Below, in pieces: positions 1 to 64,000 of a stretch of 64,000 nt of DNA (positions within the stretch are counted from its first letter, which is position 1; every line of letters begins with the position of its first letter). The stretch is from Comamonas halotolerans (GTDB lineage: Bacteria > Pseudomonadota > Gammaproteobacteria > Burkholderiales > Burkholderiaceae_C). The notes under the pieces are model-generated. The model was not told the origin of the DNA, ran no database searches, and saw only the letters and a list, made by a program, of their open reading frames with translations. The position numbers were made by a program, and so were the translations under genes. Location of the stretch: NCBI RefSeq assembly GCF_030162935.1, contig NZ_JASAUZ010000012.1:1-64000 (forward strand). The letters are read 5' to 3'.

Positions 1-450
1 CTGCAGCCAAAGGTGGTGTGCGCAAGTAATGCTTGAGCGAGAGACTGCTCTCCATGGAATCTTGTATGCGCTGCAAACAGTCATTGCGTGGAAGAGTTAG
101 CTTCAAGCGTTGGTCTACGACAGTGGCATGGCATGCTTGCGACGTCTACGCAACTGGAGTGCTGCAAAAGTTTGGGCGCAACTATAGCAAGCCATGCTTG
201 TGCGCCTTCGTGAGCATGACCAGATTGGTTGGAGCTTAGCCTGCATTGATGGCTCATTGTTAACAAGGCACCGGGGAGCTAGGAAGCAGGCTCCAACCTC
301 ACTGACAAAGGCAAGCTAGGCTCTCCAGCGCCAACTCATCGGAGATGCATTCGAGCGGTGCTGAGAACATGCAGGGTGCTACAGCCAACTTGGCAATGCA
401 AGTTTGGCTTTATCCAGATTGGCTGCAGCAATCATCTGCGCACGCTTCTT
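1..450 (+). pseudogene. Decayed IS5-family transposase remnant
   Basis: Read in the frame that starts at base 11, then in the neighbouring frame after about base 258, the sequence gives broken pieces of an IS5-type DDE transposase: GILYALQTVIAWK, RLRNWSAAKVWAQL, RLREHDQIGWSLACIDGSLL, then KAPGS and GSNLTDKGKLGS. These match in order the usual family blocks: the 'LRTGxxWxxLP' helix, the 'WxxxDGS' block holding the first catalytic Asp, and 'GPNPTDRGKxG'. There are several in-frame stops (for example in 'AWKS*LQ' and 'AQL*QAM') and at least one frameshift, so no active enzyme can be made. The 5' part lies outside the window and no terminal inverted repeat is visible. The limits are approximate, because similarity fades after about base 330. 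Confidence 0.65.
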
Positions 451-472
451 TGATAAGCCGTGTCAGCGACTC

Positions 473-979
473 TTAGTGGCCGTGACCATGTGCAGCGGGC
501 ATGACATGCCCTGGCTGCACTGCGGCGGGAGCCACGCGCTTGACAGGAACTTGCAAGTGCAGGCGCGATATTTCACCTTTGGCATCTTTGAACACCAAGG
601 TCACAGGAACTTGCGTTCCGTCTTGCAGCGGAGCTTTCAACTGCTGAAACATCAGGTGGTAGCCACCGGGTTTGAGTTCCACTTTCTGGCCTTCAGGCAG
701 ATCCAGACCGTCGATCTGGCGCATGCGCATCACATCGCCTTCCATCTTCATTTCATGGATCTCGCCGGACTCGGCAACCGGTGTTTCCACCCCAACCAAA
801 CGCAGTGGCTCCTTGGCTGTCAAGTTCATGAAAGCGCCCGAAGCTTGCTGCCCTTGCACGCTGGCACGTGCCCACACGTTGTCTGCCTGCACATGAGCGG
901 CATCAGGATGCGCCCATGCAGGCACAGCAAAACAAGCGCTCAGCAGCGCACACGACAGCCAGTTTGTTGTCTTCAACAT
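473..979 (-). CDS. PCuAC-type periplasmic copper(I) chaperone
   Basis: Secreted copper-binding protein of the PCuAC (DUF461) family, which hands Cu(I) to cytochrome oxidase assembly or buffers periplasmic copper. The 168-residue product has a signal peptide ending near AWA (residues 21-23) and a cupredoxin-like body. The family ligand signature H-x10-M-x21-H-x-M fits exactly: H75, M86, H108 and M110. A His-rich tail (AAHGHGH) could add metal sites. I chose the ATG at 979 over the GTG one codon upstream; a weak GAAAGAA lies about 10 bases before it. The adjacent DUF2946 gene, on the same strand upstream, is also often found among copper genes. Family assignment is firm; the physiological partner is inferred. 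Confidence 0.88.
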   Translation of the reverse strand: MLKTTNWLSCALLSACFAVPAWAHPDAAHVQADNVWARASVQGQQASGAFMNLTAKEPLRLVGVETPVAESGEIHEMKMEGDVMRMRQIDGLDLPEGQKVELKPGGYHLMFQQLKAPLQDGTQVPVTLVFKDAKGEISRLHLQVPVKRVAPAAVQPGHVMPAAHGHGH

Positions 980-1051
980 CACAAAATTCTTTCAACAGGA
1001 AGCATGAACAGCAGACCCACATGCACTGTTGCAGGTGTTTCTGCCCTTGTT

Positions 1052-1450
1052 TCAAAAAAGATGTGATGTGACCGGAGGCCCCCGTGCGGGTGGCCAATGC
1101 TGCGCATGGCTTGCCTGGGCCAGCACTACCTGCGCAGGGGGAGGCTGAGGCGGCAATGCTTGCACAGCTACCGAGCCTTCCGCAGGCGGAGGAGCCAGCA
1201 ATGGCAGGCACAACGGACAGTCGATCAGATGATGCAGGCCTTCACCATCATCGGATGAGCCCTCTGCAACAGGGCTGGGCACCCATTGCTCAACGCCATG
1301 CACGGAGCACAGGCGCTCCATACTTTGCGCCTGCATATGCGCACGGGCCATCGGCGCCCAGATCCCTGCAGCCACCACGCACAGCCACAGCACCAGAACG
1401 CCAGTAATGGCGCGGCGCGAAAGCGATGAGGTGGACGCGTTTAACTGCAT
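1052..1450 (-). CDS. DUF2946-like small secreted/membrane protein
   Basis: About 132 residues. It has one hydrophobic N-terminal segment (VLVLWLCVVAAGIWAP) that may be a signal or anchor, followed by a proline- and alanine-rich region with a CPLC motif (IDCPLCLPLL). This layout is typical of DUF2946 proteins, short proteobacterial proteins often found with copper-handling or TonB-receptor genes and without known biochemistry. The pair of cysteines could bind a metal, but that is inference. The start is uncertain: ATG codons at 1498, 1459 and 1450 share the frame, and none has a clear ribosome binding site. I use 1450, which places the hydrophobic segment near the N-terminus. It lies 72 bases upstream of the PCuAC gene on the same strand and is probably co-transcribed with it. 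Confidence 0.6.
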   Translation of the reverse strand: MQLNASTSSLSRRAITGVLVLWLCVVAAGIWAPMARAHMQAQSMERLCSVHGVEQWVPSPVAEGSSDDGEGLHHLIDCPLCLPLLAPPPAEGSVAVQALPPQPPPAQVVLAQASHAQHWPPARGPPVTSHLF

Positions 1451-1554
1451 GGCAGACATTCTAGGCAGGCACATGTCAAACCGTGTAGCTGTGTCCAATT
1501 TTTTTAGGCAAACATGCGTAAGAGCCCATGCTGCTGACGCTAGAGGATCCTATT

Positions 1555-3636
1555 TCAGGAATGCAATTGCCCTTCGAGAAAACGCATCAAACCACTCGCC
1601 CGTTTGGTTGGGCTGGCAATGGCTGCGGACAGCAAGCCCGGGCGTTCAGCCATCAAGGTGAAGTGTGAGCGTGCCCGCGTAATACCGGTGTAGACCAACT
1701 CTCTGCCGAGCACACCTCCTGCCTGTGCAGATAGCACCAAGGCCGTGTGCTCAAACTCCGAACCCTGGCTTTTATGCACCGTCATGGCAAACGCCGTTTC
1801 CACATGGGCCAGGCGTGCAACACTCACCGAACGCATCTCGTCACCTTGCAAGAAGTACACGCGTAAAGGATGACCTGCCGCAGCGCTGGGCAAAGCCATG
1901 CCGATGTCTCCATTGAACACCCCCAGAGCAGCGTCATTGCGCATCACCATCACGGGCCGGCCGGCATACCATTCGCCATCCGGTGCAAGCACGCCTTGGG
2001 CACGCAAGGCTGCCACCACGGCCTGGTTGAGACCGGAAACGCCCCAAGCGCCTTCACGCACAGCGCACAGCAAACGAAAGCGGTCAAAAGCATGCAATAC
2101 CTCACGCACCCAGGCATCGTGTGCCTCAGACAGATCGTCGCGAGTCTTGATCTGGCTCCAGCGCTGTAAAGCCTGAACATAAGCGCCATAACCAGGCGCA
2201 GTGCCACGTCCATAGAGCGCCAACCCGTGCAGTGCAGGCAAGCGTCCATCCTGGCGCAAGGCAATACGGGCGTGTTCACCATGCTGCGCCACATCCACCT
2301 GCAGCACATCCAGGCTTTGCGCAACATCACCAACATTGACAGCGGTGGCCAAGGCCGCAATCGGTCCATCAAAACGACGACTGGCGCGTAGCATCACAGT
2401 GTGCTGCGCCAAGGCAGGCACATTACCTGATGCGTGAAATCCCACGGGTATGCGCTCACCCGACACGCGCTCCACAAACGCCACGGTTTCCTTGGAATAA
2501 CGCCCGGCCTGCGCATCGCGACACAGGTCACCCAACACGGCCCCCGCCTCGACCGAGGCCAACTGGTCCTTGTCCCCTAGCAAAATCAAGCGTGCATGCG
2601 GTGGCAAGGCTTCCAGCAAGGCCGACATCATTTCGAGGTGCACCATGGAGGCCTCATCGACAATCAGCACATCCACGTCGAGTGGACGTCCTGCGTGATA
2701 GCCCCAGTGCCGCGTTCCAGGTCGTGCTCCCAGCAAGGAATGCAGGGTGCGTGCAGCTCCCACACGTTGCACCAGTGCAGGCAGATCCAAGGCGTCTCCC
2801 ACACTGGCTTGCAGGTCTTGCAAGGCAGTTTCGATGGATTGTTTCAGCCGAGCGGCAGCCTTTCCTGTGGGGGCAGCGAGCGCCACGCGCAGCTGTTCGG
2901 CGTCCGGCGTCGTGGCAAACAACAAGGCCAGCAAACGTGCGGCGGTATAGGTTTTACCGGTTCCAGGGCCACCCGTAATCACGGAGAAGCGTCCTCGCAA
3001 AGCCAGTGCGCACGCCACTTTTTGCCAGTTGCATGCTTCAGATGCGGAAGGGAAGAATCGATCCAGCCATTGGCGTGCACCAGATTCATCCAGCGATACG
3101 CTTTGTGCGGCGCTACGCTGCAGAATATGCGCAGCCACCGTGCGCTCATGGTCCCAGTAGCGCCGAAGATACAGCAAGGGTTGCGTGCCCTTTGCCGCAG
3201 CCAGCACCAGCGGTTGAGCATGATCGGCCTGCTGCCCCACCACTCTGACCAGGGTGCTGGCTTGCAGCGCCTGCAACCAGTCCAGCATACCCTCCGGCAG
3301 TTGTGCCCACAAAGTGCGCAATGCTGGCTGCTCCTGTGCTTCCCAGCCCAGCACCGCATTGGGGTCGAGTACCAGATCAGCCAGTGGCAGACAACTGTGC
3401 CCACGCCCTTCCATGTGAGCCAGCATGGCGGCAGCTACCAAGACGCATGGAGCCAAGCACTCATCCTGCTCATGCAACCAGACAGCCAGCGCCACATCCA
3501 GTCGGCGCAACATGCCCACATCGGCCCACTGCCGCAACAGCTCCAGCACGGCTTGCGCAGTCGTTCCTTGCGGCTGCTGCGCCGCAGCAGCAAACAAATC
3601 CATGGTGGCGGTATCCACACTGCGTTTGCGAATCAT
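1555..3636 (-). CDS. recD: RecBCD exonuclease V, alpha subunit RecD
   Basis: The 5'-3' SF1B helicase of the RecBCD double-strand-break repair complex. The 693-residue product has the Walker A motif GGPGTGKT at residues 222-229, a DEAS Walker B (IVDEASMVHLEM), and the late helicase motif VHKSQGSEFE before the C-terminal YTGITRAR block. Length is somewhat above the E. coli protein (608). The start codon overlaps the recB stop as ATGA (3633-3636), so translation is probably coupled and the subunits are made in a fixed ratio. It is the last gene of recC-recB-recD. Assignment is secure from motifs and context. Confidence 0.96.
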   Translation of the reverse strand: MIRKRSVDTATMDLFAAAAQQPQGTTAQAVLELLRQWADVGMLRRLDVALAVWLHEQDECLAPCVLVAAAMLAHMEGRGHSCLPLADLVLDPNAVLGWEAQEQPALRTLWAQLPEGMLDWLQALQASTLVRVVGQQADHAQPLVLAAAKGTQPLLYLRRYWDHERTVAAHILQRSAAQSVSLDESGARQWLDRFFPSASEACNWQKVACALALRGRFSVITGGPGTGKTYTAARLLALLFATTPDAEQLRVALAAPTGKAAARLKQSIETALQDLQASVGDALDLPALVQRVGAARTLHSLLGARPGTRHWGYHAGRPLDVDVLIVDEASMVHLEMMSALLEALPPHARLILLGDKDQLASVEAGAVLGDLCRDAQAGRYSKETVAFVERVSGERIPVGFHASGNVPALAQHTVMLRASRRFDGPIAALATAVNVGDVAQSLDVLQVDVAQHGEHARIALRQDGRLPALHGLALYGRGTAPGYGAYVQALQRWSQIKTRDDLSEAHDAWVREVLHAFDRFRLLCAVREGAWGVSGLNQAVVAALRAQGVLAPDGEWYAGRPVMVMRNDAALGVFNGDIGMALPSAAAGHPLRVYFLQGDEMRSVSVARLAHVETAFAMTVHKSQGSEFEHTALVLSAQAGGVLGRELVYTGITRARSHFTLMAERPGLLSAAIASPTKRASGLMRFLEGQLHS

Positions 3637-6600
3637 GCGCCCACCTCTTCCAACAACGCTTCCAACGCTTCGAGCATGGGCAACACCGGGGGCACCACAT
3701 GCACGGCTTGCGCCGGCCCATCCAGCCCTCGCAAAAAGTAATACAACGCGCCACCCAGTTGCTGCGCAGGGTGGTAATCCATGCCCAAACGTGTTTTCAG
3801 CAAACGATGCAAAGCCAACATATACAGCGCAGCCTGCACGTCATAGCGGTGCTGCAGCATGGCTTGAGTCAAGGCCGCATCGGTATAGGCTGCCGCTTCA
3901 AACCCCAGGTGGTTGGTTTTGTAGTCCATCACCCAGTAGCGCCCTTCATGCAGGAACACCAGGTCGGCAAAGCCCATCAACATGCCATGCAGACTGCGCT
4001 GGGGCAAGGCAGGGCGAGACTGCCCGGGCAGGATGAATTCGTGGCACACCGCATCCACGCGCTCGGCGGACAATTTCGCCAGCGGTAGCCAGAACTCCAT
4101 CTCTGGAAGGCGTGTGGCAATCTGGCTCAAGTTGCAGCCCAATACAGGCAAGCGGTGTTGCACCACGGCCGTCATCCAAGTCAGCACATCCTGGGCTTCC
4201 GCCCCCCTGCCTGCGCGCTCACAGCGGCGGATCAAACGCTGCGCCAGCAGGCTCTCTCCACCCGACTCCAAGGCAAAATCTTCCCCTTCCAGCCATTCAA
4301 GTTGGTCGTGAATAAAGTTGCCCACCAACTCGCCACGCTTGAAGCGGTGCCACACCGCAGCGTCCGGGGCTGCTTTCACCAGGCTGGGTTTGGCCGGCAA
4401 TGCTTCTTCCGCCAAGCGCTCATCATCGGCCGGGCGCATGGCAGCCACCGGAAGCACTGCTGCCGTGCGGCTACCCGCTCCTCGCACCAGTGCCGTAAAG
4501 CTGCCAATGCCCCAGCTGCGATCAAACACGCCGTCATAGGTGGGCAAGGCATGCAAAGGTGTGGTCTGCTCACTGCTTTGCAGCCAGGTGCTGGCTACTG
4601 GCAATGCCAGACGCTGCACCACCATGTCGCCACTGCGCTGCGCCAAGTTTTGCAATGCATCCCACCAAGCACGGGCATCTCCGGGCTCACCACCATTGAG
4701 CAAATAGCCACTGGCACCTTGGTGATTCACGCAGTTTTTGCTATTGCCTTTGCGCAACGCGCCAAGGCCCAGCCAGAGGCAATGGCGCGGGCGCGTCAAT
4801 GCCACATAAAAAAGCCGCAAATCCTCGCGAAGGCGTTCCGTATCAGCCTGTGCCAACTGCTCCGCACTGGGAGCCAGTTCGAGGCGCTTGCAACCATCGT
4901 CTTGCGGCACGCGCACCAGCGCATCGTTGTAGGTACGGAAGTCGGCTGCAAAAGGCAGAAACACCACCGGGTATTCCAGGCCTTTGCTTTTGTGCACCGT
5001 CACAATCTTGACCAGATCCGCATCGCTTTCCAGTCGTACCACCTGCTCTTCCGCCCCTTTACCGGGTTCTTCGATCTGTGTGGTCAACCAGCGAATCAGG
5101 GCCTGCTCACCTTCCAGGGTGGCGCTGGCGTTTTGCAGTAGCTCGGCCAGATGCAGGTAATTGGTCAGCCGCCGCTCGCCGCCCACTTGCGCCAGCCAGC
5201 GCGCTGGCAGTTGCATGCGGTGCAGGGTCTGGCGGAGCATGGCCAGCACGCCCTGGCGCTGCCACACGCCATGCAATTGCCGCATTTGTTCGCCATAGGC
5301 ATCAAAGGCTTCGTCATTGCTCGCCAGCCATGCCAGCTCGTCCAGGCTCAAACCAATCAAACGTGTGGCCAGCCCCGCACGCACCGCGCGCACATCCAGA
5401 GGTGCTGCCACAGCGCACAGCCATAACAGCAGGTCTTGTGCCTCATCGCTGCTGAACACCGACTCCTGGTCTGACAGATACACCGAAGCCACGCCCCGGC
5501 GCTGCAACTGCTGGCGCACCGCCGCCGCTTCACGCCCCGTGCGCACCAGCACCGCCATATCGCTGGGCCGGATGCGCTGCAGCGGCTGCCCGGGCTGGGC
5601 AAAGCCCACTTGCGCATCGTTGAGCCACTGCACGATCTGCTGTGCGCACGCAGCCGCCATGTGCCGACGCAGCTCTTCACTGCTCACCGGCTCCCCTTTG
5701 TCGTCGTGCCACAGCACCTGCATGGCAGGCACAGCAACTCCATGGCTATGCAATTGCTCTTTGCGCCCGTTGGCGCTGACCGGGTCAAATGGCAGGGGGT
5801 TGTAAGGTTCACCATCCGCCCATGTGCGGAACATGAACGCAGCCTGCCCCGAGCGCTCTTCGGCCTGCGCAAACCACTGATTCACGGCCTGCACCACACT
5901 CTGCGTGGAGCGAAAGTTCACGTCCAGCACATAGTGGCGCCCCTCGGTTGCCTGACGGGCGCGCAGATAGCTGTAGATGTCGGCACCGCGAAAGCCGTAA
6001 ATGGACTGTTTGGGATCGCCAATCAACAGCAGGGCACTGTTGGGGTTGTTGTCCACCGTGCGGTAAATGCGGTCAAACAGGCGGTATTGCAGCGGCGAAG
6101 TGTCCTGAAACTCATCAATCAGTGCCACCGGATATTGCGCCAGGATACTGCTGCGCAAATTGGCGCCGTTTTCACCAGCCAAGGCGGCATCCAGACGCTG
6201 CAGCATATCGGCGAAGCCGAAGGTGCCCGCCTGGCGCTTGAGCCATTGCAAGCGTGCCTGCACCTGCGCTGCGGCATGCAGGCGGATGGCCACTGCGGGT
6301 TCTGGCAATTGCGCCATATCCACCAACAACTGCTGCAATTGCGTAAATGTTTCCGGCAACAGCACATCCAAGGTGGAGCCTTTGCAAGCCTCGGCCATGC
6401 CTTCAGGGCTCAGGCGCTTGCGCGCCGCATCGGTCAGCGCCAAAGGCGTGTGCAAGGGATCCTGGGCCCAGGCTTTCAGCGTGGACAGCCATCCGGTATA
6501 GCGCGCTGGTTGCAGCTTTCGCTTGTCCCACAGATAGGCCTGACCATCCAACTGCGCATCCAGCCAATGCTGCAGATGCTCGGCTTTTTCCGACCAGCCC

Positions 6601-7316
6601 TGTGCCAATTCTTGCAAGGCCTGTGCATGGGCTTGCTGGGCACGCTCCACGCATTGCGCCAGTGTGCCGGTTGCGTGCACGGCATCCACAGCGTCCTGGC
6701 TGAGCGCCTGCATATCGCCCACCAGTTCCTGCACGCTGCGCCACACATTCAGCACCACCTCCAGCTGTGAACCATTCAAGGGATAGCACTGCTGGCGCCA
6801 GTAGTCATGCGCGGCATCCATCAGCCGCTGGCTTTCATCGCTCTCCAGCTCCTCCTCAAAAAGATTGCCGCTATCGAACGCGTGTTCACGCAGCATACGC
6901 TGGCACCAGGCATCAATGGTGAAGATGGCCGCGTCGTCCATGCTTTCCGCGGCCATAGCCAGCCGCCATGCGGCTTGCTCGCGCTGTTCGCCCTCGGGGT
7001 AACTGTCGATGAGCGCCTGCAAAAACGCATCGTGCGTTGCGACAGGCTGCTGACCGCGAAAACACGCCACGGCATCTACCAGCCGTGCGCGAATGCGATC
7101 CGACAACTCGCGCGTGGCCGCGCGCGTGAACGTCATCACCAAAATATCAGGTGGCAGCAGCGGCTGGGTAAAGCCCTGCTCCCCGCCATGCCCCAGCACC
7201 AAACGCAGATACAGCGCGGCAATCGTCCAGGTCTTGCCCGTGCCCGCACTGGCCTCAATCAAGCGGCTGCCGTGCAAGGGAAAGCTTGCTGCATCCAGAA
7301 TGTGGCGTGCGCTCAT
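3633..7316 (-). CDS. recB: RecBCD exonuclease V, beta subunit RecB
   Basis: 3'-5' helicase and the only nuclease of RecBCD; it unwinds and degrades DNA ends, then loads RecA after Chi recognition. From the ATG at 7316 the product is 1227 residues. It shows Walker A ASAGTGKT near residue 22, UvrD-type motifs including DEFQDTSPLQYRLFD, GDPKQSIYGFRGAD and TVHKSKGLEYPVVF, and near the C-terminus the nuclease block FADLVF...YWVMDYKTNHLG, whose D and K (MDYK) are the metal-dependent catalytic residues. An upstream in-frame ATG at 7376 is rejected, because the 7316 ATG overlaps the recC stop as ATGA, exactly as at the recB/recD junction. Confidence 0.97.
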   Translation of the reverse strand: MSARHILDAASFPLHGSRLIEASAGTGKTWTIAALYLRLVLGHGGEQGFTQPLLPPDILVMTFTRAATRELSDRIRARLVDAVACFRGQQPVATHDAFLQALIDSYPEGEQREQAAWRLAMAAESMDDAAIFTIDAWCQRMLREHAFDSGNLFEEELESDESQRLMDAAHDYWRQQCYPLNGSQLEVVLNVWRSVQELVGDMQALSQDAVDAVHATGTLAQCVERAQQAHAQALQELAQGWSEKAEHLQHWLDAQLDGQAYLWDKRKLQPARYTGWLSTLKAWAQDPLHTPLALTDAARKRLSPEGMAEACKGSTLDVLLPETFTQLQQLLVDMAQLPEPAVAIRLHAAAQVQARLQWLKRQAGTFGFADMLQRLDAALAGENGANLRSSILAQYPVALIDEFQDTSPLQYRLFDRIYRTVDNNPNSALLLIGDPKQSIYGFRGADIYSYLRARQATEGRHYVLDVNFRSTQSVVQAVNQWFAQAEERSGQAAFMFRTWADGEPYNPLPFDPVSANGRKEQLHSHGVAVPAMQVLWHDDKGEPVSSEELRRHMAAACAQQIVQWLNDAQVGFAQPGQPLQRIRPSDMAVLVRTGREAAAVRQQLQRRGVASVYLSDQESVFSSDEAQDLLLWLCAVAAPLDVRAVRAGLATRLIGLSLDELAWLASNDEAFDAYGEQMRQLHGVWQRQGVLAMLRQTLHRMQLPARWLAQVGGERRLTNYLHLAELLQNASATLEGEQALIRWLTTQIEEPGKGAEEQVVRLESDADLVKIVTVHKSKGLEYPVVFLPFAADFRTYNDALVRVPQDDGCKRLELAPSAEQLAQADTERLREDLRLFYVALTRPRHCLWLGLGALRKGNSKNCVNHQGASGYLLNGGEPGDARAWWDALQNLAQRSGDMVVQRLALPVASTWLQSSEQTTPLHALPTYDGVFDRSWGIGSFTALVRGAGSRTAAVLPVAAMRPADDERLAEEALPAKPSLVKAAPDAAVWHRFKRGELVGNFIHDQLEWLEGEDFALESGGESLLAQRLIRRCERAGRGAEAQDVLTWMTAVVQHRLPVLGCNLSQIATRLPEMEFWLPLAKLSAERVDAVCHEFILPGQSRPALPQRSLHGMLMGFADLVFLHEGRYWVMDYKTNHLGFEAAAYTDAALTQAMLQHRYDVQAALYMLALHRLLKTRLGMDYHPAQQLGGALYYFLRGLDGPAQAVHVVPPVLPMLEALEALLEEVGA

Positions 7317-10300
7317 GCTGCACCTCTCTGGTCTTGGTGCACATGCCACTCCACCACGGCCACACTGCTGCCACACCAGGCATGCATGGGTAAGTAGACC
7401 TGCTGAGCCAGAGCCTCCAACTGACCATCTGCGGCCAGCGAGTCATAGTCCGGAAACAGGCGCTGCCAACTCATGTCTTCACACTCTCCGCGGTGCTTGT
7501 AACCGCCTTCGTAAGCCGCAGCGGCGCCCAGCGCATCGCCCATCGCCAAAGCCAGTCCTGTTTTGAACGGCAAGGGCAAAGGCTGTTGCAGGCCTTGCAG
7601 CCACAGTGCCAGCAACGCCTGCAATGCCGCGCGCGCCTCGTCGGCATCCATTGCCTGCACATGCAGGCAGGCATCACGCCCCACCACCATACCTTGCACT
7701 TCCACACCGCAGGCGGCAGCCACCAGACTGCGCACATACACTGGCAGCAAGCGATCTCGCCGGGGCTGGCGTTTGGCATCCAGCACATCGCGCGGATCCA
7801 TCAATACCCAGACTGGCAACACGGCAGGCGCCTGCTGTGCAGGCAGCCACAAGGGCTCCAGCCAGTCTTCCAAGACAACACCCGCGTGCGAGAAGTGCAA
7901 ACGCTCACGCGCTGCTGGCTCGGGGTAATCTGCCCGCAATTGCATCCATGCCCGCAATCCTGGCAGCAAAGTGGCTTGCAACTGTTGCGCCTCGCGTTGA
8001 CCCAACCCCGCCAGAGGCAGGCGTCCAGCACGCTGCAGGCTGTGAATACGTCTTTGCAGCAGTTGCGCCATCGCATCACCATCGTGCTGCAGCCCCTGTG
8101 CCGTCTGCTGCTCCCAGTCTGCCGCGCATTGCTGCTGTAGTGTCTGCACCAGCCCATAGGCTTGAAGACCATCAAGCTGGAACACCTCGTCGTCTTCCAC
8201 TACACTTTCTTCAACTTCAAAGTGCACATTCAAACGCTGGCGAAAAAATGCCTTCACCGGATGACGCACAAACGCCGTCAGCTGCGCCACATTCAGTGGC
8301 ACCTGGGCATCGGGCACAAAAGTGCCCATTTCCGGCACTGCTGCTTTGCTGTCAGCCTGTTGAGCATGTGCAGCACGCCATTCGCTGGCATAGGTGGTGA
8401 GTACGGCGCCCTCTTCAAAATAGCTTCGGCTGAAAGGCTGCAAAGGATGGTGCCAAGTGCGCTCTTGCAACAGGTCTTGCGTTCCACGCCAGCCGTCGGC
8501 CAGATATTCGCGCAATTGCGAAACCAATACCGACGCAGGCTGCGTGCTGTTATCGCGCACATGGTGACCGGCCCAACTGATGTAGAGCGTGCGCCTTGCC
8601 GACAACACAGCCTCCAGCATGAGCTGGCGATCATGATCACGCCGCGCGCGGTCACCGGGGCGGTACTGGCCGCTTTGCTGCATCAGGTCAAAATCATTGC
8701 GCGTGGCTCGGCGCGGGTAGTCCCCATCGTTCATGCCCAGCAGACAAACCACTTCAAACGGAATCGCACGCATGGGCATGGGCGTGGCGAAAGTCACACC
8801 CCCGGCTCGAAACCGCTGCTCCAGTGAAGGCTGTTCCAGCGCCTGTAGCCAAGCCTCCTGGGCAACCGCCAAAGGAATGGGCAAAGTGTACGCAGCCTGG
8901 TCGCAGGCCTCCTGCCAGCGTGACAAAGACTGCTCCAGGCCATCCAGCAACGCTTGCTCCACATCATCCTGCGGATCAAACATATCCTGCGCGAGCTGGC
9001 GCAAGCGCTGAGCCCAGACATCAGGGGCTGCATCCTGCAAGGCCTCGTTCCACCAGCGCATCAAGCGCTCCAGCACTGCGGCCAGCACACCGGCCAGCTC
9101 GGCATCCAGGCCTCCCACCTCGTCATAAGGCTCTATCTCGCCCCATGCTGCGGGCTGCTGCACACCATCGGTACTTTGCATGCTGCGAGCACCGTTGGCA
9201 TAACCCAGCAGCATGCGGCGCAGACCAAACCAGGCACTGTTGTGCTCCCCACAGGCTTGCAACCCCAAACTTCCGCGTTGCGCAGCATTCAATCCCCACC
9301 GAATTCCCGCCCCTGCCATCCACTGCGTCAGCTGTGGCACGTCTTCAGCGGCCAGGCCAAAGCGTGCAGCCACAGCGGGCACATCAAACAGATCGCACAG
9401 CTCGCTCAACCGGCAACGCTGCTGAGGCAGACGCAACAGCCATTGCAACGCCACCACCATGGGACTGGAGGCACGGGCGCTCAGATCTGCTATGTCAAAA
9501 GGAATGAAGCGCGCATCCGTGCGGCCATACTGGCCAAAAACCGCACGAATCGATGGCGCAGCCTTCTGGATATCGGGCAGCATGACAATCACATCACGCG
9601 GCTGCAAAGGCGCTTGCCCATCCACAGGCGGCTGCGCCAGCATGTCCAGCAACTGGTCATGCAGCACCTCCAGTTCACGCACCAGGCTGTGGGCGCTGTG
9701 AAACACGATGGAGCGGTCTGACGCAGGAATGCTGTGCCCGGCCTGGCTAGCCTTGGGGTGCTCGCTCAGCGGCAGCAGATCGCGCATGCTGCGCTGCACC
9801 TGCTGCAGCAGGCTGCCGGCATCCGCTGGCGCATCGTCAAACAAATCCACGCGCGGCCAGACCGTTGGATTAGCGGTTTCCACCGTGGTATCGAACTCAT
9901 CGAGCAGCCGCACATAGTCACGGCTTTGACGGCCCCAGGCCGCCAGCAACGGGTGCGCATGGGCGTGCATGGACGCAAGCGGAACAGCCGCCAGATCCTG
10001 CCCATTTTTCAGCGGCTGGCGACGGCGCTGCATTCGCAGCAGATCACGGCCATCAATCGCGTCCGCCCAGTGGTAACGGCAGGGGTTGGGCACTGCCAGC
10101 ACCACCTGGGTATGGCGCGCCAACGCATCCATGAAGCTCAGCATGGCCAGTGGCACATGGCTCAGGCCAAACAGCACCACCCGCCGCGGCACACTGATGG
10201 CGCCCGGCTCCAACTCGCGCAGGCGCTGCATGACCAGATCGCGTAATGCAGTGCGTGTGGCAGCTTTTTCAACTGCCGTCAGATCGGCAATCACCGCTCG

Positions 10301-10852
10301 CCACAACAAGGGCTGCCAGGCTTGACCCGCAGGGATCGGCTGATCGGGCTTGCCGGGCTGCGTCAGCACATCGCGCCCCTGCTCCCATGCGTGCAGCCAG
10401 TCACCTCGGTAGATCTGGTACTGGTCAAACAAATCTGCCAAGCGCTCGGCCAGTTGCAGCAAGCGCTCAGGCTCACCCGGGCGCAGAAAATTGCTAATCG
10501 GGGCAAAAGCAGCTTCGTGCAGGCAGCCGGGTAACAAACGCATCAAGCGCCATGTCAGTGGAATTTTCTCCAGCGGCGAGGACGGTGGCACTTCGTGCTT
10601 GCCCAGCACCTGACGGTATGTGCGCCAGATAAAACGTGCAGGCAACTCCACCTTGGCCGCAGCACTGACACCCAACTGCTCCGCCATGCGCATCTTGAAC
10701 CACTCCGCCGTGCCATTGCTTTGCACCAGCACGATTTCTTGCTCCAAAGGAGCCAAGGGATGGGCTTGCATCCACGCCATCAGCGTGTCGGCCAGCGTTT
10801 CCGTACAGTTGCCATGCAAGGCCACCAGACCCGGTGCGATTGAGCTTGCCAA
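7313..10852 (-). CDS. recC: RecBCD exonuclease V, gamma subunit RecC
   Basis: Chi-recognition subunit of RecBCD; its helicase-like folds have lost ATPase activity and it splits the duplex and scans the 3' strand. The product is 1179 residues, close to E. coli RecC (1122). The N-terminus (LVQSNGTAEWFKMRMAEQLG) and the central FEVVCLLGMNDGDYPR block are characteristic of the family, and no intact Walker A is seen, as expected. It is the first gene of the recC-recB-recD operon. The 154 bases upstream hold the terminator of the previous gene (10951-10987) and must also hold the promoter, although no convincing -35/-10 pair stands out. Confidence 0.96.
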   Translation of the reverse strand: MASSIAPGLVALHGNCTETLADTLMAWMQAHPLAPLEQEIVLVQSNGTAEWFKMRMAEQLGVSAAAKVELPARFIWRTYRQVLGKHEVPPSSPLEKIPLTWRLMRLLPGCLHEAAFAPISNFLRPGEPERLLQLAERLADLFDQYQIYRGDWLHAWEQGRDVLTQPGKPDQPIPAGQAWQPLLWRAVIADLTAVEKAATRTALRDLVMQRLRELEPGAISVPRRVVLFGLSHVPLAMLSFMDALARHTQVVLAVPNPCRYHWADAIDGRDLLRMQRRRQPLKNGQDLAAVPLASMHAHAHPLLAAWGRQSRDYVRLLDEFDTTVETANPTVWPRVDLFDDAPADAGSLLQQVQRSMRDLLPLSEHPKASQAGHSIPASDRSIVFHSAHSLVRELEVLHDQLLDMLAQPPVDGQAPLQPRDVIVMLPDIQKAAPSIRAVFGQYGRTDARFIPFDIADLSARASSPMVVALQWLLRLPQQRCRLSELCDLFDVPAVAARFGLAAEDVPQLTQWMAGAGIRWGLNAAQRGSLGLQACGEHNSAWFGLRRMLLGYANGARSMQSTDGVQQPAAWGEIEPYDEVGGLDAELAGVLAAVLERLMRWWNEALQDAAPDVWAQRLRQLAQDMFDPQDDVEQALLDGLEQSLSRWQEACDQAAYTLPIPLAVAQEAWLQALEQPSLEQRFRAGGVTFATPMPMRAIPFEVVCLLGMNDGDYPRRATRNDFDLMQQSGQYRPGDRARRDHDRQLMLEAVLSARRTLYISWAGHHVRDNSTQPASVLVSQLREYLADGWRGTQDLLQERTWHHPLQPFSRSYFEEGAVLTTYASEWRAAHAQQADSKAAVPEMGTFVPDAQVPLNVAQLTAFVRHPVKAFFRQRLNVHFEVEESVVEDDEVFQLDGLQAYGLVQTLQQQCAADWEQQTAQGLQHDGDAMAQLLQRRIHSLQRAGRLPLAGLGQREAQQLQATLLPGLRAWMQLRADYPEPAARERLHFSHAGVVLEDWLEPLWLPAQQAPAVLPVWVLMDPRDVLDAKRQPRRDRLLPVYVRSLVAAACGVEVQGMVVGRDACLHVQAMDADEARAALQALLALWLQGLQQPLPLPFKTGLALAMGDALGAAAAYEGGYKHRGECEDMSWQRLFPDYDSLAADGQLEALAQQVYLPMHAWCGSSVAVVEWHVHQDQRGAA

Positions 10853-10950
10853 GAAGGCTCTCCCTCAGAATGTCTTTACGTATGTCGAGTCTGCCAGAGT
10901 GGCACGCTCTTGTGCGCCCATCAAGACCATGCCCTGCAGCGCAGGCCCAT

Positions 10951-10987
10951 AAAAACGGCTGGCGCATGCATTACAGCCGCGCCAGCC
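10951..10987 (-). terminator. Rho-independent terminator after the DUF3325 gene
   Basis: On the minus strand the arms GGCTGGCGC and GCGCCAGCC pair perfectly (10957-10965 with 10979-10987) and are followed by GTTTTTATG. It sits 20 bases past the stop of the DUF3325 gene and before recC. Confidence 0.75.
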
Positions 10988-11006
10988 GACTTGACAGAAC
11001 TGTGTT

Positions 11007-11339
11007 TTATATCCGCAGACCAATACCCAGCAAAGCAATGCCAAGACTAAGCAGGGCTCCCCCCCGCAGACAGTGCGCGGCATAGGTCAGCACCAGCCCC
11101 ACGGTCAATGCCGCCAAGGTCAGCACGCCCAGCCACGCAGCAACCGCCACCGACGTCCCCCAGGCCTGCAGGCAAACGACAAGCGTACCCAGCAGCAATG
11201 CGGCGCCAACGACACGGCAACTCCAAGCAATACGCGGCGAAGGCTCATTTCCGCAGACCTGGGCATGGTGGCGCTCCATGGCCTGGCTCAAGGCCGCAAA
11301 CGCAGGTATTGCCAGCAACAAAGCAATCCAGGTATTCAT
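11007..11339 (-). CDS. DUF3325-like small membrane protein
   Basis: A 110-residue, very hydrophobic protein with three or four predicted membrane helices (TWIALLLAIPAFAALS near the N-terminus, then VVGAALLLGTLVVCLQAW, VAAWLGVLTLAALTVGLVLTY and LLSLGIALLGIGL). Size and charge pattern fit DUF3325, a family repeatedly found in operons with DUF3649 and PepSY membrane proteins next to siderophore receptors. Its biochemical role is unknown. The start at 11339 is chosen because it overlaps the stop of the PepSY gene as ATGA. It is the last gene of this three-gene operon, followed by a hairpin terminator. Confidence 0.7.
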   Translation of the reverse strand: MNTWIALLLAIPAFAALSQAMERHHAQVCGNEPSPRIAWSCRVVGAALLLGTLVVCLQAWGTSVAVAAWLGVLTLAALTVGLVLTYAAHCLRGGALLSLGIALLGIGLRI

Positions 11340-13012
11340 AGATGCTCCTTCGGAGCCTGTAGCGCTGTTCTGGATGCAGCCACGCCTTGCCGCACCCTGG
11401 CTGCAGGCACTGCAGGTTGACGCAACCGCTGCCACAGCTTGTAGGCCACGCTGCCATGCACTACTGCCAGCGCCAACATCATCCCATCAAATCCGGCAAC
11501 GCTCCACTGGCTGTGTGTCATGGTCTGCAACAGACCTGCCCCCCCAGTCCACACATTAAGCAGTGGCAAGCAAACAAAGGCCATAGCAGCCACCACCATC
11601 TGCTCCAGCCATGCTCTGGCATGCGGACGCACAAGGGCATGCAGCAAGCTCAGCAGCCACAGCGTGAAAAAGACATGGATTTCTGCAGCGCTACGGTCAC
11701 TAAGGCCCACCGGCAACAAGCGATTGGCCCAGAAATACCCCACCACAGCCACTGACAGGCCAGCAATGGCAGCCACATTCAATACTTCGACCAGACGATG
11801 CCCCTTGGGGATGAAGCCCAGCTTGTTGCGCTCTGGCAGACGCTTGACGACCCACAACACCATGCCTGTGGCCACCATGACCGTACCCACCACACCCGAA
11901 AGAAACAGCAGCCAGCGCACCGCTGGATCGGCAAAACGCCCCAGGTGGACACTGACCAGGCTGTTCATCACCGCAACCGTGCTGGATGGCTCTCGCACTG
12001 AAGGAGCCTCTTTCATGGCCCCGGTGATGCCATCAAATTGCACGCGTTGTCCTGCACCCCGTCCACTGGTCAATGAGTCCGCCCCCTCCGCTCGCAGCTC
12101 CACCATCGCACGTCGTGTATTCGGGTTCTGCACGATGATGCTGCCAACTGCCGCCCCCTTGAGCTGCGCCTGAGCCTGCGCGAACATGGGTGCAATCTCT
12201 GCCATGGGTGCAGCATCTTCATAGCCTGCTCGCTCACCACGCCCTTCGCGCGGTGCACGTGCTGCGGCCTGCGGCGCAGAAACCATCTGCATGCCCCTGC
12301 GCTCTGCATTGAAGCGCTGCGGCTGCCCCTCATACACAGCATTTGCGCCCCATGGCATGAGCATGGTCATCAGCAGCAGCAAGCCACTGAATGTAATCAC
12401 GATATGAAACGGCAGCGCCAGTACAGCGGTTGCGTTGTGCGCATCAAGCCAGGAGCGCTGACCTTTGCGCGGACGGAAAGTGAAAAAATCCTTGAAGATT
12501 TTCTTGTGCGTGATGATGCCGCTGAGAATCGCGACAAACATCACCAACGTGGCAATCCCCACAATCCAGCGCCCCCATACCCGTGGCATGGCGTACAGCT
12601 CAAAGTGAAAACGGTACAGAAAACTGCCACCACGCGTTTCACGCACAGGAAGCACCTCGCCCGTGGCTGCATCCAGATATGCTCGCTGCATGCCTTCACG
12701 CCCTGGTGGTGCACCTTGGGGGCGCCAGGTAGCCTCCACAGCGGTCTGCCGCTCGTTAGGCAAGTGCAAGCTCCAACTACTGGCGTCTGGCGCCAGCTTC
12801 TGCATCCCTGCCATGGCTTTTTCCGCCGTATCAGCCTGCGGCACCGATACATGCAGCTCAGGGCGCATCCAGTCACTGACCTCATCCACAAAGTAGCTCA
12901 ACGTGCCGGTAAAAAACACGGCATACAGCAGCCACCCCAGCAACAGTCCACTCCAGGTATGCAGCCATGACATGGACTGACGCAGCCCTTCCGGCTTCCC
13001 ATCCACTCTCAT
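11336..13012 (-). CDS. PepSY-domain membrane protein, PiuB/FoxB-like iron-uptake reductase
   Basis: A 558-residue inner-membrane protein of the PepSY_TM family. Proteins such as PiuB and FoxB are thought to reduce ferric siderophores or otherwise assist release of iron after TonB-dependent uptake. The N-terminus carries MSWLHTWSGLLLGWLLYAVFFTGTLSYF, the classical first helix with an intramembrane His. A large periplasmic PepSY region follows, then further helices (WIVGIATLVMFVAILSGIITHKKIF, ALPFHIVITFSGLLLLMTML) with more His residues, and a C-terminal group of four helices. The ATG at 13012 overlaps the stop of the upstream DUF3649 gene as ATGA, so the longer reading from 13114 is rejected. 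Regulation by Fur is suggested by the site at 13441-13459. Confidence 0.85.
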   Translation of the reverse strand: MRVDGKPEGLRQSMSWLHTWSGLLLGWLLYAVFFTGTLSYFVDEVSDWMRPELHVSVPQADTAEKAMAGMQKLAPDASSWSLHLPNERQTAVEATWRPQGAPPGREGMQRAYLDAATGEVLPVRETRGGSFLYRFHFELYAMPRVWGRWIVGIATLVMFVAILSGIITHKKIFKDFFTFRPRKGQRSWLDAHNATAVLALPFHIVITFSGLLLLMTMLMPWGANAVYEGQPQRFNAERRGMQMVSAPQAAARAPREGRGERAGYEDAAPMAEIAPMFAQAQAQLKGAAVGSIIVQNPNTRRAMVELRAEGADSLTSGRGAGQRVQFDGITGAMKEAPSVREPSSTVAVMNSLVSVHLGRFADPAVRWLLFLSGVVGTVMVATGMVLWVVKRLPERNKLGFIPKGHRLVEVLNVAAIAGLSVAVVGYFWANRLLPVGLSDRSAAEIHVFFTLWLLSLLHALVRPHARAWLEQMVVAAMAFVCLPLLNVWTGGAGLLQTMTHSQWSVAGFDGMMLALAVVHGSVAYKLWQRLRQPAVPAARVRQGVAASRTALQAPKEHL

Positions 13013-13335
13013 GCATGCCTCCCGTACAGCGCCCCGACCAACGCCAGCATCATCAAGGCTGGCAAAGCAATGCCAAGCCACGCTCTCCAGGCACTTCGAC
13101 AAGCAAAAGCCCACAACACGGCCACCGCAAACACCACAAAAGACAACATGGTGGACAGCGTGACAGCATCGGCTTTACCCATTCCACACCAGTGCGCGCA
13201 CGCCAGCCCAAAGGCTGCGGCAAATGCTGCACTCAGCCCATATCCCCCGGCAACAGCCGCCAAAGCTCGCGAAACGACAGCCCAACGATAGCGCGCCATA
13301 CCCAGCGCCTTGGTCTTGTGCATCGAAGTATTCAT
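13009..13335 (-). CDS. DUF3649-like membrane protein
   Basis: A 108-residue protein with three predicted membrane helices (AVAGGYGLSAAFAAAFGLAC, TLSTMLSFVVFAVAVLWAFAC, AWLGIALPALMMLALVGALY). The pattern RYRWAVVSRALAAVAGGY is typical of DUF3649, a small family encoded with PepSY iron-uptake proteins and sometimes called iron transporter-like. No catalytic motif is visible, so a role in siderophore-iron uptake is inferred from its neighbours only. The start at 13335 (MNTSM) is preferred to an ATG nine codons upstream. It is the first gene of the operon, its stop overlaps the PepSY start, and a Fur-box-like sequence lies 106 bases upstream. Confidence 0.7.
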   Translation of the reverse strand: MNTSMHKTKALGMARYRWAVVSRALAAVAGGYGLSAAFAAAFGLACAHWCGMGKADAVTLSTMLSFVVFAVAVLWAFACRSAWRAWLGIALPALMMLALVGALYGRHA

Positions 13336-13440
13336 TGCCCGCCCCCCGATTGCCGGGCACAAAAAAACCAGCCTTCATCTTCGCAAGATGTGCTGGATGG
13401 CTGTGTAGGCCGCATAACTGCGATCTCCAAGAGTGTTGTA

Positions 13441-13459
13441 AATAATAATTATTCTTATT
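13441..13459 (-). promoter_or_regulatory. Fur-box-like operator
   Basis: The 19 bases AATAATAATTATTCTTATT, read on the other strand, match the classical Fur consensus GATAATGATAATCATTATC at 14 of 19 positions. It lies 106 bases before the DUF3649 start, in an AT-rich spot within GC-rich DNA. Iron repression of the DUF3649-PepSY-DUF3325 operon is therefore likely. Confidence 0.6.
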
Positions 13460-13554
13460 CTATCCACGAGATTTGAGTTGCATAGAAGGCGCAGATCCGA
13501 GCATCTAATCTTTACCAAAGATTTACGCAACATCCATGTTCGGTGCAGAAACGC

Positions 13555-13589
13555 AAAAAATCCCTTGATCATTACTAATCAAGGGATTT
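13555..13589 (-). terminator. Rho-independent terminator, probably the displaced tRNA-Phe terminator
   Basis: On the minus strand AAATCCCTTGAT and ATCAAGGGATTT form a perfect 12-bp stem with a 7-base loop, followed by a run of Ts. It lies immediately beyond the left attachment-like copy (13594-13616) of the tRNA-Phe 3' end, in the orientation the tRNA would have been transcribed. The simplest reading is that this was the terminator of tRNA-Phe before the 13.8-kb element inserted. Confidence 0.65.
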
Positions 13590-13593
13590 GAAT

Positions 13594-13616
13594 TTGGTGG
13601 CTGGGACGCTCTCGAA
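13594..13616 (-). repeat. Left attachment-like site, degenerate copy of the tRNA-Phe 3' end
   Basis: Minus-strand reading TTCGAGAGCGTCCCAGCC followed by ACCAA resembles the tRNA-Phe 3' end at 27338-27361. The two share TTCGA, CGTCCCAG and CCACCAA and differ by three substitutions and one deleted base. It is the expected position and orientation for the distal attachment site of an element inserted in tRNA-Phe. Because identity is imperfect, the exact crossover cannot be placed. Confidence 0.55.
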
Positions 13617-13668
13617 AAACACTCCCAAGCTGTTGATTTAAATACAAAAGCAATTTTTCAATTTTCTG

Positions 13669-13691
13669 AGTTGCCCCCAAAGTTGCCCCCA
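13669..13691. repeat. 23-bp terminal direct repeat, left copy (integrase arm-type site)
   Basis: Two tandem AGTTGCCCCC units separated by AA and ending in A. The same 23 bases recur exactly at 27193-27215 near the other end of the element. Exact direct repeats just inside both ends, next to the integrase gene, fit arm-type integrase binding sites. Confidence 0.65.
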
Positions 13692-13777
13692 GACTTTCCG
13701 GGCTTGCAACGCTTTCCTCAGGCTCCTCGGCGGCACTTCGCCCCTGTCAAGCGCTGATTCGTAAGCTCCAGCAATCA

Positions 13778-13806
13778 CACGTTGTCGACTCAGCCCCCAC
13801 AACGTG
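13778..13806 (+). promoter_or_regulatory. Perfect 8-bp inverted repeat, candidate Delta/Ogr-activated late promoter site
   Basis: The arms CACGTTGT and ACAACGTG flank a 13-base spacer, giving a TGT...ACA dyad. Ogr/Delta activators of P2 and P4 are known to bind TGT-N12-ACA dyads centred near -55 of late promoters. This one is centred near 13792, about 68 bases before the first gene of the putative capsid operon, and the same element encodes an Ogr/Delta-like protein. The spacing is one base longer than the classical site, so the link is an inference. Confidence 0.45.
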
Positions 13807-13859
13807 CAAAAAGAGACTAAAGGCGACCCCAGGCGCACCATGGAGACACATTAACTCCC

Positions 13860-14090
13860 ATGGAAAAAGCCATGACTGAAGCCCAAGCCCGCCAAGCCTT
13901 CGCTGCCGCGAAAGCTAACATCAAAACCGCTGCCATCGCCGCCACTGCGCAGGTGGAAGAAGCCACCCGTGAATTTGATCGCGCCAAGCAGGCCCTACAA
14001 GCCTTTGAAAACCATCGCGCCAGCAATGGCGGTGTAGTCACACATACAGCAACTGGCCATGCCCCAGACGTCCTGCTTGCCGACTTCTAA
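13860..14090 (+). CDS. Small coiled-coil protein of the satellite left operon
   Basis: A 76-residue protein rich in Ala, Glu, Lys and Gln, with a long predicted helix over residues 5-52 (ARQAFAAAKANIKTAAIAAT, then QVEEATREFDRAKQALQAF). I do not recognise a family. It is the first gene after the inverted repeat at 13778-13806 and ends 32 bases before the Sid-like gene, so it is probably in the putative late operon. An accessory to capsid-size redirection, or a reduced analogue of a P4 late protein such as Psu, is possible but unsupported. The start may be 13860 or the ATG four codons on at 13872, which has GGAAAAA before it. Confidence 0.55.
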   Translation: MEKAMTEAQARQAFAAAKANIKTAAIAATAQVEEATREFDRAKQALQAFENHRASNGGVVTHTATGHAPDVLLADF

Positions 14091-14122
14091 AAACCGCCCC
14101 TCACCGCAGCCCAAACATCACC

Positions 14123-14854
14123 ATGCCAACCATGTCCATCGACACAGCACAAGCCGAGTTTGATACCGCCCTGCAACGCTTTCGCGCAGCGCAGAATGCA
14201 TACCACCAAGCACAAGAAACCTTGCAGCGCCTGCAAGAGCGCAAAGCCGATTTGCAAGCAAAGGGGCAGCAATACGAGGCTGATGCTGAAGCCGCAGAAC
14301 AAGAATTCAAAGCGCTGTTTGCAAAACATGGGTTCACGACGACGCCTGAAGTCAAATCTGCCATGCACCAAAAAATGGCCAACAAAGACATGGCCACCGA
14401 GACTGCTTCAGCTCTTACCGAGTGCCAGCGTGCCATTGACGATTTGCCATTTCAGGACGATATCGCCAGCCTCGTGAACACCTACGCAGCAACACGTGCG
14501 GCTGTGCGTGAGAAATATGCAGCGTTGATGCTGGCACGTGCCTTGAGCGAAGTGCCCGAGAGCCTACTCAAAGCAATTGCTTTGCATCAGTACCTGGCAG
14601 GACTGAACGACATCGACTTCAAGGGTGCTGTTTTGCTACCGAGTGATCGCCAAACCACCATGGCCACAGCATTGCGCCCAATTTTTGAGGCAATGGAAGG
14701 AATGGCCCAGCGCGTGAATATCCACGGTGAATTGGAGGCCGCAGGCATCACCACCAGCACCGTCGATGTGCTTCCTGCCATTGCGCACAAAACACCCGCC
14801 CAGCGCCTCATGCATCAACAAAAGAACCTCTCTCCCCTGCACAGCCAGCGCTAA
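14123..14854 (+). CDS. Sid-like capsid-size-determination candidate (coiled-coil protein)
   Basis: A 243-residue, almost entirely helical protein. A heptad-rich N-terminal half (residues 5-65: AEFDTALQRFRAAQNAYHQA and on) is followed by a second helical region and a C-terminal segment ending with HKTPAQRLMHQQKNL. I recall P4 Sid as also about 244 residues, helical, and with a TPAQR-like motif near its C-terminus; these were compared from memory, not aligned. Sid forms an external scaffold that forces helper capsomers into a small T=4 shell. Position supports the call: it sits close to the Delta-like gene, as sid and delta do in P4. An unrelated phage scaffold-like or structural-assembly protein is the main alternative. 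Confidence 0.45.
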   Translation: MPTMSIDTAQAEFDTALQRFRAAQNAYHQAQETLQRLQERKADLQAKGQQYEADAEAAEQEFKALFAKHGFTTTPEVKSAMHQKMANKDMATETASALTECQRAIDDLPFQDDIASLVNTYAATRAAVREKYAALMLARALSEVPESLLKAIALHQYLAGLNDIDFKGAVLLPSDRQTTMATALRPIFEAMEGMAQRVNIHGELEAAGITTSTVDVLPAIAHKTPAQRLMHQQKNLSPLHSQR

Positions 14855-14944
14855 ATCAAGACTGATTAACTCCCCACTCTAAAACCGCGTGGTGGCATTA
14901 CAGCCAGAGCTGCTGCATTGCCACCCAACAGCCATCATTAATTC

Positions 14945-15181
14945 GTGAACACACCAACTCCCCCCATTAGCATTCACTGCGATGAGCAACTTTTGCGCAT
15001 TGGTGCTGTTTCTCAAAAGATTGGAATGGCACGCAGCACTATTTACAAAAGAATCCATAAAAACCAGTTTCCTCGCCCTTTGGTAATTAGCAAAAAATTA
15101 GTGGCGTGGAAAAAATCAGACATTGAAAATTGGATTAAATCCCTAGACCACCATGACAAAGAAGGTACAAGGCGTGTATAA
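14945..15181 (+). CDS. AlpA-family HTH regulator (copy 1)
   Basis: A 78-residue DNA-binding protein. It reads LLRIGAVSQKIGMARSTIYK (helix-turn-helix, residues 16-35), then HKNQFPRPLVISKKLVAWKK and SDIENWI, the standard AlpA/MerR-like layout in which FPRP and the Trp-rich wing are diagnostic. AlpA-type proteins (Vis in P4, AlpA in CP4-57) act as excisionase and/or transcription regulator of satellite integrase and late genes. The only available start is a GTG at 14945. Its last 29 bases overlap the start of the Delta-like gene at 15153, so the two are probably translationally coupled. Confidence 0.8.
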   Translation: MNTPTPPISIHCDEQLLRIGAVSQKIGMARSTIYKRIHKNQFPRPLVISKKLVAWKKSDIENWIKSLDHHDKEGTRRV

Positions 15182-15563
15182 ATTTGACTGTCCACATTGC
15201 GGGGAGCGGTGCAATATCCGCACAAGCCGCGCTCAATCAAAAATTACCCGAGAGCTGCACTTGCAGTGCCGAAATTTGGAGTGTGGACACACCTTTATTT
15301 GCCACTTAGTGGCCGTGAGAACCATTTCACCATCTGCCAAGCCCAATCCAGATATATATCTGCCTATTCTTGGCACCAAAAAAATCAAAGAACAGGTCTC
15401 TTTGAATAAAACGGATAGCCAGGCTTACTGCACCGCTGTAGAAATAACGGCGAAGGATCGCCGCCAGGCCAACACTCCAACGCCTCCCAAGGTGGCCAAC
15501 TTTGACATCCCTCAGCAAGACCCTATCTTGCAAGCTTTGCACAACCCTACAGCAAGCTCGTAA
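15153..15563 (+). CDS. Ogr/Delta-like zinc-finger late transcription activator
   Basis: A 136-residue protein whose first 55 residues form an Ogr/Delta zinc finger: FDCPHCGERCNIRTSRAQS, then LHLQCRNLECGHTFICHLVA. The four metal ligands C-x2-C...C-x4-C, the RTSR stretch and the final H-x-F are hallmarks of the family. Delta of P4 and Ogr of P2 bind dyads upstream of late promoters and recruit RNA polymerase through its alpha subunit, letting a satellite switch on its helper's late genes. The C-terminal 75 residues are low-complexity (TPTPPK) and extend beyond the 72-residue Ogr; I see no second finger. A candidate target dyad lies at 13778-13806. Family call is strong; helper transactivation is inferred. 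Confidence 0.82.
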   Translation: MTKKVQGVYKFDCPHCGERCNIRTSRAQSKITRELHLQCRNLECGHTFICHLVAVRTISPSAKPNPDIYLPILGTKKIKEQVSLNKTDSQAYCTAVEITAKDRRQANTPTPPKVANFDIPQQDPILQALHNPTASS

Positions 15564-15764
15564 GGTTCTGTAAGCCCAATCCGTTACATTAAGTAACATT
15601 CGGAAGCCTTAGTTAAGCCCGGAAACAGAATAACGGGAGCCATTGCCTGCTGGGGAACTTTGTTTTCAGTAATTAGCACAGCAGGGCGTGCATGGAGAAC
15701 ATGAATTTTCTAAGACAGTTTTAGTTCGTCATCAACCAATAAAAAACAGAGGGAATATCAGACT

Positions 15765-16324
15765 ATGGGCTTTTCATTTAAAAACCATTCAGAAAGAATA
15801 TTCTTTTTTTTGAAGATGGGTTAGAAAATTTAGAAATTGACTCTTTATTAGACAAAGAGATATTCATAAAATTCATTAAAACCAAAAAATCTCCCAAAGA
15901 TTTTTGTAAGACATTAGACAAATTAATTTCAGAATTAAAAAAACTCATTCCAACTGACAATGTGCAGTTGCTACTAAGAGTATTATTTTTATTGATCGAA
16001 ATTCATTCTTTCAAGCAAAATTCAAGAAATATTGTAGATTTACTTGACAATTTGGCATCTGATATTTTCACATCTCACATTGCAATCACAAAACGCACTG
16101 GCTCCAACCATTCCATTGCAAAAAAAGGAGCCATTGCCAGACACAAAGAAAACCACAAAATCAAAGCTGAAGTTTTCGAGTGGCTAGACAAAAACATGCA
16201 CACCTACAAGAGCATGGATGCCGCTGCAACCGCAATTGCAGGCAAAGAAGTTCCTATGGCATTCCGAACCGTGCGCCAATGGATCACGGAGTGGAAAAAA
16301 CTACGCGCTGCCAGCAAAGCGTAA
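15765..16324 (+). pseudogene. AT-rich satellite gene with frameshift at a T8 tract
   Basis: An ATG at 15765, preceded by a good GAGGGA ribosome site, opens MGFSFKNHSERIFFF and then stops 19 codons in. From the eight-T run (15804-15811) another frame continues without a stop to 16324: FEDGLENLEIDSLLDKEIF and so on, to a C-terminus with FRTVRQWITEWKKL that looks like a DNA-binding helix. One extra T, or two fewer, would join the two into a protein of about 186 residues. The downstream part alone could start at the GTG at 15962 (120 residues). The first 400 bases are far richer in A and T than the rest of the element, which suggests separate acquisition. I do not recognise the family. The cause may be true inactivation, slippage on the T run, or a sequencing error. 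Confidence 0.6.
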
Positions 16325-16401
16325 CGTCTGCCAGCACACAGGCTGGGCAGCGCGGCAACCGCCAACGACCATCGCTTCATTGTTCATTCAAAGAGGCTCA
16401 C

Positions 16402-16677
16402 ATGGCACCACACCCATCCATAACACAGCCAATGGTCAGCACACTCAGTGCTGCACAAGCGTTTGAAACACTCGCGGATAGCGCATACATCCGCGAACGT
16501 GATTTAGTCACCCAACCACACCGCAAAGGCACCGTGGGGCTATTGCCGTTCAGTGCCTCCACGTTGCGGCGCAAGGTCAGTGCTGGAGAGTTCCCCAAAC
16601 CTCAGAAGCTGGGGGTCAGAATTTCAGCCTGGAAGGTGGCTGATATTCGCGCCTGGATGGCGCAGCAGAAGGCTTGA
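16402..16677 (+). CDS. AlpA-family HTH regulator (copy 2)
   Basis: A 91-residue protein. Residues 48-88 show the AlpA pattern: LLPFSASTLRRKVSAGEFPK, then PQKLGVRISAWKVADIRAW. The N-terminal 45 residues (AQAFETLADSAYIRERDLVT) are an extension rather than part of the fold. The start at 16402 has AAAGAGG 8-12 bases upstream; a longer reading from 16180 in the same frame is rejected because it runs over the preceding gene without a ribosome site. It ends 13 bases before the third AlpA-like gene and points toward the replication operon. A role as repressor or excisionase is inferred from the family. Confidence 0.75.
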   Translation: MAPHPSITQPMVSTLSAAQAFETLADSAYIRERDLVTQPHRKGTVGLLPFSASTLRRKVSAGEFPKPQKLGVRISAWKVADIRAWMAQQKA

Positions 16678-16690
16678 GGGGGATACGTCA

Positions 16691-16993
16691 ATGACACCCA
16701 AGAAAAACGCCCCAGCCATCCCATCGGACAGCCAGAGCGCGGTAGCAGCGCCCATTTTAGTGACACCGCCGCAAGAGGCAAAAAGCCACCATCTGCCAGA
16801 TCGTTTGTTGCGCATCAGGGATGTGTGCTTTCTCACCGGGCTGGCACGCAGCACGGTATATGCCAAGGTCAAAAGCGACAGCTTTCCAGCCGCTGTGCAG
16901 CTGCATGGCAGCTGCGTAGCCTGGCGGCTCTCCGAGGTGCAAGCATGGATTGCCGCACGCCCTCTGGCCACTGAGAAAGAAGTCTATGCATAG
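16691..16993 (+). CDS. AlpA-family HTH regulator (copy 3)
   Basis: A 100-residue protein with a disordered, Pro/Ala-rich N-terminal 35 residues, then LLRIRDVCFLTGLARSTVYA (helix-turn-helix), DSFPAAVQLHGSCVAWRLSE and VQAWIAARP. This is the clearest Vis/AlpA-like sequence of the three. The start at 16691 lies 13 bases past the stop of copy 2, in the same transcription unit. In P4, Vis represses the late promoter and is needed for excision; whether this copy or copies 1 or 2 does so here cannot be told from sequence. Confidence 0.8.
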   Translation: MTPKKNAPAIPSDSQSAVAAPILVTPPQEAKSHHLPDRLLRIRDVCFLTGLARSTVYAKVKSDSFPAAVQLHGSCVAWRLSEVQAWIAARPLATEKEVYA

Positions 16994-17102
16994 CCCTCTC
17001 CAATCCCTCACAAAAGCCCAGAGTAAAAGCGCTCGTGTCCAATCTGGCCCCATTCCCTATTGCTTTGCAACGTGGCACAATTGCGGCAAGCCGAGAGGCC
17101 CG

Positions 17103-17310
17103 GTGCGTAGAAACACCACGTCTAAAGCGTTTGCAACCCCCATCGAAAAGCGGGGTTTTGTCATGTCCAATTTCTGGCGGCTGGTGCATTTGAATGCATC
17201 TATCCGATGGTTACGGGGCATGGTGGGGGCTATCCGTAAGGACGTCCGCACGGCTTTGGACGTGTTTCTAACCACCATGCTCCACCTTCTGCGCGTAGAA
17301 ACGCAAACGG
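17103..17310 (+). ncRNA. Candidate P4 CI-RNA-like immunity leader (complementary repeats)
   Basis: Between the AlpA genes and the replication genes lie 349 bases without a convincing gene. Segment A (17103-17134) contains TAGAAACACCACGTCTAAAG. Segment B (17252-17271) is its near reverse complement, CTTTGGACGTGTTTCTA, with a three-base bulge and one mismatch. Segment C (near 17295-17304) repeats TAGAAACGC. So B could pair with either A or C. In P4, seqB inside the CI RNA pairs with seqA and seqC flanking it in the leader of the alpha operon and causes early transcription termination. Position and A-B-C order match. It could also be chance, or coding sequence for an N-terminal extension of the next gene, since that frame is open. 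Confidence 0.4.
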
Positions 17311-17342
17311 TGGTTTTCTTGAATCCCAAAGGAGCCAAGACC

Positions 17343-17549
17343 ATGACCGCTATCACCCAGCAGGCCAGCCGCGCCGCTGCATCTCAGCCCACCACGGGCA
17401 CCCTTGCTTCTACCCAAATCAGCGCTGTATTGGCCGCATTTAATGCCGCCAACCTAGCCAGCAGCTACATCGAGCGCGGCAACTTTGCCGCTGCCCGCCG
17501 CAAGCTGGTGCAAGCACTGGCATCCGTCAACCAACTGGCGGAGGGTTAA
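17343..17549 (+). CDS. Small satellite protein upstream of the primase, unknown function
   Basis: A 68-residue protein (MTAITQQASRAAASQPTTG, ending NLASSYIERGNFAAARRKLV). The C-terminal half resembles a short helical hairpin (SYIERGNFAAARRKL). I do not recognise a family with confidence; P4-like elements have small genes here. The start at 17343 is fixed by an excellent AAGGAG nine bases upstream. The same frame stays open to 16950, so a longer protein including FWRLVHLNASIRWLRGMVG from the ATG at 17163 is possible. The next gene begins three bases after the stop. Confidence 0.6.
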   Translation: MTAITQQASRAAASQPTTGTLASTQISAVLAAFNAANLASSYIERGNFAAARRKLVQALASVNQLAEG

Positions 17550-17552
17550 ACC

Positions 17553-17873
17553 ATGACTAACCATCACAACACTGCCCACACGGCAGTGCAGGCGGAGCAT
17601 TGCCCACAGCCAGCTCAAACAAGAGATAACCCTCTGCGCCATTGTTTGTTTGAGGCCAGCGACATGGCTGCGCGGGTGCGTTGCGGCAATCAGGCCATCT
17701 TTGCTTTGGCCCATTTTGTTGAGGTGGCCGCAAGCCTTAATGCAGCCCCAGAGCAAGAGTTGGCAGAGCTGATTTTGCTGCTGGGCGAAGCGATGGACAG
17801 GCGTGCCACGGTGCTGGCCGAAACCATTGATGCAGGGCTACAGATTTGGCGCGAGAAAGGCGGTGCGGCATGA
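17553..17873 (+). CDS. Small satellite protein coupled to the primase-helicase, unknown function
   Basis: A 106-residue, mostly helical, acidic-to-neutral protein (MAARVRCGNQAIFALAHFVE, then AELILLLGEAMDRRA). No family recognised. It lies three bases after the previous gene, and its stop overlaps the start of the primase-helicase as ATGA (17870-17873), so the three genes form one operon. Position suggests a replication or regulatory accessory, but nothing in the sequence proves it. Confidence 0.7.
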   Translation: MTNHHNTAHTAVQAEHCPQPAQTRDNPLRHCLFEASDMAARVRCGNQAIFALAHFVEVAASLNAAPEQELAELILLLGEAMDRRATVLAETIDAGLQIWREKGGAA

Positions 17874-20653
17874 CTGAGCTACTGCATGAAATCTCCCAGC
17901 GCTTGCAAGCCGACTATGCGTTTCAACTCACCACGGACGGTAAGTATTTGCGCAAAGGTTGCTGCCCCAATTGCAGCAGCAAGAGCCTGTGGACGTATGC
18001 CGCATCACCGTGGGTGGTGCGCTGTGAACGGCTCAACCATTGCGGCTATGAGGCCCATGCCAAGGACTTGTACAGCGACTTGTTTGAAAGCTGGAGCGAC
18101 CGCGCTCGTGCGGTGGAAGAGTGCAAGCCCGAGTCAGAGCGCAACCCGAATGCGGCTGCAGATGCCTATTTGCAGCAGGCCCGGGGCTTTGAGTTGGCGC
18201 GTATTCGTGGCCTGTACACCCAGGAGCAATACTTTGACCCACGCGCCGACCGCGGGCATGGTGCGGCCACAGCCACGGTGCGCTTTGCGGTGGCGGATAC
18301 CTGGTGGGAGCGGCTGATTGATCGACCTGCACGCTTTGGCAAAAAGAAGGCCAATTTCAAATACGGTGGCAGCTATGGTGGCCACTGGTGGTGCATGCCT
18401 GGTCTGAGCTTTGCCGCCCCCAACCCCGCGCAACCAGATGCCCCGCAGCCCCCCGATGAGCTGTGGCTGGTAGAGGGCATTTTTGATGCCATCGCCTTGG
18501 CACACCATGGCATTGCAGCGGTGGCCTTGATGAGCTGCAACAACTATCCGGCCCTGGCGCTGGAGGCCGTGCGGGCGCAGATCCAGCGTGAGGGTAAGCA
18601 GGTCAAAGAGCCACGCTTGGTTTTTGCGCTGGACAGCGATAAAGCGGGCCGAGCGTACACGCAACGGCATGTGCGCCGGGCACAGGCCGATGGCTGGCGG
18701 TGCAGCGCTGCGCAAATTCCGCAGCCAAGCGGTGCAGGCAAGCTGGACTGGAACGATCTGCACTTGCGAGACCGGCTCACCGACAAGGATCTCAAAGAGT
18801 ACCGCCACCAAGGTGCCTTGCTGGTGGCTGAATCGGCCATGGATAAGGCACTGCTGATCTACCACCACACTGCAAGTACAGAGTTCCATTTAGACCATGG
18901 GAGCCGGTTGTATTGGTTCAAGCTGGACTTGACCGCATACAGCAAAGCCAAAGACGATTTGGAAAAAGGGCAAGAGGAAGGCGACAAATATTTGTCAGAG
19001 CGTGAGCTGCGCGATAAAGCCATTCAGCAATCCGCCGTGCTGCAACCCATTGCCAACTGCCTGCCAAAGGCGCTGTACTACCTGCGCAATGAAATCACGA
19101 AAGAAGCCTGGTATTACTTCAGCATTGCCTTGCCGCACGAAAGCGCCCCCGTCAAAGGCACGTTCATGGCTGGCCAGCTGACATCTGCCAGTGAGTTCAA
19201 AAAGCAATTGCTGCACCTGGTGCCCGGAGCCATGTACAGCGGCTCCAGCTTTCAACTGGAGCGCATGCTGCAACGGCAGTTAGAGCAAATCAAGGTGGTG
19301 CAAACGGTGGATTTTCTGGGCTACAGCGCCGAGCATCAAACCTATTTGCTGGGGGACTATGCGGTGCATGACGGCCATGTGCTGCAAGCCAATGAGGAGG
19401 ATTATTTTGAGCGGGGCAAACTCAGCATCAAAAGCTTGCAGCGCTCTATCGTGCTGCACATCAACCCAGATGCTCAAGCCCAAGACAAAAGCTGGCCACA
19501 GCACCTGTGGACTGCGTTTGGCGCACCGGGTTATGTGGCCCTGGCCTACTGGTTTGCCAGCCTGTTTGCCGAGCAGGTTCGCAGTGAACAAAGCTCTTTT
19601 CCATTCCTGGAGATTGTGGGTGAACCTGGTAGCGGCAAGACCACGCTGATTCAGTTTTTATGGAAGCTGTTTGGGCGTGACTATGAGGGTTTTGACCCGA
19701 GCAAATCCACCGCCGCCGGGCGCATGCGCACCTTCACACAGGTGAGCAACTTGCCGATTGTGTTGATTGAAAGCGACCGCGAGATCAAGACAGGCAACAG
19801 CGCCCATGTGCGCAGCTTTGATTGGGATGAACTCAAGGACGCCTACAACGGAGGCAGCGTGCGCACCACCGGCGTGCGCACGGGTGGCAATGAAACCTAT
19901 GAACCACCGTTCAGGGCCACCATCGTCATCAGCCAGAACAACCCCGTGCAGGCCAGCCAGGCCATCATGGAGCGCATCTGCCACATGACATTCACCACCC
20001 ATGGCCACACGCCGCAAAGCTTTGCCAGCGCCCGCAAACTGGAGACCTATGAGATGGAACATCTCAGCGGTTTCCTGCTGGCCTGCCTGCGCGTGGAGGC
20101 AGAGGTGGTAAACACGTTCAACACCCAGACAGACCAGGTCATGGCCTGGTTGCTGGAGCAAGATGAAATCCAAAAACCGCGCATCGCCAAGAACCATGCA
20201 CAGCTGCTGGTGGCGGTGATGGCCTTGAGCAAATTGGTACCTATGAGCGATGCACAGTTCAATGCAGTGCGCGCACAGATTGTGGCCATGGCCCAAGAGC
20301 GTCAACGTGCCATCAGTGCTGACCATCCATTGGTACAGGAGTTCTGGGAGGCATTTGATTTTCTGGACAGCATGCCCAAGCCCACAGCACACGGCCCGGT
20401 CAGCGCTCCACGGCTCAATCACAGCCGCGACAAGAGCCTGATTGCCGTGAACCTGAATGAGTTTGTGGAGATGGCTAGCGAACACCGCCAGCAGGTGCCG
20501 CCTTTGATAGAGCTAAAGAAGGTGCTGCGCACCAGCAAAACACGCCGCTTTGTGGATGCCGCCCGTGTGGTCAAAAGCGCTATCAAGACCAACAGTGCAG
20601 GCGACGAGGTGGGCAAGTCGGTGCGCTGCTGGGTGTTTGAGGTGGGAGGCTAA
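17870..20653 (+). CDS. Satellite DNA primase-helicase, P4 alpha-like
   Basis: A 927-residue replication protein. Domains in order: an N-terminal zinc ribbon (C32, C35, C52, C58); a Toprim-type primase with catalytic E202 (VEGIFDA) and D255/D257 (ALDSDKAG); a linker of about 250 residues; and a P-loop helicase with Walker A GEPGSGKT at 584-591, followed by the IVLIESDRE Walker B-like strand. P4 alpha has the same primase-helicase order and also binds its origin repeats through its C-terminus. The C-terminal 200 residues here may do this, and a repeat array lies 165 bases downstream. The ATG at 17870 overlaps the previous stop; the earlier ATG at 17846 is rejected. A terminator follows at 20688. 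Confidence 0.88.
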   Translation: MTELLHEISQRLQADYAFQLTTDGKYLRKGCCPNCSSKSLWTYAASPWVVRCERLNHCGYEAHAKDLYSDLFESWSDRARAVEECKPESERNPNAAADAYLQQARGFELARIRGLYTQEQYFDPRADRGHGAATATVRFAVADTWWERLIDRPARFGKKKANFKYGGSYGGHWWCMPGLSFAAPNPAQPDAPQPPDELWLVEGIFDAIALAHHGIAAVALMSCNNYPALALEAVRAQIQREGKQVKEPRLVFALDSDKAGRAYTQRHVRRAQADGWRCSAAQIPQPSGAGKLDWNDLHLRDRLTDKDLKEYRHQGALLVAESAMDKALLIYHHTASTEFHLDHGSRLYWFKLDLTAYSKAKDDLEKGQEEGDKYLSERELRDKAIQQSAVLQPIANCLPKALYYLRNEITKEAWYYFSIALPHESAPVKGTFMAGQLTSASEFKKQLLHLVPGAMYSGSSFQLERMLQRQLEQIKVVQTVDFLGYSAEHQTYLLGDYAVHDGHVLQANEEDYFERGKLSIKSLQRSIVLHINPDAQAQDKSWPQHLWTAFGAPGYVALAYWFASLFAEQVRSEQSSFPFLEIVGEPGSGKTTLIQFLWKLFGRDYEGFDPSKSTAAGRMRTFTQVSNLPIVLIESDREIKTGNSAHVRSFDWDELKDAYNGGSVRTTGVRTGGNETYEPPFRATIVISQNNPVQASQAIMERICHMTFTTHGHTPQSFASARKLETYEMEHLSGFLLACLRVEAEVVNTFNTQTDQVMAWLLEQDEIQKPRIAKNHAQLLVAVMALSKLVPMSDAQFNAVRAQIVAMAQERQRAISADHPLVQEFWEAFDFLDSMPKPTAHGPVSAPRLNHSRDKSLIAVNLNEFVEMASEHRQQVPPLIELKKVLRTSKTRRFVDAARVVKSAIKTNSAGDEVGKSVRCWVFEVGG

Positions 20654-20687
20654 CTAGCGCCCTTGTCCAGCACTTTGCCCCCAACAG

Positions 20688-20710
20688 AGCCCCGGAAACG
20701 GGGCTTTTTT
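20688..20710 (+). terminator. Rho-independent terminator of the replication operon
   Basis: AGCCCCG and CGGGGCT pair around a four-base GAAA loop and are followed by six Ts, 35 bases after the primase-helicase stop. Transcription of the operon should end here, before the repeat array. Confidence 0.8.
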
Positions 20711-20817
20711 CATGTCGCCCCACTTTGATGAATAAATAAGCATTCCAATGAAAACCAAGGGATTACCCTTATCAAAATTCGCCGTCGCCAAAATTCCGGT
20801 GGGGGGTCGGGAAAAGC

Positions 20818-21087
20818 GTAACTTCCGTAACCTTAGTAATCACTTACCTTGTAAGCCTTATGCAGCAATGCTTTCAAGAAATGAGTTTTGTAACCTTTTC
20901 TGTAACCTGAGCGTAACCTGGATACAAAAAATAAAGTAACCTTCTCAAAATAAGAAATTCAATAAAAACAATGGGTTATGAGAGTGGTGTAACCCAGGTT
21001 ACGCTGGGTTACAGAAACTTGTAACCTGTGAAACCCAATATCCATGCGGGTTTGCGGGCGGTTTAGAGGGCAGGTTACGGAGGTTAC
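20818..21087. repeat. GTAACC/GGTTAC iteron array, candidate satellite replication origin
   Basis: Eleven exact copies of GTAACC or its complement GGTTAC occur in 261 bases, starting at 20827, 20890, 20902, 20913, 20936, 20989, 20997, 21007, 21021, 21073 and 21082, plus a partial copy (GTAACT) at 20818. The first six face one way, then orientation alternates. The interval is AT-rich and holds no credible gene; the 63-codon reading at 20748 is built from the repeats. In P4, alpha recognises clustered short iterons at ori and crr beside its own gene, so this is the likely origin. The 500 bases between 20711 and 21220 contain nothing else I can name. Confidence 0.6.
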
Positions 21088-21220
21088 ACTTTTCCCAGCC
21101 CCCCTACCTATTTTTTCCCCCAAGCGGTTGGTGAGCCTGAGTGTGGCGTGGTCCCAGCTGGACGCTTGCGGGTAGCCCAATCAAGCACCGGACTTCATTG
21201 CTAACCCCCAACATGCCGCC

Positions 21221-21334
21221 ATGCTCACTACCACCAACATCATTATTTTTTGCATTGCGCTTTTCCTGGCGCTTGGCATATGCGGGCTGATTTACTCAAT
21301 GATCTGGACGGTTTGCAGAGCAATTTTTAAGTAA
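21221..21334 (+). CDS. Possible 37-residue single-pass membrane peptide
   Basis: The reading frame MLTTTNIIIFCIALFLALGI, then CGLIYSMIWTVCRAIFK and a stop encodes one clean membrane helix of about 23 residues with a basic end. It lies between the iteron array and the ATPase gene and has no strong ribosome site. Small membrane peptides accompany some defence and toxin modules. The hydrophobic pattern is better than expected by chance, but no homology is recognised. Confidence 0.35.
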   Translation: MLTTTNIIIFCIALFLALGICGLIYSMIWTVCRAIFK

Positions 21335-21588
21335 GCGAGGGTAGGCACACTTGCGGAGATCTGTGTAACGTGTTTAACCGGTCTAAAGGCAGGGCAGAAA
21401 AAATCCTACCGTTTGTGTTTCTTCCATTGGTGACTTCTTTTCAGCGAATGCTGCCGTCTACCTTTTCGACACCGAACTACCACAATCGATAGAAGTAGTC
21501 CGCCGCTAGCGTCTGCTGGTATCCAGGCTAACCCTCATGACATCGTCATGAAAATCTTTTTGCAGAGTTAAAAGAAAGGCAGGAGGGA

Positions 21589-24228
21589 ATGCGAATAATT
21601 CAAAAAATAGCAGCGTGGGCAGCCGAGCAGCCCGCGTGGATTGATGATGCTGTACGACGGCTGACAATGGGTGCCCTAACGCCGCAGGATATTCGGGATC
21701 TGGCTTCCCTAGCAGAGGCCGAACATGGTTTGCCTGATCCAGAAAACCGTGTTCCCGAGAGACTGGATCCAAGGACGCTTCCGGAACTTGGTAAGAATGA
21801 CGTAGACGTTAGCTTGCTGGCACTCCGTGAGCCAACGCAACTGAACGCAATCGATACCAAACAGACGCTGGCATTCCAAGCGGATGGTTTGACCGTTGTG
21901 TACGGGCACAACGGCGCGGGCAAGTCCGGCTACGCGCGAGCCTTGAAGATGGCTTGCAGGGCACGTAATGTCGAAAACATCCTCCCAGACGTGTATGACG
22001 CGTCAAAGACCTTCCTTACACCTAGTGCGGTCTTCGACTGGCGAGAAGGCACGACCTCACAGTCGCAACAATGGAGCGCTGGCAGCATTGCACCAGCACC
22101 TCTTTCGCGAATCTCTGTCTTCGACGCCCACTGCGCCCGCATCTTTGTAGATAGCCAGGCGAAGGTACTCTTTGTTCCAGATGGAATGGAGGTTATCCAC
22201 GGTCTGTCCGAACTCTTGGGTGCCGTGCAGCGACAGATTGAAGCCGACAAAAAGGGGAACGCGTTCGACGTCGGTCAGTTATCTTCGCTAGCTGGAGCTA
22301 CTGTTGTCGGGCGTGCCATAGCCCAACTCAATCGCAAAAGCGACGGGGAGGTGTTCAAGAGACTGGCAGTACTTTCCAAAGACGAGGAGACGGAACGGCA
22401 AGTGCTGACCAAGCTCTTCAGGGAAGAAGACCCAGCGAAATTGGCGGCCACAATCCGTCGATATGCGACTCGACTAGCAACGTTGCGTAATGAACTGGTG
22501 ACCCTCGAAGCGCCTCTCTTGGACAAGATTACCAGCCAATTGCGCGAAGCTTTCGTTGTTATGGTCGCCGCTGAGGAGGCTTCGAAGCTTGCTGCGAATT
22601 CGCTTAAGGCCGAGGGAGTCACGATTGCCGGCACAGGTACGGAGCCCTGGGAAATTTTGCTTCGTAGTGCGATGAAATATGCGGCCGAGGTCGCGTATCC
22701 TGGCTATGCCTTTCCTGGTCCTGACCAGGGCAGTCATTGTGTCGTCTGTCAGCAACCGCTGAGTGAGGAGGCTGAAGGCCGGTTGAAGTCATTTGTCCAG
22801 TTTCTCGAAGCCGATACGCAAAAGAAGGCCAGTCAGGCTAGGGAGACCGCCAAGAAACTGTTCGTGGGAATTAAGTCGATTAAGTTTGACGCGTTCCCAA
22901 CCGACCAAGCACTCATCGAAGAAATCAACGAAAGTGAGCCAACCTTTGTCACAGCCATTCGCGAATACTTAATGTCGCTCCAAGAGCGTCAGAAAAGCAT
23001 TATTGCCATGGCGCCAAACAAGAAGCTTGACCCTTTAGACCCGTTGCCAGAATCTCCGGTCACTAAATTGGGGGAGCTGATAGACAAACAACTCGCGGAG
23101 GCAGCCCGCATTGAGAAGACGCTGACGCCAGAAGAGCGTGAACACAAGACCAAGGTACTCGCAGACTTAGAGGCAAGGGTCAAGCTCAGTGAATTGCTAC
23201 CCAAAGTGCTGGAAGCCATCGAATGGTACAAGCGTGATTACGCGTTCGGAGAAGCCATCAAGGCGTGTAATACACGGGCTGTCACTAGTAAGACAAGCGA
23301 ACTTTACGAAGCGCATGTGACTGAGGAGCTGCGAACGACGTTTGTACGGGAGCTCTCCAGTCTTGGCCTCAGTAAGTTGGACGTCATACTTGAGATGTCC
23401 GGGCAAAAGGGCGCTCGTATGCAGCAACTTAAGCTTCGGACAATGCCCCAGTACGCTCGTGCGAAGGTGTCGGACATCCTAAGTGAGGGCGAGCAGCGAG
23501 TCATCGCTATGGCGCTGTTCTTGGCAGAGGTCAGCATAGAGCCGGGACAGTCGGGGCTCATTTTTGATGACCCAGTGTCCTCGTTGGATCACGTACGTCG
23601 CGAGAAGATTGCAAAGCGTCTTGTTTTGGAAGCAAAGAAGCGCCAGATCATCGTATTCACGCACGATCTAGCCTTTGCGTGGGCACTCAAAGACATTGCC
23701 AAAGATTGTGGCGTCGCTGCGGAGGATCGTCACATATTCTCCGCAGCCGAGAGGAAGGGAATTTGCAGCAATGAGCTTCCATTTGAAGGTAAAAAACTGA
23801 ACGCACGAATAAACGACCTTCGAACCCTCGCTCAACGTGCGCGGAAAGTCCTAGAAGATGAGCACAATCATGAGGAATACAACGACATCGTACGCAACGG
23901 CTATCGGAGAATGCGTGATACGTGGGAGCTCCTCATCGAGGAGCACCTGTTCGCGGGCACCGTCAAACGCTTTAGGCGTGGCATCGAAACATCCAAACTT
24001 CGATACGTTTCCGTCAACGACGCTGAGGCAAGTTCCGTCTACAACGGAATGACACGCTGCTCCAACTTCACGCACGAAGGAGGCGCAGAGGCTCCACCAA
24101 CGCTACCTGAACCAGATGAATTCCTCGCTGATATTGAAGCTTTAGCAACTGCCTTGACGATGATTGATGGCAATAAGAAGGTGACGGAGAAGAGGCGAAT
24201 GGATGCTGGTTTAGCAACCCAGGCATAG
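21589..24228 (+). CDS. Rad50-like AAA_13 ATPase, RloC/PrrC-like candidate defence protein
   Basis: An 879-residue ABC/SMC-type ATPase. It has Walker A GHNGAGKS (106-113), a long helical middle with C384-V-V-C387 that could form a zinc hook, the ABC signature LSEGEQR (631-637), Walker B LIFDDP (657-662) with SSLDH, and the switch THDL. A C-terminal domain of about 150 residues follows, with R776-x3-E780 and H829 (RDTWE...SNFTHEGG). This resembles the PrrC/RloC anticodon-nuclease plan, where an R-x3-E...H triad cleaves tRNA after phage attack; the E-to-H distance here (49) is longer than in PrrC. Other SMC-like defence ATPases (PtuA, AriA) are alternatives. It stands alone between origin and integrase, the usual cargo slot of P4-like satellites, and its base composition differs from its neighbours. 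The start has GAAAGG nine bases upstream. Confidence 0.75.
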   Translation: MRIIQKIAAWAAEQPAWIDDAVRRLTMGALTPQDIRDLASLAEAEHGLPDPENRVPERLDPRTLPELGKNDVDVSLLALREPTQLNAIDTKQTLAFQADGLTVVYGHNGAGKSGYARALKMACRARNVENILPDVYDASKTFLTPSAVFDWREGTTSQSQQWSAGSIAPAPLSRISVFDAHCARIFVDSQAKVLFVPDGMEVIHGLSELLGAVQRQIEADKKGNAFDVGQLSSLAGATVVGRAIAQLNRKSDGEVFKRLAVLSKDEETERQVLTKLFREEDPAKLAATIRRYATRLATLRNELVTLEAPLLDKITSQLREAFVVMVAAEEASKLAANSLKAEGVTIAGTGTEPWEILLRSAMKYAAEVAYPGYAFPGPDQGSHCVVCQQPLSEEAEGRLKSFVQFLEADTQKKASQARETAKKLFVGIKSIKFDAFPTDQALIEEINESEPTFVTAIREYLMSLQERQKSIIAMAPNKKLDPLDPLPESPVTKLGELIDKQLAEAARIEKTLTPEEREHKTKVLADLEARVKLSELLPKVLEAIEWYKRDYAFGEAIKACNTRAVTSKTSELYEAHVTEELRTTFVRELSSLGLSKLDVILEMSGQKGARMQQLKLRTMPQYARAKVSDILSEGEQRVIAMALFLAEVSIEPGQSGLIFDDPVSSLDHVRREKIAKRLVLEAKKRQIIVFTHDLAFAWALKDIAKDCGVAAEDRHIFSAAERKGICSNELPFEGKKLNARINDLRTLAQRARKVLEDEHNHEEYNDIVRNGYRRMRDTWELLIEEHLFAGTVKRFRRGIETSKLRYVSVNDAEASSVYNGMTRCSNFTHEGGAEAPPTLPEPDEFLADIEALATALTMIDGNKKVTEKRRMDAGLATQA

Positions 24229-24687
24229 ATCTTCGCCAGCGCTACGCGCTTACAGACTTAAGGTTGCCGCAAAGTGCTGCCGATGAGGAGCCAAGCGACT
24301 TCGAGTTCAGGTGTGGCAGTGAACGCTTGCAGGTTCAACCAAAAGGCATTTCAAGGTCTGCATGAAGTCGAACGCTTTTTATTGTTGGTTAGACCGCATT
24401 CAGCCTGAATGCACAAGACCAGAAGTTGAGCCTGAACGCTCCACGCCCTACCTGCAAAATATCTCGTAATTTCCCGTAATTTTGTTGGAGACTGAATCTG
24501 ACAGCTGCGTCAAGCCTAGAGCCATTCTCACGTCGCCGACCTGTACGTAATTTTCGCCCTATGAAGCGGGCAGGCGCGGTGGGGGCGATGTGGCGCGCTG
24601 AGGGGTCTAGGCAAGGTGCTCTGACAAGGGGTTGATCGAGGCAACTCAGGGGCAATCACACCCCCACAACAGCGGTAGGTATGCCGA
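24229..24687. other. Gene-free interval in the satellite cargo region
   Basis: About 460 bases between the ATPase and the toxin gene. No reading frame has a plausible start with protein-like composition; an 88-codon minus-strand frame looks random. Three copies of CGTAATTT occur, two of them in tandem (near 24463-24482) and one near 24545. It may hold the terminators of both converging genes or the scar of a lost cargo gene. Confidence 0.4.
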
Positions 24688-25104
24688 TCAGATTTGCTTG
24701 AAGCGACCTGATGTGCTCCATGGCACCTCTAAGGCCACACGCTCAGTCTCTAAGGCTTGGTCGACGATACGTGGCCACCAATGCACTAGCTGGGCTGACA
24801 TGGCCCAATACTGCTGACTGGCCCAAGATTTCTGAAGCACAAATACGGATAGGCCATATTGCCGCTGCACTTGCCGTTCCGCACCGTTTTGCTTGCGGAA
24901 ACCGTCTTTAGAAATGATGGCCCAGCGAGTACCACGCTCATTCCCAAGCGCCTCCATCCATTCAAGATCAGGCGTGTTTGCAGAGAACTTGCTTGTGAGG
25001 TGAACGATCTGCCCAACCTGGGCAGCCGTGTATCTTGGGAGAGTAAGTGCAGCTACAGCAGCCGCCAAGGCAGGCGGCATGTTTGCATCAAACAGAAAGT
25101 TCAA
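24688..25104 (-). CDS. PIN-like (DUF5615/VapC45-type) toxin ribonuclease
   Basis: A 138-residue protein that opens with MNFLFDANMPPALAAAVAAL, the DANMP/L start of the PIN-like DUF5615 fold with its first metal-binding Asp (D7). WAIISKDGFRKQ supplies a second acidic strand. Proteins of this type are the toxin halves of pairs whose partner is a DUF433 protein, and they are predicted metal-dependent RNases. Its start overlaps the stop of the upstream gene (25101-25104, ATGA), so toxin and antitoxin are coupled, with the antitoxin translated first. The target RNA is unknown. Confidence 0.75.
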   Translation of the reverse strand: MNFLFDANMPPALAAAVAALTLPRYTAAQVGQIVHLTSKFSANTPDLEWMEALGNERGTRWAIISKDGFRKQNGAERQVQRQYGLSVFVLQKSWASQQYWAMSAQLVHWWPRIVDQALETERVALEVPWSTSGRFKQI

Positions 25105-25832
25105 TGGAAAGGCCGCTTGAGGCTTTCCTCAAAGCGGATTGCAGCCTCAACATGCTTTGCCGAGGCGTCATAAAGCCGGGCTGTAAACGCAAGTGCTTGC
25201 GGATCAGCACCCTCGGCCAGATAAGTCTGGTAAAGCGCCTTGGTGGGCGTACCTGTTGCCTCAAGAATAGGTGCCCCAAACTGCCGCGCAGGGTCAATCA
25301 CTACAGGAGATTTCTTGCTTCCCGCAGGGTACCAACGGCTGGCCTGGAGCTCTTGGTCATCGTAAACAATGCCTTCGTAGAGTGAAGGCTTGATGATCTC
25401 TTTAAACACGGCTTGGCGGTTCTTAAGATCCACCAGCGAGTTTTCTTGCGCCGCCTCATGCAACGCTTCACCATAGATCGTTCGCCCATCCGTTTTAAAT
25501 CTAGGTAAAGACATAGGGTGCGTTACCCCATACAGTTCTGAAGCTGTGTTTAGGCACCGGCGGATGACCTGCAATGGCACACCATGCTTGATGAATTCTC
25601 GGATAAAGCGCAACTCAATCAAGTCACGAAAGCCGATCACGTCCTCGTCGAAACCACCCTGTGCCAACTCATGCTCCCACAAAGGAGGAACATCAACGCG
25701 TGACTCAGCATCGCCAGGCGTCTTGCGGTAGTGATAACCCAAGAGCCAGCGACGAATATCCTTGCCGGGCACGCAGATGAGCCGCGATGCCTCGGGGATA
25801 GAGTAAATGCCGGTTCCGCTGTAGTTGTACAT
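25101..25832 (-). CDS. DUF433-family antitoxin with N-terminal HTH (VapB45-like)
   Basis: A 243-residue protein. The N-terminus GIYSIPEASRLICVPGKDIR is a MerR-like helix-turn-helix, expected to bind and repress its own promoter. The C-terminal third, VVIDPARQFGAPILEATGTP to HVEAAIRFEESL, has the DUF433 pattern found in antitoxins of PIN-like toxins. It precedes the toxin gene with a 4-base overlap. The pair probably stabilises the element or acts as abortive-infection cargo; neither is shown by the sequence itself. Confidence 0.75.
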   Translation of the reverse strand: MYNYSGTGIYSIPEASRLICVPGKDIRRWLLGYHYRKTPGDAESRVDVPPLWEHELAQGGFDEDVIGFRDLIELRFIREFIKHGVPLQVIRRCLNTASELYGVTHPMSLPRFKTDGRTIYGEALHEAAQENSLVDLKNRQAVFKEIIKPSLYEGIVYDDQELQASRWYPAGSKKSPVVIDPARQFGAPILEATGTPTKALYQTYLAEGADPQALAFTARLYDASAKHVEAAIRFEESLKRPFH

Positions 25833-25900
25833 GGTGATGCACAGTGTACTAAACCCGTCCGAAAGCAGCTAAACGCCGCATCAATTTGCAGACGTAGCAG

Positions 25901-27154
25901 CTACTTGCCAGGGGCATTGCGTAGCGTATCCAAATAGTCCGCCCACTGCTGCATCATCTGCACACGCTCTTCCATGAATTCCGTGCGGTTGTACGCCCTG
26001 CCCAAGCTGTCACGTACTGAATGCGCAAGCTGGGCTTCCACCACCGATTCAGCGATCCCCAGGCGCTCCACAATCATCGTGCGTGCCGTGGCTCTGAACC
26101 CATGCGCAGTGACCTCATCTGCCGCAAAGCCCAGCACCCGCAATGCAGCATTGATGGCGGCATCACTCATTGGCCGCTGTGCGCTACGTTCACCGCGAAA
26201 CACAAACGGGCTGTGCACGGTCAAAGGCTTGAGCTCCTCGAAGATGGCCACGGCCTGCGTGGCCAGCGGCACGATGTGCGGCTTGCCATAAACTTTGCCC
26301 ACCTTCTCACGCTTCATGCGGGCGGCTGGAACCGTCCAAGTGGCGGCAGACAGATCCAGCTCATCCCATTGCGCCTGCCGCAACTCACCGGGTCGCAAAA
26401 GCATCATTGGCATCAACCGCAGCGCAGCACACACAACCGGCGTGCCCCGATAGCCATCAATCGCACGAAGCAACTCTCCAAGCCGCTTTGGGTCTGTAAT
26501 GGCCGCGAAATGCTGCACCAATGGTCTGCGCAAAGCATCTTTCAAATCCCGCGCTGGATTGCTCTCAATGCGTCCCGTGGCCACCGCAAAGCGAAACACC
26601 TGGCCACACGTTTCCAACACACGATGCGCCGTTTCTACTGCCCCACGGTTTTCGGCCCGCCGCAGCACATCCAGCACCATCGGCGGCGTAATTTGCTCTA
26701 CAGGCAGCTTGCCCAGCCATGGAAAAACATCGACCTCCAAGCGGCGAAAAATCTTGTTCGCATAGCTCAGTGCCCACTCATCCTTGCGAGTGTCAAACCA
26801 TTCACGCGCCACCAACTCAAAGCTGCCCTGTGTAGGCAACCCTTGGGCTTCACGCTGGGCTTGCTCATCCTGATAAGCAGCCTCCTGCTTGGATGCCTTG
26901 CGTGCTTCGCTGGGGTCTATGCCCTGGGCAATAAGAGCCCTCGCCTCTTCAGTTTTCTCCCTGGCCGCTTTCAATGAGGTTTCAGGGTAGGTGCCCAAAG
27001 AGATGCGCTTTTCAACGCCAGCAATACGGTACTTCAACCGCCACCATCGCCCTCCAGCTGGCGACAACTCCAAATACAAGCCTTTCCCATCGGAAAGCTT
27101 GCGGGCTTTTGGGCCAGGTACGGCCTTGCGAATTGCGGTGTCTGTCAGAGGCAT
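25901..27154 (-). CDS. int: P4-family tyrosine integrase
   Basis: Site-specific recombinase of 417 residues from the ATG at 27154. It has the N-terminal DUF4102 arm-binding domain (LTDTAIRKAVPGPKARKLSD, then GLYLEL), a core-binding SAM-like domain, and a catalytic domain. Numbered from the TTG three codons further upstream, the tetrad is R257 (LRPGELRQ), H354-x2-R357 (HGFRATAR), H381 and nucleophile Y391. The gene reads away from tRNA-Phe, its 5' end 185 bases from the tRNA 3' end, so this tRNA is its attachment site. Four TTGCCCCC-type repeats (27156-27215) cover its promoter region, suggesting that integrase binding also controls its own expression. Confidence 0.93.
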   Translation of the reverse strand: MPLTDTAIRKAVPGPKARKLSDGKGLYLELSPAGGRWWRLKYRIAGVEKRISLGTYPETSLKAAREKTEEARALIAQGIDPSEARKASKQEAAYQDEQAQREAQGLPTQGSFELVAREWFDTRKDEWALSYANKIFRRLEVDVFPWLGKLPVEQITPPMVLDVLRRAENRGAVETAHRVLETCGQVFRFAVATGRIESNPARDLKDALRRPLVQHFAAITDPKRLGELLRAIDGYRGTPVVCAALRLMPMMLLRPGELRQAQWDELDLSAATWTVPAARMKREKVGKVYGKPHIVPLATQAVAIFEELKPLTVHSPFVFRGERSAQRPMSDAAINAALRVLGFAADEVTAHGFRATARTMIVERLGIAESVVEAQLAHSVRDSLGRAYNRTEFMEERVQMMQQWADYLDTLRNAPGK

Positions 27155-27192
27155 TGGGGGCAACTTTTCCTATCAGTTGCCCCTAATTTAGC

Positions 27193-27215
27193 AGTTGCCC
27201 CCAAAGTTGCCCCCA
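27193..27215. repeat. 23-bp terminal direct repeat, right copy (integrase arm-type site)
   Basis: Exact duplicate of 13669-13691. Two further single units lie between it and the integrase start: GTTGCCCCT near 27176 and an inverted copy (GGGGGCAACT) at 27156-27165 touching the start codon. Confidence 0.65.
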
Positions 27216-27260
27216 CAAGTGCGTGGCTTGAGGTGGACACCTATAGACACCACGGACAAC

Positions 27261-27300
27261 AAAAAAGCCCCAAGTCGTTGATTTACTTGGGGCTTTTGTT
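27261..27300 (-). terminator. Rho-independent terminator now serving tRNA-Phe
   Basis: AAGCCCCAAGT and ACTTGGGGCTT (one T within a loop region) form an 11-bp stem followed by TTTTTT on the minus strand. It is about 40-75 bases past the tRNA 3' end, inside the element. It appears to be supplied by the satellite in place of the old terminator at 13555-13589. Confidence 0.75.
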
Positions 27301-27338
27301 TCGTCTTAGACGCCTGTGGACGTCTGCGGACAGTATCT

Positions 27339-27414
27339 TGGTGGCCTGGGACGGGATCGAACCGCCGACACGCGGATTTTCAATCCGCTGCTCTACCAAC
27401 TGAGCTACCGGGCC
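27339..27414 (-). tRNA. tRNA-Phe(GAA), integration target with acceptor mismatch
   Basis: A 76-base cloverleaf including encoded CCA. Anticodon GAA sits in loop TTGAAAA on stem GCGGA/TCCGC; the D-stem is GCTC/GAGC and the T-arm is GGCGG-TTCGATC-CCGTC with one G-U pair. The acceptor 5' strand GGCCCGG faces 3' strand CCAGGCC, leaving a C5-A68 mismatch while all other pairs are good. The 3' part was probably delivered by the satellite. If it is the only tRNA-Phe gene in the genome it must work despite this; the window cannot tell. Confidence 0.95.
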
Positions 27415-27517
27415 AGTAGCGACGTCAAGCAATGAAGTTTGACACCTTTGGAATCTTTAATTGTATCGTTATTTTGGGTCCATCAAAGAAAAACTGAAAT
27501 ATTTCTATGAAACTGCA

Positions 27518-28228
27518 TCAGCCACGGCGGCTGCGCCCCAAATCAACACCCAGCTGCCGCAACTTGCGATAGAGGTGGGTGCGCTCCAGGCCCGTCTTCT
27601 CTGCCACGCGTGTCATAGATCCGCCTTCGCGGGCCAAGTGAAATTCGAAATACGCTTTTTCGAAGCCATCGCGAGCTTCACGCAGTGGCCGGTCCAGGTC
27701 GAAATCCTGATTTGCGCTAGGCATGTTATCGATGGGGCTACGCAGACCAGGCACAGGGCGAGTATTGGTGTCCACCTTGTTGCTGCCAGGCATTTCGCTC
27801 ACATGCATCGCATTGCTCATTGGTACGCCTGTAGCTACTGCGGGTTTGGCGGCAGGGGTGCTGGCATTCTTTGCCAAGCCCTGCTCGACAGCCTTCAACA
27901 GCTTTTGCATGGTGATTGGCTTTTCCAGGAAGGACAATGCGCCAATACGTGTCGCTTCCACGGCTGTGTCAATGGTGGCATGACCACTCATCATGATCAC
28001 AGGCATGGTTAGTTGACCTGAAGAGGCCCACTCTTTGAGCAAAGAAACGCCATCTGTATCGGGCATCCAGATATCCAGCAGCACCAGATCAAACGTGCTG
28101 CTATTGCGTGCTGCACGCGCCTCCGTGGCATTGGCAGCCATTTCTACGCTGTGCCCCTCATCATTCAGGATCTCAGACAAGAGATCTCGAATGCCCAATT
28201 CATCATCCACCACCAGTATGTTTGCCAT
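27518..28228 (-). CDS. Short NtrX-like response regulator (REC plus Fis-type HTH)
   Basis: A 236-residue two-component regulator. Residues 1-120 are a receiver domain with phospho-acceptor D in LVLLDIWMPDTDG, DD near the N-terminus and the K in FLEKPI. After a linker of about 60 low-complexity residues comes a C-terminal Fis-type helix-turn-helix (MTRVAEKTGLERTHLYRKLRQLGVDL). Classical NtrX (about 450 residues) has a sigma-54 AAA+ ATPase in between, and here it is missing, so this version cannot activate sigma-54 promoters directly. It follows the NtrY-like kinase by 46 bases. In other bacteria NtrYX senses nitrogen or oxygen state; the stimulus here is unknown. Confidence 0.85.
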   Translation of the reverse strand: MANILVVDDELGIRDLLSEILNDEGHSVEMAANATEARAARNSSTFDLVLLDIWMPDTDGVSLLKEWASSGQLTMPVIMMSGHATIDTAVEATRIGALSFLEKPITMQKLLKAVEQGLAKNASTPAAKPAVATGVPMSNAMHVSEMPGSNKVDTNTRPVPGLRSPIDNMPSANQDFDLDRPLREARDGFEKAYFEFHLAREGGSMTRVAEKTGLERTHLYRKLRQLGVDLGRSRRG

Positions 28229-28274
28229 GAGTTTCGAAAAGCCTATGTACTACAGGTTTTAGGTCCACCGCCCC

Positions 28275-30569
28275 TCACGGTGCCTCGGTGCTTACAGGGA
28301 CAAATGATAGCGACACTTGTGCACCTTGCACCATGCCGTTATCTATACGATTGACCAAATCGATGCGAGCGCCGTGCTCATCCGCAATTTTCTTTACCAC
28401 CGCCAACCCCAAACCTGTTCCTCCGACCTTGGTTGTTACATAAGGCTCAAAAGCACGTTGCAAGATGTGCTGTGCAAAGCCAGTACCACCATCGCTGATG
28501 CTGAGCCTCACGCGCTTGGTGCTTTCTATCCACTGGGTTGAAATTTCAACCGTAGACGGCTCTACACCCAAAGACTCTGCTTGCTGAAGTGTCGCATCTT
28601 GCGCGTTTTGGACCAAATTGTGGATGACTTGGCGCAATTGCTGTGCATCTCCTGCAATCCAGGGCGCATGAGGATCGAGTTTGACGCGAACTGGCACTTT
28701 GACATTTTCTTCGCCGTACAGTTGCATCAGATCACTGACCAAGGCGTTCAAATCCAGAGGTTGTAGCTCAGCAGCCGGCAAGCGCGCGTAATCACGGAAT
28801 TCGTTCACCAAACGCAGCATCGCTGCCACTTGATCCACGATGGTTTTCACAGACCGTGCCAGCAACGCTTGATCATTAGGCTCTAGCTTATCTGTAAGTT
28901 TTATGGCCAATCGCTCTGCCGAGAGCTGAATTGGTGTCAAAGGGTTTTTGATCTCATGCGCAACGCGTCGCGCCACCTCTGCCCAAGCCTTGGAGCGCTG
29001 CGCGGAAACGATTTCCGAAATATCGTCAAACACAATCAAGCGCTGCGCCTGAGGCAATTCGGCACCACGAACCACCAATGTGGTCTTGTCCTGCACTACT
29101 TCTCCATCGGCTTCTTTGGCTGCATGGTCCAGCGACAGCTCGAGCACTTGCTGCCAGCGGTCTCTGCCAGCATTGGCGCCTTGCTCTCCCAAGAAAATGT
29201 CAAACTGCTCTTCTACCAGACTCGCCATGGCAGACAGCCCCGGCACTTCACCGAGTTTGCGGCCGATGTAGATGGCCATCGGAGCACGCAAGATGCGTGT
29301 TGCGCCTGGGTTGATAGACAGCACATGCCATTGATCATCAAGCACCAGCACCCCGGCGGTGAGGTTGTCCAAAATCGTCTGCAGGTTGGTACGCGCCGCC
29401 TTGACTTCGCCCATGCTCTTGTCCACTGCCGTGCGTGCATCCAGCAGTTGTTGGGTCATCAATGCAAATGAGCGTGTCAGCCCGCCAAGTTCATCCTGGG
29501 TTTGCAGGGCAATCTTTGGCGTCAGATCCCCACGTGCCACATCTCGCACACCTTGCGCCAGGACCAGCAATGGACGTGCCAGCTGATTGCCCAGCAACAC
29601 TGCAAGCAACACTGCACCAAAAACAGCCAGAAACAAGCTCAGCGTCAGCGTACCAATGTACATGCGCTGCAAGCCTTCGCGTGCCAAAGCACGCTCCTGG
29701 TACTCGCGGTTGGCATCTTGCACCGCCAGAGCGTTGACCACCAAGGCGCTGGGCAGTGGAATTGATGCTTGCAAAAACCGCTGCTCAGTCACCAACTCCC
29801 AGCGGGGGTTGCTAACCAGCACCAATGCCTTGACGTGAACACCATCCACCGTTTCACGGTCAGAGCTGGCATCAACATCATCCAGGCCTTCAATGCTTGC
29901 CACAGGCCGTTGCCCTGAGCGCAAACTGCGCAACTGCTGGCTGCTAGGTCGTGCGGGCGCAATTTCAAACAATGATCGTCCGGCACTGGCCACGGCCACA
30001 CCGGCATCGTTCCACAGCACGACATCGGTTGCCCCCAATTGCTCACGAATGCGCTCAAGCACCAAGCCGGCCCCCGCATCGGAGACCTGCGCCAGTTGTT
30101 GGCTCGCTGTGCGTGTGTTATTGGCCATGTCATTGGCCACGGTTTCCAGGGTGACGCTGGCCAGATTCACGCCAGCGCTGAGCGCCCCCTCTACTTTGAC
30201 GTCAAACCAACTTTCGATGGAGCGTGAAACAAACTGGTAAGACACCACATAAATCAGCAAGCCGGGAACCACTCCCACCAAACCAAAAATGGCAGCGAGC
30301 TTGAACAACAAGCGACTGCCAAATTTACGCTGCTTCCAGCGCAATGCCAGACGAAGCGCCATCCACAGCAGCACCAGCGACAAAGCGACCGCAACCATGA
30401 CATTCAAACCGAACAACCATGCGTAATGGCGCTCGTACAGCTCACGGTTATTGGTGGCCTGCATCAGCAAAAACAGCAGCACCAACCCGATGGCACACAT
30501 CACCGCCCCGGCCACGCCCAGTGCCCAACGGGTAGATTTACGCGAGGTAGAAGAGGTCTCCACGTGCAC
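28275..30569 (-). CDS. ntrY: NtrY-like sensor histidine kinase
   Basis: A 764-residue membrane kinase. It begins with two hydrophobic helices (WALGVAGAVMCAIGLVLLFL, VMVAVALSLVLLWMALRLAL) and a third (LFKLAAIFGLVGVVPGLLIY), a periplasmic sensor loop of about 180 residues, a fourth helix (LSLFLAVFGAVLLAVLLGN) and HAMP (ARPLLVLAQGVRDVARGDL). A PAS domain follows, then HisKA with VAHEIKNPLTPIQLS (phospho-His) and an ATPase with NLVQNAQDAT, DGGTGF and GGTGLGLAVVKKI. This is the NtrY layout. The partner regulator lies directly downstream and the DUF4390 gene ends nine bases upstream. Kinase identity is firm; the signal is not deducible. Confidence 0.92.
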   Translation of the reverse strand: MHVETSSTSRKSTRWALGVAGAVMCAIGLVLLFLLMQATNNRELYERHYAWLFGLNVMVAVALSLVLLWMALRLALRWKQRKFGSRLLFKLAAIFGLVGVVPGLLIYVVSYQFVSRSIESWFDVKVEGALSAGVNLASVTLETVANDMANNTRTASQQLAQVSDAGAGLVLERIREQLGATDVVLWNDAGVAVASAGRSLFEIAPARPSSQQLRSLRSGQRPVASIEGLDDVDASSDRETVDGVHVKALVLVSNPRWELVTEQRFLQASIPLPSALVVNALAVQDANREYQERALAREGLQRMYIGTLTLSLFLAVFGAVLLAVLLGNQLARPLLVLAQGVRDVARGDLTPKIALQTQDELGGLTRSFALMTQQLLDARTAVDKSMGEVKAARTNLQTILDNLTAGVLVLDDQWHVLSINPGATRILRAPMAIYIGRKLGEVPGLSAMASLVEEQFDIFLGEQGANAGRDRWQQVLELSLDHAAKEADGEVVQDKTTLVVRGAELPQAQRLIVFDDISEIVSAQRSKAWAEVARRVAHEIKNPLTPIQLSAERLAIKLTDKLEPNDQALLARSVKTIVDQVAAMLRLVNEFRDYARLPAAELQPLDLNALVSDLMQLYGEENVKVPVRVKLDPHAPWIAGDAQQLRQVIHNLVQNAQDATLQQAESLGVEPSTVEISTQWIESTKRVRLSISDGGTGFAQHILQRAFEPYVTTKVGGTGLGLAVVKKIADEHGARIDLVNRIDNGMVQGAQVSLSFVPVSTEAP

Positions 30570-30577
30570 AGTGTCTC

Positions 30578-31270
30578 TTAAAGTTGGCCCAACTCTACCC
30601 GTTCACGCTGCGTCACCAACAGGTTCCAGTCTGTTCGCCCCAAAGCACCAATCTGCAAAGGCCTGGGGAAGTGCGAGAGATCAATCCGAAACCGCAATTG
30701 CAAGACTGCGGTGCCACTGCCTGGAAGCGCTGACATCTCTCCGATACGCCACCGCACAATACGCTGCATGGACTGAACCGCTTCTTCCAGTGTCTCAAAC
30801 GTACTGGACAGCGCCACCCCCAAACCCTGGCCTTCAAAAGGCCGATTTCCGTTGTACAAGCGCCAGCGACGAGTCAGAGGCTGATAGCTCAAACGCATAT
30901 AGCGACTCGCACTGAGCAACTGCTGATCACTCCACCACCAGCGCTCCTGCAGCATGTCTGCTTCCGCTATGAAATGCACAGGAATGCCTTTGAGCAAGGC
31001 GTCTTGCACCAAATCAGGCAACGCCCAGTTCAAAGTGGCGGTCAGCATCAATGCATCACCATCACGATGCAACTGCACACCGGCAGGCATCTCAGGCGAC
31101 AGATGCTCCGTATAAGGCTGTGACAGTTCCTGGCTTTGCGCCCCAAGCGGCTGAACAGCCACACTGGCCAGTGCGGCCAACATCATCAAGGAAAGCGCAC
31201 GACGCCGCATTCCTTGAGCGGACAAGGAATCAGGCGTTTTTTTGGAGCAAAGCGTAGAAGAAGCCGTCAT
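30578..31270 (-). CDS. DUF4390 exported protein
   Basis: A 230-residue protein with a signal-anchor-like segment (LSLMMLAALASVAVQPLGAQ) and a soluble body (LTATLNWALPDLVQDALLKG, RWRLYNGNRPFEGQGLG), characteristic of DUF4390, a betaproteobacterial family always found next to NtrY-type kinases. Its function is unknown; an extracytoplasmic partner of the kinase's periplasmic sensor is a fair inference. I place the start at 31270, which has AGGTG seven bases upstream. It then overlaps the end of rsmB by 41 bases, and stops nine bases before ntrY. Confidence 0.8.
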   Translation of the reverse strand: MTASSTLCSKKTPDSLSAQGMRRRALSLMMLAALASVAVQPLGAQSQELSQPYTEHLSPEMPAGVQLHRDGDALMLTATLNWALPDLVQDALLKGIPVHFIAEADMLQERWWWSDQQLLSASRYMRLSYQPLTRRWRLYNGNRPFEGQGLGVALSSTFETLEEAVQSMQRIVRWRIGEMSALPGSGTAVLQLRFRIDLSHFPRPLQIGALGRTDWNLLVTQRERVELGQL

Positions 31271-32615
31271 GGTCACCTGCACCATTGTCCGGGAGTGCAT
31301 CGCCTTGCGCCCAAATTCCCGGAATTAAATGGCCCGGAGAGGGTAATAACTGAGCCTGGGTGTTGCGTGCAAGAAACGCTTGCACCTGTTCATCGCCTTC
31401 TGCCTTGAACACCGAACATGTGCAGTACAACATACGCCCTCCGCTTTTGAGCAAGGGCCACAGAGCATCCAAAATCTGCGCCTGGATAACCGCCAACTGT
31501 GCCACATCACTTTCACGGCGCAACCAGCGCACATCAGGATGCCTGCGCACAATCCCGGAAGCTGTACAGGGTGCATCCAGCAAGATGGCATCAAACTGCA
31601 GGCCACCATTGGCTTGCTGCCACCACTGCGAGGGCTGCCCCGCATCAGCCACCAGCACTTTGGCATGGTCTTGCAGTCCCGTACGCTGCAGGGTGTCATG
31701 GATGCGCTCGCTGCGCTGGGCATCCACTTCCAGTGCCGTGACCTGGATGGGAGATGCCGCACCGGCAAATTCCAGCAAATGCGCGGTCTTGCCTCCTGGT
31801 GCAGCGCAAGCATCAAGCACCTGCAAAGGCTGCCTCAAGTCCAGGCCTTGCAAGAGCAAGGGTGCTGCAAGCTGTGCCGCACCGTCTTGCACCGACACAA
31901 CGCCATCCGCAAAACCCGGCAAGGCTTGCACAGGCTGCGCTTTGTGCAACAGCACGCCGCAGGCACCAAACAGCGTACTCTGCACACCTATTGCTGCCAG
32001 CGCTTGCTGGTACTGCGCTGGGGTACTTTTTTGCTGATTGACCCGCAAGCTCATCGGAGCCTGCGCGTTGTTGGCCTCCAAGATTCGCTGCCAATCTTGG
32101 GGATGATCCTTTTTCAAACGCTCCAACCACCACTGGGGGTGATTCCAGCGCGCCAGACTATCTTTGTCGGTAGCTGCCACCAAGGCATCGCGCTCCCGCA
32201 GGAAGCGACGCAAGCATGCGTTCATGAATCCGGACTGGCGCTCCAGCCCTCCCCGCTTGGCAGCTTCTACCGTCTGGTTCACCAGCGTAAATGGCTCATA
32301 CGGCGCTTGCTCCGCGTCCCAGGCCAGTGCCAATGCGATACACAGCAATGCGTCCACCTTTGCTGGCGGTGCTTTCGGAGCCAGTTGCTTGCGCAGTGCC
32401 TGCGCACGCCCCAGCTGACGCAGCACTTGAAACAGCAACGCCTGCACGCCAGGGCGCAGCCTTAGCGGAACGGCAGCCAAAGCCGCCGTTCCGGACTGGC
32501 CAGCCAGAATCATTTGCAAGCCTTGCGCCACAGCGGCCAACTGTTGCCACAAAGGGATGGGCGCAGATGCGCTGGAAGCGGCAGAACCAGCGTGGTCAAA
32601 AATCTTTCGTGTCAT
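31230..32615 (-). CDS. rsmB: 16S rRNA m5C967 methyltransferase RsmB
   Basis: Methylates C967 of 16S rRNA using SAM. From the ATG at 32615 it has 461 residues. It carries an N-terminal NusB-like RNA-binding domain (about 1-140) and a catalytic domain with the SAM loop LDACAAPGGKTAHLLE, motif IV DAPCTASGIVRRHPDVRW and motif VI LYCTCSVFKAEGDEQ. Its two cysteines (APC and TCS) are the release and nucleophilic residues of m5C enzymes. The start overlaps the stop of the LemA-like gene as ATGA, so an upstream ATG at 32696 is rejected. Confidence 0.94.
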   Translation of the reverse strand: MTRKIFDHAGSAASSASAPIPLWQQLAAVAQGLQMILAGQSGTAALAAVPLRLRPGVQALLFQVLRQLGRAQALRKQLAPKAPPAKVDALLCIALALAWDAEQAPYEPFTLVNQTVEAAKRGGLERQSGFMNACLRRFLRERDALVAATDKDSLARWNHPQWWLERLKKDHPQDWQRILEANNAQAPMSLRVNQQKSTPAQYQQALAAIGVQSTLFGACGVLLHKAQPVQALPGFADGVVSVQDGAAQLAAPLLLQGLDLRQPLQVLDACAAPGGKTAHLLEFAGAASPIQVTALEVDAQRSERIHDTLQRTGLQDHAKVLVADAGQPSQWWQQANGGLQFDAILLDAPCTASGIVRRHPDVRWLRRESDVAQLAVIQAQILDALWPLLKSGGRMLYCTCSVFKAEGDEQVQAFLARNTQAQLLPSPGHLIPGIWAQGDALPDNGAGDHDGFFYALLQKNA

Positions 32616-33199
32616 GCACTTGGCTGCATCAGCAATGCAGCATCTTTCTGAAAAGTGCGGCCTGCCTTGAGGCCGCTGAGTCGCGCCACTATGCACGCGG
32701 GAAACTGGGCGATGGCCCGGTTGTAATCCTTCACAGCTGCGTTGAACCGCTCAGTGCTGTGACTTTGCAATGTGGTCAACTGCAACCAACGCTGCGACCA
32801 CTCTTGAACATGCTCTTCCAATACGTCTGAGTGCCCTTTGGACAACTGCACATAGGCTTGCCACGCCACTTGCGCCCCTTGCCATGCGCTGTCCAAAGCT
32901 GCAATCGTCTCGGGACGCAAAGGATGGTGTTTGGCTTGCAACAACGCAGCTTCCAGCAAATCGGCACTGGGCACCAGAGCATGGTGTGCATGCTGTACAG
33001 AAACACTGGCCACCTTCTCTTTGAGCGCCTGCACACGCGCACAGTCACGCAATAACTCCACCAACTGTGTGAACTGCACCTCCAAAGACGCAAACGCCTG
33101 CTTGCTAGCTGCGCGCATACGCTTGAGGCGCTTGAACGCCCCAATCACCCAGAACATGAGCACTACAAGCAACAGCCATTCCAGCGACAAGATCCACAT
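32612..33199 (-). CDS. LemA-like membrane-anchored protein
   Basis: A 195-residue protein with an N-terminal membrane helix (LSLEWLLLVVLMFWVIGAF) and a long helical body (RMRAASKQAFASLEVQFTQL, then VELLRDCARV) ending with ERFNAAVKDYNRAIAQFPAC. This VKDYNxAIxxFPxxxxA pattern and the helical length are those of LemA. LemA proteins have no assigned enzyme activity. It is the first gene of the LemA-like, rsmB, DUF4390, ntrY, ntrX unit. A start at 33199 is chosen so the helix is N-terminal; the ATG at 33244 would add 15 charged residues inside the rpoC terminator. Confidence 0.75.
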   Translation of the reverse strand: MWILSLEWLLLVVLMFWVIGAFKRLKRMRAASKQAFASLEVQFTQLVELLRDCARVQALKEKVASVSVQHAHHALVPSADLLEAALLQAKHHPLRPETIAALDSAWQGAQVAWQAYVQLSKGHSDVLEEHVQEWSQRWLQLTTLQSHSTERFNAAVKDYNRAIAQFPACIVARLSGLKAGRTFQKDAALLMQPSA

Positions 33200-33222
33200 C
33201 GTCTTAGTTTTACCTTTGTCCC

Positions 33223-33264
33223 AATAAAAACGCTCCCTACCCACCGTCAGGCAAGTAGGGAGCG
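33223..33264 (-). terminator. Rho-independent terminator of the rpoBC operon
   Basis: CGCTCCCTAC and GTAGGGAGCG (33231-33240 and 33255-33264) form a perfect 10-bp stem, followed on the minus strand by TTTTTATT. It lies 32 bases past the rpoC stop and just before the LemA-like gene. Confidence 0.92.
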
Positions 33265-33295
33265 CGATGCTTTGCCTAGTCAGGCAACACTGCGA

Positions 33296-36200
33296 TTAAG
33301 CTGCGCTGTCTTCAGAAGCATCCACTTCACCAGCCATCTCGGCTGCTTCAGCTTCGGCAATGGCGCGGCGCTCTGCGTCGTCCATGGCATCCTTGGCCTT
33401 GCGGGCCTGGTGGTAAGCCAGACCAGTACCGGCAGGGATCAGACGACCCACGATCACGTTTTCCTTCAGGCCGCGCAACTCGTCGCGCTTGCCCATGATC
33501 GCAGCTTCGGTCAGCACGCGGGTGGTTTCCTGGAAGGAAGCCGCCGAGATGAACGAATCGGTCGACAGCGAAGCCTTGGTGATACCCAGCAGCACGTTGG
33601 AGTATGTTGCAGGGATCTTGCCTTGGGCTTGCAGCGCTTCGTTGGTGTTCAGGATCTCCGAACGCTCCACCTGCTCACCAGCGATGTAGGTGGACTCACC
33701 TGGGTTCTCCACCACCACACGGCGCAGCATCTGGCGAACAATCACTTCAATGTGCTTGTCGTTGATCTTCACGCCTTGCAAGCGGTACACGTCCTGCACT
33801 TCGTCGACGATGTAGCGCGACAGCTCTTCGATACCCAGCAGACGCAGGATGTCTTGAGGATCGGCAGGACCGTCAACGATGGACTCGCCCTTGTTCACCA
33901 CCTGGCCTTCGTGGACCAGAATGTTGCGCTCCTTGGGCACCAGCTCTTCCCAGACCTTGCCTTCCAGATCGGTGATCTGCAGGCGGATCTTGCCCTTGGT
34001 TTCCTTACCGAAGGACACGGTACCGGTCATCTCTGCCAGTGTGCCCTTGTCCTTGGGCGTACGGGCTTCGAACAACTCGGCCACACGAGGCAGACCACCG
34101 GTAATGTCTCGGGTCTTCTGGCCTTCCACAGGGATACGTGCCAGCACTTCGCCTGGGCCCACATCCTGACCGTCACGCACTTGAATCAGCGCGCCGACCT
34201 GGAAGCCAATAGTCACCGAGTGATCGGTACCAGGGATCTTGACTTCTTGCCCGTTGGCATCGATCAGCTTGACCTGAGGACGCACCACCTTGGCAGAGCC
34301 ACGGCGCTTGGGGTCGATCACAACCAGGGTCGACAGACCGGTCACATCGTCCACCTGCTTGGCAACGGTCAGACCTTCTTCCACGTTCTCGAACTTCACC
34401 TGACCGGCGTATTCGGTAATGATGGGGCGAGTCAGCGGGTCCCAGTTCGCCAGGATCTTGCCGGCCTTGATCTGCTCATCGGGCTTGATGGTCAGGATCG
34501 CGCCATAAGGCACCTTGTGACGCTCGCGCTCACGACCGTTTTCGCTGATCACGATTTCGCCGGAACGGGAAATCACAACCAGCTCACCCTTGGTGTTGGT
34601 CACATAGCGCATGGTGGCGTTGAAGCTCACCGAGCCGTTGGACTTGGCTTCCACGCTCGAAGCGATGGCCGCACGCGAAGCCGCACCACCAATGTGGAAG
34701 GTACGCATGGTCAGCTGAGTACCGGGTTCACCGATGGACTGCGCAGCAATCACACCCACGGCTTCTCCCAGGTTCACCATGCCGCCGCGGCCCAGGTCAC
34801 GGCCATAGCACTTGGCGCACAGACCGTAACGGGTCTCGCAGTTCAGCGCAGTGCGAACCTTGATCTCGTCCACGCCCTGAGCTTCCAGCTCTTCGATGAT
34901 GTCTTCGTTCAGCAATGTGCCTGCAGCCAAGAGCACCGAGCGGTTTTCGGGGTGCAGCACGTCTTCAGCAGTGGTGCGGCCCAGCACGCGATCACGCAGG
35001 GACTCAATCACTTCACCACCTTCAACGATGGCACGCATCAACGCGCCGTTGGAAGTGCCGCAATCGTTCTCGGTCACGACCAAGTCTTGCGTCACGTCCA
35101 CCAGACGACGTGTCAGGTAGCCCGAGTTCGCAGTCTTCAAGGCCGTGTCGGCCAGACCCTTACGAGCACCGTGGGTCGAGATGAAGTACTGCAGAACGTT
35201 CAGACCTTCGCGGAAGTTCGCGGTAATAGGCGTCTCGATAATCGAGCCATCTGGCTTGGCCATCAGGCCACGCATACCAGCCAACTGACGAATCTGAGCA
35301 GCCGAGCCACGAGCGCCCGAGTCGGCCATCATGTAGATCGCGTTGAAAGACTCCTGGTCCACTTCGTTGCCGTGACGATCGATGGTCTTCTGGACTTTCA
35401 ATTGGTCCATCATCACCTTCGAAACGTCGTCACCCGCCTTGCCCCAGATATCCACCACCTTGTTGTAGCGCTCACCTGCGGTCACCAGACCGGATACGTA
35501 CTGCTGTTCGATTTCCTTCACTTCGGCTTCGGCGTTCGCCAAGATGCCAGCCTTTTGTGGAGGCACCAGCATGTCGTCGATAGACACCGAGAAACCAGCG
35601 TGGGTCGACAGACGGAAACCGTTTTGCAGCAGCTTGTCCGCAAACACCACGGTCGCCTTCAGGCCACACTTGCGGAAAGAAGAGTTGATCAGCTTGGAGA
35701 TCTCTTTCTTCTTCAGCGCCTTGTTCATGTGGCTGAAAGGCAGGCCCTTGGGCAGAATTTCCGACAGCAGCGCACGGCCCACGGTGGTTTCCACCAGGCT
35801 CACGCTCTTTTCGAATTCGCCAGTTTCCTTGTTCTTGGTCCACTCAGGCAGACGCACGCTGATCTTGGCGTGCAGTTCCACTTCGCCAGCATCCAGAGCG
35901 CGTTGCACTTCGTTGGTGTCCACGAACACCATGCCTTCGCCCTTGCCATTGATCTTGTCACGCGTGGCGTGATACAGACCCAGCACCACGTCCTGAGAAG
36001 GAACGATGGAAGGCTCACCGGAAGCAGGGAACAACACGTTGTTCGAAGCCAGCATCAGGGTACGGGCTTCCATCTGCGCTTCCACAGACAAAGGCACGTG
36101 AACAGCCATCTGGTCACCGTCAAAGTCAGCGTTGAACGCCGCACAGACCAGAGGGTGCAGTTGCAGGGCCTTGCCTTCGATCAGGATAGGTTCGAACGCC

Positions 36201-37501
36201 TGGATACCCAAACGGTGCAGCGTAGGCGCACGGTTGAGCATGATGGGGTGTTCTTTGATGACCTCTTCCAGGATGTCCCAAACCACGGGCGTACCGGATT
36301 CGACTTCCTTCTTGGCAGCCTTGATGGTGGTGGCAATGCCACGCTGCTCCAACTGGGCAAAGATGAAAGGCTTGAACAGCTCCAGCGCCATCAGCTTGGG
36401 CAGACCGCACTGGTGCAGCTTGAGGTAAGGACCCACGGTAATCACGGAACGACCGGAGTAGTCCACGCGTTTACCCAGCAAGTTCTGACGGAAGCGACCG
36501 CTCTTACCCTTGATCATGTCGGCCAGGGACTTCAGCGCACGCTTGTTCGCGCCCGTCATGGCCTTGCCGCGACGGCCGTTATCCAGCAGCGAGTCCACCG
36601 CTTCTTGCAGCATGCGCTTTTCATTGCGAGCAATGATTTCGGGAGCCTTCAGCTCCAGCAGGCGACGCAGACGCGAGTTACGGTTGATAACACGGCGGTA
36701 CAGGTCGTTCAGGTCGGACGTAGCGAAACGGCCACCGTCCAGAGGCACCAGAGGACGCAGGTCTGGAGGCAACACAGGCAGCACTTCCAGCACCATCCAC
36801 TCGGGCTTGATACCGGACTTCTTGAACGCTTCCAGCAGCTTCAAGCGCTTGGCGTTCTTCTTGACCTTGACTTCTGAGCCGGTCAAGTCACCACGCAGGC
36901 GCTCGATTTCGCTGTCGATGTCGATGGATTCCAGCAGGTCCTTGATACCTTCTGCGCCCATCTTGGCTGTGAATTCGTCGTAGCCGAATTCAGCTTGCTT
37001 CGCATCGTAGTCGTCTTCGGACATGATGCTGAACTTCTTCAGCGGGGTCATGCCAGGGTCGGTCACCACATATGCTTCAAAGTACAGAACGCGTTCAATG
37101 TCGCGCAGTGTCATGTCCAGCACCAGGCCCAGACGCGATGGCAGCGACTTCAGGAACCAGATGTGGGCGCAAGGTGCAGCCAGGTCAATGTGGCCCATGC
37201 GTTCACGACGCACCTTGGTCTGAGTGACTTCAACGCCGCACTTTTCGCAGATCACACCACGGTGCTTCAGGCGCTTGTACTTGCCGCACAAGCACTCATA
37301 GTCCTTGATAGGACCAAAGATCTTGGCGCAGAACAGGCCGTCGCGCTCGGGCTTGAACGTACGGTAGTTGATGGTCTCGGGCTTTTTCACCTCACCGAAA
37401 GACCAGGAACGAATTTTCTCGGGCGAAGCCATGCCGATCTTGATGGCATCGAAATGCTCATCCGGCGTGAATTGCTTGAACAGGTCGAGTAGCGATTTCA
37501 T
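33296..37501 (-). CDS. rpoC: RNA polymerase subunit beta-prime
   Basis: Catalytic RNA polymerase subunit, 1401 residues from the ATG at 37501. It has the N-terminal zinc finger [19 protein letters not shown], the universally conserved Mg-binding loop NADFDGDQM, the clamp and bridge helix regions, and the second zinc site with [17 protein letters not shown] longer in-frame reading from 37579 lacks conservation and is rejected. It lies 120 bases after rpoB in the same operon and ends before a strong terminator. Nothing unusual is seen. Confidence 0.99.
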
Positions 37502-37621
37502 GTAACTCTTTCCCTTTTCACAAAATTTATAGCTGCCAGCGCTTGGCATGCAAGGCTTCCAATTTTGAAAGTCTTGCATGTTTTGTTCTACAAGCGCCAG
37601 CCGCTCTCTTTCTTTAAGGCC

Positions 37622-41734
<4,113 letters not shown>

Positions 41735-41973
41735 GAGATCTCCGGGCAAAGACATGAGTCCTGGGTCTGCGACGACACTGTCCGGCAAATACAGCGAGCG
41801 CTTTTTTTGCCGGCTTGGCGGTTGGCCACTACCAACCATGGCTGACGGCAATGCATTGCACACTGCCCGAACCAAGGCGTCTTCTGCTGTCGGGTTGTCA
41901 GAAGACACTAGAAAAACTGTTCAAAACAGGCTTTCTGGTGTGCTCTGTAAAAACCATATCCACAAGCACCAAA

Positions 41974-42003
41974 GGCTGGAGTGCCTTTTCAGACACTCCA
42001 GCC
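41974..42003 (-). terminator. Attenuator-like hairpin between rplL and rpoB
   Basis: GGCTGGAGTG and CACTCCAGCC form a perfect 10-bp stem with a 10-base loop, 17 bases past rplL. Only a short T tract (CCTTTGG) follows, so it should be a partial terminator. This fits the known need for more L7/L12 than RNA polymerase. The rest of the 284-base gap (41735-41973) shows no gene. Confidence 0.7.
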
Positions 42004-42019
42004 TCAGGATTGGACTGAA

Positions 42020-42397
42020 TTACTTCAGTTCAGCCTTAGCACCAGCTTCGGTCAGCTTCTTCACAGCAGCTTCAGCGTCAGCCTTAGGAGCGGCTTCCTT
42101 AACAACCTTAGGAGCGCCGTCCACCAGGTCCTTGGCTTCCTTCAGACCCAGGCCAGTGATTTCACGCACAGCCTTAATCACGGCAACCTTGTTGGCACCA
42201 GCTTCAGCCAGAACGACGTTGAAGTCGGTCTTTTCTTCAGCAGCAGCAGCACCAGCAGCAGCGCCGCCAGCAGCAGGAGCGGCCATAGCAGCAGCGCTCA
42301 CGCCAAACTTCTCTTCAATTGCCTTAACCAGGTCGTTCAGTTCCAGAACAGTCATGCTGTCCAGGGCGGTCAAGAATGCGTCTTTATCGAATGCCAT
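42020..42397 (-). CDS. rplL: 50S ribosomal protein L7/L12
   Basis: The flexible stalk protein that recruits EF-Tu, EF-G and other GTPases to the ribosome. It has 125 residues: an N-terminal dimerisation domain ([20 protein letters not shown]), an Ala/Gly-rich hinge near residues 35-53, and a C-terminal domain with [20 protein letters not shown] and [16 protein letters not shown]. It follows rplJ with a 38-base gap, as is usual. Confidence 0.98.
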
Positions 42398-42435
42398 TTT
42401 GATTTCCTAACAAATTTGTTGGTTTTGCCGAGCGC

Positions 42436-42960
42436 TTAGGCTGCGGCTGTTTCGGCTGCCACTTCGGCAGAGCCTTCGCTCTTCTTTGCCGCCAGAGCGC
42501 CCAGCACAACGGCCGTACGCGAGACTGGGGACATAAGCAAGCCGCACAGTTGTGCCAGCAGAACTTCCTTGGAAGGAATGTTTGCCAGTTGCTTCACACC
42601 GTCCACGTCCAGGGCCTTGCCTGCAAACGCGCCACCGCGAATCACCAACTTGTCGTTGGTCTTCGCGAAGTCGGCCACCACCTTGGCGGCAGCCACTGCG
42701 TCTTCAGAGAAGCCATAGATCAGGGGACCAGTCATCTGGTCAGCCACAACTTCAAACGCGCTGCCGGCGACAGCACGGCGGGCCAGGGTGTTCTTCAACA
42801 CGCTCAGGCTCACACCCTTGCTGCGAGCATCAGCACGCAGTTTGGTCATGTCGGCGACCGTGATGCCACGGTATTCCGCGATCACAAGCGTTTGAGCTTT
42901 AGCGGCGAGGCTGGTCACTTCATTGATGACCGCTTCTTTCTCACTGCGATTCAGACTCAA
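42436..42960 (-). CDS. rplJ: 50S ribosomal protein L10
   Basis: Base of the L7/L12 stalk, 174 residues. It starts [20 protein letters not shown] and contains [20 protein letters not shown], with the C-terminal helix that binds L7/L12 dimers. L10 bound to L7/L12 normally represses its own operon by binding the mRNA leader; the 234-base gap upstream is the place for this. Confidence 0.97.
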
Positions 42961-43194
42961 GGTCTACTCCTTAAAATGCATATACAAGGCAGGCCCTGCA
43001 TACGCGCTCTTATTGCAGCGACCAACTGTTAGAAGGACATTCATCCATCTGCAGCGGGATCGCCATCTGCGCTGGAAGTATTAAGTGGCTAGCCACACCA
43101 GCGGTCTTGGATGACCTAAACGGCTTTGCAAGCAAAGCCATTTAGCCCACCACATTGGCTCCATCATTTCTGACGGAACCAAAGATTTTAGCAA
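42961..43194 (-). promoter_or_regulatory. rplJL mRNA leader (probable L10 autoregulation region)
   Basis: A 234-base gap between rplA and rplJ without a gene. It contains a short perfect hairpin, GGCTTTGC/GCAAAGCC (43122-43139), and AGGAGT before the rplJ start. Its size and position match the L10 leader known in other proteobacteria, where L10-L7/L12 binding shuts off translation. The exact binding fold was not derived. Confidence 0.5.
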
Positions 43195-43890
43195 TTAAGC
43201 TGCGATGGATTGTGTCTCAACGCGAACACCCACACCCATGGTGGAGGATACTGCCACCTTGCGCAGGTACAAGCCCTTGCTGGAGACAGGCTTCGCCTTG
43301 TTCAGAGCATCAATCAAAGCTGCCAAATTGGCTTGCAGCTTGTCGTTGTCGAATGAACGACGGCCGATGGTCGAGTGGATGATACCGGCCTTGTCCACGC
43401 GGAACTGCACTTGACCGGCCTTGGCGTTCTTCACCGCTGTAGCAACGTCAGGAGTCACAGTGCCAACCTTGGGGTTAGGCATCAGACCACGTGGACCCAG
43501 GATTTGACCCAGCTGACCCACGATGCGCATTGCATCAGGAGCAGCGATCACGATGTCGAAAGGCATGTCGCCAGCCTTCACCATCGCAGCCAGGTCGTCC
43601 ATACCCACGATGTCTGCACCAGCAGCCTTGGCTTCTTCAGCCTTGGCACCTTGGGCAAACACAGCAACGCGGGTAGTTTTACCTGTACCGTGAGGCAGCA
43701 CAACAGCGCCACGCACCACTTGGTCAGACTTCTTGGCATCCACACCCAGTTGCACAGCCACGTCGATGGATTCATCGAACTTGGCAGTTGCAGCATCCTT
43801 CACCAGAGCCACAGCTTCAGCAAATGTGTACAGCTTGGTGGAGTCCACCTTACCCTGCAGGGCTTTTTGCTTCTTGGTCAACTTGGCCAT
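43195..43890 (-). CDS. rplA: 50S ribosomal protein L1
   Basis: 231 residues, [20 protein letters not shown] to the C-terminus. It contains [20 protein letters not shown] and [18 protein letters not shown], the classic L1 signature. It binds 23S rRNA at the L1 stalk and, in other bacteria, represses the L11 operon mRNA. A start six codons upstream (43908) overlaps rplK and is rejected. The gene follows rplK with one base between stop and start. Confidence 0.98.
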
Positions 43891-43891
43891 T

Positions 43892-44323
43892 TTACAAACC
43901 CTCCACAATCACGCCCATCGAACGAGCAGAACCTGCCAATGTACGCACAGCGGCGTCCACGTCAGCAGCATTCATGTCCTTCAACTTGGTCTTGGCGATT
44001 TCTTCCAGCTGTTCGCGGGTGATCTTGCCGACCTTGGCCTTCAGAGGATTCGAAGAGCCCTTGTCCAGCTTGATGGCCTTCTTGATCAGAACGGTCGCTG
44101 GAGGAGTCTTGATAACAAAAGTGAAGCTCTTGTCAGCAAATGCCGTGATCACCACAGGCAAAGGCAGACCTGGCTCAACACCTTGAGTCTGCGCATTAAA
44201 TGCCTTGCAGAACTCCATGATGTTCAGACCGCGCTGACCCAGCGCAGGACCGATTGGAGGGGATGGATTGGCCTTACCAGCTGGCACTTGCAGCTTGATG
44301 AAGCCGACGATTTTCTTCGCCAT
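43892..44323 (-). CDS. rplK: 50S ribosomal protein L11
   Basis: 143 residues, with the N-terminal [20 protein letters not shown] and [20 protein letters not shown] typical of L11, and the C-terminal rRNA-binding domain ([17 protein letters not shown]-type region). It forms the GTPase-associated centre and is needed for RelA activation. First gene of the rplK-rplA pair, 99 bases after nusG. Confidence 0.98.
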
Positions 44324-44422
44324 TTTTAGCTCCTTACGGGTGATAACGCTGGGTCTCCAAAAAGACGCAGCTCCCCGGGGTTAAAGCCCCAATATTTCAA
44401 TACGCGGGGCCAGAAACGTACC

Positions 44423-45013
44423 TCAAGTTTTTTCGACTTGAGAGAACTCGAGTTCGACAGGTGTCGAACGACCAAAAATTGCCACAGAAACACGCAGACG
44501 ATTTTTCTCGTAGTTCACTTCTTCGACACTGCCGTTGAAGTCTGTGAAAGGACCTTCCTTCACACGAACCAATTCGCCCACCATGAACTCAATCTTGTGG
44601 CGAGGCTTGTCAGAGCCTTCTTGCATCTGGCTCACAATCTTCTGGACTTCAGCCTCAGAGATGGGAGCAGGACGATTCTTGGCGCCACCTACAAAGCCAG
44701 TGACCTTGCTGGTGTGCTTGACCAGGTGCCAAGTATCGTCTTCCATGACCATTTCAACAAAGACATAACCTGGAAACAGGCGACGCTCTGTGGTCTTGCG
44801 TTGACCGCCCTTCATTTCCACCACTTCTTCGGTGGGAACCAAGATTCGACCAAACTTATCTTGCATACCAGCGCGATTAATGCGCTCAGTAATGTTGCGC
44901 TCTACCGCTTTTTCCATGCCTGAATAAGCATGCACGATATACCAGCGCAGATCGGGATTCACAGGAGCAGACGCACCGGCCTCACCCGACACAGGTTCGA
45001 TCGCATCAGTCAT
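44423..45013 (-). CDS. nusG: Transcription termination/antitermination factor NusG
   Basis: 196 residues. The NGN domain begins [20 protein letters not shown] and includes [20 protein letters not shown]; the C-terminal KOW domain includes [20 protein letters not shown] and [14 protein letters not shown]-like sequence (here [14 protein letters not shown]). It couples RNA polymerase to Rho or to ribosomal protein S10. A short N-terminal tail ([16 protein letters not shown]) precedes the domain. Its ATG overlaps the secE stop (TAATG). Confidence 0.98.
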
Positions 45014-45396
45014 TAGCTTCTCCAGCCCAAGATGAGATCATAAAGAGCCCACTCAAGCGTTTTATCCGTCAGCCACAGAAACAGAGCCATGACCACCACA
45101 AACGCAAAAACGTAGAGGGTCATCTGCAAGGTTTCCTTGCGAGTTGGCCACACTACCTTTTTGACTTCTTTCCAGGAATCTTTACCAAAGCCAAGCAATT
45201 GCTTGCCTTGTTCAGAAACCAGGAACGTCGCGGCAGCAGCAATCAAGCCGACTACCAGGACACCCCATTGAGCAACAGCACCGTGCTTGGACAACAGATA
45301 AAAGCCTGCAACAGAGGCGATTACCAAAAGCAATGCACCAGCCAACTTAGCTTTGTCGGCACCTGTGCTAACTGTTTCTACTTGCGACGTGGCCAT
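45013..45396 (-). CDS. secE: Sec translocase subunit SecE
   Basis: 127 residues from the ATG at 45396. It has three membrane helices, as in gamma/betaproteobacterial Sec[37 protein letters not shown] and [19 protein letters not shown]. The conserved cytosolic stretch [17 protein letters not shown] lies before the last one. It clamps SecY in the protein-export channel. A 27-codon upstream extension is rejected as it runs through a terminator-like hairpin. Followed directly by nusG. Confidence 0.97.
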
Positions 45397-45441
45397 AACT
45401 CTCTTTTTCTCACTGCAACATTGCTGCAGCACAAGACACTT

Positions 45442-45466
45442 AAGCCCGCCAGTTCCTGGCGGGCTT
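45442..45466 (-). terminator. Strong hairpin between tRNA-Trp and secE
   Basis: AAGCCCGCC and GGCGGGCTT with additional AG/CT pairs make an 11-bp GC-rich stem. No T run follows on the minus strand, so it is more likely a processing or attenuation point downstream of tRNA-Trp than a full terminator. Confidence 0.5.
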
Positions 45467-45484
45467 GGTGTTACCACTACATGG

Positions 45485-45560
45485 TGGCAGGGGCAGTAGG
45501 AATCGAACCTACAACCTTCGGTTTTGGAGACCGACGCTCTGCCAATTGAGCTATACCCCT
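45485..45560 (-). tRNA. tRNA-Trp(CCA)
   Basis: 76 bases with encoded CCA. Anticodon CCA lies in TCTCCAAA; acceptor AGGGGTA/TGCCCCT; T-loop TTCGATT. It is between tuf and secE, its usual site in this gene cluster, and is probably cut from the tuf transcript. Confidence 0.97.
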
Positions 45561-45574
45561 AAACCCGAAATAAA

Positions 45575-46765
45575 TTAGGCAATAACCTTAGCAACCACAC
45601 CGGCGCCAACAGTACGGCCACCTTCGCGGATAGCGAAACGCAGACCTTCTTCCATAGCGATAGGAGCGATCAGCTTCACAGTGATGGAGACGTTGTCGCC
45701 AGGCATCACCATTTCCTTGCCTTCTGGCAGCTCGATGGAACCGGTCACGTCAGTTGTACGGAAGTAGAACTGAGGGCGGTAGTTGTTGAAGAAAGGAGTG
45801 TGGCGGCCGCCTTCGTCCTTGGACAGCACATACACTTCGGAAGTGAAGTGTGTGTGTGGCTTGATGGAGCCGGGCTTGCACAGCACTTGGCCGCGTTCCA
45901 CGTCTTCACGCTTGGTGCCGCGCAGCAGCAGACCCACGTTGTCGCCAGCTTGACCTTGGTCCAGCAGCTTGCGGAACATTTCCACGCCTGTGCAGGTGGT
46001 CTTCTGTGTGTCCTTGATACCGACGATTTCGATTTCTTCGCCAACCTTGATCACACCGCGCTCGATACGGCCTGTCACCACGGTACCACGACCGGAGATC
46101 GAGAACACGTCTTCCACAGGCATCACGAATGCGCCGTCCACAGCACGCTCAGGTGTGGGGATGTAGGAGTCCAGAGCTTCAGCCAGACGCAGGATTGCTG
46201 GCTCACCCTTGTCGGATTGGTCGCCTTCCAGAGCCAGCTTGGCAGAGCCGCGGATGATAGGTGTGTCGTCACCAGGGAAATCGTACTTGTCCAGCAGTTC
46301 GCGGACTTCCATTTCCACCAGCTCCAGCAGTTCTTCGTCATCCACCATGTCGCACTTGTTCAGGAACACGATGATGTAAGGAACGCCAACCTGACGAGCC
46401 AGCAGGATGTGCTCGCGTGTCTGGGGCATTGGGCCGTCAGCAGCGGAGCAAACCAAGATAGCGCCGTCCATCTGAGCAGCACCGGTAATCATGTTCTTCA
46501 CATAGTCAGCGTGACCGGGGCAGTCAACGTGAGCGTAGTGACGAGTAGCGGTTTCGTACTCAACGTGCGAAGTGTTGATGGTGATACCACGAGCCTTTTC
46601 TTCAGGCGCATTGTCGATCTGCGAGTAGTCGCGAGCTTCGCCGCCGAAGTGCTTGGACAGCACTGTAGCGATAGCAGCTGTCAGGGTGGTCTTACCGTGG
46701 TCAACGTGACCAATGGTACCCACGTTCACGTGGGGCTTGGTGCGCTCGAACTTTTCTTTTGCCAT
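45575..46765 (-). CDS. tuf: Elongation factor Tu
   Basis: 396 residues from the ATG at 46765 ([20 protein letters not shown]). The GTP-binding motifs [21 protein letters not shown] and NKCDMVDD are present, with the C-terminal barrel domains. It carries aminoacyl-tRNA to the ribosome. Betaproteobacteria often have a second copy near rpsGL; that part of the genome is not in the window. An eight-codon longer reading is rejected. Three tRNA genes precede it and tRNA-Trp follows after 14 bases. Confidence 0.99.
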
Positions 46766-46839
46766 TTTTTCGACTCCGAAAAAAACCAAATGCTAACGAG
46801 GTATCGGCGCAACCATCTGACACAGAAGCACCATGAAAT

Positions 46840-46914
<75 letters not shown>

Positions 46915-46944
46915 ATAAGTTTGCGCTTACAAACTTATGAATCT

Positions 46945-47018
46945 TGGAGCGGGAGACGGGAATCGAACCCGCGTCATTAGCTTGGAAGGCTAGGGTTCTA
47001 CCATTGAACTACTCCCGC
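46945..47018 (-). tRNA. tRNA-Gly(TCC)
   Basis: 74 bases with encoded CCA. Anticodon TCC in CTTCCAA; acceptor GCGGGAG/CTCCCGC. It lies between tRNA-Tyr and tRNA-Thr. Confidence 0.97.
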
Positions 47019-47078
47019 AAACCTTAGGTTTGCGCGCATTGCCCTGCAATGCTTATCTCTTCTCATCTTTCAAAAAGA

Positions 47079-47164
47079 TGGTGGAGGGGACTGGATTCGA
47101 ACCAGTGTAGGCGTAAGCCAACAGATTTACAGTCTGCCCCCTTTAGCCACTCGGGCACCCCTCC
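47079..47164 (-). tRNA. tRNA-Tyr(GTA)
   Basis: 86 bases with a long variable arm, as expected for class II tRNA-Tyr. Anticodon GTA in CTGTAAA; acceptor GGAGGGG/CCCCTCC; encoded CCA. It is the first RNA of the tRNA-tuf operon. Confidence 0.97.
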
Positions 47165-47176
47165 GAAGAGATTTCA

Positions 47177-47211
47177 ATTGTAGCAGACTTTTTGCTCTCA
47201 AAAATATTTTT
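47177..47211 (-). promoter_or_regulatory. Candidate promoter of the tRNA-Tyr-Gly-Thr-tuf operon
   Basis: A strong -10 TACAAT (47177-47182, minus strand, in GCTACAAT) lies 13 bases before tRNA-Tyr. Upstream is an AT-rich stretch with TTTTGA-type -35 candidates and A/T tracts like an UP element. The -35 is not a good consensus match. Confidence 0.45.
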
Positions 47212-47232
47212 TAATATTTCCTCAATTTAGTC

Positions 47233-47308
47233 TGGCGCGGCTGGCGGGGATCGAACCCACGACCCTTGGCTTCGGAGGCCAATACTCTATCCACTGAGCT
47301 ACAGCCGC
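47233..47308 (-). tRNA. tRNA-Arg(CCG)
   Basis: 76 bases with encoded CCA. Anticodon CCG in CTCCGAA; acceptor GCGGCTG/CAGCCGC. It is separated from tRNA-Tyr by 68 bases that include a promoter, so it is probably transcribed on its own. Confidence 0.97.
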
Positions 47309-47371
47309 AGACGCCCGCTGCACGCGAACTACCAAAAAATCTACAGCCGCAATTCTAACCTGCACAAATCA

Positions 47372-48028
47372 TCAGTTTTGAGAGATTTGTGCAATTTCTT
47401 TAGAAACATTCAAACCTAGGGCTTGGAGGTAACAAGTTACCGCTGTCATTCCCTCTTTCTCCAAATCAAAAGGCCGCGCATTGTGCAACAGCCAAGCGTG
47501 CAGCACGCCATCAAAAATTGCATGCAAACCAATTGCCGCGCTGGCGGTTGGAATGGTTAACTGAACATCTTGCTGCTTAGCGGCCAAGGACAAGGCTGCT
47601 TCAACCTGTTTGGTAAAACGCATCAAACCCATCAAACGCCGCTCTCTAACTGCCAGCATTTCACCAACGCACTCCACTTTGTAAAGTGCAATGTCAAATA
47701 CTCGCTGGACGCCTGCATGAGCACTTACAGAATGCAAAATCATTCGATAAACGCTCAGGATTCTCGGTAAAGCTGGCCCTTGCAACCCTTCTCCGTCATC
47801 TCCCTCCCATGCCTGCTCAAATGGCAAGGTGACGCGCTTTAGCATGGCATCGAACAAATCCGCTTTGTCTTTGAAGTGCCAGTAAATCGCTCCGCGGGTC
47901 ATGGAAGCGGCCTGCGCCACCTCACTCAACGAGGCCCCACTGACACCCTTTGCATGAAACACTTGCTCCGCGGCATCCAGCAGCCGGTTTCGAGTCATTT
48001 CTGCATCTTCTTTTGTTCTTCGTACCAT
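47372..48028 (-). CDS. TetR/AcrR-family repressor of the adjacent efflux operon
   Basis: 218 residues. The N-terminal helix-turn-helix reads RNRLLDAAEQVFHAKGVSGA, SLSEVAQAASMTRGAIYWHF, KDKADLF, very close to AcrR/TtgR/MexR-like TetR proteins (the MTRGAIYWHFKDKADLF stretch is diagnostic). The C-terminal ligand domain is of the TetR_C_2 type (VRERRLMGLMRFTKQVEAAL). It is divergent from the efflux operon, with a 181-base gap holding a palindrome at 48095-48116. Repression of the pump, relieved by hydrophobic drugs, is inferred from these relatives. Confidence 0.9.
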   Translation of the reverse strand: MVRRTKEDAEMTRNRLLDAAEQVFHAKGVSGASLSEVAQAASMTRGAIYWHFKDKADLFDAMLKRVTLPFEQAWEGDDGEGLQGPALPRILSVYRMILHSVSAHAGVQRVFDIALYKVECVGEMLAVRERRLMGLMRFTKQVEAALSLAAKQQDVQLTIPTASAAIGLHAIFDGVLHAWLLHNARPFDLEKEGMTAVTCYLQALGLNVSKEIAQISQN

Positions 48029-48094
48029 TGGACCCCATCACTTGCATTGATACCCACACATCGGCAGCATGTGCACTACTACAATCGTACGCTC

Positions 48095-48116
48095 ACATAC
48101 ATTCACCATTGTATGT
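48095..48116. promoter_or_regulatory. Palindromic operator for the TetR/AcrR repressor
   Basis: ACATACA and TGTATGT are perfect 7-bp arms around TTCACCAT. AcrR and TtgR operators have the same TACATACA...TGTATGTA type. It lies 67 bases from the repressor start and 94 from the membrane-fusion gene, so it can control both. Confidence 0.7.
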
Positions 48117-48209
48117 ATATCCATTTTCTGAATGAACGCAGATGCTTTGACTGACTTCTGCGTTCCTGCTGCGCTTGTAGCTTTAGGACATCTTCCCCGA
48201 AGGACAACC

Positions 48210-49484
48210 ATGAACCGCATTTGCTCTGGCCATACCAATGCATGGGCCCGACTATTCAGCCCCGTCCCTGTTGCACTGGCATGTGCTCTTGTTTTGACTG
48301 CATGTGGCAAAGGAAAAGAAGATCCTGCCAAAGCCGCAGCTGGCAGCGCTCCCCAGGTTCCCGTTGGCGTGGTCACAGCAACACCCGGCGAAGTGGGCCT
48401 GATCACCGAGTTGCCAGGTCGCGTAGAGGCATCTCGCGTTGCACAAGTACGCGCAAGAAGTGCGGGAATTTTGCAAAAACGCTTGTTCACCGAAGGCTCG
48501 GACGTCAAAGCAGGACAGACTTTGTTTCGCATTGATGCCGCTCCCTACGAAGCTTCCGCACAAAGTGCACGGGCTACCCTGGCACGTGCAGAAGCCAGCC
48601 TGGTACAAACTACCGCGCAACTTGAACGTTTCCGACCTCTGGTCGCAGCCAACGCGATCAGCAAGCAGGATTTCGTGAACGCCGAAGCAGCACAAAAGCA
48701 AGCACAAGCCGAAGTGGCAGCAGCCAAGGCTGCCGTCCGCACAGCAGACATCAACCTGGGTTACGCCAGTGTCACAGCGCCCATTTCGGGGCGTATTGGA
48801 CAAGCATTGGTTACGGAAGGCGCCCTGGTTGGGCAGGGAGAAGCCACACCACTGGCCGTGATTCAGCAAATCAATCCGGTATATGTGAATTTCACCCAGT
48901 CGGCGACCGAAGCCTTCAAGCTGCGAAAGGCCATGGATGAGGGCAAGCTCAAGTCGGCCGGTCAACAAGCTGCCGAAGTGCGCGTAGTTCTGGATGATGG
49001 TTCTGAGTACGAAACACCCGGCAAGCTGCTCTTCAGTGATCTGGCAGTCGATGCAGGTACCGGCCAGGTTACTTTACGCGCTGAGATCCCCAACCCCAAG
49101 GGATTGCTGCTGCCTGGTTTGTATGTCCGCATTCGCATGGAGCAGGCCCAAGCGACCAACGCGATCACCGTGCCGCAGCAGGCGGTCACACGCACAGAGC
49201 AAGGCGACACTGTCAGCGTCGTATCAGCAGAAGGCCAGGTCAGCGTGCGCCCTGTCAAGGTCAGCATGGCCAGTGGCAACCGCTGGGTCATTCAAGAGGG
49301 CCTGGAAGCGGGTGAGCAGGTCATGGTCGACGGCTTCCAGAAACTGCAGATGCTGCCTCCTGGAACGCCCGTGAAAGCTGTGCCCTGGACTGCTCCTGGC
49401 ACTGCAGGGGACAAGGCCAGTGATGCAGCGCCTGCCACTGCTGCACCTGCTGCACCTGCTGCACAAGGCACCGAAGCCAAGTAA
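48210..49484 (+). CDS. RND efflux periplasmic adaptor (AcrA/MexA-type)
   Basis: 424-residue membrane fusion lipoprotein. The signal peptide ends at the lipobox LTAC-G (PVALACALVLTACGKG). The paired lipoyl halves flank an alpha-hairpin (FRIDAAPYEASAQSARATLA, then VTAPISGRIGQALVTEGALV), followed by a beta-barrel and a C-terminal Ala/Pro tail. It links the inner-membrane pump to the outer channel. The start at 48210 has AAGGACA eight bases upstream; an ATG at 48132 in the same frame is rejected because it would bury the signal peptide. The pump gene starts 16 bases after its stop. Confidence 0.95.
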   Translation: MNRICSGHTNAWARLFSPVPVALACALVLTACGKGKEDPAKAAAGSAPQVPVGVVTATPGEVGLITELPGRVEASRVAQVRARSAGILQKRLFTEGSDVKAGQTLFRIDAAPYEASAQSARATLARAEASLVQTTAQLERFRPLVAANAISKQDFVNAEAAQKQAQAEVAAAKAAVRTADINLGYASVTAPISGRIGQALVTEGALVGQGEATPLAVIQQINPVYVNFTQSATEAFKLRKAMDEGKLKSAGQQAAEVRVVLDDGSEYETPGKLLFSDLAVDAGTGQVTLRAEIPNPKGLLLPGLYVRIRMEQAQATNAITVPQQAVTRTEQGDTVSVVSAEGQVSVRPVKVSMASGNRWVIQEGLEAGEQVMVDGFQKLQMLPPGTPVKAVPWTAPGTAGDKASDAAPATAAPAAPAAQGTEAK

Positions 49485-49500
49485 ATGAGGACCTTGTCAC

Positions 49501-52500
49501 ATGGCTAAATTCTTTATCGAGCGCCCCATCTTTGCCTGGGTGGTTGCGCTTTTCATCATGGTGCTGGGCGCTGTCTCCATCACGCAACTGCCCATTGCGC
49601 AATATCCCCCTGTGGCTCCCCCTGCGATTGTGGTGAGTGCCGTCTACCCTGGCGCTTCCGCACAAACGCTTGAAGACAGTGTGCTTTCGGTCATTGAGCG
49701 CGAAATGAACGGCGCCACTGGCCTGCTCTATATGGAGTCCGTGGCCCAGTCCAACGGCACGGGTTCGGTGACCGTCAGTTTCGAGCAAGGCATCGACCCT
49801 GAGATGGCCCAGGTGGACGTGCAAAACCGCTTGTCGCGTGCGACGCCTCGTCTGCCGGCGGCAGTGACTCAGCAAGGTGTGAAGGTAGATAAATCTGCCT
49901 CCAACTTCTTGCTGTTCTCCATGCTGTCGTCATCCAACCCGGACTGGGATGTGGTGCGTATCGGTGACTATGCATCCCGAAATGTGGTGCCCGAAATCCA
50001 GCGCCTGGAAGGCATTGGTCAGGTGCAACTGTTTGGCTCCGAGCAAGCCATGCGCGTGTGGATCGACCCTACAAAACTCGAAGGCTTCAAGCTCTCCAGT
50101 GCAGAAGTAATTGCAGCCATTCGAGCACAGAACGCGCAGGTCGCGTCGGGTGCTATTGGCGACCTGCCTGGTATTGCAGGCCAGGGCATCACAGCCACTG
50201 TGACAGTGCGTGGCCAGTTGTCCACTCCTGAGGAGTTCGGCAACATTGTTTTGCGCGCGGATACATCAGGCGCTGCGGTTCGGCTCAAGGACGTTGCCCG
50301 CATTGAAATTGGCGGCCAAAGCTACGCGACCACCGCACGCTTGAACGGCAAGCCCGCTGCTGGTATCGGCGTGCAGCTGTCCCCAACGGGCAATGCACTG
50401 GCTGCAGCCCAGGCAGTGCGCGCCAAGATGGACGAGCTATCCCAGTACTTCCCTGAAGGTCTGAGCTACTCCATCCCTTATGACAGCTCGAACTTTGTGA
50501 GCATCTCCATCACCAAGGTTGCACACACCTTGCTGGAAGCCGTGGGCCTGGTGTTCCTGGTGATGTTCCTGTTCCTGCAGAACTGGCGCTACACCATCAT
50601 TCCGACCATTGTTGTGCCTGTCGCACTGCTTGGTACGTTTGCCACCTTGCTGGCCTTGGGCTTCTCGATCAACGTGCTGACCATGTTTGGCATGGTGCTG
50701 GTGATCGGTATCGTGGTGGACGACGCCATCGTGGTGGTGGAAAACGTTGAACGCATCATGAGTGAGGAAGGTCTTCCTCCCAAAGAGGCAACGCACAAAG
50801 CCATGGGCCAGATTTCTGGCGCCATCATCGGTGTGACCGTGGTGCTGATCTCGGTATTTGTCCCCTTGGCGTTCTTCGCTGGCTCCACTGGCAATATCTA
50901 CCGCCAGTTTGCAACGGTGATGGTGGCATCCATTGGCTTCTCTGCGTTCATGGCGCTGTCACTCACGCCTGCGCTGTGCGGCACTTTGCTCAAGCCCGTA
51001 GAAGCTGGCCACCACCTGGAAGGCAAAGGTTTCTTTGCCTGGTTCAACCGCACGTTCTCCAAGGGCGCAAAGCGCTATGAAAGCGTGGTGGCGCGCATGC
51101 TCAACAAGGCTGCGCGCTATCTCATCATCTACGCAGCCATCATTGCTGCAGTGGTGGTGATGTACACGCGCTTGCCCACCTCTTTCCTGCCCGGTGAAGA
51201 CCAGGGCAACGTGCTGGTGAACGTACAGCTCCCTGCTGGCGCAACGGCTGAGCGCACCGAAGAGGTCATGAAGCAAGTCGAAGGCTTTGTGCTCCAACAG
51301 CCTGAGGTCAGCGACATGGTGAGCGTGATTGGCTTCAGCTTCTCCGGCCAGGGCCAAAACGCAGCCATTGGCTTCATCACCCTCAAGAACTGGGATGACC
51401 GCAAAGCGGCCAGCCAGCATGCCGACGCCTTGGCCGCACGTATCATGCAAGGCACAGGTGGCATCCGTGACGCCTTTATCTACGCACTCAGCCCACCTCC
51501 CATTCCAGAGCTGGGTGTGTCCTCTGGCTTTACCGTGCGCTTACAAGACCGCGGCAGTTTGGGACATGACGCTTTGGTCAACGCGCGCAACATGTTCCTG
51601 GGTATGGCCGCTCAAAGCCCTATCCTGACGCAGGTTCGCCCCGATGGTTTGGAAGATGCGCCACAGCTGCGCATCGACATTGACCGCGACAAGGCCAATG
51701 CATTGGGTGTCGGGTTTGACAGCATCAATACTGCCCTGTCGACGGCCATGGGCTCCGCCTATGTAAATGACTTCCCGAATCGAGGCCGTCTGCAGCGCGT
51801 GGTGGTGCAAGCCGATGCGCCTGCTCGCATGCAGCCTGATGATCTACTCAAAATCAACGCATCCAACACGCGTGGCGAGCCAGTTCCCTTGTCGGCATTC
51901 GCGACCGTGAACTGGGTCAAGGGCGCTCAGCAGACCGTGCGCTACAACGGTTACCCTGCGATGAAGCTCTCCGGCGCGCCTGCAGAAGGCTACAGCACTG
52001 GTGATGCAATGGCTGAAGTTGAGCGCATCGTTTCGCAACTGCCACAAGGCTTTGGTTTTGAATGGACCGGACAGTCTTATGAGGAAAAGCTGGCCGGCTC
52101 GCAATCGCTGGTGCTGTACAGCTTCGCCATCCTGGCGGTGTTCTTGTGCCTGGCGGCTTTGTATGAGAGCTGGACCATCCCCATGGCCGTGATCTTGGTT
52201 GTGCCTTTGGGTGTGCTTGGCGTCTTGCTGGCCATCCTGTTGCGCGGCTATTCCAACGACGTGTACTTCCAGGTTGGGCTGATCACGGTGATTGGCTTGT
52301 CTGCCAAGAATGCCATTTTGATTATTGAATTTGCCAAGGACCTGCAGGCTTCTGGCAAGGGCATCATTGAATCTGCACTCGAGGCAGCCCACCTGCGATT
52401 CCGCCCCATCATCATGACGTCGCTGGCGTTCGGTTTGGGTGTGGTTCCCTTGGTCGTTGCTTCGGGCGCCAGCTCAGCCAGCCAGCGTGCCATCGGTACC

Positions 52501-52662
52501 GGCGTTCTGGGCGGGATGATCACTGGTACTGTTTTGGCAGTGTTCTTTGTGCCCGTCTTCTTCGTGGTGGTGCGCACCCTGTTCAAGGGCAAAGCTCAGC
52601 CGCCTGCCGCCAATACAACCGCCGCCCCCGCTGGCACAGCAGGAGTGGATCAACATGCCTAA
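49501..52662 (+). CDS. RND multidrug efflux pump (AcrB/MexB-type, HAE1)
   Basis: 1053-residue proton-driven transporter. It begins MAKFFIERPIFAWVVALFIM, like AcrB. The proton-relay residues align by position: D407 and D408 (GIVVDDAIVVVENV) and K936 (GLSAKNAILIIEF), against D407, D408 and K940 in E. coli AcrB. Twelve membrane helices and two large periplasmic loops are expected from the two hydrophobic blocks. The substrate range is likely broad (drugs, dyes, solvents, bile-like compounds), but sequence alone does not tell. Its stop overlaps the outer-membrane gene by eight bases. Confidence 0.97.
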   Translation: MAKFFIERPIFAWVVALFIMVLGAVSITQLPIAQYPPVAPPAIVVSAVYPGASAQTLEDSVLSVIEREMNGATGLLYMESVAQSNGTGSVTVSFEQGIDPEMAQVDVQNRLSRATPRLPAAVTQQGVKVDKSASNFLLFSMLSSSNPDWDVVRIGDYASRNVVPEIQRLEGIGQVQLFGSEQAMRVWIDPTKLEGFKLSSAEVIAAIRAQNAQVASGAIGDLPGIAGQGITATVTVRGQLSTPEEFGNIVLRADTSGAAVRLKDVARIEIGGQSYATTARLNGKPAAGIGVQLSPTGNALAAAQAVRAKMDELSQYFPEGLSYSIPYDSSNFVSISITKVAHTLLEAVGLVFLVMFLFLQNWRYTIIPTIVVPVALLGTFATLLALGFSINVLTMFGMVLVIGIVVDDAIVVVENVERIMSEEGLPPKEATHKAMGQISGAIIGVTVVLISVFVPLAFFAGSTGNIYRQFATVMVASIGFSAFMALSLTPALCGTLLKPVEAGHHLEGKGFFAWFNRTFSKGAKRYESVVARMLNKAARYLIIYAAIIAAVVVMYTRLPTSFLPGEDQGNVLVNVQLPAGATAERTEEVMKQVEGFVLQQPEVSDMVSVIGFSFSGQGQNAAIGFITLKNWDDRKAASQHADALAARIMQGTGGIRDAFIYALSPPPIPELGVSSGFTVRLQDRGSLGHDALVNARNMFLGMAAQSPILTQVRPDGLEDAPQLRIDIDRDKANALGVGFDSINTALSTAMGSAYVNDFPNRGRLQRVVVQADAPARMQPDDLLKINASNTRGEPVPLSAFATVNWVKGAQQTVRYNGYPAMKLSGAPAEGYSTGDAMAEVERIVSQLPQGFGFEWTGQSYEEKLAGSQSLVLYSFAILAVFLCLAALYESWTIPMAVILVVPLGVLGVLLAILLRGYSNDVYFQVGLITVIGLSAKNAILIIEFAKDLQASGKGIIESALEAAHLRFRPIIMTSLAFGLGVVPLVVASGASSASQRAIGTGVLGGMITGTVLAVFFVPVFFVVVRTLFKGKAQPPAANTTAAPAGTAGVDQHA

Positions 52663-54070
52663 ACATCTTTCTTTGATCGCATTGGCCGCTGCGGCTGCCT
52701 TGTCAGGCTGCTCGCTGATTCCCGAGTACGAGCGCCCACAAGCGCCCGTTCCTGCCACCTATTCACAAGCTGCAGCCCAGGGTGAGAACACCGCCATTGC
52801 CTGGCGCGACTACTTCACGGATCCACGCTTGCAGCAGCTTGTGGAATTGGCGCTGGACAACAACCGCGACATGCGCATTGCTGTCCTGAATCTGGAGCAG
52901 GCTCGTGCCCAATTCCAAATCCAGCGCTCGGCACTGTTCCCCAGCGTTGGGGGGGTAGCCTCCGCCAATCGCGGCAACAGCCAAGTCACTGGCGACCTTG
53001 GCAACACCTTTTCTGTTGGATTGGCCTTATCTGCATGGGAAATTGACTTTTTTGGTCGCGTCAACAGCCTGAAGGAAGCAGCCTTGGCGCAGTATTTGGC
53101 CAGCGACGAAGGGCGCAAAGCTTTTGAGCTGACCTTGGTCACCAGCGTGGCACAAGGCTGGCTGGCACTGATTGCAGATGAAGAGCTGTTGGACATTTCT
53201 CGCCGCACGTTGATCACGCGAGAAGAGTCCATCAAACTTGCCAAGCTGCGTTTTGATGCAGGCTTCTCCTCCGAACTGGATTACCGTCAAGCCGAATCCC
53301 TGACCGAGGCTGCGCGTGCGACCTTTGCGCAACAGCAGCGCCAGCGCGCGCTGGATGAAAACGCCCTGGCGCTACTGATTGGCCAGCAGGTGCCCAGCGA
53401 ATTACTCACCAGCATCCAGGGCACCAAGCTGTCAGACACCCCTGCCATGATGGATATTCCTGCGGGCTTGCCATCTGACTTGCTGGTGCGTCGCCCCGAT
53501 ATTCGGGCCGCAGAGCAAAGATTGATTTCTGCCAATGCCAATATTGGCGCAGCACGGGCGGCCTTCTTCCCCAGCATTTCGCTGACGGCACAGTACGGCA
53601 GTGTCAGCGATGAGCTTTCCGGACTGTTCAAAGGTGGCACCTGGGGCTTCAACATCGGACCAACCATTAATCTGCCCATCTTTACTGCAGGACGTCTGAG
53701 CGCGAACCTTGACTCTGCCAAGGCAGCACGTGAAATCGCCGTTGCTGAATATGAAAAAAGCATTCAGACAGGTTTCAAGGAGGTCTCCGATGCTCTCGCA
53801 AGCCGCACCACCCTGGCTGAGCAGGCACGCGCCCAAACCGCACAGGCTGAAGCAGAGCGCAAACGCTTTTACCTTTCAGATCTGCGCTATCGCAACGGTG
53901 TCGCCAGCTATCTGGACTTGCTGGATGCCCAACGATCGCTGTTTGCTCTGGAGCAAGCAGATGTCCAAGTGCGCCTTGCACAGTTGATCAATCAAATCAA
54001 TCTGTACAAAGCCCTAGGCGGAGGCTGGTCTGAAGCCAGTCTTGGCAAGCAGGAAGTGAACAATCATTGA
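52655..54070 (+). CDS. RND efflux outer-membrane channel lipoprotein (OprM/NodT family)
   Basis: 471 residues. The signal peptide ends at lipobox LSGC-S (AAAALSGCSLIPEYERP), and the body has two OEP repeats of helical hairpins (PDIRAAEQRLISANANIGAA, RFDAGFSSELDYRQAES and RYRNGVASYLDLLDAQRSL). It forms the trimeric outer-membrane duct of the pump. The start at 52655 overlaps the pump stop; the longer reading from 52547 lies inside the pump gene and is rejected. Confidence 0.95.
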   Translation: MPKHLSLIALAAAAALSGCSLIPEYERPQAPVPATYSQAAAQGENTAIAWRDYFTDPRLQQLVELALDNNRDMRIAVLNLEQARAQFQIQRSALFPSVGGVASANRGNSQVTGDLGNTFSVGLALSAWEIDFFGRVNSLKEAALAQYLASDEGRKAFELTLVTSVAQGWLALIADEELLDISRRTLITREESIKLAKLRFDAGFSSELDYRQAESLTEAARATFAQQQRQRALDENALALLIGQQVPSELLTSIQGTKLSDTPAMMDIPAGLPSDLLVRRPDIRAAEQRLISANANIGAARAAFFPSISLTAQYGSVSDELSGLFKGGTWGFNIGPTINLPIFTAGRLSANLDSAKAAREIAVAEYEKSIQTGFKEVSDALASRTTLAEQARAQTAQAEAERKRFYLSDLRYRNGVASYLDLLDAQRSLFALEQADVQVRLAQLINQINLYKALGGGWSEASLGKQEVNNH

Positions 54071-54188
54071 GATGCGTCAACTCTGCGCCACAGTGACCGC
54101 TTACCGCTCACTGTGGCCAGGGTAAAAAAAGAGTCGGTCGATATAATTTTCTGTTGGTTTTTCCCGCCCCCGATAAGCAGAGGACGCC

Positions 54189-54716
54189 ATGAGCGATACG
54201 CACCACGAAGAAGGCCACACCGGCCCCATCAAGAACTCCAAGCAACTGCTGATCACTGTATTGCTTGCCTTCATCCTGCCAGTAATTTTGATCATCGGTC
54301 TAGTGACGTTTGTGGGCTCAGCGCCAAAAACTGGCGCAGGCGTTGGAATGCATGAGCTGGCCCAGGCTCAGCGCATCCAAAAAATAGGTTCTATTGAAAT
54401 TCGCGAGGCCGATGGAGATCGTCCGCTGCGCTCTGGTGAAGACGTCTACAAAGTGCAGTGTGTGGCCTGTCACGGCACTGGTGTTTCGGGCGCCCCCAAG
54501 TTTTCTGATGCTGCGGAATGGGGCCCTCGCCTGAGCCAGAGCTTCGACGCCTTGGTTCAATCTTCCTTGAAAGGCAAAGGCGCCATGGCACCTCAGGGTG
54601 GCGGCGAGTTCAATGACCTGGAAATAGCTCGCGCGGTTGCCTTCATGGCCAACGCCGCAGGTGGCAGCTTTGAAGAGCCTCAGCCCGAAGCCAAAGAAGA
54701 GGTGCCTGCCAACTGA
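54189..54716 (+). CDS. Membrane-anchored c-type cytochrome (c5-like)
   Basis: 175 residues with an N-terminal membrane helix (LLITVLLAFILPVILIIGLV) and a single heme domain after residue 75. The heme-attachment site is CVACH in VYKVQCVACHGTGVSGAPKF; a methionine in KGKGAMAPQGGG is the probable axial ligand. The tail is acidic (EEPQPEAKEE). It probably shuttles electrons to a terminal oxidase. It stands alone between the efflux operon and a bidirectional terminator. An AAGCAGAGGAC site precedes the ATG. Confidence 0.9.
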   Translation: MSDTHHEEGHTGPIKNSKQLLITVLLAFILPVILIIGLVTFVGSAPKTGAGVGMHELAQAQRIQKIGSIEIREADGDRPLRSGEDVYKVQCVACHGTGVSGAPKFSDAAEWGPRLSQSFDALVQSSLKGKGAMAPQGGGEFNDLEIARAVAFMANAAGGSFEEPQPEAKEEVPAN

Positions 54717-54743
54717 GCGATACGCAGGCCCAGGTCTATTTTG

Positions 54744-54772
54744 AAAAAGGATCCTTTACCGGATCCTTTTTT
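54744..54772. terminator. Bidirectional Rho-independent terminator
   Basis: AAAGGATCC/GGATCCTTT forms a 9-bp stem with T runs on both strands. It lies between the converging cytochrome gene and the gene at 54775-55311. Confidence 0.88.
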
Positions 54773-54774
54773 AT

Positions 54775-55311
54775 TTACGCCTGACCAAGCTGTCGCTGCT
54801 GAGGACTGCGCACAAAACCAAACCGCGCAGCAAGGGTGTGCGCCTGCACATCCTCAACCTGCCATTGCCCTGACTCAATGGCAGCTGCTGCGTGCAACAC
54901 ATCCAGAGAATGCACCAGGCCCAAGACTCCTTCACTCAGCAAATACACATGGCCGTGCTCGTCCAGCAAACACTGCTGCACTTGCTGCGCAACCAGGCCT
55001 GTGTGCGAAACCACACGCCCGTCTGCATGCACACGCCAAATCATGGGCGTGCTTTCCAACTCTACGAACACGCGCTGCGGGCCATTCTGAAAAAACCACT
55101 GCCCCTGCTGATCTGCCTCGTAATTGCGGCCAATAAAAGACAGCAGCTTCTCATGCGCCAACAATGTTCCCTTGCTGGCAGGAAATGCTCCTAGCGCTTG
55201 AGCATCACTGTCACGCAGCCACCAATTGCCGCGCATGTCCAGCCCCAGCCAGCCCCAACAGTCAGGCACATTGGGCCATTTCTCCAGCGCTTGTTTTACG
55301 ATGTCATCCAT
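54775..55311 (-). CDS. Conserved protein of unknown function
   Basis: A 178-residue soluble protein (MDDIVKQALEKWPNVPDCWG, WLGLDMRGNWWLRD, FPASKGTLLAHEKLLSFIGR, NYEADQQGQWFFQNGPQRVF, VELESTPMIWRV). Tryptophan-rich and without signal or membrane segment. I recognise the sequence type as a conserved betaproteobacterial protein of unknown function but cannot name the domain with confidence. The start is uncertain: 55311 or the ATG nine codons upstream at 55338; both lack a strong ribosome site. It converges with the cytochrome gene and is divergent from the LemA lipoprotein gene. Confidence 0.75.
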   Translation of the reverse strand: MDDIVKQALEKWPNVPDCWGWLGLDMRGNWWLRDSDAQALGAFPASKGTLLAHEKLLSFIGRNYEADQQGQWFFQNGPQRVFVELESTPMIWRVHADGRVVSHTGLVAQQVQQCLLDEHGHVYLLSEGVLGLVHSLDVLHAAAAIESGQWQVEDVQAHTLAARFGFVRSPQQRQLGQA

Positions 55312-55456
55312 ATCTGCCAACCTGTTTTTTTGCCGCATGTAGTTGCCAAAGATAACCGCAATGCAGCATGCTTTGCACGCGGTTGCCCTACACATTGCAG
55401 CCTCATGGGTCACGCACAATACGCTCCATAGTTCATACCAAGAAAAGGGATACGCC

Positions 55457-56044
55457 ATGAAACGCCTTCTTGCGATTTTGTTGATGGCCACTGCACTGAC
55501 CGGCTGCGGCTACAACGATTTCCAGAGACTGGATGAAGACACCAAGTCCAAGTGGAGCGAGGTGCTCAACCAGTACCAACGACGTGCAGACTTAGTGCCT
55601 AACATCGTTGCCTCCGTCAAAGGTGAAGCCAACTTTGAGCAGGAGACGCTGACCAAAGTGATTGAAGCGCGCTCCAAGGCCACATCCATTCAGGCCACAC
55701 CCGAGTTGATCAACGATCCCGCTGCATTCGAGAAATTTCAACAAGCCCAAGGTGAGTTGAGCAGCGCGCTATCACGGCTGATGGTGGTTGCCGAACAATA
55801 CCCGCAACTGCAAGCCAATCAGGCGTTCCGTGATTTGCGCGTCACCCTGGAGGGCACCGAGAACCGCATCACAGTCGCACGCAATGCCTACATCCAGTCG
55901 GTTCAGGAGTACAACGTACTTGCGCGGAGCTTCCCCACCAATCTCACAGGCATGGTCTTTGGCTATAAGGCCAAACCCAACTTCACCGTGCAGAACGAAG
56001 CTGAAATCTCTCGTCCACCCACTGTGGACTTTGGCACGAAGTAA
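55457..56044 (+). CDS. lemA: LemA family lipoprotein
   Basis: 195 residues. Signal peptide with lipobox LTGC-G (ALTGCGYNDFQRLDED), then the LemA helical bundle: RRADLVPNIVASVKGEANFE, then RLMVVAEQYPQLQANQAFRD and YNVLARSFPTNLTGMVFGYK. LemA proteins are encoded beside TPM-domain proteins, as here, and their role is not known. The start at 55457 has AAAAGGG ten bases upstream. First of three co-directional genes. Confidence 0.92.
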   Translation: MKRLLAILLMATALTGCGYNDFQRLDEDTKSKWSEVLNQYQRRADLVPNIVASVKGEANFEQETLTKVIEARSKATSIQATPELINDPAAFEKFQQAQGELSSALSRLMVVAEQYPQLQANQAFRDLRVTLEGTENRITVARNAYIQSVQEYNVLARSFPTNLTGMVFGYKAKPNFTVQNEAEISRPPTVDFGTK

Positions 56045-56091
56045 GTAAATCCAGCAATCCTTAATGGCTGCTGGCCCTTGTAGGAAGATTT

Positions 56092-56988
56092 ATGGCTGTT
56101 GCTTCCCTGTGGCGCATGCTGCTGGCGCTGTGTTTTGCCATGCTGCTCCCGTGGCAGTTTGCCGCGGCACAGCAGCTGCAGCCTGTACCGACCCTGACCG
56201 CCCGCGTGATGGACCAGTCCGGCACGCTCAACGCACAACAAACTGCAGCCATTGAGGCTCGCCTGCGCGACATTGAAGAGAAGTCAGGATCGCAAGTGGT
56301 GGTCCTCATGGTCTCCACCACTTCCCCGGAAGACATCGCCCCCTTTGCCCACCGCGTGGCCAGCACCTGGAAGATCGGGCGCAAGGAAGTAGGCGACGGC
56401 TTGCTGATTGTGGTGGCCAAGGATGACCGCCGCATGCGCATTGAAGTTGCGCGTGCCCTGGAAGGAGCCATCCCCGACCTGGCAGCATCCCGCATCATTG
56501 AGCAGCACATGGTGCCCCACTTCCGGCAAAACGACTATGCAGGAGGAATTCTGGCGGCACTGGATCAGGTTGGTGCACGTATTGCCGGCGAGCAGTTGCC
56601 AGCTCCAGGCACCCCCTCGCGCAATTCTTCCCAAGGCATAGACCTGGAAAGTTTGGCCATCTTTTTATTCTTCGGAGTGATGGTCGTTGGCCCCATCATT
56701 CGTCGCATTTTCGGTAACAAGCTGGGCTCGGCGATTGTGGGAGGCGGTGCTGGCTTGCTGGCTTTCTTGCTGACCTCCAGCCTGCTGCTGGCGCTGGCCG
56801 CCGGTGTGATTGCCCTGCTGGTGACACTGTTCGCCAATATCTCTGGTGGCGGGGGGGGCCCCTATATTGGTGGCGGGGGTTTTGGCGGTGGTCGCGGAGG
56901 AGGTTTCGGTGGTGGCGGATTTGGTGGAGGCTTCAGCTCTGGCGGAGGCGGCAGTTTTGGAGGCGGCGGAGCCTCCGGGAGCTGGTAG
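56092..56988 (+). CDS. TPM-domain (YgcG-like) secreted/membrane protein
   Basis: 298 residues. It has a signal peptide (LLALCFAMLLPWQFAAA), then a TPM domain of about 150 residues beginning LTARVMDQSGTLNAQQTAAI and containing KIGRKEVGDGLLIVVAKDDR. Two membrane helices follow near residues 185-245 and then a glycine/serine/phenylalanine tail ending GGGASGSW. TPM domains (TLP18.3/Psb32/MOLO-1) are sometimes phosphatase-like, but the bacterial role is unclear. It sits 47 bases after LemA and three before the next TPM gene. Confidence 0.9.
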   Translation: MAVASLWRMLLALCFAMLLPWQFAAAQQLQPVPTLTARVMDQSGTLNAQQTAAIEARLRDIEEKSGSQVVVLMVSTTSPEDIAPFAHRVASTWKIGRKEVGDGLLIVVAKDDRRMRIEVARALEGAIPDLAASRIIEQHMVPHFRQNDYAGGILAALDQVGARIAGEQLPAPGTPSRNSSQGIDLESLAIFLFFGVMVVGPIIRRIFGNKLGSAIVGGGAGLLAFLLTSSLLLALAAGVIALLVTLFANISGGGGGPYIGGGGFGGGRGGGFGGGGFGGGFSSGGGGSFGGGGASGSW

Positions 56989-56991
56989 ACC

Positions 56992-57534
56992 ATGACAACA
57001 TTGATTGAAAAAATCACACGCCTGTGGCGCCACCGTTGGACAGAGAGCCAAGTGCAAAAAGCTTTTCCTGCCGATGTGCTATTGCGCCTCGAACAGGCTG
57101 TCTCCAAGAGTGAGTCGCAACACACGGGCCAGATCCGGCTGTGCATTGAAGGCGGCTTACCCTACAGCTACATTTGGCGCGGCGCTACGGCCCGAGACCG
57201 GGCAGTGGGACTGTTCGGCAAACTGCGCACCTGGGATACCGAGCACAACAACGGAGTCCTGATTTATCTGCTTTTGGCCGACCACGCCATTGAAATCGTT
57301 GCCGACCGCGCCGCAGCCCGGGCCGTACCGCAGGCAACGTGGAATGCCGTGGTCAAAGACATGCAGCAGGCCTTTCAGCACAACGCCTACGCCCAAGGTA
57401 TGGAAAGTGCTCTGCAACACGTCTCGGATCTGATGGTGTTGCATTTTCCCCGCACTGCGCATACTGCCAGTGAAACGACAGAAGGGCTACCCGATGCCCC
57501 AGTGGTGCAAGGCCGCTTCTTCAAGGATCGTTAA
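56992..57534 (+). CDS. Second TPM-domain protein
   Basis: 180 residues without a signal peptide. The TPM fold runs from SESQHTGQIRLCIEGGLPYS to NGVLIYLLLADHAIEIVADR and AARAVPQATWNAVVKDMQQA. This soluble form commonly follows the YgcG-like protein and LemA. It starts three bases after the previous stop, so all three form one operon. The partner relationship is inferred from context; no catalytic residues are known. Confidence 0.88.
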   Translation: MTTLIEKITRLWRHRWTESQVQKAFPADVLLRLEQAVSKSESQHTGQIRLCIEGGLPYSYIWRGATARDRAVGLFGKLRTWDTEHNNGVLIYLLLADHAIEIVADRAAARAVPQATWNAVVKDMQQAFQHNAYAQGMESALQHVSDLMVLHFPRTAHTASETTEGLPDAPVVQGRFFKDR

Positions 57535-57623
57535 GTTCGTTTCAGCATCAAGGCACAAGCCCCCGATGTCTTCCCGGAGTGCATAGGCGCGGTCGCTTTG
57601 ATGCAACAGACTTTTCAACTGAT

Positions 57624-58274
57624 TCAGTGCCGCACCACCGGCACCCATTCGCGGCCCCATGGTGAATGTGCGTAGAGCAGCAGTGCAACATTGGCCAGCA
57701 CGGTCAGCCAGAATACCCACCTGAATGACCTTTTGCTTGTTTTGTGCCGCAGCCACTGCTGCGCCAGCATGGCTCCAGGCCAGCCACCCAACAACGCCAA
57801 AGCGTGCAATGTAGACTCCGGCGTGCGCCAGCGCCCTGCCCGGGCGGCCGCCTTGTCTTTCCAGTATGCAAAAAAGGTGATCAGACTCATGACGGCATAC
57901 AGTGAAAACACCCAGCATGCCATGCTCCCCAGCCACGCAAGCGTAAGCAACAGCAGCACAAATACGGCCAGCAGCGTGTGCCGCGCGAATCCATGGCCCC
58001 ATGGCTTGCTGCTAGAGAATGACTCTTCGGGACAGGCTCCCCACTGCCGCGCAGCGGTCTCAGCTGTCCATCGAACTTTTTGTGCACACTTTAGGCCTTT
58101 TGCTATTCCTACTTCAAGCTGTATCCGCTGACCAATGCGTGGACGCGCCTGCGCCGAAGGCCGAGGTTGAAAAGCACTGATATGCACAAACACATGCGCT
58201 TGCTCTCCATCGATGGCAATAAAGCCAAAGCTGCGAAGATCGTTCCACTCCACCAGAGTGCCCCAATACGCCAT
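57624..58274 (-). CDS. Cold-shock-domain / DUF1294 membrane fusion protein
   Basis: 216 residues. Residues 1-65 form a cold-shock-like domain (GTLVEWNDLRSFGFIAIDGE, HVFVHISAF), which binds single-stranded nucleic acid in true CSDs. The C-terminal part has four membrane helices of the DUF1294 type, with the family motif YWKDKAAARAGRWRTPESTL and LGGWPGAMLAQQWLRHKTSK. This fusion is widespread in proteobacteria and its function is not established. The start at 58274 begins directly before the CSD; the earlier ATG at 58373 is rejected. It overlaps no neighbour; 89 bases to its left show nothing. Confidence 0.88.
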   Translation of the reverse strand: MAYWGTLVEWNDLRSFGFIAIDGEQAHVFVHISAFQPRPSAQARPRIGQRIQLEVGIAKGLKCAQKVRWTAETAARQWGACPEESFSSSKPWGHGFARHTLLAVFVLLLLTLAWLGSMACWVFSLYAVMSLITFFAYWKDKAAARAGRWRTPESTLHALALLGGWPGAMLAQQWLRHKTSKRSFRWVFWLTVLANVALLLYAHSPWGREWVPVVRH

Positions 58275-58380
58275 GCCATATTCCTGTCTGAGCTGCCACC
58301 TGCAGCACGGGTTTGAAGATGTGCCGCCATTGCTCAAGCCAGCCTTGCATGCGATGCACAAGAACGAGAGCACGAAGCAT

Positions 58381-58408
58381 AAAAAAAGCCACCTTGAAGG
58401 TGGCTTTT
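58381..58408 (-). terminator. Rho-independent terminator of the ATP synthase operon
   Basis: AAGCCACCTT and AAGGTGGCTT form a perfect 10-bp stem followed by T7 on the minus strand, 17 bases beyond the atpC stop. Confidence 0.92.
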
Positions 58409-58424
58409 GATCGGCGAAGCGCTA

Positions 58425-58841
58425 TTAGTGCTTGCCGCGGTATTTGCGCAGTGCGGCCATCTGGGCAGCCAGCACAGCAAGTTCCGACTGGGCTTTAGCC
58501 AGATCAACGTCACTGCTGGCATTTTTCATAGCTTCTTCAGCTGCTGCCTTGGCTTCTTGCGCCTTTTGCTCGTCCAGATCCTTGCCACGAATGGCGGTAT
58601 CGGACAGCACAGTCACGCAGTTGGGTTGCACTTCCAAAATGCCACCGGCCACGAAGATGAACTCTTCGCTGCCATCGGGCAATTCGATGCGCACGGAACC
58701 GGGCTTGATGCGAGAGATCAGCGGAGTGTGCTTGGGCAAGATACCCAGCTCGCCTGCTTCACCGGGCAACGCAACAAAGCGTGCTTCACCCGAGAAGAGG
58801 GATTCTTCTGCGCTGACCACATCAACGTGGATGGTGTTCAT
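58425..58841 (-). CDS. atpC: ATP synthase epsilon subunit
   Basis: 138 residues: N-terminal beta-sandwich ([37 protein letters not shown]) and a C-terminal helical hairpin ([20 protein letters not shown]). Part of the central stalk that couples rotation of the c-ring to the catalytic head and can inhibit ATP hydrolysis. Last gene of the operon. Confidence 0.98.
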
Positions 58842-58918
58842 CTTTGCTCCTAGGAAAAGGTGGGACTGGGCTTGTTTGCTTCAATCACCGAGGCTCACAC
58901 CCCGGTGAATCTAGCAAA

Positions 58919-60352
<1,434 letters not shown>

Positions 60353-60362
60353 TTAAAGCCGA

Positions 60363-61232
60363 TTACACAGCGGCAGCGCCGGCCACGATTTCCGACAACT
60401 CGGTCGTAATCGCTGCTTGACGCGTCTTGTTGTAGACCAGCTTCAACTCGCTGATGACGTTGCCCGCATTGTCGGTAGCAGCCTTCATGGCCACCATGCG
60501 CGCCGATTGCTCGGACGCCATGTTTTCCGCAACGGCTTGGTACACGAGAGACTCTACGTAACGCACCAGCAGATCGTCGATCACACTCTGTGCGTCAGGT
60601 TCGTAGATGTATTCCCACGATGCACCCGTCTTTTCGGCTTGCATTTGCTCGTTCGACAGTGGAAGCAACTGCTCCACCACCGACTCTTGCTTCATGGTGT
60701 TGATGAACTTGGTGTAGCTCAGGTACACCGCGCTCAGCTTGCCTTCAGCGTATTGGTCCAACAGCACCTTGACAGGCCCTATGAGCTTGTCCAGGTGGGG
60801 CTGATCGCCCAGTGCTGTGGCTTGAGAGACCACCTTGGCACCAATACGGTTCAGGAACGCCAGTCCCTTGCTGCCAATGGCCACGGTCTCAGCGGAGACG
60901 CCTGCATCTTGCAGTTCGCGCAACTTGTTCGTAACGGCACGCAACACGTTGGTGTTCATACCGCCGCACAACCCCTTGTCGGTCGTCACAGTGATGACGC
61001 CGGCCTTCTTTGCATCCGCATTCACTTTCATGAAGGGATGCACGTACTCGGGGTTGGCTTCGCCAAGATGGGCTGCAATGTTGCGGACTTTCTCGCTGTA
61101 TGGACGGGCAGCCAGCATCCGTTCCTGCGCCTTGCGCATTTTGGATGCAGCTACCATTTCCATGGCTTTAGTGATCTTCTTGGTGTTTTCCACCGATTTG
61201 ATCTTGCCGCGTATTTCCTTGCCTGCTGCCAT
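60363..61232 (-). CDS. atpG: ATP synthase gamma subunit
   Basis: 289 residues. The N-terminal helix ([33 protein letters not shown]) and the C-terminal helix ([20 protein letters not shown]) form the rotating axle, with [13 protein letters not shown] in the Rossmann-like domain. It starts 19 bases after atpA. Confidence 0.98.
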
Positions 61233-61250
61233 GATGGCTCCTCGTCCGGA

Positions 61251-62810
61251 TTAAGCGAAGGACTTCTTGAACGCAGCAACAGCAGCGGTCAATTCAGCTT
61301 CGTCCTTGCCTTCCTTGTCGAAAGCACGCTTTTCGTTCAGACGATCGAGCAAAGCACCATGGCTGGTCTTCAGGAACTGGTGCAGACCAGCTTCGAAAGG
61401 CAGCACTTGCTTGACTTCGATATCGTCCATGAAGCCCTTGTTCACGGCAAACAGCGAAGCAGCCATCAGCGCAGTGCTCAGAGGCGAGTACTGGGGCTGC
61501 TTGAGCAGCTCGGTCACACGTGCACCACGGTCCAGTTGCTTGCGGGTTGCGTCATCCAGGTCGGAAGCGAACTGCGCGAAGGCCGCCAGTTCACGGTACT
61601 GCGCCAGGTCGGTACGGATACCGCCGGACAGGCCCTTGACCACCTTGGTCTGCGCTGCACCACCCACGCGGGACACCGAGATACCAGCGTTAATCGCAGG
61701 ACGGATACCGGCGTTGAACAGGTTGGTTTCCAGGAAGATCTGGCCGTCAGTAATCGAAATCACGTTCGTAGGAACGAAAGCGGACACGTCGCCAGCTTGT
61801 GTTTCGATGATAGGCAGAGCTGTCAAAGAACCGGTCTTGCCCTTGACTTCACCCTTGGTGAAAGCTTCCACGTAATCAGCGTTCACACGAGCGGCACGCT
61901 CCAGCAGACGCGAGTGGAGATAGAACACGTCGCCAGGGAAGGCTTCACGTCCTGGTGGGCGACGCAGCAGCAGCGAAACTTGACGGTAAGCCACAGCTTG
62001 CTTGGACAGATCGTCATAAACAATCAGGGCATCTTCACCGCGGTCGCGGAAGTATTCGCCCATCGTGCAGCCTGAGTAGGCAGACACGTACTGCATTGCT
62101 GCAGATTCAGAAGCGGTTGCAGCCACGACGATGGTGTATTCCATCGCGCCAGCCTGCTCCAAAGCGCGCACTACGTTCTTGACAGAAGAGGCCTTCTGAC
62201 CAATAGCCACGTAGACACAAGTTACGCCCTGGCCCTTTTGGTTGATGATGGCATCGATCGCAACAGCGGTCTTACCAGTCTGGCGGTCACCAATGATCAG
62301 CTCGCGCTGACCACGACCCACGGGAACCATGGAGTCGATAGACTTGATACCGGTTTGCAGCGGCTGGTCCACGGATTGACGTGCGATCACACCAGGTGCA
62401 ACCTTTTCGATCACGTCGGTCATCTTGGCGTTGATAGGACCCTTGCCGTCGATAGGCTGGCCCAGTGCGTTCACCACACGGCCGACCAGTTCGGGGCCCA
62501 CGGGAACTTCCAAGATGCGGCCGGTGCACTTCACAGTGTCACCTTCAGCGATGTGGGTGTACTCACCCAAGATCACTGCACCGACGGAATCACGCTCCAG
62601 GTTCAAAGCCAGGCCGTAAGAAGGCTGACCATCCGCTGTAGCGGGGAATTCCAACATTTCGCCAGCCATCACATCCGACAGGCCGTGCACGCGCACGATA
62701 CCGTCCGTTACCGACACCACAGTGCCTTGGTTACGAATATCGGCGTTCGCTTCCAGCCCTTCGATGCGGCTCTTAATCAGTTCAGAAATTTCTGCGGGAT
62801 TGAGTTGCAT
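61251..62810 (-). CDS. atpA: ATP synthase alpha subunit
   Basis: 519 residues. The non-catalytic nucleotide site [15 protein letters not shown] is present, with the N-terminal [20 protein letters not shown] and the [20 protein letters not shown] block. It alternates with beta in the F1 head. All expected blocks are intact. Confidence 0.99.
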
Positions 62811-62852
62811 GACTCTTTCCTTCTTTCTTTTGGTTAGCCGAGACCTCAGCGC

Positions 62853-63386
62853 TTACGCGGTGAGGGCCGCTTTCATTTGTTCCAGACGAGCCTTGACGGA
62901 GGTATCCAGCACCTCATCGCCCACCACCACACGAACGCCGCCAATCAAAGATTCATCGATCTGGACAGACAGGTTCAGCTTGCGACCGAAACGCTTTTGC
63001 AGCGCATCGCTAATGTCATTCAAAGCGGCTTCCTCTACGGGGAAAGCGCTGTAGACAGTAGCGTCGGACGAGCCATTGAGGCGGTTGACGATGCCGCGGA
63101 ACTGCACAGCCACTTCAGGCAGGGCGTCCAGACGACCGTTTTCAATGATGACGCGCAGGAAGTTGCGAGCGGCATCGGGCAAAGCCGAACGGGCCACACC
63201 GGTGATGACATCGAGCACTTGCTCGACTGTCACCTTGGGGCTGTCGGCCAGTTGACGCAATTGCGGATCAGCGGCAATCGCCGCCAGTTCCTCCACCCAA
63301 GCGACAGTGCTGTTCAGCTCAGCCTGAGGGCTGGCCTTGAACAAGGCTTCAGCATAAGGGCGGGCAATGGTGGCGAGTTCTGCCAT
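62853..63386 (-). CDS. atpH: ATP synthase delta subunit
   Basis: 177 residues: N-terminal six-helix domain ([20 protein letters not shown]) and C-terminal part with [20 protein letters not shown] and [20 protein letters not shown]. It links the peripheral stalk to the top of F1. It begins 10 bases after atpF. Confidence 0.97.
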
Positions 63387-63396
63387 TTTGCTTTCC

Positions 63397-63867
63397 TTAC
63401 AGCTCTGTCTTCAGGCGGTTCAGCAGATCAGCATGAACGCCAGCATTCACTTCCTTGCGGAGGATCTGCTCAGCGCCCTTCACAGCCAATGCAGCCACTT
63501 GCTCACGCAGGGCTTCACGGGCAGCGATAGCTTGCTGTTCAGCTTCGGCGCGGGCAGCAGCAACAATCTTGTTGCCTTCTTCTGTCGCGCGGGCCTTGGC
63601 TTCTTCAACGATGGCCTGGGCGCGGCGATCGGCGTCCGCAAGCCGCGATGCTGTCTCGTTGCGTGTCTGGGCCAATTCCTGCTCGACGCGCTTGTTAGCA
63701 GCGCTCAGCTCGGTCTTGGCCTTGTCAGCAGCAGCGAGGCCATCGGCGATTTTCTGGGCTCGCTCGTCCAACGCCTTCGCGATCGGGGGCCACACGAACT
63801 TCATCGTGAACAGCACCAAGATCAGGAAAACGATGCACTGAACGAACAGGGTCGCGTTGATACTCAC
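63397..63867 (-). CDS. atpF: ATP synthase b subunit
   Basis: 156 residues: a membrane anchor ([20 protein letters not shown]), [20 protein letters not shown] at its base, then a long alanine/glutamate-rich coiled coil. It makes the peripheral stalk. Confidence 0.98.
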
Positions 63868-63902
63868 GGCAACACCTTTCTTTCTAGGGCGTTGATCGGA
63901 GC

Positions 63903-64000
<98 letters not shown>

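Follow-up and report, generated by a model that had tools for sequence, protein, structure and literature searches.

What does a single large ATPase gene do between the primase and the integrase of a P4-like satellite in Comamonas halotolerans? The gene occupies positions 21589-24228 on the plus strand of the window (the whole 64,000-nucleotide stretch that was analysed), opens with an ATG separated from a Shine-Dalgarno-like AGGAGG (21581-21586, plus strand) by an unusually short gap of 2 nt, and encodes a protein of 879 amino acids that PADLOC assigns to PDC-S06. The anatomy of this protein, read from its sequence and models, is that of a Rad50/SMC-type ATPase interrupted by a helical insert that carries an invariant CxxC hook, behind which comes a small C-terminal domain, also helical, whose R-x3-E...H is invariant. 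Taken with what is known of related enzymes, these features make it probable that the gene encodes a long-subgroup RloC-type ABC-HEPN ribonuclease, carried by the satellite as anti-phage cargo.

The preliminary description of this DNA had placed the gene in a P4-like satellite, and the neighbourhood bears this out: psu, delta, alpA, primase and integrase are all present in an element of about 13.7 kb beside a tRNA-Phe. On the plus strand it runs from a Psu-like polarity suppression/capsid protein (14123-14854; PHROG 6165, E 3.8e-7 over residues 8-232, no Pfam match) through an AlpA-type regulator (14945-15181; Pfam PF05930, E 1.5e-16), an Ogr/Delta zinc finger activator (15153-15563; PF04606, E 1.2e-14), a second AlpA-type regulator (16553-16993; PF05930, E 3.3e-15) and a satellite DNA primase of 935 aa (17846-20653; PHROG 1139, 1106.6 bits) to the RloC-type gene. 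On the minus strand follow a 138-aa PIN_10 (PIN-like) protein whose inferred role is that of a probable toxin (24688-25104; PF18478, E 4.6e-17), a 243-aa HTH_66 protein that would be its antitoxin or a regulator (25101-25832; PF21321, E 1.4e-5) and the satellite tyrosine integrase (25901-27163; Pfam Phage_int_M, Arm-DNA-bind_3 and Phage_integrase). The tRNA-Phe itself (27339-27414, minus strand) is the probable integration target. A search for clean att repeats of the satellite found none, and an imperfect copy of about 15 nt of the tRNA-Phe 3' end, recognised by eye near 13594-13608, was the sole candidate, so the left boundary is approximate.

The position of the gene within the element departs from the best described case. 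In Escherichia coli P4 the cargo slot is reported to lie between psu and int (PMC9122126), whereas the RloC-type gene sits between the primase and the integrase. This interval looks like a variable cargo slot in its own right, because two sister satellites of the same genus, both with psu, alpA, ogr, primase (a 537-aa stretch in one of them) and int, hold other genes there: an integrase-like gene and two transposases in L148, and a Rha regulator, a DUF4238 protein and a SocA/Panacea antitoxin in L149. A third sister element (L150) is broken by a contig end, has its integrase beside psu, and neither shows nor excludes the slot.

The open reading frame and every motif named in the preliminary description are found at the positions it gave, all on the plus strand: Walker A GHNGAGKS (residues 106-113; 21904-21927), the zinc-hook motif CVVC (residues 384-387; 22738-22749), which is the sole CxxC of the protein, the ABC signature LSEGEQR (residues 631-637; 23479-23499), Walker B LIFDDP (residues 657-662; 23557-23574), whose acidic residues are D660 and D661, and, as predicted catalytic residues, R776-x3-E780 (23914-23928) and the histidine H829 (24073-24075). 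Could the last three be a chance arrangement? The pattern R-x3-E-x36-52-H arises in 36% of 20,000 shuffles of residues 728-879, a frequency at which its presence in a single sequence was rejected as significant, and homologues were therefore collected. The resulting set of 58 near-full-length members consists of the window protein, 37 homologues from genomes and plasmids, and 20 from IMG/VR. The first 38 rows derive from 43 family matches, after removal of L005 (a duplicate of the window gene) and four fragments; the 36 IMG/VR loci divide into the 20 near-full-length members used, 7 copies discarded as broken or cut, and 9 moved to an outgroup, from which L113-L115 were dropped as equal in score and length to L112. 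Weaker ATPase matches without a CxxC were excluded throughout.

Pairwise identity in this set ranges from 18 to 93% (median 25%), and 21 columns are invariant in all members. The five residues singled out beforehand for this check (C384, C387, R776, E780 and H829) are among them, without exception in 58/58, and equally so in the two separate sets (38/38, including the window protein, and 20/20 from IMG/VR). So are G106, N108, G111 and K112 of Walker A, S632 and E635 of the signature, D660, D661 and P662 of Walker B, and H692, the linchpin histidine of the ATPase (each 58/58). Within the C-terminal domain, a 25-member alignment has R776, E780, R794 and H829 as its sole invariant columns, as one would expect of an active site; the extra arginine R794 (23968-23970, plus strand) is nearly invariant in the larger sets (36/38 and 20/20 rows). 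A 17-member outgroup of shorter relatives aligns the R, E and H in 16/17, the domain being absent from the alignment in the remaining one; four of the 17 (L111, L057, L017 and L055) are loosely related and have spacers of 66-80.

Which family do these features describe? Davidov and Kaufmann characterise RloC by four features: the motifs of an ABC ATPase, an insert with a CX2C hook, an Arg-X3-Glu-X36-52-His motif and a length of 658-897 aa (PMC2610378). At 879 aa the window protein falls within this length range, its ABC motifs are those listed above, its invariant cysteines lie in the helical insert dividing the ATPase, with long AlphaFold2 helices on either side (282-310, 312-340 and 352-369 before the hook, 393-429 after it), and its spacer is x48, with 48-52 in 58/58 members. 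The protein is thus an RloC by the published sequence definition, and the RloC-like architecture of the preliminary description is supported. The profile evidence agrees, with a match to PADLOC model PDLC04891 (PDC-S06) of 637.7 bits (E 9.1e-192) that pairs residues 1-859 with positions 1-853 of 858, and a further full-length match to PDLC04893, also PDC-S06. PDC-S06 pools long models (843-862 positions) with short ones (693-790), and it is the long ones that the window protein matches over their full length; matches to PDC-S06 have been treated as identical to systems that carry other DefenseFinder names (PMC11811056). More general searches return the ATPase: Pfam AAA_13 scores 56.5 bits against a cut-off of 36, NCBIfam gives ABC, RecF or Rad50-type models, all under their cut-offs (best 25 of 37), and phmmer and profile searches of solved structures recover Rad50, SMC, RecF, AriA and ABC proteins, none of them named RloC or PrrC.

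The other families with comparable parts fit less well. PrrC shares the R-x3-E...H C-terminal domain behind an ABC ATPase, and a PrrC model does match the window protein (E 0.0024, best stretch residues 658-697). Reported PrrC proteins, however, measure 341-416 aa, about half the size of the window protein, with E324 and H356 at an E-to-H distance of 32 (PMC2610378) as against 49 here, and are linked to type I restriction-modification (PMC3874168), a linkage described as rare for RloC (PMC2610378; PMC3874168). An 879-aa protein with a CxxC insert, as opposed to one of 341-416 aa without a hook insert, is not PrrC. Lamassu LmuB and Rad50/SbcC share the SMC/Rad50-type ATPase with a coiled coil, but the LmuB model scores 39 bits against 638 for PDC-S06, and comparison of neighbours within 6 kb reveals no partner gene common to the family loci.

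The HEPN-like C-terminal domain occupies residues 735-872 (23791-24204, plus strand). The full AlphaFold2 model has a mean pLDDT of 82.7 and a pTM of 0.57, and the domain modelled alone reaches a pLDDT of 91.2. HEPN domains are described as having an acidic residue within helix 2 and the catalytic His where helix 3 ends (PMC3710099). In the predicted model there are four helices (737-757, 761-787, 811-828 and 842-872, besides a short one at 801-806), with E780 in the second and H829 immediately after the third long one. Foldseek ranks the HEPN protein 2hsb first for this domain (probability 0.91, E 0.22), and three further rows among its top seven are titled HEPN, all at E 0.22 or worse. The structure 7bxo is that of a HEPN toxin. 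In a second fold comparison the best HEPN protein has a Z of 7.7 and unrelated helical bundles score higher, up to 9.9; a viral structure library returned nothing useful (best E 0.23). Profile alignment with hhalign sets the R, E and H in register with those of the shorter RloC-like group in a weak match (probability 4%, P 0.009), and gives no link between the domain profile and PrrC (probability 0.1%). Where HEPN proteins have the Rx4-6H motif, the window protein reads R823-x5-H829, but position 823 is R in 15/38 rows and K in 15/38. The modelled fold is compatible with HEPN. The preliminary description had likened this domain to PrrC-type anticodon nucleases; the predicted model follows the HEPN helix layout, and the fold matches suggest HEPN without reaching significance.

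The effector is very likely an RNase, and tRNA anticodons are its likelier target, a step taken with rather less assurance. The RloC members studied biochemically in the literature cited are two (PMC2610378; PMC3874168). GkaRloC, from Geobacillus kaustophilus, is reported to be an anticodon nuclease turned on by its own ATPase together with linear DNA, and AbaRloC, from Acinetobacter baylyi, to cleave tRNA and to be activated by a DNA-break inducer (PMC2610378; PMC3874168). Could a protein of the same architecture, and with the same defensive role, instead cut mRNA, rRNA or another part of tRNA? The C-terminal domain has diverged too far from PrrC for a profile match, and the HEPN RNases RNase LS and LsoA are described as cutting mRNA (PMC3710099), both of which leave room for such a target. 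This reading is nonetheless unlikely, as the R-x3-E-x(36-52)-H spacing and the hook are those of RloC, and both studied RloC proteins cut tRNA at the anticodon.

Less credible again is a Rad50-like protein of DNA repair or tethering, in which the C-terminal domain would be a structural or nucleotide-binding bundle with no nuclease activity. The whole model does find its best solved-structure matches in the heads of Rad50, SMC and Lamassu LmuB, and a helical bundle by itself is a common fold; against this improbable reading stand the four polar residues that are the sole invariant positions of the domain over 25 members, and the patchy, mobile distribution of the family. A long-type copy, full or fragmented, occurs in 17/397 other genomes drawn from the phylum, and 271 plasmid records contain a match, which in 166 extends over 80% or more of the query. 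A tblastn search of 50,697 phage records gave no match to the gene, and neither did a single-sequence scan of IMG/VR; an alignment-based scan of IMG/VR found the 36 loci, prophages included. Clustering of neighbours places 4/20 of the IMG/VR copies between tail-completion and baseplate genes of prophages, a setting that PHROGs confirm in three prophages, one of which has a DNA methyltransferase gene next to the long-type gene. The tail-completion and baseplate genes correspond to P2 genes S and V.

These loci also bear on whether the gene works alone, as the preliminary description, which saw no adjacent partner gene, had suggested. No neighbour within 6 kb is common to more than 5/35 loci, the most widespread being a recombinase and a phage gene (each 5/35), which fits a single-gene system on plasmids, prophages and the satellite; that part of the suggestion stands, while in the window itself the HTH_66/PIN_10 pair does lie 459 bp downstream on the other strand. 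That the effector and this pair form one multi-gene system, as their shared place between the RloC-type gene and the integrase of the same satellite might hint, is very improbable given the opposite strand, the want of a neighbour common to the family and the failure of either protein to match a PADLOC model.

Among these overlapping readings, whose likelihoods are not meant to sum to one, the RloC-type ribonuclease is the one favoured by the full-length PDC-S06 match, the complete set of RloC sequence features, the HEPN layout and the mobile single-gene occurrence. The weak C-terminal profile links, the Foldseek E values and the lack of conservation of the HEPN Rx4-6H arginine count against it, as do the empty search of phage records and a survey in which the presence of RloC in Pseudomonas tracked phage susceptibility, not resistance (PMC12447246).

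Is the window protein then simply RloC, or something apart? The preliminary description had set it apart as a possible separate subfamily by its E-to-H distance of 49, compared with 32 in PrrC. That argument fails because RloC itself spans x36-52 (PMC2610378), a range that takes in x48, so that PrrC was not the right comparison. Other evidence, a private N-terminal domain and a gap in profile scores, does set off a distinct long subgroup. Under the 38-row profile the 20 long members from IMG/VR score 589-1007 bits, and the group that follows, mostly shorter CxxC ATPases of AAA_13 or LmuB type, stays at or below 82 bits. The N-terminal helical domain (residues 1-80; 21589-21828, plus strand), with W10 and W17 conserved in the alignment and no Pfam match, marks the subgroup: it is carried by 37/38 aligned rows, the exception (L004) starting at a contig edge, and the 17 shorter relatives yielded no match to it. 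Searched for in 398 genomes of the phylum (with up to 13 candidates scored per genome, against 2 in the family search, so that an occurrence in some other protein may have escaped), it turned up in 18, and these are exactly the genomes with a long-type copy, whole or fragmented. Its 19 matches comprise 16 in open frames 866-943 aa long, two in disrupted copies of the long type (473 and 668 aa) and one in an unassigned 74-aa frame of G461. In a tree of the ATPase C-lobe (46 rows, no PrrC row) one branch separates the long group from the rest with SH-aLRT 55, which is compatible with a single origin and supports it weakly.

The studied enzymes resemble the window protein in having an ABC ATPase into which a CxxC hook is inserted, in the C-terminal R-x3-E...H and in the size range, AbaRloC being 826 aa (PMC3874168). 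GkaRloC has C288/C291, R692, E696 and H737 (PMC2610378), hence a spacer of x40 and a C-to-R distance of 404, compared with x48-52 and 380-398 (58/58 members, measured to R776 in the window protein) and an extra N-terminal domain in the long subgroup; it falls outside the subgroup by these published residue numbers, as distinct from an alignment. Judged by its sequence, the window protein is a long form of RloC, a type of anti-phage enzyme that is already known. From the size and spacer ranges published in 2008, the list of 72 RloC genes of that time seems to have included long members (PMC2610378), and no activity assay of a long-subgroup member was found among the RloC literature matches listed. 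A functionally distinct ABC-HEPN class, in which the N-terminal domain would sense a phage signal other than DNA breaks and a diverged HEPN domain with R794 would cut a different RNA site, is a tentative idea that we consider possible but doubtful.

For the RloC-type ribonuclease, a course of events from DNA signal to ATP-driven release, HEPN cleavage and a stop to translation is proposed by analogy. Protomers would gather at the ends of DNA or on DNA altered by a phage, with zinc linking them at the hook, and ATP binding and hydrolysis would free the C-terminal HEPN domain. R776, E780 and H829 would then cleave RNA without a metal, most likely in tRNA anticodon loops, and the cleavage would halt translation and with it phage growth, as in abortive infection. 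The long subgroup would offer a system of one gene in which active-site and hook residues can be named by prediction, and its private N-terminal domain is a candidate sensor of the trigger.

The P4-like satellite (positions 13594-27338 of the window) carries genes for a Psu-like protein, Ogr/Delta, two AlpA proteins, a primase and an integrase, and its host genome, whose rpoC shows 69% identity to the E. coli gene across 89% of a 1.5-kb query, is probably not an enterobacterium. The available text of a survey of P4 elements refers to the Enterobacterales and contains neither "Burkholder" nor "Betaproteobacteria" (PMC8628076). Psu-like genes occur in 9 of 100 related genomes, the window's own counted, and those in other genomes are 47-48% (three) or 24-29% (five) identical. 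Near both ends of the satellite lies a 38-nt direct repeat (84% identity; 13669-13706 and 27193-27230) containing tandem AGTTGCCCCCA units, possibly the arm sites of the integrase.

The interval between primase and integrase holds differing genes in two sister satellites from the same genus, L148 (13099-18349) and L149 (13134-18835), those of L149 including a SocA/Panacea antitoxin and a DUF4238 protein of 805 aa. The window satellite carries an HTH_66 and PIN_10 gene pair on the minus strand (24688-25832), overlapping by 4 nt, which probably constitutes a toxin-antitoxin pair; no PADLOC model matched either protein.

Beyond the long-type homologues of the RloC-type ABC-HEPN protein, loosely related ATPases at three loci (L111, 150-2756; L057; L017) combine a CxxC motif with a C-terminal R-x3-E...x79-80...TH pattern, and could represent another ABC-HEPN group. 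The best matches of the L111 ATPase are LmuB models. A stand-alone ORF of 112 aa on a Piscirickettsia plasmid (L081, 4956-5294) matches only residues 772-859 of the window protein, a portion of the HEPN-like domain, and has no ATPase part. An IS6 transposase lies on one side of this ORF and a VapC pair on the other; the ORF may be a remnant.

The Massilia homologue can be placed near another defence gene, because a CBASS-type oligonucleotide-cyclase gene (L034, 13163-14002) lies 2.5 kb away. In a prophage, the long-type gene is directly adjoined by a DNA methyltransferase gene (L096, 6948-7754), a possible link to restriction-modification.
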